Assembly: GCA_003248075.1 (NCBI GenBank) | Contig: QJYK01000087.1 | Coordinates: 1-48,013 of the forward strand | Source: Gemmatimonadota bacterium | GTDB taxonomy: Bacteria; Gemmatimonadota; Gemmatimonadetes; Longimicrobiales; Gaopeijiaceae | Length of the DNA stretch: 48,013 nt | Direction: 5' to 3' | Shown: positions 1 through 48,013 of the stretch, piece after piece | Position numbering within the stretch: the first letter of the stretch is position 1 | How the letters are laid out: every line of letters begins with the position of its first letter | Position numbers and translations under genes: made by a program | The notes under the pieces: model-generated | What the model was told of the DNA's origin: nothing | Seen by the model: only the letters and a program-made list of their open reading frames with translations | Database searches by the model: none

Positions 1-641
1 GGCACCGCCGTGGCGTGGGCGTCTTGGAGCCATGTGCGTGCGACGGCTGCGTGACAGGAGCCGCACGTCTCGCCCTGGTTGGCGACGTATACTCGGGCCT
101 CGTGATCCGATGCCGGAAGCGTACGGTGCGCCTCATGGCACCCCACGCACGAGGTCGAGTCCGCGTGTGGGTCGGTCGGCGGCAGGCGGGGCTCGAAGTG
201 ACATCCCGCACAGGTGGCGCTCAGGCGACGCCGTCCGTCCGCGGTGTCGAGGTCGGAAACGGGGGCGACGTCGTGCACCCCATGGCATTCGGCGCAGTCG
301 GCGTTCCCCTCCTCGCTGTGGATCCCCTGCTGCCAGGCGGCGAGGGCGTCCTCGTGGCAGCGGGGACAGCCGATCGTGCTCGCGGTCGCCGGATGCGGGT
401 AGCGTCCCGCGAAGCCCGAATGGCAGTCCACGCAGCGCTGGTCGCGGTGCGCGGACGTCCCCAGGAGCGCCGCGGGGGCGTAGAGCTTCTCGGCGTCGGG
501 CAGGGTGGGCACGTGCTGTCGGAGTAGCTCCAGCTCGGCGTGACAGCGCTCGCACGAGGCCTGCGCCCACAGCGCCGGGGCAACGGCGGCGACCCAGGCG
601 AGGCAGAGCGTGGCGAGCGCGGCGCCTCGAATCGGGGACAC
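1..641 (-). CDS. Multiheme c-type cytochrome, C-terminus off the window edge
   Basis: Reading the minus strand from a GTG at 641 gives at least 213 residues that run off the left edge without a stop. A signal peptide (hydrophobic residues about 6-22, then AQA) is followed by seven CxxCH haem-binding motifs: CERCH, CVDCH, CPRCH, CAECH, CAGCH, CVGCH and CGSCH, with extra His residues that could be distal ligands. The product should be an exported periplasmic electron carrier. The start is chosen because a GAGAGGAGG ribosome site lies four bases upstream and the signal peptide begins at once. It sits 20 bases after the response regulator stop on the same strand, so it is probably the third gene of a kinase-regulator-cytochrome operon. 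The exact cytochrome family cannot be told from this fragment. Confidence 0.9.
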   Translation of the reverse strand, partial: MSPIRGAALATLCLAWVAAVAPALWAQASCERCHAELELLRQHVPTLPDAEKLYAPAALLGTSAHRDQRCVDCHSGFAGRYPHPATASTIGCPRCHEDALAAWQQGIHSEEGNADCAECHGVHDVAPVSDLDTADGRRRLSATCAGCHFEPRLPPTDPHADSTSCVGCHEAHRTLPASDHEARVYVANQGETCGSCHAAVARTWLQDAHATAV

Positions 642-661
642 GGCCCTCCTCTCGCCGGCCC

Positions 662-2017
662 TCACGTCTCGACTCCGTACTTCCGCAGTCGATTCCGGAT
701 CTGGTGGCGGCTCAGCCCCAGAAGCCTCCCGGCCTCGGTGCGATTCCCCTCAGCCCGGCTGAGGGCCTCCAGGAGCAGGCTGCGCTCCAGGTCGTCCAGG
801 TCGATGCCCTCCGGACCCAGTACGAGGCTCCCGGCCCCGCCAGGGGGCGTCGGGGAATGCGTGATCTCGGGGGGCAGGACTCCTTCCGAGATCGTCCGTC
901 CCTCGGTGAGCAGCACGGCGCGCTCGATGACGTTGAGGAGCTCGCGTACGTTGCCCGGCCACGTGTGCTGCTCGAGCATCTCCAGGGCCTCCGGCGAGAA
1001 CCCCTCCACGCGCTTGCCGAACTCCGCATTGAAGCGCTCGATGAACGCGGTGGCGAGGAGGGGAATGTCCGAGGCACGGTGTCTGAGCGGCGGGAGCTCG
1101 ATGGGGAGCACCCGGAGCCGGTAGAAGAGATCGGCGCGGAAACGACCCCCCGCGACCTCCTCCTCGAGCCGGCGATTCGTGGCGGCCACGATACGCACGT
1201 CGACCTGCAGGTCGTCGGTTCCCCCGACCCGTCGAAACGTCCGGTCCTCGATGAACCGGAGGAGCTTGCTTTGCACTCCGAGCGACAGCTCACCGATCTC
1301 GTCGAGGAACAGCGTGCCCCCCGCGGCGACCTCCACGAGCCCCCTCTTGAGCGCGCGCGCGTCGGTGAAGGCGCCCCTCTCGTGCCCGAACAGCTCCGAC
1401 TCCATGAGCGTCTCGGCCAGGGCCGAGCAAGTCACGTTGACGAATGGGCCTTCGGCACGGGGGCTCAAGCGGTGGATGAGGCGTGCCATCACGCCTTTTC
1501 CGGTCCCGGTCTCACCCAGGAGGAGCACGGTCGCAGAGCCCGCCGGCGCGACCCGCTCCGCGAGCTCGAGGGCCTGGCGCATGGCGGGACTCGTCCCGAT
1601 GACTTCACCGGACAGGCCCCGCTGTTTGCGCAGGGCGCGCACCTCCCGGCGCAGCCGTGTCCGTTCGAGGGTCGCCGCGAGCGTGGCCTCGAGGCGCTCC
1701 AGGGAAAACGGCTTCTCCAGGTAGTCCTGCGCGCCGAGCTTGAGCGCCTCCACGGCCGAGGTCACCGTCGCATGGGCCGTCATCATGATGCAAGGCACGT
1801 CCCCTTCCTGGGCCAGCTCCTGAAGCAGCTGGGAGCCATCACCATCCGGGAGGCGGATGTCCAACAGGGCCGCGTCGGGATGGGAGCCGGCGAGCACCCG
1901 CCTCGCCTCCGCGATCGTGCCCGCGCTCGAGACCGCGTAGCCCTGCCGGACGAGTCGGGCCGACACCACGTCCCGGATGAGGTCGTCGTCGTCCAACACC
2001 AGGATCCGCGGGCCCAT
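662..2017 (-). CDS. NtrC-family sigma-54-type response regulator
   Basis: A 451-aa three-domain regulator. The receiver domain (about 1-120) has the acidic cluster near 9-12, phospho-acceptor Asp53 in LLDIRLPDGD and Lys102. The AAA+ domain (about 137-375) has Walker A GETGTGKG at 168-175, Walker B TLFLDEIGEL near 235-244 and the sigma-54 contact loop at 215-220, which reads GAFTDA rather than GAFTGA. A Fis-type helix-turn-helix ends the protein (about 410-451). It should activate sigma-54 promoters when phosphorylated by the kinase just upstream, whose stop codon overlaps its ATG (ATGA). The downstream multiheme cytochrome suggests redox or respiratory control, which is inference from position. 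Confidence 0.95.
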   Translation of the reverse strand: MGPRILVLDDDDLIRDVVSARLVRQGYAVSSAGTIAEARRVLAGSHPDAALLDIRLPDGDGSQLLQELAQEGDVPCIMMTAHATVTSAVEALKLGAQDYLEKPFSLERLEATLAATLERTRLRREVRALRKQRGLSGEVIGTSPAMRQALELAERVAPAGSATVLLLGETGTGKGVMARLIHRLSPRAEGPFVNVTCSALAETLMESELFGHERGAFTDARALKRGLVEVAAGGTLFLDEIGELSLGVQSKLLRFIEDRTFRRVGGTDDLQVDVRIVAATNRRLEEEVAGGRFRADLFYRLRVLPIELPPLRHRASDIPLLATAFIERFNAEFGKRVEGFSPEALEMLEQHTWPGNVRELLNVIERAVLLTEGRTISEGVLPPEITHSPTPPGGAGSLVLGPEGIDLDDLERSLLLEALSRAEGNRTEAGRLLGLSRHQIRNRLRKYGVET

Positions 2018-3369
2018 CAGGCGACCCCTGCCACGGCTTTGCCGGTGAGGGGCAACGTGATGAGCACGGTCGTCCCTCGGCCGGGTCTGCTCGTCAACTC
2101 GAGCCCGCCACCGTGCGCGGACACGATGCGAGCGACCAGGGGCAGGCCGAGCCCCGTGCCCAACGGTTTTGTGGAGTAGAAGGGGCGGAGGGCCGCCTCG
2201 ACCTGGCCAGGATCGAGGCCGGGCCCGGTATCCGAGATCGAGATCTGCACGCGGTCCCCCGGGGCCCGGGTCGCCGACAGGGTGATCACGCCCCCGTCGG
2301 GCATCGCCTCCACCGCGTTGGCGAGTACGTTCACGACGGCCTGTCGCAGCCTGCGCGGATCTCCGGCCACGGCCAACGGTTCGCGGCCGTAGTCCCGGCG
2401 CAGCTCCACCCGCTCTCGTCCCGGGACGCCGGCGAGCTCCACCAGGGCCTCGTCCAGGAAGTCGGCCACGGCGACGTCCTCCGTCTCGAGCACCACGGGC
2501 TTCGCGAGCGCGAACAGGTCCTGCATGGTTTCCTGGAGGTGCTCGAGCTGGCTTTCGACAGCCCCGAGCATGCGCTTGCCTCCCGCGTCGAGGCTGTACT
2601 CTGCCTGGAGCACGTCCACAGCGGTGCGGATCGAGGCGAGGGGACGCTTGAACTCGTGCGCCATCTCTGCGGCCAGCTCGCCGACCTCGGCCAGCCCCTC
2701 CCGGGCCTCCAGGAGCCGATGGGTGTCGTCGGCCCGCTCCGTCGCTTCTCTCAGCATGACGTGCATGTGGTGCATCGGAGCCACCACCTCGCGCTCGAAC
2801 ATGGTGACCACCGCCACCGCCACGACCAGGAGGCTCACCGCCATGAGGCCGATGCCCAACCGAGCCCCTCGCTGCATGGCCGCGCGCGCGGCGGCGACCG
2901 AGAACTCCACCTCGAGGACCGCGGGCTCCGGGATGGAGAGTGGGAGGAAGACCCGCACGGATCCTTCGCGCTCGTCGGTCTTCACGAGCCCGCCTCGCGG
3001 AAGCTGATGGGCAGCGGGGATCCACACCGACGGGGTGCGGGAGCCTTCCTCGTACCGGTCCGACGACAGCAGGATGTCGCCCCCCTCGCCATAGACCCTG
3101 GCAACCGTCACGGCGCCATCGGCCTGCAGGAGGGCGAGGCTGTGGCGGGCGGGCTCCAGACGTCCGAGGCGGAGGGCGGATTCGACCGTGGCCTGGGTCG
3201 AGGCCGCGGCCAGGAGGGCCTGGTGCTGGGACGCGGCCAGCGCCTCGTTCTGCCAGTAGCGGAAGGAGAGATAGGTAGAGGCGCCGAGGACCGCCACGAC
3301 CGCGCCGACCAGCGTGACGAAGACCTTTCCGCGCAGGGGGAGGGACCGAAGTCGCGCCGCCCGTCTCAT
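2017..3369 (-). CDS. Membrane sensor histidine kinase (NtrB/AtoS-like)
   Basis: A 450-aa protein with two membrane segments (about 15-37 and 170-191) enclosing a periplasmic sensor region of about 130 residues. The H-box MAHEFKRPL (His238), an N-box NVLANAVEAM and the G-box SDTGPGLD followed by GTGLGLPL show a HisKA/HATPase_c kinase. The start at 3369 is preceded by GGAGG nine bases upstream, and the first membrane segment follows directly. It overlaps the NtrC-type regulator by four bases, which identifies its partner. The periplasmic domain was not assigned to a known family; its ligand is unknown. Confidence 0.93.
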   Translation of the reverse strand: MRRAARLRSLPLRGKVFVTLVGAVVAVLGASTYLSFRYWQNEALAASQHQALLAAASTQATVESALRLGRLEPARHSLALLQADGAVTVARVYGEGGDILLSSDRYEEGSRTPSVWIPAAHQLPRGGLVKTDEREGSVRVFLPLSIPEPAVLEVEFSVAAARAAMQRGARLGIGLMAVSLLVVAVAVVTMFEREVVAPMHHMHVMLREATERADDTHRLLEAREGLAEVGELAAEMAHEFKRPLASIRTAVDVLQAEYSLDAGGKRMLGAVESQLEHLQETMQDLFALAKPVVLETEDVAVADFLDEALVELAGVPGRERVELRRDYGREPLAVAGDPRRLRQAVVNVLANAVEAMPDGGVITLSATRAPGDRVQISISDTGPGLDPGQVEAALRPFYSTKPLGTGLGLPLVARIVSAHGGGLELTSRPGRGTTVLITLPLTGKAVAGVA

Positions 3370-3423
3370 GCTGCGCCGCCTCCGAAGCGGCAGGCCGATG
3401 GCCAAGGGGCGGAGGGTCTTGTG

Positions 3424-3442
3424 AAAAATAGTGCGAATTCGC
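3424..3442 (-). promoter_or_regulatory. Candidate kinase-operon promoter/operator
   Basis: The perfect 10-bp palindrome GCGAATTCGC (3433-3442) lies directly upstream, on the minus strand, of TATTTTTC (3423-3430), which resembles the TAnnTTTG -7 box known from Bacteroidota. It sits about 60 bases before the kinase ATG. The placement suits an operator next to a promoter. This is motif inspection only. Confidence 0.25.
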
Positions 3443-3526
3443 CCGGGGGGGTAGTCGGCTGAGCGGGATCGCGCAGATCCCTCGCGCGAAGCGGGCCTGG
3501 GCGCCGACACGGTGGGACAAAGCGAA

Positions 3527-3552
3527 CGGCCCCGACCGAACGGTCGGGGCCG
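3527..3552. terminator. Strong hairpin after the CPBP-like gene; also resembles the tetR operator
   Basis: Perfect 11-bp arms CGGCCCCGACC and GGTCGGGGCCG enclose a GAAC loop, 30 bases beyond the stop of the minus-strand membrane-protein gene. That position suits an intrinsic terminator, but no clear U-tract follows on the minus strand. The core GACCGAACGGTCGG (3534-3547) is identical to 14 bases of the palindrome in front of the tetR gene at 20680-20693, so it could instead or also bind that repressor. Confidence 0.5.
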
Positions 3553-3581
3553 GTGCGCGGATCGGGCCGCATCGCGGCGTG

Positions 3582-4754
3582 TCAGGCGAGGAAGAGCAGG
3601 GCGATCAATGCGGTCGCGTCCGCCACCACAGCCGTCGCGAATCCGCGCCGCCAGAAGAGGGCTCCGAAGACCGTCCCCGGGACCGCCACCGCCGCCACGA
3701 GAAACGTGACCGTGCGCGAGGCTGTGGGGAAGCCGAGCGATACGGCTCCGGGCGCGTACAGGGCGACCTGGACGGCTGCCGCAGCGAGCACCGCACCGAC
3801 TGCGGCACCGGTCTGACCGACCCTGCCCCAGCGAAGCAGGATCCACGCGACCGCCGTGACCACGCCGAGCCGCAGGAGCACCTCGTCGAGCAGCGCGTGG
3901 CCGACCGCGACCACCACCGTGCCTGCAGCCGCCGTGGGGGCTCCGGGGGCCGCGAACGGCGCGGTCAGCAGACCGACGGTGGCGCCGGCCAGGAGCCCGA
4001 CCAGCAGGTCGGCCGGCGTCCAGCGCCGTGGGGCCACGCTGCGCCGCGCGCCCACGTTGGGCAGCTGCCTCAGCAGCCAGAGCGCCCCCGTCACCAGCGG
4101 ACCCGCGACCCACACCGCCAGGGCGGCGGAGAGCAGGACGGCCCCGGTCTCGGTGAAGCGCACATGGGTGCCCCAGATCTCGGGGCGGTCGGCGAGGAAG
4201 GTGACGAGGAGCGCCGCGAAGCTGCCCGCGACCACCACGGTCCCCACCCTGTGCTCCTGCCAGCGGGCATAGGCGTTGCGCAGCGCGCGCCACGCGTGTC
4301 CGGCGGCGAACGCCAGGATCGTCGCGCTCGCGATCCAGCCGAGCCCCGAGCCGATCAAGGCCCCGGTCCGGCCCGTGTATCCCGCGATGAGGGTCATCGC
4401 CACCCACACGGCGGCGAGCCACGCGATCGCGAGACCCGGGACGGCGTACAGCCCGGCCAGCGCCAGGTCGCGCAACGCTGCCCGCGGAGACGTTCCGAAG
4501 GGGCGACCGAGGTAGCCCAGCGCTGCCCCGTGGAGCAGTCCGAGGATGGCCCCCGCGAGGAAGAGGACCGTCGCGTTCATGAACAGAGCGTGCCCGCTCA
4601 GGCGTCCGGACAGCGTCATCACGGCGACCAGAACGCCCCCGAGCGCCACGCCACCCCCCATGCCCGACAGGACCAGCGTGCGCCCATGGATCCCGATCGT
4701 CCGCGGTAGGGCCGTGCCGCGGGGCTCCTCCGAGTGGATCGTCGCCGCGCTCAT
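3582..4754 (-). CDS. Polytopic membrane protein, CPBP-protease-like C-terminus with altered active site
   Basis: A 390-aa, highly hydrophobic protein with roughly ten predicted membrane helices. Its last 120 residues follow the layout of CPBP (Abi) intramembrane proteases: DEVLLR at 290-295 stands where EExxxR is expected, and the later His-bearing helices read ALYAP and VADAT (Asp379) instead of FxxxH and AHxxN. The metal-binding His residues therefore seem to be missing. The start has AAGGAG seven bases upstream. It is separately placed from the transketolase upstream by a 243-base structured gap and from the kinase downstream by 212 bases, so it is probably monocistronic. Function is unknown; the CPBP relation is a pattern-level judgement. 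Confidence 0.75.
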   Translation of the reverse strand: MSAATIHSEEPRGTALPRTIGIHGRTLVLSGMGGGVALGGVLVAVMTLSGRLSGHALFMNATVLFLAGAILGLLHGAALGYLGRPFGTSPRAALRDLALAGLYAVPGLAIAWLAAVWVAMTLIAGYTGRTGALIGSGLGWIASATILAFAAGHAWRALRNAYARWQEHRVGTVVVAGSFAALLVTFLADRPEIWGTHVRFTETGAVLLSAALAVWVAGPLVTGALWLLRQLPNVGARRSVAPRRWTPADLLVGLLAGATVGLLTAPFAAPGAPTAAAGTVVVAVGHALLDEVLLRLGVVTAVAWILLRWGRVGQTGAAVGAVLAAAAVQVALYAPGAVSLGFPTASRTVTFLVAAVAVPGTVFGALFWRRGFATAVVADATALIALLFLA

Positions 4755-4869
4755 CGTCTGCTCCTTGTGTTCCGGAAGCCCGGTGCCTCCGTTTCGACGG
4801 AACAGAGGTTCAATGAGCGTGCCGTGGCGCCGTGCGCCGCCCTAAAACCATGATTAGCAGTCAGATCGT

Positions 4870-4899
4870 CCGTCTCGTCTCAGAAAACAGACGAGACGG
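4870..4899 (-). terminator. Hairpin after the transketolase gene
   Basis: Perfect 11-bp arms CCGTCTCGTCT and AGACGAGACGG with an 8-base loop, about 100 bases past the transketolase stop. It is the last of several stem-loops in this 243-base gap and probably ends the aminotransferase-transketolase transcript, although no strong U-run follows. Confidence 0.5.
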
Positions 4900-4912
4900 C
4901 AGACCCGCGGCT

Positions 4913-4976
4913 CCGCGCGAGGCTGCGCGGTCCGGACGCGCGAAAACGCGCACCCCCTCGGGGGAGGCCGGACCGC
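4913..4976. other. Nested inverted repeats in the gap after the transketolase gene
   Basis: An outer 9-bp stem (GCGGTCCGG 4927-4935 with CCGGACCGC 4968-4976) encloses GCGCG-AAAA-CGCGC (4938-4951) and a CCCC-CTCG-GGGG hairpin (4953-4964), giving a three-way junction. A competing 6-bp stem CCGCGC/GCGCGG (4913-4930) uses part of the outer arm. It may be a structured 3' end, a repetitive extragenic palindrome or an alternative terminator. Confidence 0.45.
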
Positions 4977-4997
4977 GGTCGCGGATCAGCGGGGGGG

Positions 4998-7328
4998 TCA
5001 GACCCGAGCGGCGCGGGCGTCCAGGTAGGCCCGGATGCCGCGGTACTGTCCGTCCCCGTCCAGGCCCGCTTCGCGGATGACGTCGTCCCCTGCGCCGCTC
5101 CCCAGATAATGACCCTTCTGGAAGGGGTGCATCGTGTGCGCCAGCCCGAGATCGGAACGGATCCAGCGGTACATCGTCTGGCGGGTGAAGCCAGTGATGC
5201 CCATCGCCTCGCGTGAGCGCTCGTCGTCGATGACGGTCGCCCTTTCGGCCTCCGACCTGCGGTCGAACAGCTCCGGGCTGGCCACGTACACCACCTCGAG
5301 GTCGACGCCGTCCTCGAGCAGGCGGGGCAACGTGTCCTGCACGAAGGCGAGGGTCACGCCGGATCCCTGGAGCACCACCGTGCCGTCCCGCGCTCCCGAG
5401 GCCGCCCGCAGGGTGTACACCCCACCTGCCGCGGCGGACGCCGGGGCGAGCCCGAGCCCCTCCCGGTCCAGCACGGGCTCGCTCGGCCGGGTGACGAAGG
5501 GCACGATCACGGCGGGCCGCGCGCGCAGCGCCGCGGCCATGAGGGGCCAGATCTCCTGGGGCTCCCACGGTGTCAGCGTGACCGCGGTGCCCTGCACGTA
5601 GTTCTCGATGTGGAGCTGCAGAGCCTGGGGGTCGGCATGGGTAGGCCCGTCCTCGCCCGTCTTCATCCCCGCGTGTCCGCACTGGAGGATGAAGGTCCGG
5701 TATGGTCCTGGCTCGACCTCCTGGCGCATCTGCTGGCTGATCGCGTGGACCCGAGACGGGATGTGGCCGAGCGGGCTGATGAAGGCCCCGTAGGAGGCGC
5801 CGGCCCCGATGTGCCGTCCGAATCCCGAGATCCCGGTCAGGATGCAGGAAAGGCCGTCCTCGCAGATCCCGCCCATGCTCAAGGAACGGCCGCCCGGGTT
5901 GTCGCGGGTATGGAAGAAGCCCGGGGGGAAGCCCTTCGCGCCTCCGGACACGGCTGTGGAGTCCAGGAGGTCGGCGGCTCCGAGCAGGATCGCCCCCTGT
6001 GAGGCGTGGTTCAGGTATCCCAGGACGGCTCCGAGCTGGGTTCGCAGCGGCGTCGCGTCGCCCACGAAGAGGCGGAGGTCCTCGGGAGTCTCCTCGGTGT
6101 TGGCCGCCACGAAGATCCGCTCGACGTCGGGCACGTCGGCGCGAGGCGTCCGGGCCCGCGCCTCGAGCCGCCCGGCGGCGTCGGCGAGGCGGCCTGCGAG
6201 CGCCACACACATGTCGCGCTCCTCCTCGACCTTCCCGCGGATGCGAGAGAGCGTATCCCAGTAACACTCCTCCACTTCGACGCGGTTCTTGGGGTCCTTC
6301 GGGGTCCGCAGCTCCCGAGCCTCCTCGCCGAACAGGGGCGCCATCGCCTCCCGCCACGCGTCTGCGCCCATCTTGTGGCCGCCTCCGTGGGACTTCTTGC
6401 CGGTGACACCGTACCTCCAGCCCTTCTCGGTGCGGTAGACGACCGCGGTCGGCTGGCCGTTGTCGAGCGTCAGCGCGCGCCGCTGTCCCGTCAGCACCAG
6501 CGCCATGTCGAAGCCGTCGGTGACGTGGATGACGTTCCAGTCGTGGAGGTAGAAGAACTCCATGGGGTCCCATTGGACGTACTCGCCCGGTGTGTCGCCC
6601 TCCCGGGTTACCCGATCCGAGTCGATGGAGGCCTGGTTCCAATCGAGATGGCAGATCAGGTTCGACAGCCCGGAGGCACCGGCCGACGCCACGGACTCGT
6701 AGACGCGGCCCGGGGTGAGGCCGCCCTCGCCCTCGATCATGTGCACGCGAGGCGCGTCACGGCCGTAGGTATCCGCGGCGGCGAAGGCCAATCCCGCCGA
6801 GCTGCCCACCCCCACGCCCGAGGGGCCCGTGGCCAGTCGCACGAAGGGCGTCATCGGCGTCGGGTGTCCGTCCAGGGGCTTCGATTCGAACCGCCTGAAC
6901 AGGGGCGTGTCGTGCGTCGGGTTCCGGCGAAAGCCGAGGAGGTCCTCCAGGCGCAGGCGAAAACGCCGCTCCGACGGCAGCAGCTCGGGACGACCGATGC
7001 GCGCGACCTCGTCCCGCAGCGCCCACATCCCATACAGACCCGTGGCCTTGTGGCCCGCGGCGAACGAGACCAGGTCCTGGTCGTCCCGTACGGGATCAGA
7101 GAGATCGTAGTCCAACCCATCGAACAGCAGCGCCGTGAGGATGTGCCCGGCGGAAACCGACCCGCCCGGGTGTCCCGACTGGTGGTAGTTGAACTGGGTC
7201 GCGACGATCGAGCGGTAGATCAGGTCGAAGCGCGTCATGTGGGCGCGTACTTCGGCCCCGGGGATGTCCTCGTCGGGCCGGTCGACCTCGATCCATTCAG
7301 CCCGGCGAGGGCCGAAGGCTCGGCTCAT
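4998..7328 (-). CDS. Transketolase-family enzyme, long form
   Basis: A 776-aa thiamine-diphosphate enzyme. The PP domain shows SGHPGGS (His53), AGHKATGLY (His93) and the cofactor motif GEG (200-202) ending at Asn231, a variant of GDG-N. The Pyr domain carries MGGICEDG with the conserved catalytic Glu, and a C-terminal transketolase domain follows. It should move two-carbon units between sugar phosphates in the cytoplasm. It is about 100 residues longer than ordinary transketolase and shorter than homodimeric pyruvate dehydrogenase E1, so the substrate is less certain than the family. It lies 37 bases downstream of an aminotransferase gene and probably shares its transcript. Confidence 0.85.
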   Translation of the reverse strand: MSRAFGPRRAEWIEVDRPDEDIPGAEVRAHMTRFDLIYRSIVATQFNYHQSGHPGGSVSAGHILTALLFDGLDYDLSDPVRDDQDLVSFAAGHKATGLYGMWALRDEVARIGRPELLPSERRFRLRLEDLLGFRRNPTHDTPLFRRFESKPLDGHPTPMTPFVRLATGPSGVGVGSSAGLAFAAADTYGRDAPRVHMIEGEGGLTPGRVYESVASAGASGLSNLICHLDWNQASIDSDRVTREGDTPGEYVQWDPMEFFYLHDWNVIHVTDGFDMALVLTGQRRALTLDNGQPTAVVYRTEKGWRYGVTGKKSHGGGHKMGADAWREAMAPLFGEEARELRTPKDPKNRVEVEECYWDTLSRIRGKVEEERDMCVALAGRLADAAGRLEARARTPRADVPDVERIFVAANTEETPEDLRLFVGDATPLRTQLGAVLGYLNHASQGAILLGAADLLDSTAVSGGAKGFPPGFFHTRDNPGGRSLSMGGICEDGLSCILTGISGFGRHIGAGASYGAFISPLGHIPSRVHAISQQMRQEVEPGPYRTFILQCGHAGMKTGEDGPTHADPQALQLHIENYVQGTAVTLTPWEPQEIWPLMAAALRARPAVIVPFVTRPSEPVLDREGLGLAPASAAAGGVYTLRAASGARDGTVVLQGSGVTLAFVQDTLPRLLEDGVDLEVVYVASPELFDRRSEAERATVIDDERSREAMGITGFTRQTMYRWIRSDLGLAHTMHPFQKGHYLGSGAGDDVIREAGLDGDGQYRGIRAYLDARAARV

Positions 7329-7365
7329 GATGTCTCCCTTCGGTGAATTACGGGTTTCTCGGGTC

Positions 7366-8700
7366 CTAGAGCGTCAGCCGCTCCCCGGAAGCCACGAACG
7401 CCTGGAATCCGTCGGCGTCATGGGCCGCGACGCCGATCCGGCGCACCGCCTCCACCAGCTCGTCGTCGCTGTTGGCGATCGAGAGCCTTAGGTAGTGCTG
7501 ACCTTCGCTCCCGAGCGTGCTGAAGGAGCGGCGGTCCATGGTGGCCACCTGGTATCGATAGAGCAGGAACAGCTGAAAGAGCGTGGCGGGGCTGGTGCGG
7601 TCCCTCACGCCCTGGGGCAGCTCGTCGAAGGCCTGTTGCGCGCCCAGGCGCTCCACGACCCCCTCGATGTTCGGGAAGGCATAGAACGCACCCTTCGGGT
7701 TCTGGCAGCGCACGCCGTCGATCCTGTTCAGGGCCGGAACGACCAGGTCTCGGCGCCGCTGGAACGCGTCGACCATCTCCTGGATGGCCGGCGGGCTCAG
7801 GGGCGACTCCAGTGCCTCGACCGCACCCCACTGGTTGTAGGGTGGGATCGACGCGAAGTAGTTGATCGCCAGGCGACGATGCACCTGGGCTTCCTCCACC
7901 GTGGGGTAGACGGCCCATCCGACCCGGCCGCCCGTCCACGCGTACGTCTTCGAGACCCCCGACGCGATGATGGTCCTGGACTCCATCCCCGGGATGGACG
8001 CGATCGAGACGTGGCGGTCGCCATCGAAGGTGATCGCCTCGTAGGACTCGTCGGAATAGACCCGGACATCGGGACCCGTCTTCTCGATCAGGAGCTCGGA
8101 GAGCTCCTGGAGCTGCTCCCGCGTCGCGACGCCGCCGGTGGGATTGGACGGGAAGTTGAGGAAGATCAACCCGGTTCGCTCACTCAGGAGCGGCTCAAGC
8201 TCCGTTCGGGTCAAGCCGAATCCCTGGTCCTCCCGAAGCACCACGGGAACCGGCACGCATCGGAAATACGGGACGAACGACTCGAAGAGCGGGTAGCCAG
8301 GGGACGGGTAGATGACCTCCTCGTCCGCCTCGCTGTAGGCCATGTGGGCGAATCCGATCGGCGGCCGTCCTCCGGGATAGACCACGACGCGCGCCGGGTC
8401 GACGTCGAGACCATGTCGCTCGCTGACCGAGCGCGCGACGGCTGCGCGGAGCTCGGGGATGCCCTGCGGGTCGCAATAGGTGGTCTGTCCGCGGTCCAGC
8501 GATCTCTTGACGGCCTCCGCGATGTGACGCGGCAGCGGGAAGTCCGGTTGACCGAGGTTGCACCGGATCACGCGCTCGCCGGACGCTTCCACCCTGGCGA
8601 TCAAGGCTCCGAGGGCGAAGGCCTCCTCGGTCCCGATCCGGCTGACCCGGTCGGCAAAGAGCGTGGGCGTGATCCGCGCGGCAGTTGGGGCTGCGCACAT
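7366..8700 (-). CDS. Pyridoxal-phosphate aminotransferase, class I/II
   Basis: A 444-aa fold-type I aminotransferase. Visible motifs are the substrate-loop NLGQPDFPLP, FPSNPTGG, the PLP-ring contact YSDESYE, the Schiff-base lysine in SGVSKTYAWTGGRVGW and the C-terminal LRLSIANS with the carboxylate-binding Arg. The ATG at 8700 is chosen over upstream in-frame starts because GGGAGG lies nine bases before it and the family N-terminus begins there. It likely transfers an amino group in amino-acid metabolism; the donor and acceptor cannot be read from sequence. The transketolase-family gene follows on the same strand after 37 bases. Confidence 0.88.
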   Translation of the reverse strand: MCAAPTAARITPTLFADRVSRIGTEEAFALGALIARVEASGERVIRCNLGQPDFPLPRHIAEAVKRSLDRGQTTYCDPQGIPELRAAVARSVSERHGLDVDPARVVVYPGGRPPIGFAHMAYSEADEEVIYPSPGYPLFESFVPYFRCVPVPVVLREDQGFGLTRTELEPLLSERTGLIFLNFPSNPTGGVATREQLQELSELLIEKTGPDVRVYSDESYEAITFDGDRHVSIASIPGMESRTIIASGVSKTYAWTGGRVGWAVYPTVEEAQVHRRLAINYFASIPPYNQWGAVEALESPLSPPAIQEMVDAFQRRRDLVVPALNRIDGVRCQNPKGAFYAFPNIEGVVERLGAQQAFDELPQGVRDRTSPATLFQLFLLYRYQVATMDRRSFSTLGSEGQHYLRLSIANSDDELVEAVRRIGVAAHDADGFQAFVASGERLTL

Positions 8701-8759
8701 TCGGTCGGGCCTCCCGTCGAGGATGCGGCCGGCGGGGACGAGCCCCGGTCTTCGGTTTT

Positions 8760-8767
8760 CAAAGCTA
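8760..8767 (-). promoter_or_regulatory. Candidate -7 box of the aminotransferase-transketolase operon
   Basis: TAGCTTTG on the minus strand matches the TAnnTTTG element known for Bacteroidota promoters exactly, 60 bases before the aminotransferase ATG. The 194-base gap here (8701-8894) is divergent and must also hold the promoter of the plus-strand kinase gene. No matching -33 TTTG at normal spacing was found, so confidence is low. Confidence 0.25.
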
Positions 8768-8894
8768 CGGTCGCCACCGGCTCGCATGAAGTGGTCAATG
8801 GGGGCCGGCGAGGTCGGGAGTCCTCCGTCGCCAGGTCGCCGCCGCGGCGACCAGGGTCCGTTGCCCGGCGTGGGTCGGCCCGAGATCTTCCGCC

Positions 8895-10694
8895 ATGGAC
8901 CTGACGTTTCCCGATCCATCCCACGCCGAGCTGGCCGCTGCGTACCTCCAGCTGACCGTCACGCTGGGGCTGGTCGGGCTGTGCGTGGCCCTGCAGCGAC
9001 GCTATCGGAAGCCCTACTTCGGGGCATGGGCGGTGGCGTGGGCGCTCTTCGGGCTCCGCCTCGCCGCGATCGTCAGCTTCCTCCATACAGGATCGCCTGG
9101 CTGGCTGTACTGGCACCAGGTGACCACCGGTTGGACGGCGCTCGCGGTGTTGTGGGCCGCACTGGTCTTCTCACGCGGTGCCCAGTGGCGGCCCGTGTTT
9201 CTCCTGGCGCTCCTGTTCCCGCCGGTCTGGTCGTATGCCGCCATCTACCGCATGGAGAACTTCCTGCTGGCGGCCGGTCCCGCGGTGCTCTTCCTGAGCG
9301 TGGCCACGGCGTGGACCGCGTGGGCGTTCTTCCGATACGACCGGGAGGTCGACTCGCCGGCCGCACGCGCGCTGACCGTCGTGCTGCTGCTTTGGGCGAT
9401 CCACCATCTGGACTACCCGTTCCTCCGGGCACGCGGGGCGTGGAATCCCTGGGGGTATTACCTCGACCTGATCTTCGAGCTGGGGCTGGGGGTCGGCATC
9501 CTCTTCCTCGTTCAGGAGGACCTGGACCAGGGACTGCGGACGCTCACGTCCCTGTCGGCCGAGCTACAGCGCCGCGGCATCGATGGCGAGACGGTTCCCG
9601 AGGCCGTCCTGCGCCGCGCGCTGGGCCTTCGCGGAGTGCATGGCTCCGCGCTCTATCTCGCCTCCGAGGGGCAGGGGAGCTTCACGCACGGGGCCGGTGT
9701 GTGCGCGCTGTGGCCGTTCGAGAAGCCACCGGAAGTGGCCTGGCGGGCGGTCGCGCGCGTCCGGACCAGCGGGGCGCCCGAGGTGATCAAGGGACGCGAG
9801 CACACGCGCGAGCGCGCACCGTGGGCCCATCCGTATACCGCTGCACTCCCGATCCTCAGGGGCTCCGACGTTGCGGGCGCCCTCGTGGTCGTGGGAGAGG
9901 CGCGGGACCCGTTCACGGCGCTCGACACGCCCTTCCTGCTGGCGTTCGGACAGCAGGTAGGGGCGGCGCTGCTCAACGCGGACCTCTACCAGAGCCTGGA
10001 GGAGCGCACAGCCGAGCTGGAACGGCTCCAGAGCCGGATGGTCCGGCAGCACGAAGAGGAGCGGAACCGGCTCTCCCGCGAGCTTCACGACGAGACGGCG
10101 CAGGTGTTGGCGGCCGTGAACATGCAGCTCGGCCTTCTTCGCGAGAAGGGGGACGCGTCCATCGCCGGCGCCTTGGATCGCGCGCGGGGATTGGTGAGCG
10201 AGGGCATCCGGAGCATCCGGAGCGTTACCCGAAACCTGCGCCCGACCGCGCTCGACGACCTGGGCCTCCTTCCGGCGCTGCGGGCCCTCGCGCGCGATTT
10301 CGGCGAGGGGCAGGACGCCATGGCCGTTTCGTTCGCCGCGGAGCTCGGACTTCCGCGCGTTCCCGTGGACGCTGAGCTCGCCCTCTTCCGGACCCTGCAG
10401 GAGGCCCTGTCCAACGCGGCCCGGCATGGGCGCTGTAGCCGAGTGGATGTGGTCCTGGCCCATGCCGACGGCCACGTGGTGCTCGACGTCCGCGACGATG
10501 GGGTGGGCTTCCCGGTCGACGACCCGAAGGGAATGAACAGGGCGCGAGGCGGTCTCGCCGGGATCCGGGAACGGATCGGGGCTGTCGGGGGTGACCTCAC
10601 CCTGGAGAACCTCCCGGAGGGTGGTGCGCACGTCAGGGTGAGCGTTCCGGCCTGCGCGAGCGAAGGGGCCGACACCGGAGGAGGGCAGGGGTGA
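8895..10694 (+). CDS. Seven-TM/GAF sensor histidine kinase, HisKA_3 type
   Basis: A 599-aa kinase. About seven membrane helices fill residues 13-210, followed by a GAF-like domain (about 230-365), a short coiled coil (366-385), the HisKA_3 H-box RLSRELHDETAQ with phospho-acceptor His398, an N-box LQEALSNAARHG and a G-box VRDDGVGF. This is the NarX/DegS/LiaS architecture, which signals to LuxR-type regulators. The partner gene starts inside its stop codon (GTGA). The membrane domain could sense the membrane state or a hydrophobic ligand; that is inference. The TonB-dependent receptor gene downstream is a possible target. Confidence 0.92.
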   Translation: MDLTFPDPSHAELAAAYLQLTVTLGLVGLCVALQRRYRKPYFGAWAVAWALFGLRLAAIVSFLHTGSPGWLYWHQVTTGWTALAVLWAALVFSRGAQWRPVFLLALLFPPVWSYAAIYRMENFLLAAGPAVLFLSVATAWTAWAFFRYDREVDSPAARALTVVLLLWAIHHLDYPFLRARGAWNPWGYYLDLIFELGLGVGILFLVQEDLDQGLRTLTSLSAELQRRGIDGETVPEAVLRRALGLRGVHGSALYLASEGQGSFTHGAGVCALWPFEKPPEVAWRAVARVRTSGAPEVIKGREHTRERAPWAHPYTAALPILRGSDVAGALVVVGEARDPFTALDTPFLLAFGQQVGAALLNADLYQSLEERTAELERLQSRMVRQHEEERNRLSRELHDETAQVLAAVNMQLGLLREKGDASIAGALDRARGLVSEGIRSIRSVTRNLRPTALDDLGLLPALRALARDFGEGQDAMAVSFAAELGLPRVPVDAELALFRTLQEALSNAARHGRCSRVDVVLAHADGHVVLDVRDDGVGFPVDDPKGMNRARGGLAGIRERIGAVGGDLTLENLPEGGAHVRVSVPACASEGADTGGGQG

Positions 10695-11359
10695 GCGAAT
10701 CCCGGATACGTGTGATCATCGCCGACGACCACGCCGTCGTGCGCCAGGGGATCCGCCACGTCCTCGAGGAGGTGCCCGGCCTCGACGTGGTGGCGGAGGC
10801 GGGCCAGGGGGACGAAGCGATCCGGCTGGTCGAAGAGCACGTTCCCGACCTGCTCCTGCTCGACATCTCCATGCCGCACAAGACCGGCCTGGACGTGACC
10901 AAGGAGCTCCGAGCCGGTGGCTCCGAGGTGGGAATCCTGGTCCTGTCCATGCACGACAACCCCGAGTACGTCCTCGAGGCCGTGCGCTCGGGCGCGGACG
11001 GCTATGTCCTGAAGGACGTCAGCCCCTCGGAGCTTCGCGAGGCCGTGCAGACCGTGCACGAGGGAAGGGAGTATTTCACCGACCGCGTGACCCACCAGCT
11101 CAGTGTGGCGCTGAGGGAGGAGCTGGAGCGGGAACGCCGCCAGGGAAGGCTGGATCAGCTGACCGGGCGGGAGCGCGAGGTGCTCGTGCGTGTGGCCAAT
11201 GGGCGGACGAACCGCGAGATCGCGGAGGAATTCGGGATCAGCCCGAGGACGGTCGAAACCCACCGGGAGCGGGTCATGGCGAAGCTGCGTATCCGGACGG
11301 TGGCCGGGCTGACGCGGTTCGTCGTCGAGAACGGGCTCGGGGAAGCGGAGACGTCGTAG
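10691..11359 (+). CDS. NarL/FixJ-family response regulator
   Basis: A 222-aa two-domain regulator beginning with GTG. The receiver domain has IIADDHAVVR, the phospho-acceptor Asp in LLLLDISMP and a conserved Lys in YVLKDV. The C-terminal LuxR helix-turn-helix reads LTGREREVLVRVANGRTNREIAEEFGISPRTVETHRERV in pieces typical of the family. It overlaps the sensor kinase stop by four bases, so the two are translated together. Its regulon is unknown; ACGT-centred palindromes lie in the next gap, upstream of a TonB-dependent receptor gene. Confidence 0.95.
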   Translation: MSESRIRVIIADDHAVVRQGIRHVLEEVPGLDVVAEAGQGDEAIRLVEEHVPDLLLLDISMPHKTGLDVTKELRAGGSEVGILVLSMHDNPEYVLEAVRSGADGYVLKDVSPSELREAVQTVHEGREYFTDRVTHQLSVALREELERERRQGRLDQLTGREREVLVRVANGRTNREIAEEFGISPRTVETHRERVMAKLRIRTVAGLTRFVVENGLGEAETS

Positions 11360-11364
11360 GCCGA

Positions 11365-11383
11365 CCGGCCCCGGGCGGGCCGG
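11365..11383 (+). terminator. GC-rich hairpin after the response regulator gene
   Basis: CCGGCCC and GGGCCGG form a perfect 7-bp stem with a 5-base loop starting six bases after the regulator stop. It suits a terminator separating the two-component operon from the receptor gene. The following sequence has only a short TGTTT. Confidence 0.4.
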
Positions 11384-11426
11384 GCGGTCTGTCCGGTGTT
11401 TCCCGCCGGCGCGTAGGGCGTCCTCG

Positions 11427-11510
11427 GTACGTACTTCCCCCCACCGGGTCCTTCGGGGTTGTCCGAATTACCGCACGTGCCCGCCGTTCCTAGCTTTTCG
11501 CCGTACGTGA
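11427..11510 (+). promoter_or_regulatory. Receptor-gene upstream region with three ACGT-centred palindromes
   Basis: The 219-base gap between the response regulator and the TonB receptor contains GTACGTAC (11427-11434), GCACGTGC (11473-11480) and GTACGTGA (11503-11510). TAGCTTTT at 11491-11498, similar to a FCB-type -7 box, lies about 80 bases before the receptor ATG. These are candidate operator and promoter elements seen by eye only. Confidence 0.3.
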
Positions 11511-11578
11511 GCGGAACCGGCGGGTCCCTCCCGCCATCGATTCAGCGCCGCCCAGGCGGACGGAAAGCGAGCGATCCC

Positions 11579-13792
11579 ATGACCATCACGAGCGTTTCCG
11601 GGGGGCGGCCCGTCGGCCGCTGCCTCGTGGCTGCGATCCTCACGTCGGCGTTTCTGACGTCACCCCTTGCGGGTCAGGCAGCCCGAGACACGCGGGGCGC
11701 CAACTCCGACACCCTGGTCTTTCGCGTCGATCCGATCGTGGTGACGGCCACCCGGGGCGCGCGGGAGGCCTCCAGGATTCCGCAGCCCGTATCCGTCGTC
11801 CAGCAGCGCGAGTTGGTCCGGAAGATCCCGAACACGGTCACCGACCTCTTCCGCACCCTTCCCGGGCTCGACGTCACGGGCGTGGGCGTGAACCAGGGTC
11901 GGCCGCAAATCCGCGGGCAGCGGGGTCAGAGGATCCTGCTCCTCGAAGACGGGCTGCGGCTCAACAACTTCCGGCGGCAGCAGGACTTCGGTGAGCTGCC
12001 GGCGCTGGTGGACGTGACGGGCGTGGAGCGCGTGGAGGTGGTCCGCGGACCCGCGTCGGTGCTGTACGGGTCCGACGCGATCGGGGGCGTCGTCAACATC
12101 ATCACCCGTTCCCCGAGGGAGGAGGGGCTGCACGGCACGGCCTCCCTCAAATACGGCGACGTCGAGGCGCAGAAGGCCGGGTCCGCTCGGATCTACGGTC
12201 GCTTTGGCGCCGTCAGCGTGCGCGCCGGCGGGACGGTCCGCGAAGCCGACCCTTACAGAGCCCCGTCCGGGAGCTTCGGCGGGATCGAGCTCGAGAACGA
12301 GACCGAGGTGCTGAACAGCGGCGTTAGGGATCGCTCGGTGGACGTGCGTCTGGGGTGGGAGCCCCAGGGCCACCACTCGGTATTCGGCAAGTTCGAGCGC
12401 TATGAGGCCGACGACGCCGGCTTCGGGAGCGTCGATCCGGCGCTGTACGACCCTGGCGCACCCTCCATCGACATCACGTATCCTTCGCAGACATGGTCCA
12501 AGCTCACCGCCGGCTACCTGGGTCGCGAGCTCGGCACCGCCCTCGCCGACCAGGTGCAGGTGTTGGCGTACGGGCAGGACAACGAGCGGAATCTGGACCT
12601 GGCGTTCGCGCTGGGTCTCGGGCCCGGCGCCCGCATGGACATCCTGAACCAGAACTTCACCGACATCCGGACGTACGGGTTCCGCGCCGAGGCTCGCAAG
12701 TTGGCGACGCCGGACCTGCTCCTGACCTACGGCCTGGATGTCGTGACCGAGCGCGCCGACGGTACCGACTTGAACACGACCACGATCACCGGCTTCGGGC
12801 CCTCGCCGATCGTCGACACCAGCGACCGGCCGCAGCTGCCCGAGTCGCGCTTTACGACCCTCGGGGCGTTCCTGCAGGGCGAGGTGGGTCTCACCGATCG
12901 GCTTTCGTTCGTGGCGGGGGGCCGGTACCAGTCGGCGAAGGCGCAGACCTTCCGGACCCCGGGGCTCGAAGACCAGGAGCCGCTGGACATCACGGATGGC
13001 ACCTTCGTGGCCTCCCTCAACTCTCTCCTCGAGCTGGGCGGGGGCTTCTCGCTGGTGGGCTCGGCGGGTCGGGCCTTCCGCTCCCCGAACCTGATCGAGC
13101 GCTTTTTCGACGGCCAGACGCCCGAGGGCTCGGGGTACCAGATCCGCAATCCGGATCTGGCGGCGGAAACGAGCTTCAACCTGGACCTCGGGGTGCGTTT
13201 CCGCCGCGACGGCCTCGGGTTCGAGGCGTTCGCCTTCCGGAACAAGATCTACGACGGGATCCGCATCGAGCCTCTGGTGAACCCTGACGGCACCCCCCAG
13301 CAGGTCAACGGCCTGAACGCCTACCGGAACACCAACGTGGACGAGCTGATCTTCCGGGGTGTCGAGGTCGGCGCGGACGTCGGCCTGAGCCATGGCGTGA
13401 CCGCGTCGGGCAACTACACCTGGATGGACGCGAAGGACGCCCTCAACCAGGAGAATCCGGTCGGCGAGTCCTTCAACAGCAAGGTGACGGGGACCCTGGA
13501 GTACGCGCACCCGTCCGACCGCTTCTGGGCCGCATGGGAGGTGCGCCACAACGGAGCGCGCAAGGACGTGGAGCTCGGCGACAACGTCATCGGTGAGGTG
13601 CTCCCATCGTTCACGGTGCAAACCCTCCGTGCGGGCGTGACCGTCTTCCGCACCGACTCGGGGCAGACGCATCGCCTGCAGGTGGCGGTCACCAACCTGA
13701 CCAACGAGCTCTACGCCGAGTTCTCCAACGCCTCGTTCTTCCGGCCCGAGCCGAAGCGGAACCTGACGCTGGCCTGGGAAGTCTCGTTCTGA
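11579..13792 (+). CDS. TonB-dependent outer-membrane receptor
   Basis: A 737-aa receptor. The signal peptide (about 13-33, ending LAGQA) is followed by the TonB-box-like IVVTATR, a plug domain with IRGQRGQRILLLEDGLRLN and VERVEVVRGPASVLYGSDAIGGVVNIITR, a long beta-barrel and the terminal aromatic signature LAWEVSF. It takes up a scarce ligand, such as a siderophore or cobalamin, across the outer membrane using TonB energy; the ligand is not readable. The ATG at 11579 is preferred to the upstream TTG at 11459, because the signal peptide starts there and the extra residues look non-coding. It follows a NarL-type two-component pair and precedes a 7-TM protein. Confidence 0.92.
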   Translation: MTITSVSGGRPVGRCLVAAILTSAFLTSPLAGQAARDTRGANSDTLVFRVDPIVVTATRGAREASRIPQPVSVVQQRELVRKIPNTVTDLFRTLPGLDVTGVGVNQGRPQIRGQRGQRILLLEDGLRLNNFRRQQDFGELPALVDVTGVERVEVVRGPASVLYGSDAIGGVVNIITRSPREEGLHGTASLKYGDVEAQKAGSARIYGRFGAVSVRAGGTVREADPYRAPSGSFGGIELENETEVLNSGVRDRSVDVRLGWEPQGHHSVFGKFERYEADDAGFGSVDPALYDPGAPSIDITYPSQTWSKLTAGYLGRELGTALADQVQVLAYGQDNERNLDLAFALGLGPGARMDILNQNFTDIRTYGFRAEARKLATPDLLLTYGLDVVTERADGTDLNTTTITGFGPSPIVDTSDRPQLPESRFTTLGAFLQGEVGLTDRLSFVAGGRYQSAKAQTFRTPGLEDQEPLDITDGTFVASLNSLLELGGGFSLVGSAGRAFRSPNLIERFFDGQTPEGSGYQIRNPDLAAETSFNLDLGVRFRRDGLGFEAFAFRNKIYDGIRIEPLVNPDGTPQQVNGLNAYRNTNVDELIFRGVEVGADVGLSHGVTASGNYTWMDAKDALNQENPVGESFNSKVTGTLEYAHPSDRFWAAWEVRHNGARKDVELGDNVIGEVLPSFTVQTLRAGVTVFRTDSGQTHRLQVAVTNLTNELYAEFSNASFFRPEPKRNLTLAWEVSF

Positions 13793-13805
13793 CCCCCGAT
13801 CAAGC

Positions 13806-13837
13806 GGAGCGGCGGGTCGATACGCGCCCGTCGCTCC
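13806..13837 (+). other. Hairpin between the receptor and 7-TM genes
   Basis: GGAGCGGCGGG (13806-13816) pairs with CCCGTCGCTCC (13827-13837), with one G-U pair and a 10-base loop. It begins 13 bases past the receptor stop and ends 22 bases before the next start. It may stabilise the receptor mRNA or reduce expression of the next gene. Confidence 0.45.
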
Positions 13838-13859
13838 AGCCCCTCCCGTGGAGCCCGAG

Positions 13860-14591
13860 ATGCCCACTTCGGTCCATTTCATCCCGATCGCCACGACGAT
13901 CGTCGCCGCGTTCTTCGCCCCCGTCGTCTACGGGCGGTGGCGTGCGAAGCGCTCTGGGCCGCACCTGCTCTGGTGGGCGGCCGGCATCGCGATGTACGGG
14001 GTCGGGACGCTCACGGAATCCCTGACGACCCTGTTCGGATGGAACGAGTGGATCTTCAGGAGCTGGTACATCTCCGGTGCGCTCCTGGGGGGCGCTCCCC
14101 TCGCCCAGGGCACGGTGTACCTGCTGTTCTCGCGGAAGCTCGCGAACCGACTCGCCGTGCTCCTGGTGGCAGCCGTCGTCGTGGCGTCGACCTTCGTTCT
14201 GTTGAGCCCCATCAACTACGACCTCGTGGAAGCCCACCGGTTGACGGGACGCGTGATGGAGTGGCGTCAGGCCCGCCTCTTCAGTCCGTTCATCAACCTC
14301 TACGCGGCGACCTTCCTCATCGGCGGGGCGATCCTTTCTGCGTGGCGGTTCCGCCGGGAGCCCGCCGCGCGCCACCGCTTCCTGGGCAATGTCTTCATCG
14401 CGCTCGGAGCGCTGCTGCCCGGGATCGGCGGAACGGCGACCCGGTTCGGCCACACCGAGGTCCTCTATGTGACGGAGTTCCTGGGCTTGATCCTGATCTG
14501 GATCGGGTACCGGTACAACGTCATGCCGGGGGTCCGCGGCGCCCCCGGGGACGCCCCGGTGCCGTCGCCACGCGAGCCGGCGCGGGCCTGA
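13860..14591 (+). CDS. Seven-TM integral membrane protein of unknown function
   Basis: A 243-aa protein made almost wholly of about seven hydrophobic helices, with a short polar tail rich in Pro and Ala. No catalytic motif is visible. Its helices 2-4 resemble, by eye, the sensor part of the kinase at 8895-10694 (a W-x-x-A-x-A pattern followed later by LFSR), so it could be a stand-alone relative of that sensor domain. ATG 13860 has GTGGAG upstream; a GTG at 13848 is an alternative. It is 67 bases behind the TonB receptor and probably in the same transcript. Not assigned to a family. Confidence 0.7.
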   Translation: MPTSVHFIPIATTIVAAFFAPVVYGRWRAKRSGPHLLWWAAGIAMYGVGTLTESLTTLFGWNEWIFRSWYISGALLGGAPLAQGTVYLLFSRKLANRLAVLLVAAVVVASTFVLLSPINYDLVEAHRLTGRVMEWRQARLFSPFINLYAATFLIGGAILSAWRFRREPAARHRFLGNVFIALGALLPGIGGTATRFGHTEVLYVTEFLGLILIWIGYRYNVMPGVRGAPGDAPVPSPREPARA

Positions 14592-14596
14592 CCCCC

Positions 14597-14637
14597 GGGG
14601 AGCTTCCCCAGGGCGTGGGGCACCCTGCCTCTTTGGC
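14597..14637 (+). terminator. Weak terminator between convergent genes
   Basis: GGGGA-GCT-TCCCC (14597-14609) and CAGGG/CCCTG (14609-14613, 14623-14627) stem-loops lie in the 52-base gap between the plus-strand 7-TM gene and the minus-strand small gene. CCTCTTT follows on the plus strand. A short, weak candidate. Confidence 0.3.
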
Positions 14638-14643
14638 GCGTCC

Positions 14644-14823
14644 CTAGAGTCCGAAACGTCCGCGCTTGAAGATGCGGCGGGGGTCGGGGATCGCCTTGTC
14701 GAACGGATCCGAAGGGCGAGGGGGCGGTGGGACCTTTGGCGGCTTCGGGGTGCACGGGGGGTCCGGGACCTTGAAGGGCCGCTTACGGTCCCGGGGAGCG
14801 CTCTGTCGACGGTTCTTGGACAT
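14644..14823 (-). CDS. Small proline- and arginine/lysine-rich protein, unknown
   Basis: A 59-aa protein, not recognised. It has 16 Pro, 10 Arg, 7 Lys and 5 Asp, no Glu, and one Cys. The start at 14823 is well supported: CAGGAGGTGA, a near-perfect Shine-Dalgarno complement, sits at ideal spacing. It has an N-terminal basic stretch, a central PP/PPPP-rich segment and a basic C-terminus (RRIFKRGRFGL). No signal peptide or membrane segment is visible. It lies 53 bases after the barrel gene on the same strand and is probably the last gene of the tetR operon. It might bind RNA or an acidic surface, or act as a linker; these are guesses. Confidence 0.65.
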   Translation of the reverse strand: MSKNRRQSAPRDRKRPFKVPDPPCTPKPPKVPPPPRPSDPFDKAIPDPRRIFKRGRFGL

Positions 14824-14876
14824 CTTCACCTCCTGAGCATCCATACGCCTTCGACGGCCCCCTGGATTCACGGGCC

Positions 14877-16076
14877 TCAGAAGAACCAGGAAAGCGAGCC
14901 GTACACCACGTTCGGAACGCCCCCGTATTCCGAGGAGGGGGTCGCATCCTCCAGGGCGCCCCGTCCGAATCCGACGAAGGCCCCGAGGCGCACGCTCGCC
15001 GACTCGGTTGCGGACCAAGACAGGCCGGGGGCCAGAAGAATCGAGCCGTCCCCGAGGCTGGTCAGAGCCAGGGCGTCGAGCGCCACCAGAGGGTGGACCT
15101 GAACGCTCGCCTGAACCATGGACGCCCATCGGGACAGGACCTGCAACTCTCCCCTGGAGAACGGCTTGGACAAGATGACATCGAGTAATTCCGAGCCAGA
15201 AGCCGCGCCGAGCCCGTCGTATTGGAGCTCCCCGATCACGTAGGTATCCTTTCCACGAACCGAGAAGCGCCGATCCAGTCCGACGGCCGCCCGGAGCGCG
15301 GCTCCGCCCGCCGCGTCACGGTCCCGCAGCGTCGCCTCCGCACGAAGCGCGTAGGGGCCGAGGGCGCCACTGGTGAAGACCGCGGCCGAAGGGAGCTGGT
15401 GCACCCAGCCTCCCCAGCCGCCGAACGCCCAGCCGCCTCGCGACGTCTGAGCGCGTGCGAGCGCGGTGGTCCGGTCTCCGTCCGCGGTCTTCGCGCCGCG
15501 CAGGACGATCTCGAGCTCCGTGAAGGGCCCCAGGAAGGCGCGAGCGCGGATCGCGTCCACGCCTCCGCGGTATTCGCGGAAGGGCTCCGAAGGATCGAAG
15601 GGGGAGAACGGGTCCGCGGGCGTTAGGAAGAGCGTCGTGGCCCACGAGATCGTCTGGCGACCCGCGGTCACCGCCAGGGTTCCCCCCTCCCAGGTCAGGC
15701 TCAATCGGTCGAAGCGCTCTGTCCAGCGCGAGTCGGCGCCCCGGTGGATCGTGCTCCCGAGGTCGACCCAGTCATTGCCCTCACCGACGGCGGTCCCCGG
15801 GAGGAAGCCGCCCAGGGAGCCGGCGGGCTGGTGTGCGACCAGACTCTCCCAGGCTGCTTCGAATGTGAGGGGGCCCGCCCGAAACCGTGGCATCAGCCGG
15901 AGTCGGGCGAGCTCCTGCGAGCCGGCCTCGCCGTACGCGCTCTCCCCGACGTGGGCCACGACGCCCAGCGCGTACACGCCCAGCTCGTTGCGACTCTGTG
16001 CCGACGCCGCGACGGGGCCGCTCGCGGTGGCCAGGAGCGCGATGAGCGGGTGGAGGGTCGCGGCGCGCCCGGTCAC
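14877..16076 (-). CDS. Outer-membrane beta-barrel protein of the Lol-like operon
   Basis: A 399-aa exported protein starting with GTG, whose start overlaps the ATPase stop (GTGA). A signal peptide (about 8-26, ending AASAQ) precedes alternating hydrophobic and polar strands, and the last residues SLSWFF carry the C-terminal Phe of outer-membrane barrels. The segment GRQTISWATTLFLTPADPFS followed by FDPSEPFREYRGGVDAIR resembles the DUF1302-like porin class by eye. It is encoded with LolA-, LolCE- and LolD-like proteins, so it may receive or export the cargo of that system. The cargo, perhaps a lipid or hydrophobic compound, is unknown. Confidence 0.8.
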   Translation of the reverse strand: MTGRAATLHPLIALLATASGPVAASAQSRNELGVYALGVVAHVGESAYGEAGSQELARLRLMPRFRAGPLTFEAAWESLVAHQPAGSLGGFLPGTAVGEGNDWVDLGSTIHRGADSRWTERFDRLSLTWEGGTLAVTAGRQTISWATTLFLTPADPFSPFDPSEPFREYRGGVDAIRARAFLGPFTELEIVLRGAKTADGDRTTALARAQTSRGGWAFGGWGGWVHQLPSAAVFTSGALGPYALRAEATLRDRDAAGGAALRAAVGLDRRFSVRGKDTYVIGELQYDGLGAASGSELLDVILSKPFSRGELQVLSRWASMVQASVQVHPLVALDALALTSLGDGSILLAPGLSWSATESASVRLGAFVGFGRGALEDATPSSEYGGVPNVVYGSLSWFF

Positions 16077-16795
16077 CGCGCTGGGACCGCCGGCTCCACG
16101 CGGCGGTCTTCGTCGATCCGCCCGTCGACGAGCCGGATGAGTCGGTGGGCCCGCTCCATGACGCGAGGATCGTGGGTGGAGAAGACGAACGTGGTGCGAT
16201 GCTCGTGATTGAGCCGTTCCATGACCTCGAGCAGAGCCGCCGACGTGGTCGAGTCCAGGTTCGCCGTCGGTTCGTCCGCCAGCACCAGCGCCGGCTCCCC
16301 TACGACCGCCCGAGCAACCGCCACCCGCTGCTGTTGACCTCCGGAGAGCTTGGAGGGACGTCGGTCCTCTAGGCCCTCGAGGCCGATCTCCTTGAACAGG
16401 GCTTCGACCCGGGCGCGACGCTCCTCGTGGGGCACGCCCCTGAGGAGGAGGGTGAACTCGGCGTTCTCGAAGGCGGACAGAACCGGCAGGAGGTTGTAGG
16501 CCTGGAAGACGAAGCCGATCCGCTCCAGACGCAGCCTGGCCAGCTTCTTGTCGTCCAGCGAACCCAGCTCCTGACCACCGATCCACACGCGCCCGCGGGT
16601 GGGCCGGGTGAGCCCGCCGATGAGGTTGAGGACGGTCGTCTTTCCCGATCCCGAGGGCCCGGCCATGGCCACGAAGTCGCCATGCTCGATCTCGAGCGTC
16701 AGACCGCGTACGGCCTGCACGGGTGCGGGCTCCTGGGGGTAGACCTTCCACAGGTCGTCGGTTCGGACGGCGGCCGTCCCGGAGGAGTCGATCAT
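16073..16795 (-). CDS. LolD/MacB-type ABC transporter ATPase
   Basis: A 240-aa ATP-binding subunit with Walker A GPSGSGKTT (46-54), Q-loop FVFQAYNLLP (about 95-104), signature LSGGQQQR (150-157), Walker B LVLADEPTANLD (170-181) and the H-loop His in FSTHD. These match the LolD/MacB/FtsE group, which powers mechanotransmission rather than classical transport. Its ATG overlaps the stop of the FtsX-type permease gene upstream, and its stop overlaps the start of the barrel gene. With the two permeases it should form a LolCDE-like inner-membrane complex. Confidence 0.94.
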   Translation of the reverse strand: MIDSSGTAAVRTDDLWKVYPQEPAPVQAVRGLTLEIEHGDFVAMAGPSGSGKTTVLNLIGGLTRPTRGRVWIGGQELGSLDDKKLARLRLERIGFVFQAYNLLPVLSAFENAEFTLLLRGVPHEERRARVEALFKEIGLEGLEDRRPSKLSGGQQQRVAVARAVVGEPALVLADEPTANLDSTTSAALLEVMERLNHEHRTTFVFSTHDPRVMERAHRLIRLVDGRIDEDRRVEPAVPAR

Positions 16796-18054
16796 TGTTC
16801 GAACTTCATGGCCTCGGCGGCATCCAGGCGGGACGCGCGCAGGGCTGGATAGAGAGATGCAAGCGTTCCGATGACGGTGATCGACCACAGTGAAAGCACC
16901 ACCTGGTCGATGCGGAACACGGGGACGATCACCGGGTCGATGATCCCGCCGGACAACGTGATCGTGTTCTCCATGAGCCCGCTGAAATCCAGGCCGTCGC
17001 GAAAGAAGAGCCACGTGGCGACGAACCCGAGCACGCCTCCCGCGATGCCCGACGCGGCCGTGAGGAAGAGCCCCTCCCCGAAGACCACCAGCCCCGTCTC
17101 GGCCCTCGTGAGCCCGAGGGCCTGGAGGATGCCGAATTCCCGCTTGCGGCTGAGGACGGACATCATGATGGCGTTGAGGATGGCCAGGGCCACGATCGCG
17201 AACAGGATGCCGTGGAAGACGTAGTCCCCGTAGTCGTCGATCCGGACCGCTGAATCGAGCTCCGGCGACGCCTCGCGCCAGCCCAGGACGCGGATCCCCG
17301 CCGCGCCGTCGAGGCTCCGGTCGAGCTCCGCCACGACGGCATCCGTATGCCGGGAGCTGGTGAGCAGAAGTGCGACGGTCGTCGCGGCTCCGGGCGTGCC
17401 CAGCCAGCTCCTTGCCGTCGAAAGGGGCACGTGCACGAGCCCTTCATCCATCTCCTGGATCCCGGTTCGGAAGATCCCGGCCACGCGAACGAGCTGCCCC
17501 TCGACCTGACCGGAAGCGGTCTGAGCCGTCAGGACGAAGCGGCCGCCCACCTCGATCTCGAGCCTCCGGGCGAGCTCGATCCCGACGAACGCCTGGAGCC
17601 GGTCGCCGGGTTCCAGATAACGTCCCTGGACCCGTTGATCGGGCAGCGTCGAGAACGCCTGCTCGCGCTCCGGGTCGACGCCCTCGATGCGTACGGGCAG
17701 GGCCGAGGCCGCCGAGCTCGCCAGCCCCGACGTCGAAAGCCGAGGCGCCCAGGACACGACGAGGGCGCCCCCGTCCAGCCCGGCGAGGGCGTCCTCCACA
17801 CGGGTGACGCGGTCCTCGTCCAGGCGATCCTCGAGCCTTCCGTTCTCGAGGAAGCCCGGCGCCTGGACGGCGACATGTCCGAGCCCCAGCCGCACGGCAG
17901 AATCGATCCACTGCTCGTGACCGCCCTCCGCGAGCGCGCGGGAGAACATGAGAAGCGCGAGACCGAGCGCCATCGCCGCGGCGGTCAGCGCGCTGCGACG
18001 CGCGTTCCGCCCCACGCTCCGCAGCGAGAGCCTCAGAAGCGCCGCGGTCCTCAT
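16792..18054 (-). CDS. FtsX/LolE-type ABC permease (second of two)
   Basis: A 420-aa permease. One N-terminal membrane helix (about 20-42) is followed by a large periplasmic MacB-type domain (about 43-265), then three C-terminal helices with the FtsX motif SRKREFGILQALGLTRAE. The end SLYPALRASRLDAAEAMKFEQ is typical for LolC/LolE. It acts in the inner membrane with the ATPase encoded next, and with the other permease gene upstream, overlapping both by four bases. The separate subunits suggest a LolC plus LolE heterodimer arrangement rather than a MacB homodimer. Confidence 0.93.
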   Translation of the reverse strand: MRTAALLRLSLRSVGRNARRSALTAAAMALGLALLMFSRALAEGGHEQWIDSAVRLGLGHVAVQAPGFLENGRLEDRLDEDRVTRVEDALAGLDGGALVVSWAPRLSTSGLASSAASALPVRIEGVDPEREQAFSTLPDQRVQGRYLEPGDRLQAFVGIELARRLEIEVGGRFVLTAQTASGQVEGQLVRVAGIFRTGIQEMDEGLVHVPLSTARSWLGTPGAATTVALLLTSSRHTDAVVAELDRSLDGAAGIRVLGWREASPELDSAVRIDDYGDYVFHGILFAIVALAILNAIMMSVLSRKREFGILQALGLTRAETGLVVFGEGLFLTAASGIAGGVLGFVATWLFFRDGLDFSGLMENTITLSGGIIDPVIVPVFRIDQVVLSLWSITVIGTLASLYPALRASRLDAAEAMKFEQ

Positions 18055-19310
18055 CGGCCGGCCAGGGCGTCGGCGGGTGGAATCCGTGCCGCTTTCCAGG
18101 CCGGGTAGAGCGCAGCCAGGACCGCGGTCAGGAACAGCGCCAAGGCGCTGAGGACCGGACCCTCCAGCGAATACTCCACCCGGAGCACCGGGCGCCACTG
18201 TGCGCCGCTCCAGCTGAAGCCCCCCACCAGCGCGCTCAGGTCGGGGGGAGCACGGTGCCACCAGACCAGGATCGGCCAGGTCATCGCGACGCCCGCCACC
18301 AGAGCCAGCGCTCCCAGGACGATCCCCTCGTAGACCACGGTCCGGGCCACGTTCCCGGTGGACGAGCCGAGAGCGCGGACCACCGCGAACTCGCGCGTCC
18401 TCTCGAAGGTCCCGATGATCATGGTGTTCGCCACGCCGAACACCGCCATGGCGAAGATGATCAGGACGATGATGAAGTTCATCGAGTCCATGAGGGCCAC
18501 GGACTCGGCGAGCTCGGGGCGGAGGGCGGTCCAGGGGCGGACCTCGGTCGGGGGGTCGCTTCCGAGGTACGCGCCCAGCGCCTCCGCGATGGCCGGCGTG
18601 TCGACCGGACGGGAGACGGTGAGCGCGACCTCGTGGATCCGTCCGGGGTCCATGGCCATGAGCCTCTGCAGCTCGTCGAGCGCGAGGACCGCGTACGAGG
18701 CGTCGATCCCAGGCGTGCCGGTGTCGAAGATCCCGACCAGCGCGAACAGATCGTTGCCCATGGAGCCGTCGGCGGCCGGTGCGACCAGCACGAGCTCGTC
18801 TCCGACCCCCACTCCGAGCTGGCGGGCCATTTCGACCCCGATCATCACCTCCCTCGAGCCGGACGCGGGCGCCCGACCCTCCGTAACGTGCCCCAGGAGG
18901 GTGGTGACGTGGCGCTCACGCCCCGGAGCGATACCGAGCAGGAGGGCGGCCTCCGTATGTTCGCCTCCCGAGACCAGCCCGCCTCCGTACAGGCGAGGGG
19001 CCGCCGCCCGCACGTCAGGATGGGCTTCGAGCCGCTCGAGCAGATCGGCCACGTCGACGCCATTCTGCCCCCCGATCGTCCGGTACATGCTCCGCTCGGG
19101 GAGGTAGTCCGAGGCGTGGACCTGGGCCTGCCCGATCAGGAGTCGTGTCCCGTTCTCGACCAGCTCGGCGCTCATCCCGTCGGTGAGCCCGACCATGACG
19201 ACCGCAGAGAGGTAGCCGAACGCCAGCGCTGAGGTGGTGATCAGCGTTCGACCCCGGTTTCGCCCCAGGTTGCGCCAGGCGACGCGCCACCACAGGTGGT
19301 CTTCCGCCAC
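18051..19310 (-). CDS. FtsX/LolC-type ABC permease (first of two)
   Basis: A 419-aa permease with GTG start. It has an N-terminal helix (about 21-43), a periplasmic domain (about 44-270) and three C-terminal helices with TFERTREFAVVRALGSSTGNV and the tail LYPAWKAARIPPADALAGR. It lies one base after the LolA-like gene and overlaps the next permease gene by ATGA. A helix inserted near FIIVLIIFAMAVFGVANTMII matches the FtsX family. Expected to pair with the second permease and the ATPase to extract a lipid-linked cargo from the inner membrane and hand it to the LolA-like carrier. Confidence 0.93.
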   Translation of the reverse strand: MAEDHLWWRVAWRNLGRNRGRTLITTSALAFGYLSAVVMVGLTDGMSAELVENGTRLLIGQAQVHASDYLPERSMYRTIGGQNGVDVADLLERLEAHPDVRAAAPRLYGGGLVSGGEHTEAALLLGIAPGRERHVTTLLGHVTEGRAPASGSREVMIGVEMARQLGVGVGDELVLVAPAADGSMGNDLFALVGIFDTGTPGIDASYAVLALDELQRLMAMDPGRIHEVALTVSRPVDTPAIAEALGAYLGSDPPTEVRPWTALRPELAESVALMDSMNFIIVLIIFAMAVFGVANTMIIGTFERTREFAVVRALGSSTGNVARTVVYEGIVLGALALVAGVAMTWPILVWWHRAPPDLSALVGGFSWSGAQWRPVLRVEYSLEGPVLSALALFLTAVLAALYPAWKAARIPPADALAGR

Positions 19311-19311
19311 G

Positions 19312-20082
19312 TCAGCCGCCCTGCGCCCTGAGGTTGCGAAGGCTGAAGAAGTCGGGATCGAGGGGGACGTCGAACTCCAGGTCGTGATAGACCAGTCGCG
19401 TGCTTTCTTCCGGCTTGTCGGCCGGAACCACGAGCATGATGGCCGGGACCAGTCTTCCCCCCATCGTCTTGTAGTCGTCGAACGTGAGGGTCCGGACCAG
19501 GTCTCCGTCCTCGTCGTAGTAGCGGACCCACACGGGCATCAAATCGCTCTGGCGGATCTGCTCCTCGATCCTCCCCCAGACCACCGGCGCGTCGGGCTTC
19601 GGTGTCATCACGAACTCCCAGACGGAGACGCCCTCGCGCCGCCCATCGTACGACATCACGAACTCGTAGTCGTCGACGATGCGGCTCTCCTTCACGAGAT
19701 CGTCGTTGGTGAAGTGCGACCCCATCCACGAGCCCATCATGAGGGACGCGGGGACCTTGATGGTCCGGTCCACCCTGGGGAGGTAGTTCCACACTTCCTG
19801 ACGCGCCTTCAGGGTGGCGGTGCCTGCCTCCCGCGGGGGTGCCGTGAGGCGCACCAGGGAGTAGTCGACGCCCAACGACCACACGCGCATCTCCAACGTC
19901 CTCGACCAGTGCTCGGTGGTGATCTGCATCTCGACCCTCGCCCGGCTCGACTCACCTCGGAGGAGTCGGTCGACCCGGTCGATGATCTCGCGGGCCGTGG
20001 GGGACTGGGCGAGGGCGGGGTGGGGCAGGAGGAGTCCGACGAGCGTCAGAATCCACGCCCGCCCAGCCTCGATTCGCCTCAT
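19312..20082 (-). CDS. LolA-like outer-membrane lipoprotein-sorting family protein
   Basis: A 256-aa exported protein with signal peptide (about 8-24, LLPHPALAQ). The mature part begins TAREIIDRVDRLLRGESSRARVEMQI, then alternating strands with VWNYLPRVDRTIKVP, SWMGSHFTNDDLV and FDDYKTMGGRLVPAIM. This is the pattern of the LolA-like family annotated as outer-membrane lipoprotein-sorting protein, which has a half-barrel for a lipid moiety. It is longer than classical LolA (about 180 residues mature). Its ATG overlaps the tetR stop, and two FtsX-type permease genes follow. It probably carries cargo across the periplasm. Confidence 0.88.
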   Translation of the reverse strand: MRRIEAGRAWILTLVGLLLPHPALAQSPTAREIIDRVDRLLRGESSRARVEMQITTEHWSRTLEMRVWSLGVDYSLVRLTAPPREAGTATLKARQEVWNYLPRVDRTIKVPASLMMGSWMGSHFTNDDLVKESRIVDDYEFVMSYDGRREGVSVWEFVMTPKPDAPVVWGRIEEQIRQSDLMPVWVRYYDEDGDLVRTLTFDDYKTMGGRLVPAIMLVVPADKPEESTRLVYHDLEFDVPLDPDFFSLRNLRAQGG

Positions 20083-20663
20083 GAGGGCTGCGCTCCTTCG
20101 GTTCCTCGGGTGAGCCCGGAAAGAAACAGCTGCCACGCGGCCACGAGGGTGTCGTGGTCGCCTACGAGCAGCTCGTGGAGCGCGATCCCGTCCAGCACGA
20201 CCTCCACGAGGCGGGCCGTCACGTCCGCGTCGGCGCCCGCGGGCAGGTGGGGCCCCAACGATGCCGCCAGCGTGCGATGCATCTCGAGGCCGCTGTCCGC
20301 CAGTCGGCGTCCGAGCCGCGGGTCGAAGATGCCCTTGAGCAGGAAGACGAAGTAGCCGCGGAGGAAGCGCTTGTCGTCGACCAGTACGCGCATCTCGCGG
20401 AAGAGGACGCGCAGGTACCCTTCGAGTGAATGGCCTTCATGCTCGACCCGCTCCATGCCGGTCAGGAAGACCTCCTCGAGGGCGTACAGCGGTATCTCGT
20501 CGAGGGCATCGAAGTGGTGGAAGAGCGTGCCCTTGCTCACGCCGGCCTCCGCTGCCAGCGCCGAGGCGGTGAAGCCGTCTGGACCCTCCCGGCTCAGGAG
20601 CTCGACGGCAGCCTCGAGAATCCGGGCGCGCGTGGCATCACCCTTGGTCAGGCGCGTGGTCAT
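20079..20663 (-). CDS. TetR-family transcriptional repressor
   Basis: A 194-aa regulator. The N-terminal helix-turn-helix reads RARILEAAVELLSREGPDGFTASALAAEAGVSKGTLFHHF in segments characteristic of TetR; the C-terminal ligand domain (about 70-194) is divergent. A perfect inverted repeat ends 15 bases upstream of its ATG, so it should repress itself and the co-transcribed Lol-like genes until a ligand, possibly the exported compound, binds. No Shine-Dalgarno sequence is seen before the ATG, so a leaderless transcript is possible. It overlaps the LolA-like gene by four bases. Confidence 0.94.
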   Translation of the reverse strand: MTTRLTKGDATRARILEAAVELLSREGPDGFTASALAAEAGVSKGTLFHHFDALDEIPLYALEEVFLTGMERVEHEGHSLEGYLRVLFREMRVLVDDKRFLRGYFVFLLKGIFDPRLGRRLADSGLEMHRTLAASLGPHLPAGADADVTARLVEVVLDGIALHELLVGDHDTLVAAWQLFLSGLTRGTEGAQPS

Positions 20664-20677
20664 GTCGGAAGATAGAT

Positions 20678-20697
20678 TTGACCGAACGGTCGGTCAA
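20678..20697. promoter_or_regulatory. TetR operator-like palindrome
   Basis: TTGACCGAACGGTCGGTCAA has perfect 8-bp arms around ACGG, placed 15 bases before the tetR ATG and overlapping the recX stop codon (20694-20696). Size and form fit TetR-family operators. This is the only clear regulatory site for the seven-gene operon downstream, and it implies that the promoter lies within the recX 3' end. Confidence 0.75.
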
Positions 20698-21413
20698 CGA
20701 TCCGTCGACCCATCTCGGTTGGTGGGCAAGGCGGCGGCGACCTCCATGGCGCGCGTCAGCGCGGATCCACCAAAGCCGCGTCGCCCGAGATATCCGTACA
20801 GTCTGCGACGTGCGCGCATGGCCTCCGGGCTCCGGTCCCCTGCGGCCAGGGCCGAGATCACCGGTTCGGGCTGGCGCTTGATCCACGCCCGGGCCGCGCG
20901 GGCGGCCAACTCCAACTCGGTCGTGTGCTCTTCATCGAGCACCGTGTCCACGACGTGGCCCGCGAGGTCCGCGGGCACGCCCTTGCTCCGCAGCTCCGCC
21001 GTGAGTCGTGTACGCCCTCTGGGACGGTGACGGAGGCGGTCTCGGACGAAGGCCGACGCCACCGCGGAGTCGTCGAGGAGTCCCCGGGCCTCCAGCCGAT
21101 CGAGGCAGGCGGCGACGCGGGCGGGACGGAAGCCTTTGACCCGGAGCTTCCTGCCGAGCTCCGCCCGGGTCAACGCGCGATGCGAGAGCAGGCTCAAGGC
21201 CGCCTCCCGGACGCGGATTTCCTGGTCGGCGTCCTCGATGTGGTGACGAAGGGTGGGGGTCAGGGGGTCGCCGAGGCCCAGCCCCACGCGCTCGAGGGCC
21301 TCGAGCGCGACCTCGAGAGGCTCCGCGCGCTCCAGGTGGACGCGGACGCGCAGGCCGCGGGGTGGCAGTGGCTCGAGGCGGAGGACGAGGGGGTCATTCG
21401 CCTTTCTGGGCAT
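20694..21413 (-). CDS. recX: Regulatory protein RecX
   Basis: A 239-aa RecX-family protein built from three-helix repeats: REAALSLLSHRALTRAELGRKLRVKG, VAACLDRLEARGLLDDSAVASAFVRDRL, RTRLTAELRSKGVPADLAGHVVD and a C-terminal YGYLGRRGFGGSALTRAM, all typical. RecX binds RecA filaments and limits or remodels them. The ATG at 21413 lies inside the end of the DUF6504 gene (20-base overlap) and is the best fit to the family length; the ORF is open further upstream but that part reads as the DUF6504 gene in another frame. The gene follows imuB, so it belongs to a damage-response cassette rather than next to recA. Confidence 0.85.
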   Translation of the reverse strand: MPRKANDPLVLRLEPLPPRGLRVRVHLERAEPLEVALEALERVGLGLGDPLTPTLRHHIEDADQEIRVREAALSLLSHRALTRAELGRKLRVKGFRPARVAACLDRLEARGLLDDSAVASAFVRDRLRHRPRGRTRLTAELRSKGVPADLAGHVVDTVLDEEHTTELELAARAARAWIKRQPEPVISALAAGDRSPEAMRARRRLYGYLGRRGFGGSALTRAMEVAAALPTNRDGSTDR

Positions 21414-21663
21414 ACCAGCGACCGTCCAGGAGATCGTGATAGAGCGTGACGGGACGTCCGTCGTCGAGGACGACGGCACGGTATTCCCGGGAGATCGGCT
21501 GGCGCCACCATTCGTCGTCGATGCGCCACGCCTCGCGAACGGCTTCCACTCTTCGGGCCGGTTTGCCCGGAAGCCGAACGAAGACGGGCTCTCCACGCTC
21601 GTCCGTGCGCACGTCCACGGCTCTTGGGCGACCGAGGGGGCGGAGGTCGGGTGCGTCGCTCAT
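21394..21663 (-). CDS. DUF6504 family protein
   Basis: An 89-aa protein. The conserved block RRVEAVREAWRIDDEWW followed by PISREYRAVVLDDGRPVTLYHDLLDGRWY is the signature of DUF6504, a short domain usually found next to imuB or dnaE2-type translesion genes. Its function is not established. Its ATG overlaps the imuB-like stop (ATGA), and its last 20 bases overlap recX, so the three are translationally linked. Charged and soluble, with no membrane segment. Recognition of the family is by memory of the motif and would benefit from a profile check. Confidence 0.8.
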   Translation of the reverse strand: MSDAPDLRPLGRPRAVDVRTDERGEPVFVRLPGKPARRVEAVREAWRIDDEWWRQPISREYRAVVLDDGRPVTLYHDLLDGRWYAQKGE

Positions 21664-23057
21664 GGGTCGAAGCTCAGAAGCGCATGCCGACGCTCCGGGA
21701 TGCGGGACCAGGGATCGATCTCCACGACGCGATAGAGGGGTGAGCGCCCCAGACGAAGCTTGAGCTCTTTGACCGCATCTTTAAGCGAAGTAGGAACTTC
21801 GCCGCGAGCAAGATCCCGTCCGGACGCCGCTCTGCCGCTTTCTTCCCTGCGGTCGAAAAGACCGGCTTGCGCTGAAGGGACCCCGAAACGGGTGAGCTCC
21901 AGAACGAGTGCCTCGACAGCCTTCGGAGGAGGGGAAAGGGCCATCCGGGCTCTCAACGGGGATGCGATCCGTTCGCGTTCGGAGGTGGGATCCCTCAAGA
22001 CGGCCTCCACGAACCATGAGCCACCTCCCTCGAGATAGGCTCCCAGTCGGGCTGCGGTCACACTCCGGCCTCGGCGGGCGGGACGAGAGAGCGCCCGCTC
22101 CACCAGACGGTCCAGAGCACTGTGAAGCGTATCCAGAAGGCCGACCGGGGCCGGGAAGTCCAAGGAGGTTCGAATGGGCCGAGGGCGGTGCCAGGGGCGT
22201 ACGGGATCGATCCGACGACCGGTGGCCCATGCCAGGCAGTCCTTTCCCGTGCCGCCGAATTGCGCGACCAGGGAGGGTTCGGGAAGGCGGCACAGTCGGC
22301 CCAGCGTCTCGATCCCGAGCCGCTCCAGTCGCTGGATCACGAGGGGCTCGACGGGCAGTGAGCCCACCGGGCAGGATGCCAGGAAGCCGGCGAGCTCCTG
22401 CTCGTTGACCACGACGGGCGTGCCCGAGCGGGCCGATGCGGCAGTCACCCAGGCGCCGAACTTCCCCGGAGCCATCCCGGCCCGGATCGACGCGACGAGC
22501 GGACCCGGAAAGACCTGGAAGAGCGAGGCGAGCGCCCGTTCCGCCTGCCTCGATGGAGATCCGTAAAGACGGCCCAGGCCGTCCATTCCCAGAAAAACCC
22601 GTCCACGTCCGGCAGGTTCGACGACGGGCGTGAGCCCGGAAAGCACCTCGAGCATCGCGTCCATGGCGGCATCGTAATGAGCAGGATCGGGCTCCAGAAG
22701 CGTGAGGGTGGGGCATAGAGAGACCGCTTGAGAGACGAGCTGGCCTGGGCGGACCCCGGCATCGTGGGCTCGTTCCGAGACCTGCCAGATCGTGCGTCGC
22801 ATGCTCTCTCCGGAGGAGAGGAGCGCCACGGATGTGCTGTCCAGCTCAGGAGTGCGTACGAGCTCGAGGCGAAGCTCGAAGGTCGGGAGCCACAGGCACA
22901 GAGCCGTCCGGCTTCCCGGTGCGGAGCCGCCACCTCCGCCAGAGAGCTTCCAGTGGGCGTTCCAGGCATGTCCCGGATCTCCGAGCACCGAGGGGTGATC
23001 CCACCCGCTGTCCGGGTGGGTGGGATCACCATGCGCGGGGGAGGGGGTCTGGGACAT
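21660..23057 (-). CDS. imuB: ImuB-like Y-family polymerase homologue
   Basis: A 465-aa protein. The core starts at ALCLWLPTFELRLELVRTP, where true Y-family polymerases have an Asp-rich metal motif; the second acidic motif is also replaced (VFLGMDGLGRLYG). This loss of catalytic carboxylates marks ImuB, the non-catalytic hub of the ImuA-ImuB-DnaE2 mutasome. An HhH region (VEPLVIQRLERLGIETLGRLCRLP) and little-finger domain follow. About 58 residues of low-complexity sequence precede the core, so the start is uncertain: ATG 23057 is used, but ATG 23132 has a better GAGG site. No imuA or dnaE2 gene is adjacent in the window. Confidence 0.82.
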   Translation of the reverse strand: MSQTPSPAHGDPTHPDSGWDHPSVLGDPGHAWNAHWKLSGGGGGSAPGSRTALCLWLPTFELRLELVRTPELDSTSVALLSSGESMRRTIWQVSERAHDAGVRPGQLVSQAVSLCPTLTLLEPDPAHYDAAMDAMLEVLSGLTPVVEPAGRGRVFLGMDGLGRLYGSPSRQAERALASLFQVFPGPLVASIRAGMAPGKFGAWVTAASARSGTPVVVNEQELAGFLASCPVGSLPVEPLVIQRLERLGIETLGRLCRLPEPSLVAQFGGTGKDCLAWATGRRIDPVRPWHRPRPIRTSLDFPAPVGLLDTLHSALDRLVERALSRPARRGRSVTAARLGAYLEGGGSWFVEAVLRDPTSERERIASPLRARMALSPPPKAVEALVLELTRFGVPSAQAGLFDRREESGRAASGRDLARGEVPTSLKDAVKELKLRLGRSPLYRVVEIDPWSRIPERRHALLSFDP

Positions 23058-23202
23058 GGCCGTTTGGGACTTCGTGGAGAGCCTGAAACCGGCAATGGGG
23101 AACAACAGGCCCCCGGCCGACGCCTTCCGCATCGATCCTCGCACCGTGCTTCCGGACACGGATCCCACCACCCACCGACGGCGCCGGCCGGGGGGCCGGA
23201 TA

Positions 23203-23238
23203 CCGAACAAAAACCGAATAATCCGAAGATATGCCGAA
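23203..23238 (-). promoter_or_regulatory. Four helically phased direct repeats upstream of imuB
   Basis: CCGAA occurs at 23203, 23214, 23223 and 23234. On the minus strand this reads CTTC-N7-CTTC, then ATTC-N7-GTTC. The form is that of the alphaproteobacterial LexA box, GTTC-N7-GTTC, in two tandem copies. It precedes a damage-response cassette. No LexA gene is in the window, so the binding protein is unknown. Confidence 0.4.
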
Positions 23239-23336
23239 GAAACGCGGCGTGCAAGGTCCGGGTAACGAGAGGGGACAACCCCATTCTACACAGGCGTCAC
23301 CGCCATAGCCGAGTTGGGCCACAACTCTGCCGACGG

Positions 23337-23417
23337 ATGTGGAAAACATCCTTTTACATATCACATATATCTATTTCAAAAAACGACTTGAGTGTTTCAC
23401 ACGATATTCAACATAAG
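23337..23417 (+). promoter_or_regulatory. AT-rich leader/promoter region of the homocysteine methyltransferase gene
   Basis: About 80 bases of strikingly AT-rich sequence, including TTTTACATATCACATATAT and repeated A and T runs, in an otherwise GC-rich window. The 360-base gap 23058-23417 contains no supported gene; it holds the imuB upstream repeats and this region. An in-frame ATG at 23337 would add 27 residues that look like translated promoter. Confidence 0.4.
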
Positions 23418-24374
23418 GTGAACTCCACGCTCCAGAACCCGTTTGCCCCCTTCCTCGAGCAGCAGGGGGTCGCGTTGCTCGACGGGGGGCTGGCCACCAC
23501 CCTCGAGGCCAAGGGCCACGACCTCGCCGACCCCCTCTGGTCCGCCCGCGTCCTCCTCGAAGAGCCCAGCGCCGTCGCCGACGTCCACGCCGCCTATCTG
23601 GCAGCCGGAGCCGACTGCATCACGACCGCGACCTACCAGGCGACCTTCGAAGGATTCGAGCGCCGTGGCCTCGACAGAACCGCGGCCAGCGAGGTGCTGC
23701 TGCGTGCGGTGCGTCTCGCCGTCGGGACACGCGACGCCTTCTGGGCCCGACCGGAGCATCGGAACGGCCGGCTACGACCCCTGGTCGCGGCCAGCATCGG
23801 CCCGTACGGAGCGTTTCTGGCCGACGGCTCCGAATACACGGGCCGGTACGACCTCGACGTGGACGGCCTGGAGGCATTCCACGCGCCCCGCTGGGATCTC
23901 CTGGCGGCATCCGACGTCGACGTCCTGGCGTGTGAGACCATCCCCTCCCTCGCGGAGGCGCGCGCGCTCCTCCGGCTCCTCGGCCGGACGCCCGGCCGCT
24001 GCGCATGGTTGAGCTTCCAGTGCCGGGACGACGCCCACCTGGCCGACGGAACGCCGTTCGAGGCGGCCGTTCGCGAGTGCATGGGGCGCTTCGGCGTCGT
24101 GGCCGTGGGCGTCAACTGCGTGCCCCCGCACCAGGTCTCATCTCTGCTGGATCGCGCCCGGGGGCAGGGCGCGGTGGGGTTGGTGGCCTATCCCAACTCG
24201 GGGGAGGAATGGGATCCCCGTACGAAATCCTGGACGGGCGCGTCATCTCGGGTGGATCCTGCCTCGCTCGCGCCCTCGTGGCGCGCCCGCGGTGCCCAAC
24301 TCGTCGGCGGGTGCTGCCGGATCGGGCCGCAGGGGATCGGACGGATGCGGGACGCCCTGCTCGGGCCGGTTTGA
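23418..24374 (+). CDS. mmuM: Homocysteine S-methyltransferase
   Basis: A 318-aa enzyme starting with GTG. Family landmarks are VALLDGGLATTLEAKGHDL, AGADCITTATYQATFEGF, SIGPYGAFLADGSEYTG, the catalytic-region VNCV and the zinc Cys pair in LVGGCCRIGP. It transfers a methyl group from S-methylmethionine (or related donors) to homocysteine to make methionine in the cytoplasm. The GTG at 23418 is chosen because the conserved NPFAPFLEQQG begins five codons later, while the longer frame enters AT-rich promoter sequence. It stands alone, with a divergent imuB cassette upstream and a 291-base gap to pepA downstream. Confidence 0.9.
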   Translation: MNSTLQNPFAPFLEQQGVALLDGGLATTLEAKGHDLADPLWSARVLLEEPSAVADVHAAYLAAGADCITTATYQATFEGFERRGLDRTAASEVLLRAVRLAVGTRDAFWARPEHRNGRLRPLVAASIGPYGAFLADGSEYTGRYDLDVDGLEAFHAPRWDLLAASDVDVLACETIPSLAEARALLRLLGRTPGRCAWLSFQCRDDAHLADGTPFEAAVRECMGRFGVVAVGVNCVPPHQVSSLLDRARGQGAVGLVAYPNSGEEWDPRTKSWTGASSRVDPASLAPSWRARGAQLVGGCCRIGPQGIGRMRDALLGPV

Positions 24375-24665
24375 GGCGCCGCGGACCAGCCCGGATCGTG
24401 CCGCCTCGGGGGCCTCGTCTTGCACCCGTCGTTCGGCGCGGAATAACTTCGGAGTCCCGCGCCATCGCGCGCCGTAACCGTCCGATCTCCCAAAAATCGC
24501 CGGAGAGTCCCGTGGCCCAGGACCTGGCCGTCGTCCCGCAGGGCGCCCGTGTCTCGGCTGCTGGCGGAGTGTGTCGGGCTCACGGAGCCGCCGGCGCCCG
24601 CGACCGGCGAAGCGGCCGTCCGCCGCAGGGGACATGACCGTCACTCCGTTCACGGGCACCGTCCG
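24375..24665 (+). other. Gap without a supported gene
   Basis: About 290 GC-rich bases between mmuM and the aminopeptidase gene. Frames open here on both strands give only low-complexity Arg/Pro/Ala-rich translations. I see no convincing hairpin or small gene. It must hold the promoter of the aminopeptidase gene. Confidence 0.5.
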
Positions 24666-26159
24666 ATGCAGGTCCGAGTCCTAGACGCCGATCCGATCTC
24701 GCACCCCACCCCGCTTCTCGCCGTGCCCGTCTTCGAAGGCACCTCGGGGGCCGAGGGGCTGTTGTCACGGCTCGACGCAGTCACCGAACGGGGTGTCTCG
24801 CGAGCGCTCGGCACGAGCGACGTGAAGGGACGGCTCAGGGACGAGGTCATCGTGTACGGCTCGGGCTCGGGGCCCGAGCGTGTGGCGCTGTTGGGGGCCG
24901 GGGCGCTCGAGGGGCTCGACAGGGAGGGCGTGCGCCGACTCGCCGCGCGTGCGGTTCGGGCCGCGGAACGGCTGGGGCTCGCCTCGGTCTCCCTCTGCCT
25001 CGAGGGGGCCGACACGCTCGAGGCTTCCGTCCTGGGGCAGGCCGCCGCGGAGGGCGCCTGTCTGGCGGCCTGGCGCTACACGGAGCTCAAGGGGCCGCCC
25101 CGGGAGGGCGACCCACCGATCCCCGTCACGGCCGTCGAGCTCCTGGGCGCCACCGCGATCGAAGCGCTGCGGGCGGGGGCGACGGCGGGCGAGGCCGTTG
25201 CAGCGGGGGAGAATCTTGCGCGCACGCTTCAGTCGCGGCCGGGAAATCTGGCCACGCCGTCGCACCTGGCCTCGGAGGCGGAGCGGGTCGCCTCCGACAC
25301 GGGGCTCCGGGTGACCATCTTCGACGAGGCCCGTCTCGCCGAAGAGGGGATGCATGCGATCCTGGCCGTGTCACGGGGATCCCAGGAGGAGGCCCGGTTG
25401 ATCGTCCTGGAGCACCGTGGCGGACGCGAGGGGGAGCCGCCGATGGTGCTGGTCGGCAAGGGGCTCACCTTCGACGCCGGCGGCATCTCCCTGAAGCCCG
25501 CCGGGGGCATGGAGGACATGAAGTTCGACATGTCCGGGGGCGCGGCCGTCATCGGGGCCATGCACGCGATCGCGACGCTCGGAGTCCCGGCCAACGTGGT
25601 CGGGATCGTGCCGTCCTCCGAAAACCTGCCGTCGGGTTCGGCCCTCAAGCCCGGAGACGTGATTCGGACGCTCGCGGGCAAGACCGTGGAGGTGACCAAC
25701 ACCGACGCCGAAGGGCGTCTAATCCTGGCGGACGCCCTGGCCTGGGGCGCGCGCCTGCGACCGGCGGCCATGGTCGATTGCGCGACGTTGACCGGGGCCG
25801 TGGTGATCGGCCTCGGGAACCACGCGGCGGCGGTCCTCGGGACCGACGAGGGGCTGATCGAGGAGCTGCGTGAGGCCGGAAGTCGCTCCGGGGAGCGCTG
25901 CTGGCCGTTGCCGCTCTGGGAGGAGTACCGCAAGCAGCTCGAGAGCGAGACCGCCGATCTGGTGAACGTGGGCGGGCGACCCGCTGGAACGATCACGGCG
26001 GCGTGCTTCCTGTCGGAGTTCGTCGAGGACATTCCCTGGGCGCACCTGGACATCGCCGGGACGGCTTACGGGGACGGGAAGCTCCCCTACCAGCGCAAAG
26101 GGGGCTACGGCTTTCCGACGAGGCTGCTGGTCGAGTGGGTGAGGAGCCGGGCCGCCTGA
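24666..26159 (+). CDS. pepA: Leucyl aminopeptidase, family M17
   Basis: A 497-aa cytosolic metallopeptidase. The C-terminal catalytic domain has LVGKGLTFDAGGISLKP with the metal-binding Lys and Asp, MEDMKFDMSGGA, the signature NTDAEGRL and DCATLTGA; the N-terminal domain (about 1-170) is the variable macro-like fold of M17. It releases N-terminal residues from peptides using two metal ions, normally as a hexamer. No strong ribosome site marks ATG 24666; it fits the usual N-terminus and no nearer in-frame start is better. The next gene starts two bases after its stop. Confidence 0.92.
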   Translation: MQVRVLDADPISHPTPLLAVPVFEGTSGAEGLLSRLDAVTERGVSRALGTSDVKGRLRDEVIVYGSGSGPERVALLGAGALEGLDREGVRRLAARAVRAAERLGLASVSLCLEGADTLEASVLGQAAAEGACLAAWRYTELKGPPREGDPPIPVTAVELLGATAIEALRAGATAGEAVAAGENLARTLQSRPGNLATPSHLASEAERVASDTGLRVTIFDEARLAEEGMHAILAVSRGSQEEARLIVLEHRGGREGEPPMVLVGKGLTFDAGGISLKPAGGMEDMKFDMSGGAAVIGAMHAIATLGVPANVVGIVPSSENLPSGSALKPGDVIRTLAGKTVEVTNTDAEGRLILADALAWGARLRPAAMVDCATLTGAVVIGLGNHAAAVLGTDEGLIEELREAGSRSGERCWPLPLWEEYRKQLESETADLVNVGGRPAGTITAACFLSEFVEDIPWAHLDIAGTAYGDGKLPYQRKGGYGFPTRLLVEWVRSRAA

Positions 26160-26161
26160 CC

Positions 26162-28093
26162 GTGCTCCGCAACCCGCTTCAGGGGACCTGCTCAGGGCCG
26201 TGGGGCGCCCGCGGGCCGATCGTTGCCCTCGTGCTCCTGATCCTCGGACCGTTGACGCTTCCCACGAGGACATCGGCGCAGGAGCGGCCCGACTCGATTC
26301 GCCCGGACACCACGGCAGCGCAGGAGCGGCCCGATACGATCCCTGCCGACTCGGTGTCCGTGGACACCGTCTTCTATAACCTCCCGGACCTGGACCGACC
26401 GATCGCTCGCGGCTGGGAAACGGGGGTCTGGGTCTGGGCCGAAGACGAGATCGCGGCCTCCGGGGCGCTCACCCTCGTCGACCTCTTCCTCGAGGTCCCC
26501 GGCATCCTGCCCCTCCTGACTGGCGACTACGCGACGCCCCAGGTGGCCACCGCCTTCGGCATGGGCGGTGGGCGGATTCGCGTCCTCCGGGACGGCTTCG
26601 AGCTCTTTCCCCTGGAGGGCGGGGTCCCGGACTTCACACGTATCGGGCTGGCGGGAATCGGTCGTGTGCGTCTGGTACGGGGCGGCACCGAGTTGCGGAT
26701 CGAGCTGACCAGCCTGGACCAGCACGACGCCCGGCCCTTCTCCGTGATCGAGGCCGGGACCGGCGACCTGAACACGAACTTCCTCCGGGGAGCGTTCCTC
26801 GGGCCCCGTGCGCTCGGGGGGAGCGTCGCCGCGGGCCTGGAGCGCGTGGACAGCCGAGGTTCGCGCGGGGACGAGCCGGGGCAGCGGACCGGAACCTGGC
26901 TGCGCTATCAGGTCCACCGCGGCGACGAGGCCGGCCTTGCGTTGGACTTTCGCCGGATGGGCTCCAGCGGCGAGATCGAGACCTACGCCGCGGAAGTGAC
27001 CCGCACGGACTGGACGGTGCGGGGCCGCGCCCGTGTCGCCGGTAGGCTGACCGGCGAGGCGTACTACGGCCGATCCATCCACGACATGGGCGACACGCGG
27101 GAAGCCTACGGCGCGGAGGGAGGAACGCGTTCCCAGGTGGGCGTGCGGGCGTTTTTCGAGGGGCCGGGGGTGATCGCCTCGGCGGCGTATCGTCGTTTCG
27201 AGGGGGACGCGCTGCCACGGGGGCGGCTGGAAGCGAGCCTGGAGGCCTGGGCGGGCGCCGCGGGAGGACTCGCCTTCGACGCCGACCGTGCTACGTGGCG
27301 AGGTACCACGGCCACCACGACGCGTGCCCGCGCCTGGACCGCCCCCTTCTGGGGGCTGTCCCTCTTCGGGTCGTGGGAGAACGGGACCGCCGGGGCCCGG
27401 CCGGGCCCCGTGATGGATCGCTCGCCGCCGCCGGATACCAGCGCGGCCGAGCCATCCGATACGACCGCGACGCAGGCCGATGAGGAGCCCGCCTTCCACC
27501 TTTCGGACCGGACCGCGACGCGGGTCGGGGCGATGTTCTCCTGGAGGGGCCTGGCGTTGTCGGGGGCGCGACTCCGGCTGGAGGCGGACTCCCTGCTTCC
27601 CCTGGGTCTGGAGCCGGACCGCGGACAGCCCGCGCTGCCGGGGGGTGTCCGGTCGGGGTGGGAGCTGTGGGGCCGCATTCCCGCCCCGTTCATGGTCGGC
27701 CTCGCCGCCACGGGCTCGCTGCAACAGTGGGAGCAGGCCTGGTCCTACCTTCCCGAGCGCATCTACCAGGCCTCGCTCGACTACCATCGAACCTTCCTGG
27801 AGTCGGGCAACTTCGAGCTCTGGTTGTCGTTGGGCGTGCGGGGTAGGGACCCGATGACGGTCCGGCAGGTCCTTTCGACGGGCGAGGACGAAGACGGAGC
27901 ACCCACGCTGGAGCTCGCCTCGGTGCCGTTCGCACAGAGCTGGTACGGTAAGATCCAGGCGCGGATCGTGACCGTGCGCATCTTCGTGGGGTGGGAGAAC
28001 TTCACGATCCGCCGCAACCTTCAGGACTTCCCGGACCGCCTGCTCCCGCAGACCCGCGCCGTGTACGGTCTCCGCTGGACGATGTGGAACTGA
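26162..28093 (+). CDS. Plug-domain outer-membrane protein, lineage-specific
   Basis: A 643-aa exported protein starting with GTG two bases after pepA. The signal peptide (about 20-40, ending RTSAQ) leads to a duplicated Asp/Pro/Thr-rich tract, then a plug-like domain: TLVDLFLEVPGILPLL, GRIRVLRDGFELFPLEGG and GIGRVRLVRGGTELRIEL. A long beta-rich region follows, with a second acidic Pro/Asp/Thr-rich insertion (about 418-445), probably a surface loop. No TonB box is visible and the C-terminus is TMWN rather than Phe. It could be a reduced TonB-dependent receptor or a related barrel. Function is not assigned. Confidence 0.78.
   Translation: MLRNPLQGTCSGPWGARGPIVALVLLILGPLTLPTRTSAQERPDSIRPDTTAAQERPDTIPADSVSVDTVFYNLPDLDRPIARGWETGVWVWAEDEIAASGALTLVDLFLEVPGILPLLTGDYATPQVATAFGMGGGRIRVLRDGFELFPLEGGVPDFTRIGLAGIGRVRLVRGGTELRIELTSLDQHDARPFSVIEAGTGDLNTNFLRGAFLGPRALGGSVAAGLERVDSRGSRGDEPGQRTGTWLRYQVHRGDEAGLALDFRRMGSSGEIETYAAEVTRTDWTVRGRARVAGRLTGEAYYGRSIHDMGDTREAYGAEGGTRSQVGVRAFFEGPGVIASAAYRRFEGDALPRGRLEASLEAWAGAAGGLAFDADRATWRGTTATTTRARAWTAPFWGLSLFGSWENGTAGARPGPVMDRSPPPDTSAAEPSDTTATQADEEPAFHLSDRTATRVGAMFSWRGLALSGARLRLEADSLLPLGLEPDRGQPALPGGVRSGWELWGRIPAPFMVGLAATGSLQQWEQAWSYLPERIYQASLDYHRTFLESGNFELWLSLGVRGRDPMTVRQVLSTGEDEDGAPTLELASVPFAQSWYGKIQARIVTVRIFVGWENFTIRRNLQDFPDRLLPQTRAVYGLRWTMWN
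26276..26334 (+). repeat. 42-bp-period tandem duplication
   Basis: The 17-mer GCGCAGGAGCGGCCCGA occurs at 26276-26292 and 26318-26334, 42 bases apart. It encodes two AQERPD units, 14 residues apart, just behind the signal peptide of the plug-domain protein. The period keeps the frame, so unit number could vary between strains. Confidence 0.7.
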
Positions 28094-28105
28094 GGGCGAC
28101 CCGCA

Positions 28106-28137
28106 TTATCTTACCAGGCTCCTTTGCTTGCGGAGCC
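28106..28137 (+). promoter_or_regulatory. Candidate yicC-gmk-rpoZ promoter and leader hairpin
   Basis: The AT-containing TTATCTTA (28106-28113) resembles a -10 element, and GGCTCC/GGAGCC (28117-28122, 28132-28137) can form a 6-bp stem in the leader, about 30 bases before the yicC start. Weak, visual evidence. Confidence 0.3.
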
Positions 28138-28168
28138 AAGGGTACTCGCGGGAGACGGCACGGCGACA

Positions 28169-29056
28169 ATGATCCGAAGCATGACCGGATTCGGCGAATC
28201 CGAGCGCGACACGCCGGCGGGACGGCTCCGGCTCGAGGTGAAGACGGTGAACCACCGGTTCTTCAACGCGAGCGTCAAGACCCCTGGCGGCTTCGACCGT
28301 TTCGAGCGGGACCTCACGGAGGGGCTCCGCAACCATATCGCCCGGGGGCACGTGTCCGCCTACCTCTCCCTCGACCGGCGGACAGCCGAGACCCCGCAGG
28401 GCCCCGTGGCCGACATCGAGAAGGCGCGTCAGTACAAGGCGGCGCTCGAGGCGATCCAGCACGAGCTCGCGATTCCCGGGGCGGTCGAGCTGCCCATGCT
28501 CGCCCGATTCGGCGACCTGCTGAGAGCTCCCGAGCCCGAAGCCGCGCCCAGCGTCGACGCGGAGCTGGTTCGTGAGATGGCCGACGAGGCCGCTCGGGCG
28601 GTCGTTTCCCTTCGGGAGGCCGAAGGCGAGCGGCTCCAAATGGACCTCGAGCAGCGGCTCCGGGCGATGGGGGAGCAGCTGGAGCGCGCGGAGGAGCGTG
28701 CACCGGAGCGGCTCCTCCGGGAGCGCGACCGTCTGAGACGAGCCGTTGCCGAGCTCTCGGAGCAGGTGGACGTCGACGAGGAGCGACTGGCTCGTGAAAT
28801 CGCCTACCTGGCCGAGAGATGGGACATCAGCGAGGAGCTCGTGCGCTTCCGGTCCCACGTCGCGCTGTTCGCGGAGGCGCTCGGGGCGGACGGAGCCGAG
28901 CCGGTCGGCAAGCGGCTGGGATTCCTGGTCCAGGAGATGCACCGGGAGGCCAACACCATCGGGTCCAAAGCCAACGACACGGTGATTGCCGAGGCGTCGA
29001 TGGCGCTCAAGGAGGAGGTCGAGCGCCTGAGGGAGCAGGTGGAGAACGTCGAGTGA
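28169..29056 (+). CDS. yicC: YicC family endoribonuclease
   Basis: A 295-aa protein opening with the family signature MIRSMTGFGESERDTPAGRL, then VKTVNHRFFNASVKTPGGF and ending in GKRLGFLVQEMHREANTIGSKANDTVI before a charged helix. YicC-family proteins act as endoribonucleases on mRNA or small RNA; the end of the protein (DUF1732) is the conserved part. ATG 28169 is used because the signature starts there; an upstream in-frame ATG at 28124 gives an unconserved extension. It overlaps gmk by GTGA, the common yicC-gmk-rpoZ arrangement. Confidence 0.94.
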   Translation: MIRSMTGFGESERDTPAGRLRLEVKTVNHRFFNASVKTPGGFDRFERDLTEGLRNHIARGHVSAYLSLDRRTAETPQGPVADIEKARQYKAALEAIQHELAIPGAVELPMLARFGDLLRAPEPEAAPSVDAELVREMADEAARAVVSLREAEGERLQMDLEQRLRAMGEQLERAEERAPERLLRERDRLRRAVAELSEQVDVDEERLAREIAYLAERWDISEELVRFRSHVALFAEALGADGAEPVGKRLGFLVQEMHREANTIGSKANDTVIAEASMALKEEVERLREQVENVE

Positions 29057-29721
29057 GCGGGATCGATTACCGCCGCTTCCCCATCGTCCTCGCCGCGCCC
29101 AGCGGAACGGGGAAGACCACGCTGGCTCGCAGGCTCGTGGCGACGACTGCCGGGTACCGCTTTTCGGTTTCGGCCACGACGCGCCCCGCCCGGCCGGGGG
29201 AACGCGACGGGGTCGATTACCATTTCAGGGACCGCGCCGCGTTCGAGTCGATGGCAAAGCGAGACGAGCTGGTCGAATGGGCTCAGGTCCATGACCAGCT
29301 CTACGGCACCCCTCGGACCGAGTTGGAAATCGCGGCCCGCAGGGGCGAGCACGTGGTGCTGGATATCGACGTGCAGGGTGCCAGGCAGGTCCGGGCGTCG
29401 GTTCCGGAGGCAGTGCTGATCTTCGTCCTACCGCCGACCGTGCAGGAGCTCCTCGCCCGCATCTCGGGCAGGGGTACCGAAGACCGTGGGGCGGTGGCCC
29501 GCAGATTGCGCACGGCCCTGCAGGAGCTGGACGCAGCCCGGGAGTTCGACTACGTGGTGGTCAACGACGGACTCGATGATTGTCTTGACAGGATTCGGAG
29601 CATCGTGGTCGCGGAAGCGGCCCACCCCCGGCGGATCGTCGGGTTCGAGGAGCTGGTAGGGGCGATGCGGTCGGAGATCGATCGCGCCCTGCGCCAGGAC
29701 TATGCCAACGCAGGTTCATAG
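29053..29721 (+). CDS. gmk: Guanylate kinase
   Basis: A 222-aa enzyme starting with GTG inside the yicC stop. The P-loop APSGTGKTT lies at 15-23, then SATTRPARPGERDGVDYHF (GMP binding), WAQVHDQLYGTP, LDIDVQGARQV and the lid RGTEDRGAVARRL. It phosphorylates GMP to GDP in the cytoplasm for nucleotide and ppGpp metabolism. A GGTGGAG sequence eight bases before the GTG supports this start. rpoZ follows after 12 bases. Confidence 0.95.
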   Translation: MSGIDYRRFPIVLAAPSGTGKTTLARRLVATTAGYRFSVSATTRPARPGERDGVDYHFRDRAAFESMAKRDELVEWAQVHDQLYGTPRTELEIAARRGEHVVLDIDVQGARQVRASVPEAVLIFVLPPTVQELLARISGRGTEDRGAVARRLRTALQELDAAREFDYVVVNDGLDDCLDRIRSIVVAEAAHPRRIVGFEELVGAMRSEIDRALRQDYANAGS

Positions 29722-29733
29722 GAGCAGCCACAG

Positions 29734-29949
29734 ATGCGAGTGTTCACGCCCGTCGAGGTCGCGACCGGCACGGAGAGCAAGTACCTCGGGGTCCTCGTCG
29801 CGGCGAAGTATGCGCGCGAGCTGAATTCCCTCCCGCGCGAGGCGATGCCCCTCGGCGAGGAGAAGAAGCTGACGACCCGATCGCTCGAAGCCCTCACCTC
29901 CGGGCAGATCGAGTTCAGGCTGGTCAAGCGCCGCCGCCGCGAGGAGTAG
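29734..29949 (+). CDS. rpoZ: RNA polymerase omega subunit
   Basis: A 71-aa protein. VATGTESKYLGVLVAAKYARELN matches the alpha-helical region of omega that clamps the beta-prime C-terminus, and KKLTTRSLEALTSGQIEF the conserved second half. It is short and ends in a basic KRRRREE. Preceded by GGAG at proper distance and located between gmk and coaBC, as in many bacteria. It helps assemble RNA polymerase. Confidence 0.9.
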   Translation: MRVFTPVEVATGTESKYLGVLVAAKYARELNSLPREAMPLGEEKKLTTRSLEALTSGQIEFRLVKRRRREE

Positions 29950-29958
29950 CCGCCGACC

Positions 29959-31203
29959 GTGTCGGATCCGGCGCTCGTCCCTCGCCACCCGTGGAAAGGC
30001 CGCCGGGTCGTCCTCGGCGTGACCGGGGGCGTCGCGGCGTACAAGGTCGTCCAGCTCGCCCGCGATCTGACGCTCGTGGGGGCCGACGTCGATGTGGTGA
30101 TGTCGGCGGGCGCCCAGCGCTTCGTCGCACCCCTTTCGTTCGAAGCCGTGACGGGGCGCCCGGTCCACACCCGGCTGTTCAGCGTGGACGGCGCGGCGCT
30201 GCACGTTCGCCTGGGTCTCGACGCCGATGCCGTGTGCGTGGCGCCGGCCACCGCCGACTTCCTGGCTCGTGCCACCCAGGGGCGCGCCGACGACCTTCTG
30301 ACCACGACCCTGCTGGCGACGCGGGCTCCGGTCCTCATCTGTCCGGCGATGAACGACCGCATGTTCGCACACCCCCAGGTGCGGGCCAACCTGGCCCATC
30401 TCCGCGATGCGCTCGGCTACCAGGTCGCCGGGCCGGGACAGGGGCGCCTTGCAGCCGGCGAGGTCGGGGAAGGGCCGGGACGGCTGCTGGAGCCCTGGCA
30501 GCTCCTGGAGCACGTCGGGCGTCTTCTGGGGACCCAGGCCGTCTTCGCGCAGCGCACGGTCCTGGTGACCGCGGGTCCGACCCGAGAGGCCATCGATCCC
30601 GTGCGCTTCGTCGGCAACCGATCGTCGGGACGCATGGGGTACGCGTTGGCGCAGGCGGCATGGCGACGGGGCGCGCGGGTCGTGCTGGTCAGCGGGCCGA
30701 GCTCCCTGACTCCTCCCGAGGGCGTTGAGACGGTCCACGTCGAGACCGCGATCGAGATGCGCGGGGCCGTGGAAGAGGTGCTTCCGGACGCTGACGTTTC
30801 CGTCTTCGCCGCGGCCGTGGCCGACTATCGTCCCCTGTCCTCGAGGGACCACAAGGTGAAACGAGAGCGTCAGGGCTCCTCGCTCTCGGTCGAGCTCACG
30901 GCCAACCCGGACATCGCCTCCGAGACCCGGCCCTCGCGACGCCCCGGGAGCGTGACCGTGGGCTTCGCGTTGGAGACGGAGGACCTGCTCGAGAACGCGG
31001 CACGGAAGCTGACCTCCAAGGGGTTCGACCTCCTGGTGGCGAATGACGCCCTGGAGGCGGGCTCCGGCTTCGAGGTCCGTACCAACCGGGTGACGATCCT
31101 GGCTTGTGATCGCGCGCCGGAGGAACTGCCTCTCCAGTCGAAGGAAGGCGTCGCGGAGCGTGTCCTGGATCGGATCGCCGAGCTTCTCGAGGCCGGGAGG
31201 TGA
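29959..31203 (+). CDS. coaBC: Bifunctional CoaBC (phosphopantothenoylcysteine synthase/decarboxylase)
   Basis: A 414-aa two-domain enzyme of coenzyme A synthesis, with GTG start. The N-terminal flavoprotein CoaC half (about 1-190) has VTGGVAAYK, the active-site His in ALHVRL, APATADFLARATQGRADDLL and the PAMN motif. The CoaB half (about 200-414) shows VTAGPTREAIDPVRFVGNRSSGRMG and AAAVADYRP plus the KVKR Lys. It joins cysteine to phosphopantothenate using CTP, then decarboxylates the product. It overlaps the next gene, a uracil-DNA glycosylase, by GTGA. Confidence 0.95.
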   Translation: MSDPALVPRHPWKGRRVVLGVTGGVAAYKVVQLARDLTLVGADVDVVMSAGAQRFVAPLSFEAVTGRPVHTRLFSVDGAALHVRLGLDADAVCVAPATADFLARATQGRADDLLTTTLLATRAPVLICPAMNDRMFAHPQVRANLAHLRDALGYQVAGPGQGRLAAGEVGEGPGRLLEPWQLLEHVGRLLGTQAVFAQRTVLVTAGPTREAIDPVRFVGNRSSGRMGYALAQAAWRRGARVVLVSGPSSLTPPEGVETVHVETAIEMRGAVEEVLPDADVSVFAAAVADYRPLSSRDHKVKRERQGSSLSVELTANPDIASETRPSRRPGSVTVGFALETEDLLENAARKLTSKGFDLLVANDALEAGSGFEVRTNRVTILACDRAPEELPLQSKEGVAERVLDRIAELLEAGR

Positions 31204-31958
31204 AGGATCGCCGACCCGATGCCGTGGCGGTCGCACGCCTGTTGAGGCAAAGGGTGGAGATGGGTGCCGGCCCCCTCTTCCTGGAGGGCCTCTCCCGGGA
31301 AGAGGCGATCGCGCTGGCGGAGGCAGGCGGACGCCCGGCCCCGCGCCCGGAGAGGCCCGGTACCGTTCCGCCTTCGCCCACCGCGAGACCGCTCCCTGTC
31401 CTCCCCGAGTCGTACGAGCGTCTGCGCGACGCGGCCTTGGCGTGCACGCGCTGCCGCCTCTCCGAGACCCGCACCCAGGTGGTCTTCTCGGACGGGGCCG
31501 TGGACGCGCGACTGGTCGTGGTCGGTGAAGCGCCCGGAGCCAACGAGGACGCCACGGGACTCCCCTTCGTCGGAGCCGCCGGGCAGTTTCTGGACCTTCT
31601 GCTCGCCTCGGTGGATCTGTCCCGTAGGGACACGGTCTACATCTGCAACGTCCTCAAGTGCAGGCCACCGGGGAACCGCAATCCCCTCCCGGACGAGATC
31701 GAGGCCTGTGCTCCCTGGCTGGAGAAGCAGCTGGAGCTGGTCTCACCCCGTGCGCTCCTGGCCGTCGGCACCTTCGCGGCCCAGTCCTTGACCGGGAAAC
31801 AGCAGCCGCTCGGCCGGCTCCGCGGGAGCGTGCACGCGTATCGGGGGCTTCCGGTCGTGGTGACCTACCACCCGGCGGCACTCCTTCGAAACGCCGGGTG
31901 GACCCGGGCGTTCTGGGACGATCTGCAGCTCCTGCGCGAGGTTCTCGACGGCGCCTAG
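31200..31958 (+). CDS. Uracil-DNA glycosylase, family 4 (Fe-S)
   Basis: A 252-aa DNA repair enzyme. After a poorly conserved N-terminal extension of about 75 residues, the catalytic domain shows CTRCRLSETRTQVVF (first two Fe-S Cys), GEAPGANEDATGLPFVGAAGQFLD (active-site loop), NVLKCRPPGNRNP and EIEAC (remaining Cys), and the C-terminal TYHPAALLRN. It removes uracil from DNA. The GTG start overlaps the coaBC stop by four bases; the N-terminal extension is Pro-rich and might be a flexible tether. Confidence 0.93.
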   Translation: MKDRRPDAVAVARLLRQRVEMGAGPLFLEGLSREEAIALAEAGGRPAPRPERPGTVPPSPTARPLPVLPESYERLRDAALACTRCRLSETRTQVVFSDGAVDARLVVVGEAPGANEDATGLPFVGAAGQFLDLLLASVDLSRRDTVYICNVLKCRPPGNRNPLPDEIEACAPWLEKQLELVSPRALLAVGTFAAQSLTGKQQPLGRLRGSVHAYRGLPVVVTYHPAALLRNAGWTRAFWDDLQLLREVLDGA

Positions 31959-32056
31959 ACCCCGTTCGGGCCTCCTTCGGTCGTCCATGCGACAACACGA
32001 TGCATCCGGGGGCGCGAGCGGCTAGATTCAGCGCTTCCGAACCCCCACGTGGCCGC

Positions 32057-33466
32057 ATGGAAGCCTCCCTCGACTTCACCCAATCCGTCTTCGATCGGAC
32101 GCCACCGTTCTCCCTCGAGGCCGAGACGGCGGTTCTGGGTGGCATGCTCATCGACCGGGAGGCCGTGGTACGGGCGGTGGAGCACGTCAGCGAGGGCATG
32201 TTCTACCGGGAGGCCAATCGCCGGCTGTACCGCGCGATGTTACGTCTCTTCGAGCGGGGTGACGTGATCGACGTCATCACCGTTGCCGAGGAGCTGAAAA
32301 AGACCGGCGAGATGGACCAGGCTGGGGGGTTCGATTACCTGGCGGCCCTCGTGGACGCGGTGCCCACCGCGGCCAACCTGGAGTACCACGCGCGCATCGT
32401 CCGGGACAAGGCGTTGCTCCGCCGGCTGGTGGAGCAGGCATCGCAGATCATCCGCGACGTCTACGATCAGGGTGAGCGGCAGGTCGACGAGCTGCTCGAC
32501 CAGGCGGAGGCGCGGATCTTCCAGGTCGCGGAGAGTCACAAACGCGAGGGGTTCGTCTGGATCAAGGAGATCCTCTGGTCGGCGTTCGAGCACATCGAGC
32601 GCCTCCAGGAGTCGGCGTCGGGGATCACCGGAGTGCCGACCGGCTACCCGGACCTCGACCGCATGACCACCGGGCTCCAGAAAGGTGACCTGTGCATCGT
32701 GGCGGCACGTCCCTCCATGGGGAAGACGTCCTGGGTGATGAACGTCGCCGCGAACGCGGCCATCGGACACACCATCCCGGTCGCGATCTTCTCGCTGGAG
32801 ATGTCCTCCGAGCAGCTCGTGCAGAGGCTCCTGTGCGCCGAGGGCCGCATCGACGCCCAGAAGTTGCGTCGAGGCAGACTCTCGCAGGAAGAGCACCAGC
32901 GGCTCGCGGCTGCGGCGGGCCACCTGAACACGGCGCCCATCTGGATCGACGACCAACCGGGAAGCAACGTGCTCGAGATCAGGGCCAAGTCCCGGAGACT
33001 CCAGTCGGAGCTGCGCGCCGACGGCAAGGATCTCGGGATGATCGTCATCGACTACATGCAGCTCATGTCCGGTGCCGGCCAGGCGGAAAGCCGTGTCCAG
33101 GAGGTCAGTCAGATCTCGAGGGGCCTCAAGGCCCTCGCGCGAGAGCTCGAGGTGCCGGTGGTCGCCCTGTCCCAGCTCAGCCGGGGCCCGGAGCAGCGCA
33201 CGGACAAGCGACCGATGCTCTCAGACCTGCGCGAGTCCGGCTCCATCGAGCAGGACGCGGACGTGGTCATGTTCCTGTACCGGCCCGAGTACTACGCCCC
33301 GGCCGAGAAGCGCGAGGAGCTCGGGGGGAAAGCCGAGCTGATCGTCGGCAAGCAGCGGAACGGTCCCACCGGCGTGGTCGAGCTCTTCTTCCAGAAGGCC
33401 TACACCCGCTTCGACTCGGTGTCGCGCGCTCCGGGAGAAGCCCCGGGCGGGGGTTTCGGCCCGTGA
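32057..33466 (+). CDS. dnaB: Replicative DNA helicase DnaB
   Basis: A 469-aa hexameric helicase. The N-terminal domain (about 15-120) starts PPFSLEAETAVLGGMLID, the linker helix ends near 190, and the RecA-like domain has Walker A ARPSMGKTS (217-225), IFSLEMSSEQLVQRLL, Walker B MIVIDYMQLM, and ALSQLSRGPEQR with the arginine-finger region and SGSIEQDADVVMFLYR. It unwinds DNA at the replication fork. The 98-base gap before it contains its likely promoter (TAGATT at about 32022). No intein is present. The next gene starts within its stop codon. Confidence 0.96.
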   Translation: MEASLDFTQSVFDRTPPFSLEAETAVLGGMLIDREAVVRAVEHVSEGMFYREANRRLYRAMLRLFERGDVIDVITVAEELKKTGEMDQAGGFDYLAALVDAVPTAANLEYHARIVRDKALLRRLVEQASQIIRDVYDQGERQVDELLDQAEARIFQVAESHKREGFVWIKEILWSAFEHIERLQESASGITGVPTGYPDLDRMTTGLQKGDLCIVAARPSMGKTSWVMNVAANAAIGHTIPVAIFSLEMSSEQLVQRLLCAEGRIDAQKLRRGRLSQEEHQRLAAAAGHLNTAPIWIDDQPGSNVLEIRAKSRRLQSELRADGKDLGMIVIDYMQLMSGAGQAESRVQEVSQISRGLKALARELEVPVVALSQLSRGPEQRTDKRPMLSDLRESGSIEQDADVVMFLYRPEYYAPAEKREELGGKAELIVGKQRNGPTGVVELFFQKAYTRFDSVSRAPGEAPGGGFGP

Positions 33467-34173
33467 GCCTGGACGCGACGCCGACTCCGGGCTCGGTCCG
33501 GGTTGGCGTCGCCGTCCCCGCCGCGGGAACGGGGCGTCGCATGGGAGGCGTGCGCAAGCCGTTCCTGGACCTGGCGGGTGAGCCGGTTCTGGCGCACGCG
33601 CTCAGAGGCCTCCTCGCCGACCCGCGCGTCACGGAGGTCGTGGTGGCTCTCGGGCCCGACGAGGCCGCGGACCCCCCAGCGTGGCTGGCCCGGCTGGACG
33701 CGCGGGTGCGCGTGCTCGAGGGGGGCGCGACCCGAGCCGAGTCCGTGCGCAGGGCGATCTCCGGTCTCGGAAGCGTCGACCTCATCGTGGTCCACGACGC
33801 CGCGCGTCCGTTCGTCCCGCGTGAGGTGCTTTCGCGCTGCATCGAGGTAGCCGCGTCGGGGGAGGGGGCGGTCGCCGGGACGCTCGCGGTCGATACCATG
33901 AAGACCGTTGGATCGGGCGGCCTCGTGCGCTCGACGCCGGACCGGGGGTCGCTCTGGCACGCCCAAACGCCCCAGGCCTTTCCCGCGGACGTTCTGCGCC
34001 GGGCCTACGAGGGCGATCTCTCGGAGGCCACGGACGACGCGTCGCTCGTGGAGAGGCTGGGTATCCCGGTCCGGATGGTCGAGGGTGACGCCTGGAGCCT
34101 GAAGGTGACGCGCCCGATCGACCTGCTCATCGCCGAGGCGCTGCTGCGAGCTGCGCGGCGGGAGCTGCCATGA
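33463..34173 (+). CDS. ispD: 2-C-methyl-D-erythritol 4-phosphate cytidylyltransferase
   Basis: A 236-aa enzyme of the MEP isoprenoid pathway that joins CTP to methylerythritol phosphate. Motifs: PAAGTGRRMGGVRKPFLDLAG (CTP binding with the key Arg/Lys), VLEGGATRAESVRRAI, IVVHDAARPFV and the substrate segment HAQTPQAFPADVLRRAY. The GTG start overlaps the dnaB stop, and the stop overlaps the next ATG. ispF, often adjacent, is not next to it here. Confidence 0.95.
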   Translation: MSLDATPTPGSVRVGVAVPAAGTGRRMGGVRKPFLDLAGEPVLAHALRGLLADPRVTEVVVALGPDEAADPPAWLARLDARVRVLEGGATRAESVRRAISGLGSVDLIVVHDAARPFVPREVLSRCIEVAASGEGAVAGTLAVDTMKTVGSGGLVRSTPDRGSLWHAQTPQAFPADVLRRAYEGDLSEATDDASLVERLGIPVRMVEGDAWSLKVTRPIDLLIAEALLRAARRELP

Positions 34174-34829
34174 CCGGGCCCATCACGCGCGATATCCGAG
34201 GCCTTGACCCGGCCCAGGAGGATCTGACCGACGTGGTGGGTCATGTGCGCGCAGGAGGGCTCATCGCCTACCCGACCGAAACCGTCTATGGCTTCGGCGG
34301 CGCGTGCAGCGCGGAAGGGGTGGCCGCACTCCGCACCCTGAAGCCCCGCGTCGGGGATCGGCCGTTCCTCGTGCTCGCGGCCGATCCCGCAGACCTGGCG
34401 GGCCTCCGGTGGACGGCCGAGGCGAGGGAGCTGGCGTCGATCTTCTGGCCCGGGGCCCTGACCCTGGTTCTGGCCGACCCAGAGGGTATCTTCCCCCCCG
34501 GGATTCGCAGCGCTTCCGGATCGGTCGCGGTGCGCGTCAGCCCGCATCCGTTCGTGAAGGCCCTGGTGGCGGCCCTCGGTGCGGCCGTGACGTCGACGAG
34601 CGCGAACGCGCCGGGGCGGGCACCGGCCCGATCGTTCCACGAGGTCCTCGACGCCGCGCGGGAGCTGCGAGCGGGGCCGGAGCTCCTCGCGGTCAACGGT
34701 GGAACACTCGTGCCTTCGGAGCCCTCGACGATCATCGACGTCTCGGGAGGCGGGCTGCGCATCGTCCGCGAGGGCTCGATCCCGGTGGAACGACTACGCT
34801 GCGCGCTACCGGAGCCTCATGAACACTGA
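34170..34829 (+). CDS. tsaC: Threonylcarbamoyl-AMP synthase (TsaC/Sua5 family)
   Basis: A 219-aa YrdC-fold protein: GGLIAYPTETVYGFGG, LKPRVGDRPFLVL (the KRPxxxP-like substrate pocket), FWPGALTLVL, VAVRVSPHPF and AVTSTSANAPGRAPA. It makes threonylcarbamoyl-AMP from Thr, bicarbonate and ATP for the universal t6A37 tRNA change. It lacks the extra C-terminal Sua5 domain. ATGA overlap with ispD upstream; 11-base overlap with the phosphatase gene downstream. Confidence 0.93.
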   Translation: MTGPITRDIRGLDPAQEDLTDVVGHVRAGGLIAYPTETVYGFGGACSAEGVAALRTLKPRVGDRPFLVLAADPADLAGLRWTAEARELASIFWPGALTLVLADPEGIFPPGIRSASGSVAVRVSPHPFVKALVAALGAAVTSTSANAPGRAPARSFHEVLDAARELRAGPELLAVNGGTLVPSEPSTIIDVSGGGLRIVREGSIPVERLRCALPEPHEH

Positions 34830-35319
34830 CCACGCCGAGATCGAGCCTTTCCGACTCCTCTTCGTGTGCACGGGCAACACGTGCCGCAGCCCTCTGGCGG
34901 AGGCCATCGCGCGAAGGGTGCTGCAGGAGCGGGGCTGGGGCAGCGTGGCCGTTTCCTCGGCGGGCCTCGGCGCGTTTCCCGGTGCCCCGGCCTCGGACGG
35001 CTCGATTCAGGCGGCGCTCCGGCATGGGCTCGACCTGTCGGGCCATCGCTCGGCCCCCATCGACGCCGCGAAGTTGGAGGCGGCGGACCTGGTGCTGACC
35101 ATGTCGCCCGGCCACCTGCTCCATCTACAGAGGGCCGGCGCGGGGGAGAAGGCAGCGCTGATCACGGACTTCGCGGCGCAGGAGGACCCGACGGGGATTC
35201 CGGAATCCATCGTCGATCCGATCGGGGGAGACGAGGCCGAATACGAGGAGACCTACCGGGTCCTGGAGCTGGTGGTCCGGAGGGTCCTCACCCGACTCGA
35301 GCCCATCGTCGCGCCATGA
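34819..35319 (+). CDS. Low-molecular-weight protein tyrosine phosphatase
   Basis: A 166-aa phosphatase. The catalytic P-loop is CTGNTCRSP (Cys, then Arg six residues on) at about residues 15-23, and the general-acid Asp is in VDPIGGD near 141. The start at 34819 is supported by GGAG seven bases upstream and lies inside the tsaC gene. It may act on phosphotyrosine of bacterial kinases or phospho-arginine; members of this family vary in substrate. aroE starts within its stop (ATGA). Confidence 0.92.
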   Translation: MNTDHAEIEPFRLLFVCTGNTCRSPLAEAIARRVLQERGWGSVAVSSAGLGAFPGAPASDGSIQAALRHGLDLSGHRSAPIDAAKLEAADLVLTMSPGHLLHLQRAGAGEKAALITDFAAQEDPTGIPESIVDPIGGDEAEYEETYRVLELVVRRVLTRLEPIVAP

Positions 35320-36149
35320 TCAGCTCGTCGACCCGCGTCCTCGCGCTTCTCGGGGACCCGGTGCGCCACTCGATGTCTCCCGAGATCCAGAACGCGGCCT
35401 TCGGCGAGGCAGGGGTGGACGGTGTCTACGTGGCGCTCCAGTGCGGAGTCGAGGATCTCGTGGGCTTCATGCGCGGCCTGGCCAGGGCGGGTGGGGGCGG
35501 GAACGTGACGCTACCCCACAAAGAGAAGGCTGCGGCGGTCGTGGATGCGCCCAGCGACGCCGTCCGCCGCACGGGCGCGTGCAACACCTTCTGGGGTGGG
35601 CCGGACGGCAGGGTGTACGGGGACAACACGGACGTGGCCGGCGTGCGTCGGGCGCTCCGAGCGTTCGTCGGAGACCCTGCAGGGATGCGGGTGCTGCTCC
35701 TGGGGGCGGGTGGCGCGGCCCGCGCCACGCTGATGGGGCTCCTCGAGGAGCGTGTGGGTGAGGTCGCGATCCTCAATCGTAGCCTCGAGCGGGCGCGCGC
35801 GGTGGCGCGGCGGATCGGGGGACACCGTGCCCGGGTCGTCCAGGCGACGCTCGAGCTCCGAGGCCAGAGCTTCGACCTGGTCGTCAACGCGACCCGGCTC
35901 GGGCTGTCGCCGGAGGATCCGTCCCCCCTCGATTTCGAAGTCCTGGACCGGGTGGGCGCGGCGATGGACCTGATCTACGGTGCCCGGACCTCGTCGTTCC
36001 TCCGGGCGGCGTCGGACTACGGTGTGCGCTGCACCGATGGAGCCGACATGCTGGTGTTCCAGGGGGCTGCGTCGTTCGAGTGCTGGTGGGATCGCCCCGC
36101 CCCCCTGGAGGCCATGCGGCGGGCGCTGGGACGCGTCCTGTCCCGGTGA
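35316..36149 (+). CDS. aroE: Shikimate dehydrogenase
   Basis: A 277-aa NADPH-dependent enzyme of aromatic amino-acid synthesis. Evident: LLGDPVRHSMSPEIQNAAF (shikimate Ser), GNVTLPHKEKA (catalytic Lys), GDNTDVAG (catalytic Asp), the nucleotide-binding LLLGAGGAARA and NRSLERA, and the C-terminal DMLVFQGAASFECW. The ATG overlaps the phosphatase stop and the stop overlaps comF (GTGA). Typical length. Confidence 0.95.
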   Translation: MISSSTRVLALLGDPVRHSMSPEIQNAAFGEAGVDGVYVALQCGVEDLVGFMRGLARAGGGGNVTLPHKEKAAAVVDAPSDAVRRTGACNTFWGGPDGRVYGDNTDVAGVRRALRAFVGDPAGMRVLLLGAGGAARATLMGLLEERVGEVAILNRSLERARAVARRIGGHRARVVQATLELRGQSFDLVVNATRLGLSPEDPSPLDFEVLDRVGAAMDLIYGARTSSFLRAASDYGVRCTDGADMLVFQGAASFECWWDRPAPLEAMRRALGRVLSR

Positions 36150-36883
36150 GACCTAGTGGCGCCCTGCGCGGGCTCCTGGACTTCCTTCTTCCCGCGGGGT
36201 GCCTCACCTGCGGCTCCTGGCTGCCGGCGGCCGAGGCCGTCTCACTCTTGTGCGGCCGCTGTCGCGCCACGCTGCCCGTCGCGTCCCGGCCGAGGTGCCC
36301 ACGCTGCGACATGCCGCTGGGCACCGGGCGCCGCCCGGCGCCCCAATGTCGTGAGTGCGCCGGGTGGCCACGTCAGCCGGCCAGGGCGCGCCAGGCGCAC
36401 CTCCTGAAGGCGCCTGCCGACACGGTGGTTCACGCCCTGAAGTACGAGGGTTGGCCCGAGCTCGCCGTCGAGATGGGGCAGGCGATGGCGCGGGGTGTTC
36501 GCGGGGCGGCCCCCGACGCGGTGGTCGTGCCCGTACCGACCACGGATCGACGACGACGGAGACGTGGCTACAACCAGGCGGAGCTGCTGGCGCGCGCGGT
36601 GGCCGTCGAGCTGGGTCTACCCCTCTTCGACGCCCTGGTCCGTCACCGGGGTGGCCCCACCCAGGTCGCCTTGCACCCTCTGGAGCGCAGGGCTAACGTC
36701 CAGGGCGCGTTTGCCGCGCGCCCGGATGCCTCCACCGTCCTCGACGGGAGGCCCGTCTTGCTCGTGGACGACGTGCTCACGACGGGAGCGACCGCGGCCG
36801 CGGCGTCCCTGGCGTTGGAGCGAGTCGGCGCGACCGACATCACGCTGGTCACCTACGCGAGGGCGCTGCCGGATCGGGGGTGA
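36146..36883 (+). CDS. comF: ComF family phosphoribosyltransferase-like protein
   Basis: A 245-aa protein starting with GTG in the aroE stop. Two N-terminal zinc-ribbon Cys pairs (CLTCGSW, CGRCRA) and CPRCDM with CREC precede a PRTase domain with RRRRGYNQAELLARAVA and the PRPP loop LLVDDVLTTGAT. ComF proteins act in DNA uptake and recombination, binding single-stranded DNA; this does not by itself show that the organism is competent. It ends the long dnaB-to-comF chain. Confidence 0.9.
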   Translation: MRPSGALRGLLDFLLPAGCLTCGSWLPAAEAVSLLCGRCRATLPVASRPRCPRCDMPLGTGRRPAPQCRECAGWPRQPARARQAHLLKAPADTVVHALKYEGWPELAVEMGQAMARGVRGAAPDAVVVPVPTTDRRRRRRGYNQAELLARAVAVELGLPLFDALVRHRGGPTQVALHPLERRANVQGAFAARPDASTVLDGRPVLLVDDVLTTGATAAAASLALERVGATDITLVTYARALPDRG

Positions 36884-36907
36884 GGACGTTCGGGTATCCG
36901 CTGGTGA

Positions 36908-37957
<1,050 letters not shown>

Positions 37958-37988
37958 TTCCGTCTCGAGCCCGGTGCGGAGGGGGGTA

Positions 37989-38657
37989 ATGAACGCTTCA
38001 GGGGATGAGGGCGCGAGCGCCGAACGTGTAACAGCGAAGCGGGTTTCGGCGTATCAGAGCGCGATGCAGACGGATGCTCAGACCCCGCTTTCGGAGACGA
38101 CGCGCCAGGCCTTCGGGCGCCGCGACGATCTCCCCCAGGATTTCTCAGCCTGGTTCGACGAGCACCGCGCCTCCGTGTTCCGCTACGTCCGGTTCCGCGT
38201 GGCGACCCGCGAGGCCGCCGAGGACGTCACCTCGGAGGTTTTCATGAAGGCGCTGCGGTCGCTGCACCGGTACAACCCCGGCCTGGCGTCCCCACGAACC
38301 TGGCTCCTGCGCATTGCACGCAACGCGGTGACGGACCACCTCCGGGCGCTGCGGCGGCGGGGATCGTTGCACGTGTCGCTGGACCGCGTTCCGGACCTCG
38401 TTGCGGACGTACCCTCCCAGGAGGAAAGGGTGGTTCGGGAGGAGCGCATCCAACGGCTGCTGAACGGCAGCCGAACGCTCCGTGGGGCGGATCAGGAGAT
38501 CCTGTCGCTCCGCTATGGCTCGGGCCTCGACAACGGTGAGATCGCGGAGCATCTCGGCATCAGCAACAATGCGGTAGCTGTCCGCCTGCACCGGGCGCTC
38601 AAACGCCTCAAGGTGGCGGTGGACCACCAAGACGAGAATGAAGATACGAGCTCATGA
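37989..38657 (+). CDS. ECF-type RNA polymerase sigma factor
   Basis: A 222-aa sigma factor with region 2 (about 45-115: WFDEHRASVFRYVRFRV, REAAEDVTSEVFMKALRSL, TWLLRIARNAVTDHLR) and region 4 (about 160-210: LRYGSGLDNGEIAEHLGISNNAVAVRLHRALKRL). There are no regions 1.2 or 3, so it is ECF type. ATG 37989 is preferred to GTG 37974 because GGAGGGGGGTA precedes it. The first 45 residues are an unconserved, polar extension. Its stop overlaps the start of a 938-aa TonB/GWxTD fusion protein that probably controls it. Confidence 0.93.
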   Translation: MNASGDEGASAERVTAKRVSAYQSAMQTDAQTPLSETTRQAFGRRDDLPQDFSAWFDEHRASVFRYVRFRVATREAAEDVTSEVFMKALRSLHRYNPGLASPRTWLLRIARNAVTDHLRALRRRGSLHVSLDRVPDLVADVPSQEERVVREERIQRLLNGSRTLRGADQEILSLRYGSGLDNGEIAEHLGISNNAVAVRLHRALKRLKVAVDHQDENEDTSS

Positions 38658-41470
38658 CGGATAGATCGCGTTTCGATGGTGAAGGGCTCCCGCCGGATCT
38701 GGCGGAGCTCGACGCCGAGCTGTCCTCGATCCGATACGAGGAGCGGCCGTCGTTCGGTCCCGAGCTGCGCGCCGAGCTGGGTCGGGAGTGGGTCGAGGAA
38801 AGGTCGGGGTCCCCCGGCGCGCACGGGCGGCACCTGCTCGCCGCAGGCGTGGCCGGTCTACTCATGATCGGTCTGGGCGTGCCGTCGGCCCGGGCGTCGC
38901 TCGCGCGTTGGGTTCAGTCGCTGCGGGAGGAGCCTGCAGTGGCGGAGCGCCCGGTGCCCCCTTCGCCGCTCCTCGGCCAGGGGATCCCCGCGCTCCAGTT
39001 CGCCCCGGAACCGCAGTTGGAGGAAGTCCTCACCCCCAGCGCGCCGCGCACGCCGACGGTGCCGCCCCGGCCGATCGAAGGTTGGGTCGGCGCCGAGGTG
39101 ACCTTCCCCGAGCTGGCGGACCGGCGGGCGGCGGAGCGGCTGATCCAGCTCAACTATCCGATCGAGCTCCAGGAGGCCGGCATCGGGGGCGTGGTGGGTT
39201 TGCGCCTCTGGGTCGATTCGACGGGTTCCGTGGAATCTGCGGACCTGGGGAGCGGCTCGGGAGTTCCGGAGCTCGACCGAGTCGCCCTCGAGGTGGCCAG
39301 GTCGTTCAAATTCACTCCGGCGCGTCGCCGGGGCCGTGCGGTGGGCACGCCCGTCGAATTCGACGTGCGCTTCGAGGCGAAGCCGCAGCTGGAACCGATA
39401 CCCCACGAGCCCGTCGGCGAGCCTGACGTGCCGGAGCTCCCCGGCGTGACTGTCGCCCCCGAGTGGCGTGGCCCTGTGGTTTCCGCTCGGCCCGACTCGC
39501 GATCGGCGAGTGATCTCCTCCGTGTCGCCGTGGCTGACGACGCAGCGCTGCGTCGTCTCGGCCCCCTCGAGGCGATCCTGGCCGGGGACCCGCCCGCGGG
39601 GGCCGCGCCGACCCGGTGGCGCTCGGAGGTGGGCGACGTCCTGGAAGCGGCGATGACCCGGGACCCGGACAACCCCGCGCCGTTTCTCGCGCTGGCGCGG
39701 ATCCGCAGGAAACAGGGCCTCAGGACCGAGGCACGCGTGCTCTTCGAGCGGGGGCTCCAGAAGGCCCTGCGCGGCGGCCGTACCAGCTCCCCCGCCGTGC
39801 TGGCCGACCTCCATTACGAGCGCGGGATGCAGGTGCGGGAAAGCTGGCTGTCCACCCGGGGGACGGGACGCGTGGGCGCCGAGGCGCTGCGGAGCAGCGC
39901 CTGCCCCCAGGCACGATCGTCTGGGGGGGCCGCTTCGGGTTACGCTTCAGCCGAGCGGCTTATCGCCTGGAACTACATGTGCCCTCTCGAGCTCGGACGG
40001 GTCTTCGAGACGGGTTTCGAGATGGATCCAAGGGTCAGTGACGCGGACCGCGCCTTGATGATGGCCAGCTTCGGCGCGGCCGTCGAAGCGTACCCGGCGC
40101 ACGTCGGTGCCAACGTCCAGCGTCTGCTCACGCTGTCCGACGCGGGCAGGTGGGAGGACGTCCTGGATGGCGCGCGCCGCTTCATCGACGCGTCGTCGGG
40201 CCACCCCTATGGACGTCTTCTGGCAGGGCTCGCGCTTCAGCGCCTCTCGCGCAGCGAGGAGGCCGAGCACGAGTTAGAGCTGGCTCGGGAGGGGCTACCG
40301 GCGTTTCAGGCCAGGCAGTTGGACGAGATCGCCCCGCTGCTGGACCGCGAGGACGCAGAGGCCTACCTCGCCCTGGGTGGGGCCGACAAGGGGACCTGGG
40401 TCAGGGCCTTCTGGGGTGGGTTGGACCCGATCCTGTCGACCGACGTCAACGAGCGGGCCGTCGAGCATCGGGCGCGGGCGGCCTACGCATTGCTGCGCTT
40501 CGGGAGCGTCGACGCGGACGCGGGCCTCGTCTGGATCCGGTACGGTCGTCCGGACCAGATCCGGGTCGTGAGCGGGAGCGGGGGCCTGCGCACCGAATTC
40601 TGGGACTTCGGACCCGGGCCGGACGTGACCTTCCGGGGTGTGGCCTCGGAGTCAGCTCTTTCGTTGACGCCGGAGGGGCGCGCGTACGTGGACGAGATCA
40701 GCCAGATGCTTCCGCATCGTTACGGTGACCAGTCCCGGCGTGTGTTTCCGCTGCGGGGACAGGTGAGTCGGTTCCGGGCGCAGCGTCCGGGAGCGACCCT
40801 CGTCACCATCGCCGTGGATCGGAGCTCTCTGCCCGCTGGGTGGGGCGACCGGGAAGTCGACGTGGGTACGTTCCTTCTCGGGGCGGCCGGCACGCCGTCG
40901 AGGGCCGGACGGGTCCGACGGTTGTTGCCGGGCGCACCCATCTCCGTGCAGGTGGTGGCCGATCGGGACGCTTCGGACGTGGTGATCGAGGTCGTCGACC
41001 CCCAATCCGGATCGGTGGCGTCCCTGCGCAAGGGCGCGTTCCTGCCCCAGACCGAGGGGGCACCCGGCGTCTCGGACCTGTTACTGGTCCGGCCGGCCGC
41101 GCCGGACCCGAACGAGCTGCGTCTCGATGCCGAATGGGTACAACCGGTGTCCGGCCCGGTCCGGACGGAGACGGTGGGCGTCTTGTTCGAGGTCTACGAC
41201 GTGGGTCACACCGTCAGCTGGTACCGCCTCCGCGCGGAAGTCGAGGATTCTGCGACCGGTCGAGTCCTGTCGGTGCCCCTGCACCCGGCAGGAGAGGCGG
41301 ACTACCGGCCGACCTGGGATCGTCGGGTATCCCCCGCGGGACCGACGCCGGAGTACCTGAGCCTCTGGGTGAAGGACGTGCCGCCCGGGACCTACCTCCT
41401 GCGGGTCTGGGCCGACCTGCCCGGGGCCGGGACTCCCCTGGTTTCGGAGCAGGTGCTCGAGCGAGGCTGA
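38654..41470 (+). CDS. Predicted anti-sigma-like/TonB/helical-repeat/GWxTD fusion protein
   Basis: A 938-aa protein starting inside the sigma stop (ATGA). Order: a polar, acidic cytosolic segment (1-58), one membrane helix (about 59-78), a Pro-rich linker (95-140), a TonB C-terminal-like domain (about 155-241: LNYPIELQEAGIGGVVGLRL, then WVDSTGSVESADL, LDRVALEVARSFKFTPARRRG), a helical repeat region resembling TPRs (about 320-570), a GWxTD-like domain (575-720: VRAFWGGLDPILSTDVNERA and GLVWIRYGRPDQIR), and a beta-rich end (about 740-938). The GWxTD tetrad itself reads SVDAD. Position in the operon suggests that the first 58 residues bind the sigma factor, though no zinc-finger HC2 motif is present. 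Function is inferred. Confidence 0.85.
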   Translation: MTDRSRFDGEGLPPDLAELDAELSSIRYEERPSFGPELRAELGREWVEERSGSPGAHGRHLLAAGVAGLLMIGLGVPSARASLARWVQSLREEPAVAERPVPPSPLLGQGIPALQFAPEPQLEEVLTPSAPRTPTVPPRPIEGWVGAEVTFPELADRRAAERLIQLNYPIELQEAGIGGVVGLRLWVDSTGSVESADLGSGSGVPELDRVALEVARSFKFTPARRRGRAVGTPVEFDVRFEAKPQLEPIPHEPVGEPDVPELPGVTVAPEWRGPVVSARPDSRSASDLLRVAVADDAALRRLGPLEAILAGDPPAGAAPTRWRSEVGDVLEAAMTRDPDNPAPFLALARIRRKQGLRTEARVLFERGLQKALRGGRTSSPAVLADLHYERGMQVRESWLSTRGTGRVGAEALRSSACPQARSSGGAASGYASAERLIAWNYMCPLELGRVFETGFEMDPRVSDADRALMMASFGAAVEAYPAHVGANVQRLLTLSDAGRWEDVLDGARRFIDASSGHPYGRLLAGLALQRLSRSEEAEHELELAREGLPAFQARQLDEIAPLLDREDAEAYLALGGADKGTWVRAFWGGLDPILSTDVNERAVEHRARAAYALLRFGSVDADAGLVWIRYGRPDQIRVVSGSGGLRTEFWDFGPGPDVTFRGVASESALSLTPEGRAYVDEISQMLPHRYGDQSRRVFPLRGQVSRFRAQRPGATLVTIAVDRSSLPAGWGDREVDVGTFLLGAAGTPSRAGRVRRLLPGAPISVQVVADRDASDVVIEVVDPQSGSVASLRKGAFLPQTEGAPGVSDLLLVRPAAPDPNELRLDAEWVQPVSGPVRTETVGVLFEVYDVGHTVSWYRLRAEVEDSATGRVLSVPLHPAGEADYRPTWDRRVSPAGPTPEYLSLWVKDVPPGTYLLRVWADLPGAGTPLVSEQVLERG

Positions 41471-41557
41471 GCCCCGGTCCGGGTCCGCCTCTCGCGTTAC
41501 CTTCCACGGCGGACGCGGTGACGCGAACCCCTCCTCCCTGTGGCAGTGCCAGACCTC

Positions 41558-42766
<1,209 letters not shown>

Positions 42767-42769
42767 GCC

Positions 42770-43516
42770 ATGCCGGTCATCGCGGGGAACTGGAAGATGC
42801 ACCACGGTCCCGCGGCGACGGCCGCGTTCTTCAAGGACCTCAGCCTGCCTGCCGGCGCGGGAGATCACGAGCTCGTGATCTTCCCCGCCGCGCTCTCTTT
42901 CGCGGCGGCTCGGTCGTGCCCGGACCGGGATCCCCGGCTCCAGCTCGGCGTCCAGAACGTCCACCACGCTCCCGAGGGGGCGTACACCGGAGAGATCTCC
43001 GCGGCCATGGCGATAGAAGCCGGGGCCTCCTTCGTGCTGGTCGGGCATTCCGAGCGGCGTCATGTATTCGGGGAGACCGACGCGGACGTCGCCCGGAAGG
43101 TCCGGGCCGTGCTCGACGTCGGCCTGGCCCCGGTGGTCTGTGTGGGCGAAACGCTCTCGGAGCGCCGGGCGGGAGGCGTCACCGAGGTGATCCGCCGGCA
43201 GCTCGGCGCCGCTCTCGAGGCCGTCGCCGACATGGCCGGCCGGCTCCTGGTGGCCTACGAGCCGGTCTGGGCCATCGGCACGGGCGAGACGGCAACGCCT
43301 GCCGACGCATCCGCGGCCCACGAGACGCTCAGGGAGCTCCTGGACGAACGCCTGGGCGCCGCTCGCTCGACGCGCACGCCGATCCTGTACGGTGGGAGCG
43401 TCAAGCCGGGCAACGCGGGAGAGTTGCTGGGCGCCGCGCACGTAGACGGGGTGCTCGTGGGAGGCGCGAGCCTGGACCCCGTGTCCTTCGCAGCCATCGT
43501 GGCGGCCGCGCGCTGA
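42770..43516 (+). CDS. tpiA: Triosephosphate isomerase
   Basis: A 248-aa TIM barrel: AGNWKMH with catalytic Lys, GHSERRHVFGE with catalytic His, YEPVWAIGTGETATP with catalytic Glu and the phosphate loop YGGSVKPGNAGELL and VGGASLD. It interconverts the two triose phosphates. It lies three bases after pgk, and secG follows after 72 bases, which is a common gene order. Confidence 0.96.
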   Translation: MPVIAGNWKMHHGPAATAAFFKDLSLPAGAGDHELVIFPAALSFAAARSCPDRDPRLQLGVQNVHHAPEGAYTGEISAAMAIEAGASFVLVGHSERRHVFGETDADVARKVRAVLDVGLAPVVCVGETLSERRAGGVTEVIRRQLGAALEAVADMAGRLLVAYEPVWAIGTGETATPADASAAHETLRELLDERLGAARSTRTPILYGGSVKPGNAGELLGAAHVDGVLVGGASLDPVSFAAIVAAAR

Positions 43517-43524
43517 GCCTGGCG

Positions 43525-43557
43525 TTGACAGCCCGGGGGGGCGCCTCGACGTTTACT
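43525..43557 (+). promoter_or_regulatory. Candidate secG promoter
   Basis: A perfect TTGACA (43525-43530) is followed by TTTACT (43552-43557), but the 21-base spacer is longer than ideal. It lies 30-60 bases before the secG ATG in the tpiA-secG gap. Confidence 0.3.
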
Positions 43558-43588
43558 CGCTGTCCTCACACTACAGAGCTCTACCACC

Positions 43589-43981
43589 ATGTATGCCTTC
43601 CTGCTCGTTGTCCTGGTGCTCGACGGTATCTTCCTGGGAATCGTCGTCCTCCTTCAATCCGGCAAAGGCGGAGGCCTGGCCGCGGTAGGGGGTGGCGCCG
43701 CCATGACCGAGGGCATCCTGGGCGGTCGTCAGGCGACCACGGTCCTCACGCGCGCGACCTGGACCTCGGGCACGATCTTCATGGTCCTCTCGTTGGTCCT
43801 GTCCATCATGTCGTCGCGCGCGCAGGCACCGACGTCGGTGATCCAGGTGCAGCCGCCCGCCACGTCGCCGGTGCCCCAGCCGATCCTCCCCGGCGCGGAA
43901 TCTACGCCTCCGCCCTCGGGGGAAGCCGCAGGGAATCCCGCGGCACCGGGGGAGGCGCGACCGGAGGGGTCAGGCAACTGA
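43589..43981 (+). CDS. secG: Preprotein translocase subunit SecG
   Basis: A 130-aa protein with two membrane helices (about 1-21 and 56-74) and the conserved cytoplasmic loop VVLLQSGKGGGLAAVGGG, typical of SecG. It helps SecYEG-mediated protein export. An unusual Pro/Gly/Glu-rich tail of about 50 residues follows the second helix. The next gene, an E1 alpha subunit, starts after 99 bases in which no ribosome site or gene is evident. Confidence 0.92.
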   Translation: MYAFLLVVLVLDGIFLGIVVLLQSGKGGGLAAVGGGAAMTEGILGGRQATTVLTRATWTSGTIFMVLSLVLSIMSSRAQAPTSVIQVQPPATSPVPQPILPGAESTPPPSGEAAGNPAAPGEARPEGSGN

Positions 43982-44080
43982 CGCCGGACGGCCCGCCCGG
44001 GACCGACGTGGGCCTTCCCGACCCCGCCGACCCCGCTCTGGAGGAGCGCGCCCGCGCCCGTCGACCGCTGTCGTCCCGCC

Positions 44081-45130
44081 ATGACCGGTGAGCTGGACGG
44101 ACGGGAGCGCGCTCGTGGGTTGGAGCTCCTTCGCCTCCTCCTGACGACCCGCTCCCTCGAGGAGCGCCTCGACCGCCTTCACCGTCAGGGGCACGTCGCG
44201 GGCGGGCTCTACCGCTCGCTCGGGCAGGAGGCCGGCGCGGTCGGCGCGGCGCACGCCTTGGCGCGCCGGGAGGACGGGACCGGAGACGTGGTGGCACCTC
44301 CCTACCGAGGGTGTGGGGTCCATCTCACCATGGGCGCGACGCCGGAGGAGGTCCTTCGCCAGCTCTTGGGTCGAGGGTCGAGTCCGTCGGCGGGCCGGGA
44401 CACGGGCGCGGGTTGGTCGGATCCGAGACGTGGCCTCATCGGGGCAGTGGCGCCTCTCGGGACGACCGTAGAGGTGCTGGCCGGCTGTGCGCTCGCGTTC
44501 CAACTGAGGGGGGAGGGCCGCGTCGCGATGGCCTTCACCGGGGATGGCGCCGCCTCCACCGGGGCCTGGCACGAGGGCGTGGCTTTCGCCGCCGCGCGCC
44601 GGGCTCCCCTGGTGCTGGTCGTCGAGAACAACCAATGGGCGTTCTCCACGCGCTCGACCGCCGATCGCGACGCGTTCTTGAGGAAGGGCTCCGGGTACGG
44701 GCTCGAGGTCGACTCGGTGGACGGCACCGACGTCCTGGCGGTCCGCGCCGCGTCCTCCGAAGCGGTCGCACGGGCGCGGTCCGGCGGGGGTGTTCAGCTG
44801 CTCGAGCTGAACTACTTCCGCAGAAGCCCGCATGCGCCGCACGACGGCCAGGAGTACGTGGACCCGGAAGAGCTCGCGGCCTGGGAGGCCCGCGACCCCA
44901 TCCGACGCCTCCTCGAGGCGCTCCCGCCAGGGCGCCACGACGGGTCCGAGGTGGATCGGATGCGTGTCGAGATCGAGTCGGAGGTGGTCGAAACGGCGCT
45001 GCGCGTGATCGCGGAAGACGCCCCGCCGGGGTCCGCGGCCCTCGCCGGCGTGTTCGCCGGGGAGGAGGCGCCGCCGCCGTGGACGCGACGGTTCCCCGCA
45101 GACGCTCGACCCTCACCGGCCACGGCCTGA
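44081..45130 (+). CDS. 2-oxoacid dehydrogenase E1 alpha subunit
   Basis: A 349-aa thiamine-diphosphate subunit. The cofactor motif runs GDGAASTGAWHEG to VENNQWA, with GQEAGAVGAAHAL, YRGCGVHLTMG and a phosphorylation-loop-like FRRSPHAPHDGQ. It decarboxylates a 2-oxoacid, pyruvate or a branched-chain acid, and passes the acyl group to E2-bound lipoate. The C-terminal 30 residues are unconserved. The E1 beta gene follows after 12 bases, then E2, so the three form a complex; the substrate is not decided by sequence here. No Shine-Dalgarno sequence is obvious at the start. Confidence 0.9.
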   Translation: MTGELDGRERARGLELLRLLLTTRSLEERLDRLHRQGHVAGGLYRSLGQEAGAVGAAHALARREDGTGDVVAPPYRGCGVHLTMGATPEEVLRQLLGRGSSPSAGRDTGAGWSDPRRGLIGAVAPLGTTVEVLAGCALAFQLRGEGRVAMAFTGDGAASTGAWHEGVAFAAARRAPLVLVVENNQWAFSTRSTADRDAFLRKGSGYGLEVDSVDGTDVLAVRAASSEAVARARSGGGVQLLELNYFRRSPHAPHDGQEYVDPEELAAWEARDPIRRLLEALPPGRHDGSEVDRMRVEIESEVVETALRVIAEDAPPGSAALAGVFAGEEAPPPWTRRFPADARPSPATA

Positions 45131-45142
45131 CCGGGACCAGAG

Positions 45143-46168
45143 ATGCCCGCAGCCCCTCCGGACCACCTGACAAGAACCCGCCGAGGTGAAGCGGTCACGT
45201 TCCTGGAGGCCGTGAGCGAGGCGCTCTTCGAAGAGATGACGCGCGACGACCGGGTCTTCCTGATGGGGGAGGACATCGGGGCCTACGGTGGGGCCTTCAA
45301 GGTCACCAAGGGCTTCCTCGACCATTTCGGTGCGTCGCGGGTGATCGACACTCCGATCGCGGAGGGTGGATTCACCGGCGCCGCCGCCGGAGCGGCCCAC
45401 ATGGGCCTCAGGCCCGTTGTAGAGATGCAGTTCATGGACTTCGTCTCGCCCGCGTACGACGTCCTGACGAACTACATCGCCACCTCCCGCTACCGGGGCG
45501 CAGGCCCGCTGCCGCTGGTCGTGCGCGGGCCGGTGGGGGGAGGCAACCGTGGAGGACCGTTCCATTCGCAGAACGTCGAGATGGCGTTCTTCCACACCCC
45601 GGGGCTCAAGATCGTCTATCCGAGCACGGCCTACGACGCCAAGGGTCTCCTGAAGGCGGCCATCCGCGACGATGACCCGGTGATCTTCGAGGAGCACAAG
45701 GGGTTGTACCGCGCACCGCACCTCCGTGAGGTGCTTCCCGACGAAGATTACCTGGTTCCCCTGGGCAAAGCCCGCCGGGCGCGCGAGGGGACCGACCTGA
45801 CCATCGTCGCCTACGGCTCGTCCGTGCACCTGTCCATGCAGGCGGCCGACCAGGTCCAGCATGAGGATGGGGTCTCCGTGGAGGTGCTCGACCTGCGCAC
45901 CCTTCTTCCCCTCGACGACGAGGCGATCGCGGACAGCGTGCGACGCACCGGTCGACTGCTCGTGGTCCACGAGGATACGCGAACCGGCGGGATCGCCGGC
46001 GAGATCGCCATCCGGGTCTGCGAGCGGGCGTTCGAGTGGCTGGACGCCCCGATCCTGCGGGTGACCGCGATCGATGCTCCGGTGCCCTATTCCGCTCCGC
46101 TCGAGGACTACTTCCTGCCTCAGCTCGCGGACGTGGTCACCGCCGTGCGTTATCTTGCGGGCTATTGA
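45143..46168 (+). CDS. 2-oxoacid dehydrogenase E1 beta subunit
   Basis: A 341-aa subunit: EALFEEMTRDDRVFLMGEDIGAYGGAFKVTKG (cofactor contact Glu), DTPIAEGGFTGAAAGAAHMG, MDFVSPAYDVLTNYIA, and the C-terminal domain with VEVLDLRTLLPLD and VHEDTRTGGIAGEIA. With E1 alpha it makes the heterotetrameric decarboxylase of the complex. The first 16 residues are unconserved. A strong hairpin separates it from the E2 gene. Confidence 0.94.
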   Translation: MPAAPPDHLTRTRRGEAVTFLEAVSEALFEEMTRDDRVFLMGEDIGAYGGAFKVTKGFLDHFGASRVIDTPIAEGGFTGAAAGAAHMGLRPVVEMQFMDFVSPAYDVLTNYIATSRYRGAGPLPLVVRGPVGGGNRGGPFHSQNVEMAFFHTPGLKIVYPSTAYDAKGLLKAAIRDDDPVIFEEHKGLYRAPHLREVLPDEDYLVPLGKARRAREGTDLTIVAYGSSVHLSMQAADQVQHEDGVSVEVLDLRTLLPLDDEAIADSVRRTGRLLVVHEDTRTGGIAGEIAIRVCERAFEWLDAPILRVTAIDAPVPYSAPLEDYFLPQLADVVTAVRYLAGY

Positions 46169-46201
46169 TCGGAGGACCGCGGGCGACGGATCGAATCGTT
46201 C

Positions 46202-46226
46202 CGGCCGAGGGTACGTCCCTCGGCCG
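46202..46226 (+). other. Perfect hairpin between E1 beta and E2 genes
   Basis: CGGCCGAGGG (46202-46211) and CCCTCGGCCG (46217-46226) form a perfect 10-bp stem with TACGT as the loop, 34 bases before the E2 start. No U-tract follows, so it may act as an attenuator, processing site or mRNA stabiliser. Confidence 0.6.
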
Positions 46227-46259
46227 TAGCTGAACCCGAAATCCCTGGAGCGCATCAGC

Positions 46260-47663
46260 GTGGGTCGGATCGAAGTCCCCATGCCCCAGATGGGCGAGTC
46301 CATCGCCGAGGGCACCGTCTCCAAGTGGCTGAAGCAGGTCGGCGAGGCCGTCGAGCGCGACGAGCCGATCCTCGAGATCTCCACCGACAAGGTCGACGCC
46401 GAGATCCCCGCGCCGTCCTCCGGGACGCTCGTGGAGATCGTCGTGCAGGAGGGGGCGACGGTCGAGGTCGGCACCGTGGTCGCGTACATCGACCCGGAGG
46501 GTGGTGCGCCCTCCGGGAACGGTCAGCAGGCCGCGACCGAGGCGCCTCCTGCCCCGGCGCCGGAGGAGCGGGCGGAGCCCGCTGCCGCAGTTGAAGATCA
46601 GGCCCCGGCGGTGGACCAGGGCGCTGGCGGGGAGGAGCCGGGCGAGGCAGCTCCGGAGAGCGCGGAGGAGCGTCTGCGGACCCGCTCGACGCCGGTGGTC
46701 AGGAAGATCGCCGAGGAGCATGGCATCGACATCTCGTCGGTCCCGGGCACGGGCCACGCGGGGCGGGTGACGAAGCAGGACATCCTGGGCTTCATCGACT
46801 CCGGTGCGCCGGCCTCCGGTGGAGAGGAGCCGGCTCCGCCGGCCGCGGCGCCCACGCCCCCCGCCGTTCCGGCGCCTGCGGCGTCGCCGGCCCTCGCCGC
46901 CTCGGAGCTATGGAAGCGCTTCTACGGGGAGGTCCAGCACCCCGAGTTTCCCGTGCGCGCCACGGATCGTGTCGAGCCCATGGACAAGATCCGGCGGCTC
47001 ACCGCAGAGCACATGGTGCTCGCGAAGCGGGTCGCACCCCATGTGCACTCCTTCATCGAGATCGATTTCACAGAGATCGACCGCATCCGGGTCACGAACA
47101 AGAAGCGTTGGGCGGAGCAGGGTGCCAAGGTCAGCTACACCTCGTTCGTGGCATGGGGGGTATCGCGGGTGCTGAGGGAGTTCCCGATGGTGAACTCGAC
47201 CGTGTCGGGCAACAACGTCATCTACCGCGGCAACGTGAACCTGGGCATGGCCGTGGATCTCAATCCCGGGTTGATCGTTCCGGTCATCAAGGATGCGGAT
47301 GACCTCAGCCTGGTCGGGATCGCGCGGAAGCTGAACGACCTGGCCGACCGGGCCAGATCGCGCCAGCTGCTTCCGGACGAGATCCAGGGTGCCACATTCT
47401 CCATCACGAACCCCGGAGTGCTCGGGACCGTCGTGGGGCTGCCGGTGATCCCCAAGGGGACCGCGGCCATCCTCGGAACAGGGGCCATCGAGAAGCGGGT
47501 CGTGGTGGTGGAGGACCCGACCACCGGGGGCGACGCGCTCGCCATACGGAAGCGCGCCCTCTTCTCCCTCGGGTACGACCACAGGATCGTGGACGGGGCC
47601 GACGCCGCACGTTTCCTCGCCCGCGTGAAGGAGGTGCTGGACGGCTTTCCCGACGACGCCTGA
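46260..47663 (+). CDS. 2-oxoacid dehydrogenase E2 (dihydrolipoamide acyltransferase)
   Basis: A 467-aa three-part E2. One lipoyl domain (1-78) with lipoyl Lys44 in EISTDKVDAEIPAPSSG, an Ala/Pro-rich linker (82-135), a peripheral-subunit-binding domain (about 142-180: TPVVRKIAEEHGIDISSVPGTG, GRVTKQDIL), a second Pro-rich linker, and the catalytic domain (about 236-467) with YDHRIVDGADAARFL near the end (catalytic His). The GTG start follows GGAG ten bases upstream. It forms the core of the complex whose E1 genes are upstream. No E3 gene is in the window. Confidence 0.94.
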   Translation: MGRIEVPMPQMGESIAEGTVSKWLKQVGEAVERDEPILEISTDKVDAEIPAPSSGTLVEIVVQEGATVEVGTVVAYIDPEGGAPSGNGQQAATEAPPAPAPEERAEPAAAVEDQAPAVDQGAGGEEPGEAAPESAEERLRTRSTPVVRKIAEEHGIDISSVPGTGHAGRVTKQDILGFIDSGAPASGGEEPAPPAAAPTPPAVPAPAASPALAASELWKRFYGEVQHPEFPVRATDRVEPMDKIRRLTAEHMVLAKRVAPHVHSFIEIDFTEIDRIRVTNKKRWAEQGAKVSYTSFVAWGVSRVLREFPMVNSTVSGNNVIYRGNVNLGMAVDLNPGLIVPVIKDADDLSLVGIARKLNDLADRARSRQLLPDEIQGATFSITNPGVLGTVVGLPVIPKGTAAILGTGAIEKRVVVVEDPTTGGDALAIRKRALFSLGYDHRIVDGADAARFLARVKEVLDGFPDDA

Positions 47664-47709
47664 CCGCCCCCGACCGCTGTCGGCGTGACCCTCCTCCGGA
47701 CGCGCCGGC

Positions 47710-47725
47710 GTTCCAGGTCTGGAAC
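47710..47725. promoter_or_regulatory. Palindrome abutting the lipB start
   Basis: GTTCCAGGTCTGGAAC has perfect 7-bp arms around GT and ends one base before the lipB ATG, where a ribosome site would be expected. It has operator form, though the regulator is unknown. Confidence 0.4.
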
Positions 47726-48013
47726 ATGAGCCGAGCGGCTCGGCAGGTTCAGGTTTGTCGGCTCGGCACGGTGCCCTATGCGGTTGCCCTGGAGCACCAG
47801 GCCGAGCTCGTCCGGGATCGACGCGAGGGCCGTGTACCCGACACCCTTTTGCTGCTCGAGCACCCCCACGTGATCACCCTCGGAAGCGCCTCGGAGCCAG
47901 CCCACGTGCTCGCCGATGCCGCGGAGCGCGAACGCCTGGGGATCGAATTGTTCGAGACCGGCAGGGGGGGGGATGTGACCTACCACGGTCCGGGGCAGCT
48001 CGTGGCCTACCCG
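47726..48013 (+). CDS. lipB: Lipoyl(octanoyl) transferase, N-terminal part
   Basis: The first 96 residues of LipB, cut by the right edge. LLLLEHPHVITLGSASEP and the signature RGGDVTYHGPGQLVAYP show the octanoyl-ACP:protein transferase family, which loads octanoate onto the lipoyl Lys of E2 before LipA adds sulfur. Its position 62 bases after the E2 gene supports a shared role. No clear Shine-Dalgarno sequence; a palindrome occupies that site. Confidence 0.93.
   Translation, partial: MSRAARQVQVCRLGTVPYAVALEHQAELVRDRREGRVPDTLLLLEHPHVITLGSASEPAHVLADAAERERLGIELFETGRGGDVTYHGPGQLVAYP

Follow-up and report, generated by a model that had tools for sequence, protein, structure and literature searches.

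The window, the 48,013-nucleotide stretch of a Gemmatimonadota genome that was analysed here, contains an ECF sigma factor gene between the glycolytic genes gap and pgk. The TGA stop codon of the sigma reading frame overlaps the ATG start codon (ATGA; start at 38654) of a gene encoding a 938-aa protein, which is referred to as the partner. The following features were distinguished, with residue numbers being those of the partner:

38027..38053, + strand: predicted ECF-type promoter of the sigma gene (-35 element TGTAAC at 38027-38032; -10 element CGTA at 38050-38053)
38064..38657, + strand: ECF sigma factor gene (Sigma70_r2 and Sigma70_r4_2 profiles; PDB sequence match)
38654..41470, + strand: 938-aa partner protein, candidate anti-sigma factor (ATGA overlap with the sigma gene; full-length orthologues)
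38654..38827, + strand: residues 1-58, predicted cytosolic two-helix segment, candidate sigma-binding part (alignments, model)
38828..38926, + strand: residues 59-91, membrane helix followed by a conserved juxtamembrane helix (hydropathy, models, alignment)
38927..39100, + strand: residues 92-149, disordered Pro-rich linker (low pLDDT, poor conservation)
39146..39376, + strand: residues 165-241, TonB C-terminal domain (PF03544, model, Foldseek)
39497..40321, + strand: residues 282-556, TPR-like helical region (model, Foldseek TPR matches, weak orthologue profiles)
40322..40723, + strand: residues 557-690, GWxTD-like domain with a degenerate tetrad (TIGR04514)
40742..41464, + strand: residues 697-937, two Ig/FnIII-like beta domains (model, Foldseek, orthologue lengths)
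41558..42766, + strand: pgk, followed by tpiA (42770) and secG (spacing to the partner)

The product of the sigma gene possesses the sigma2 and sigma4 regions only, which defines an ECF sigma factor, and matched the corresponding Pfam profiles (Sigma70_r2, 1.2e-17; Sigma70_r4_2, 1.6e-11). Its best PDB match by sequence was 6dxo_A, and the closest NCBIfam model was the BldN family (TIGR02952), where its 125.6 bits lie below the cut-off of 206.45; by these scores the protein is BldN-like only, the equivalog cut-off being missed. The longest sigma reading frame opens with a GTG at 37974. Because the promoter element sits at 38027-38053, the true start is probably not this codon but the ATG at 38064, 10 nt past the -10 element and almost without a leader. 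In the gap-sigma interval of loci L039, L044, L048 and L071, a small frame with CPVC...C..C zinc-ribbon spacing was noticed by eye.

Domain composition of the partner protein

The original prediction of a 938-aa product coupled by ATGA to an ECF sigma gene agrees with the reading frame, and the domain order that it proposed recurs in relatives, with full-length orthologues of 938-955 aa being found in other genera; as this order is common to relatives, it is no artefact. The predicted structure of the full-length partner (mean pLDDT 77) begins with two short helices, followed by the membrane helix and a juxtamembrane one; past a disordered linker come the TonB_C domain and a C-terminal arm made up of TPR helices, the GWxTD region and a pair of Ig-like domains. 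The Ig-like domains at about 697-937 had been missed, leaving the earlier domain list incomplete.

In the N-terminal segment, helices are predicted at residues 14-25 and about 35-52, ahead of a modelled membrane helix at 56-75, and their pLDDT of about 70-86 with the deeper 27-row alignment corresponds to moderate confidence. Besides Met1, eight residues of the segment (L19, L23, E30, R31, S33, E37, L38 and L42) are invariant in the alignments. Comparison of the segment with Pfam profiles and PDB sequences returned chance matches only, with no known anti-sigma domain of the zinc-finger, RseA or FecR types, and therefore no known anti-sigma class is claimed for it; a search for a second copy elsewhere in relatives gave only sub-significant matches. 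The proposal of one membrane helix was borne out, as residues 61-79 are the sole hydrophobic stretch (Kyte-Doolittle 1.95; no value exceeds 1.0 beyond residue 90). Directly after the membrane helix, the motif P-x-A-R-A-[SA] at residues 77-82 (38882-38899) is nearly invariant across orthologues, and could either be cut by a protease or form a helix on the membrane surface.

The TonB C-terminal-like domain, previously placed at 155-241, was detected by Pfam profile PF03544 at 165-241 (2.3e-14; 54 bits against a cut-off of 24.6) and modelled with a pLDDT of 95-98 from the 27-row alignment. TonB C-terminal domains were also the top PDB fold matches of a 249-aa model in Foldseek, both the domain and the fold that mark a TonB energy transducer being present in the partner. 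The expected TPR-like region is weak by profile (TPR_19, E 0.0056) and clear by predicted structure. For the GWxTD-like region, which had been located at 575-720, the profile GWxTD_dom (TIGR04514) gave a significant yet marginal match (28.8 bits against a cut-off of 28), in favour of the domain but not of its limits, since the match spans 557-650 and ends at 650; the same profile also matches 15/18 orthologues (E 0.01). The tetrad is indeed not intact, reading SVDAD in the partner, and it is altered in orthologues too. No paper on the GWxTD domain was found in the literature search, and the partner would give this domain its first functional context. The Ig-like part resembles transglutaminases, RbmA and complement proteins by Foldseek, where searches with the full-length model yielded weak whole-chain matches that are informative about the TPR and Ig-like parts but not beyond them.

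Distribution, transcription unit and joint loss

Profile searches covering 395 Gemmatimonadota genomes identified a sigma orthologue in 41 of them, one broken (G288) and 40 intact. The partner module scored above 200 bits in 38 genomes, which together with G188, where it is split between contigs, and G035, where TonB_C is missing, are the same 40, all belonging to the window's own family. The next partner-like scores were below 147 bits, and these matches, with the exception of G188, span just a portion of the module. In 40/40 carriers an intact sigma gene is followed immediately by the partner, and the two lie between gap and pgk, so that both adjacency to and joint retention with an ECF sigma gene, as expected for an anti-sigma factor, were observed throughout; the question of constant adjacency of the sigma gene in other Gemmatimonadota, raised with the original prediction, is thus answered in the affirmative for the carriers. 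When named genomes were scanned for one peptide pattern, 27 loci were retrieved, all from Gemmatimonadota metagenome assemblies. Where contigs allow, the gene order is aroE-comF-gap-sigma-partner-pgk-tpiA-secG, followed by pdhA-pdhB in most cases, and in 18/20 sampled non-carriers pgk lies less than 200 nt from gap with nothing between them. No TonB-dependent receptor gene is located beside the partner, the neighbours being gap and pgk.

The promoter assignment is based on position and conservation. The element TGTAA[C/G]-N16/17-CGTA, with an ATG about 9-12 nt further on, occurs upstream of the sigma gene in 34/40 carriers when up to one mismatch in TGTAA is allowed (0.7 expected from shuffling), and its strict consensus occurs once only in the 5.6-Mb genome, at 38027-38053. 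Before gap, pgk, tpiA and aroE the element is absent in both carriers and non-carriers, bar isolated one-mismatch matches. A regulon scan with the promoter pattern in 23 carriers gave 64 matches, of which 21 were the sigma promoter; a reversed-pattern control, which is a rough guide only, gave 127. When a downstream ATG was required, only the autogenous site recurred across genera, and scans of 23 and 33 carriers disclosed no second target that does so. A few promoter-pattern sites recur among related g2 genomes, and other target genes may have weaker promoters that a strict pattern misses. The only widely conserved promoter of this sigma factor is its own, inside a central glycolysis cluster.

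The distance from the partner stop codon to the pgk start is below 130 nt in 35/36 carriers (87 nt here, and a 4-nt overlap in six), which makes read-through into pgk-tpiA likely; judging from this spacing and the promoter position, the sigma and partner genes probably form an autoregulated operon running into pgk-tpiA(-secG). At locus L044 (G096), the only measured carrier in which the genes are not close, about 2.4 kb with other frames lies between the partner and pgk.

The architecture of the partner varies among lineages. The full-length fusion was observed in genera g1, g6, g13, g25 and g121, the g8 partner lacks the Ig-like end, and the partners of g2, g17, g18 and g20 consist of the N-terminal segment, membrane helix and TonB_C only. 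The G035 partner (locus L046) has the N-terminal segment, membrane helix and TPR-GWxTD part without TonB_C, its sigma gene being kept, and the G227 partner lacks GWxTD. Hence the idea of a one-protein fusion holds insofar as the sigma partner is obligate and both TonB_C and GWxTD are genuinely present, but neither the fusion nor the GWxTD part is essential, as seen in the TonB_C-only genera, G035 and G227. What every architecture has in common is the N-terminal segment, the only soluble part kept throughout, together with the membrane helix, and because this core is invariant the outer domains look like exchangeable sensor modules. As versions with TonB_C alone, with TPR-GWxTD alone and with the two combined all occur in nature, what each outer domain does can be tested directly.

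At least nine changes on supported branches are needed to account for the state without the cassette in a tree built from gap, pgk, tpiA and aroE, both genes having been lost jointly and repeatedly, and the sigma gene and the N-terminal segment change together in 11/11 phylogenetically independent contrasts (p about 0.001). Decaying cassette copies were observed at loci L082, L045 and L064: in G288 the sigma frame is broken in region 4 and the partner is gone, and in G266 and G230 only TPR/GWxTD pieces are left, sigma and the N/TonB_C part having been lost together. These relics support a functional tie between sigma and partner. The partial distance correlation between sigma and the N-terminal segment, given gap and pgk, was 0.30 (p 0.003). 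Co-variation of sigma with TonB_C was also considered, and found no support (partial r 0.02). Based on the joint change, the relics and the distance correlations, the N-terminal segment is likely to be the sigma-facing part, the weight of all this evidence being limited by physical gene linkage, near-duplicate genomes and the lenient partial Mantel test.

The partner as a candidate anti-sigma factor

The arrangement is real, conserved and, as far as the literature search shows, undescribed. The best inference from the sequences and models is that the partner is a transmembrane anti-sigma factor that senses through TonB_C and, in some lineages only, bears a TPR-GWxTD extension, since the layout, the obligate pairing and the autogenous promoter all fit an anti-sigma function. 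Taken as a whole, an explanation that combines a transmembrane anti-sigma factor, a periplasmic TonB_C sensor, sigma release and an autoregulated operon is probably correct. The predicted cytosolic part of about 58 aa, with its two short helices, would hold the BldN-like ECF sigma factor at the inner membrane face, much as the two-helix anti-sigma factor CnrY wraps CnrH. The periplasmic part would act as the sensor, in which a flexible Pro-rich linker would carry the TonB-type C-terminal domain and this domain would bind an outer-membrane or periplasmic partner, with the TPR/GWxTD/Ig-like arm providing a further binding surface in some genera. A change in the outer contact would then free the sigma factor, by proteolysis or by conformational change, and free sigma would transcribe from its own promoter at 38027-38053 an mRNA with almost no leader that spans sigma, partner and probably pgk-tpiA-secG, the outcome being positive autoregulation with a built-in negative feedback. 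Inhibition of sigma by the partner, its N-in topology, the use of the promoter by sigma and read-through into pgk are what we infer from these data, and the envelope state may control the sigma switch via the outer domains. It is possible that a receptor is linked to sigma by one protein, as originally suggested. We consider it unlikely that the complete chain of events applies, in which the TonB-type domain of the anti-sigma factor docks on receptor TonB boxes, one polypeptide turns the state of the receptor into release of sigma, and sigma acts chiefly on its own operon, so that pgk-tpiA expression is coupled to the state of the envelope.

In cell-surface signalling a FecR-type regulator can be needed for sigma activity, and this precedent raises the alternative that the partner activates sigma, as a positive co-factor or as a membrane anchor. 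Obligate pairing and joint decay would be expected for an activator no less than for an inhibitor; however, FecR and STN profiles are absent from the partner in the profile searches, and the two short helices before the membrane helix in the model resemble the inhibitory class II/III layout (PMC7406223), making activation an improbable role.

A TonB-like energy transducer that is merely co-expressed with sigma and regulates nothing would account for the genuine TonB_C fold, the Pro-rich linker and the one N-terminal membrane helix, but it appears quite improbable on several grounds. The membrane helix lacks the conserved His/Ser of the TonB-ExbB/D type (no His is conserved there in the 27 aligned orthologues), whereas a separate TonB with a His in its membrane helix is encoded beside two ExbD-like genes in this genome (L131, a conventional TonB gene). 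In addition, the partner of G035 lost TonB_C yet sigma and the N-terminal segment were kept, and an intact sigma gene was never seen without the partner. The TonB_C domain is accordingly taken to serve in binding and not in energy transduction, because the partner has no membrane helix of the ExbB/ExbD-interacting type and a separate TonB is available beside the two ExbD-like genes.

A purely structural linkage, in which a two-gene cassette is passed on or lost as a unit although its products are functionally unconnected, is very improbable: the genes are adjacent and often overlap, so that the joint loss could be a single deletion removing both, but TPR/GWxTD pieces persist where sigma and the N/TonB_C part are gone, the lone sigma that lost its partner is broken, and the N-terminal segment stays conserved, whereas each of the outer domains is dispensed with in at least one lineage.

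Comparison with known systems

Within Gemmatimonadota, free-standing TPR-GWxTD proteins (L020, L022, L026 and others) share about 30% identity with residues ~280-930 of the partner, but they are unfused to the N-terminal segment or TonB_C and have no orthologous sigma gene alongside. The class I, II and III anti-sigma domains use a dual-interface mode, those of the CnrY type contacting sigma2 and sigma4 (PMC7406223). The candidate anti-sigma factor shares with the CnrY-CnrH (class II) and RsbN-BldN (class III) pairs a short segment, predicted to be helical, ahead of one membrane helix, and an adjacent ECF sigma gene, the likeness extending to the sigma factor through its 6dxo_A and BldN-family matches, but its N-terminal segment has no sequence match to a solved anti-sigma domain. 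To our knowledge, the outer parts of CnrY-CnrH and RsbN-BldN type regulators are without TonB_C and TPR-GWxTD domains.

M56/BlaR1-like sensors resemble the partner in that they are membrane signalling proteins, and not energy transducers, with TonB_C at their periplasmic end, although their output is peptidase-based rather than sigma release. In this genome, TonB_C ends one apparent M56/BlaR1-type sensor (L133; M56 call by eye). The participation of a TonB/TolA-type C-terminal domain in ECF sigma signalling has a precedent in VreA of the VreA/VreI/VreR (PUMA3) system of Pseudomonas aeruginosa, a separate, mostly soluble periplasmic protein of STN and TonB/TolA-like composition (PMC2729926); unlike the partner, VreA is not a membrane regulator and has no TPR or GWxTD part.

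In the FecI/FecR/FecA and FoxI/FoxR/FoxA systems, the periplasmic end of the regulator binds the signalling domain of the receptor, with TonB being a separate protein (PMC11637429, PMC9249621). The present locus is similar in that the ECF sigma gene adjoins a single-pass membrane regulator, the periplasmic part of which may meet a TonB-dependent transport system, but the candidate regulator carries its own TonB C-terminal domain, without a FecR profile and without an adjacent receptor gene. In known TonB-linked sigma systems the receptor, TonB and the anti-sigma factor are distinct proteins, whereas here a TonB-type domain resides on the candidate anti-sigma factor itself.
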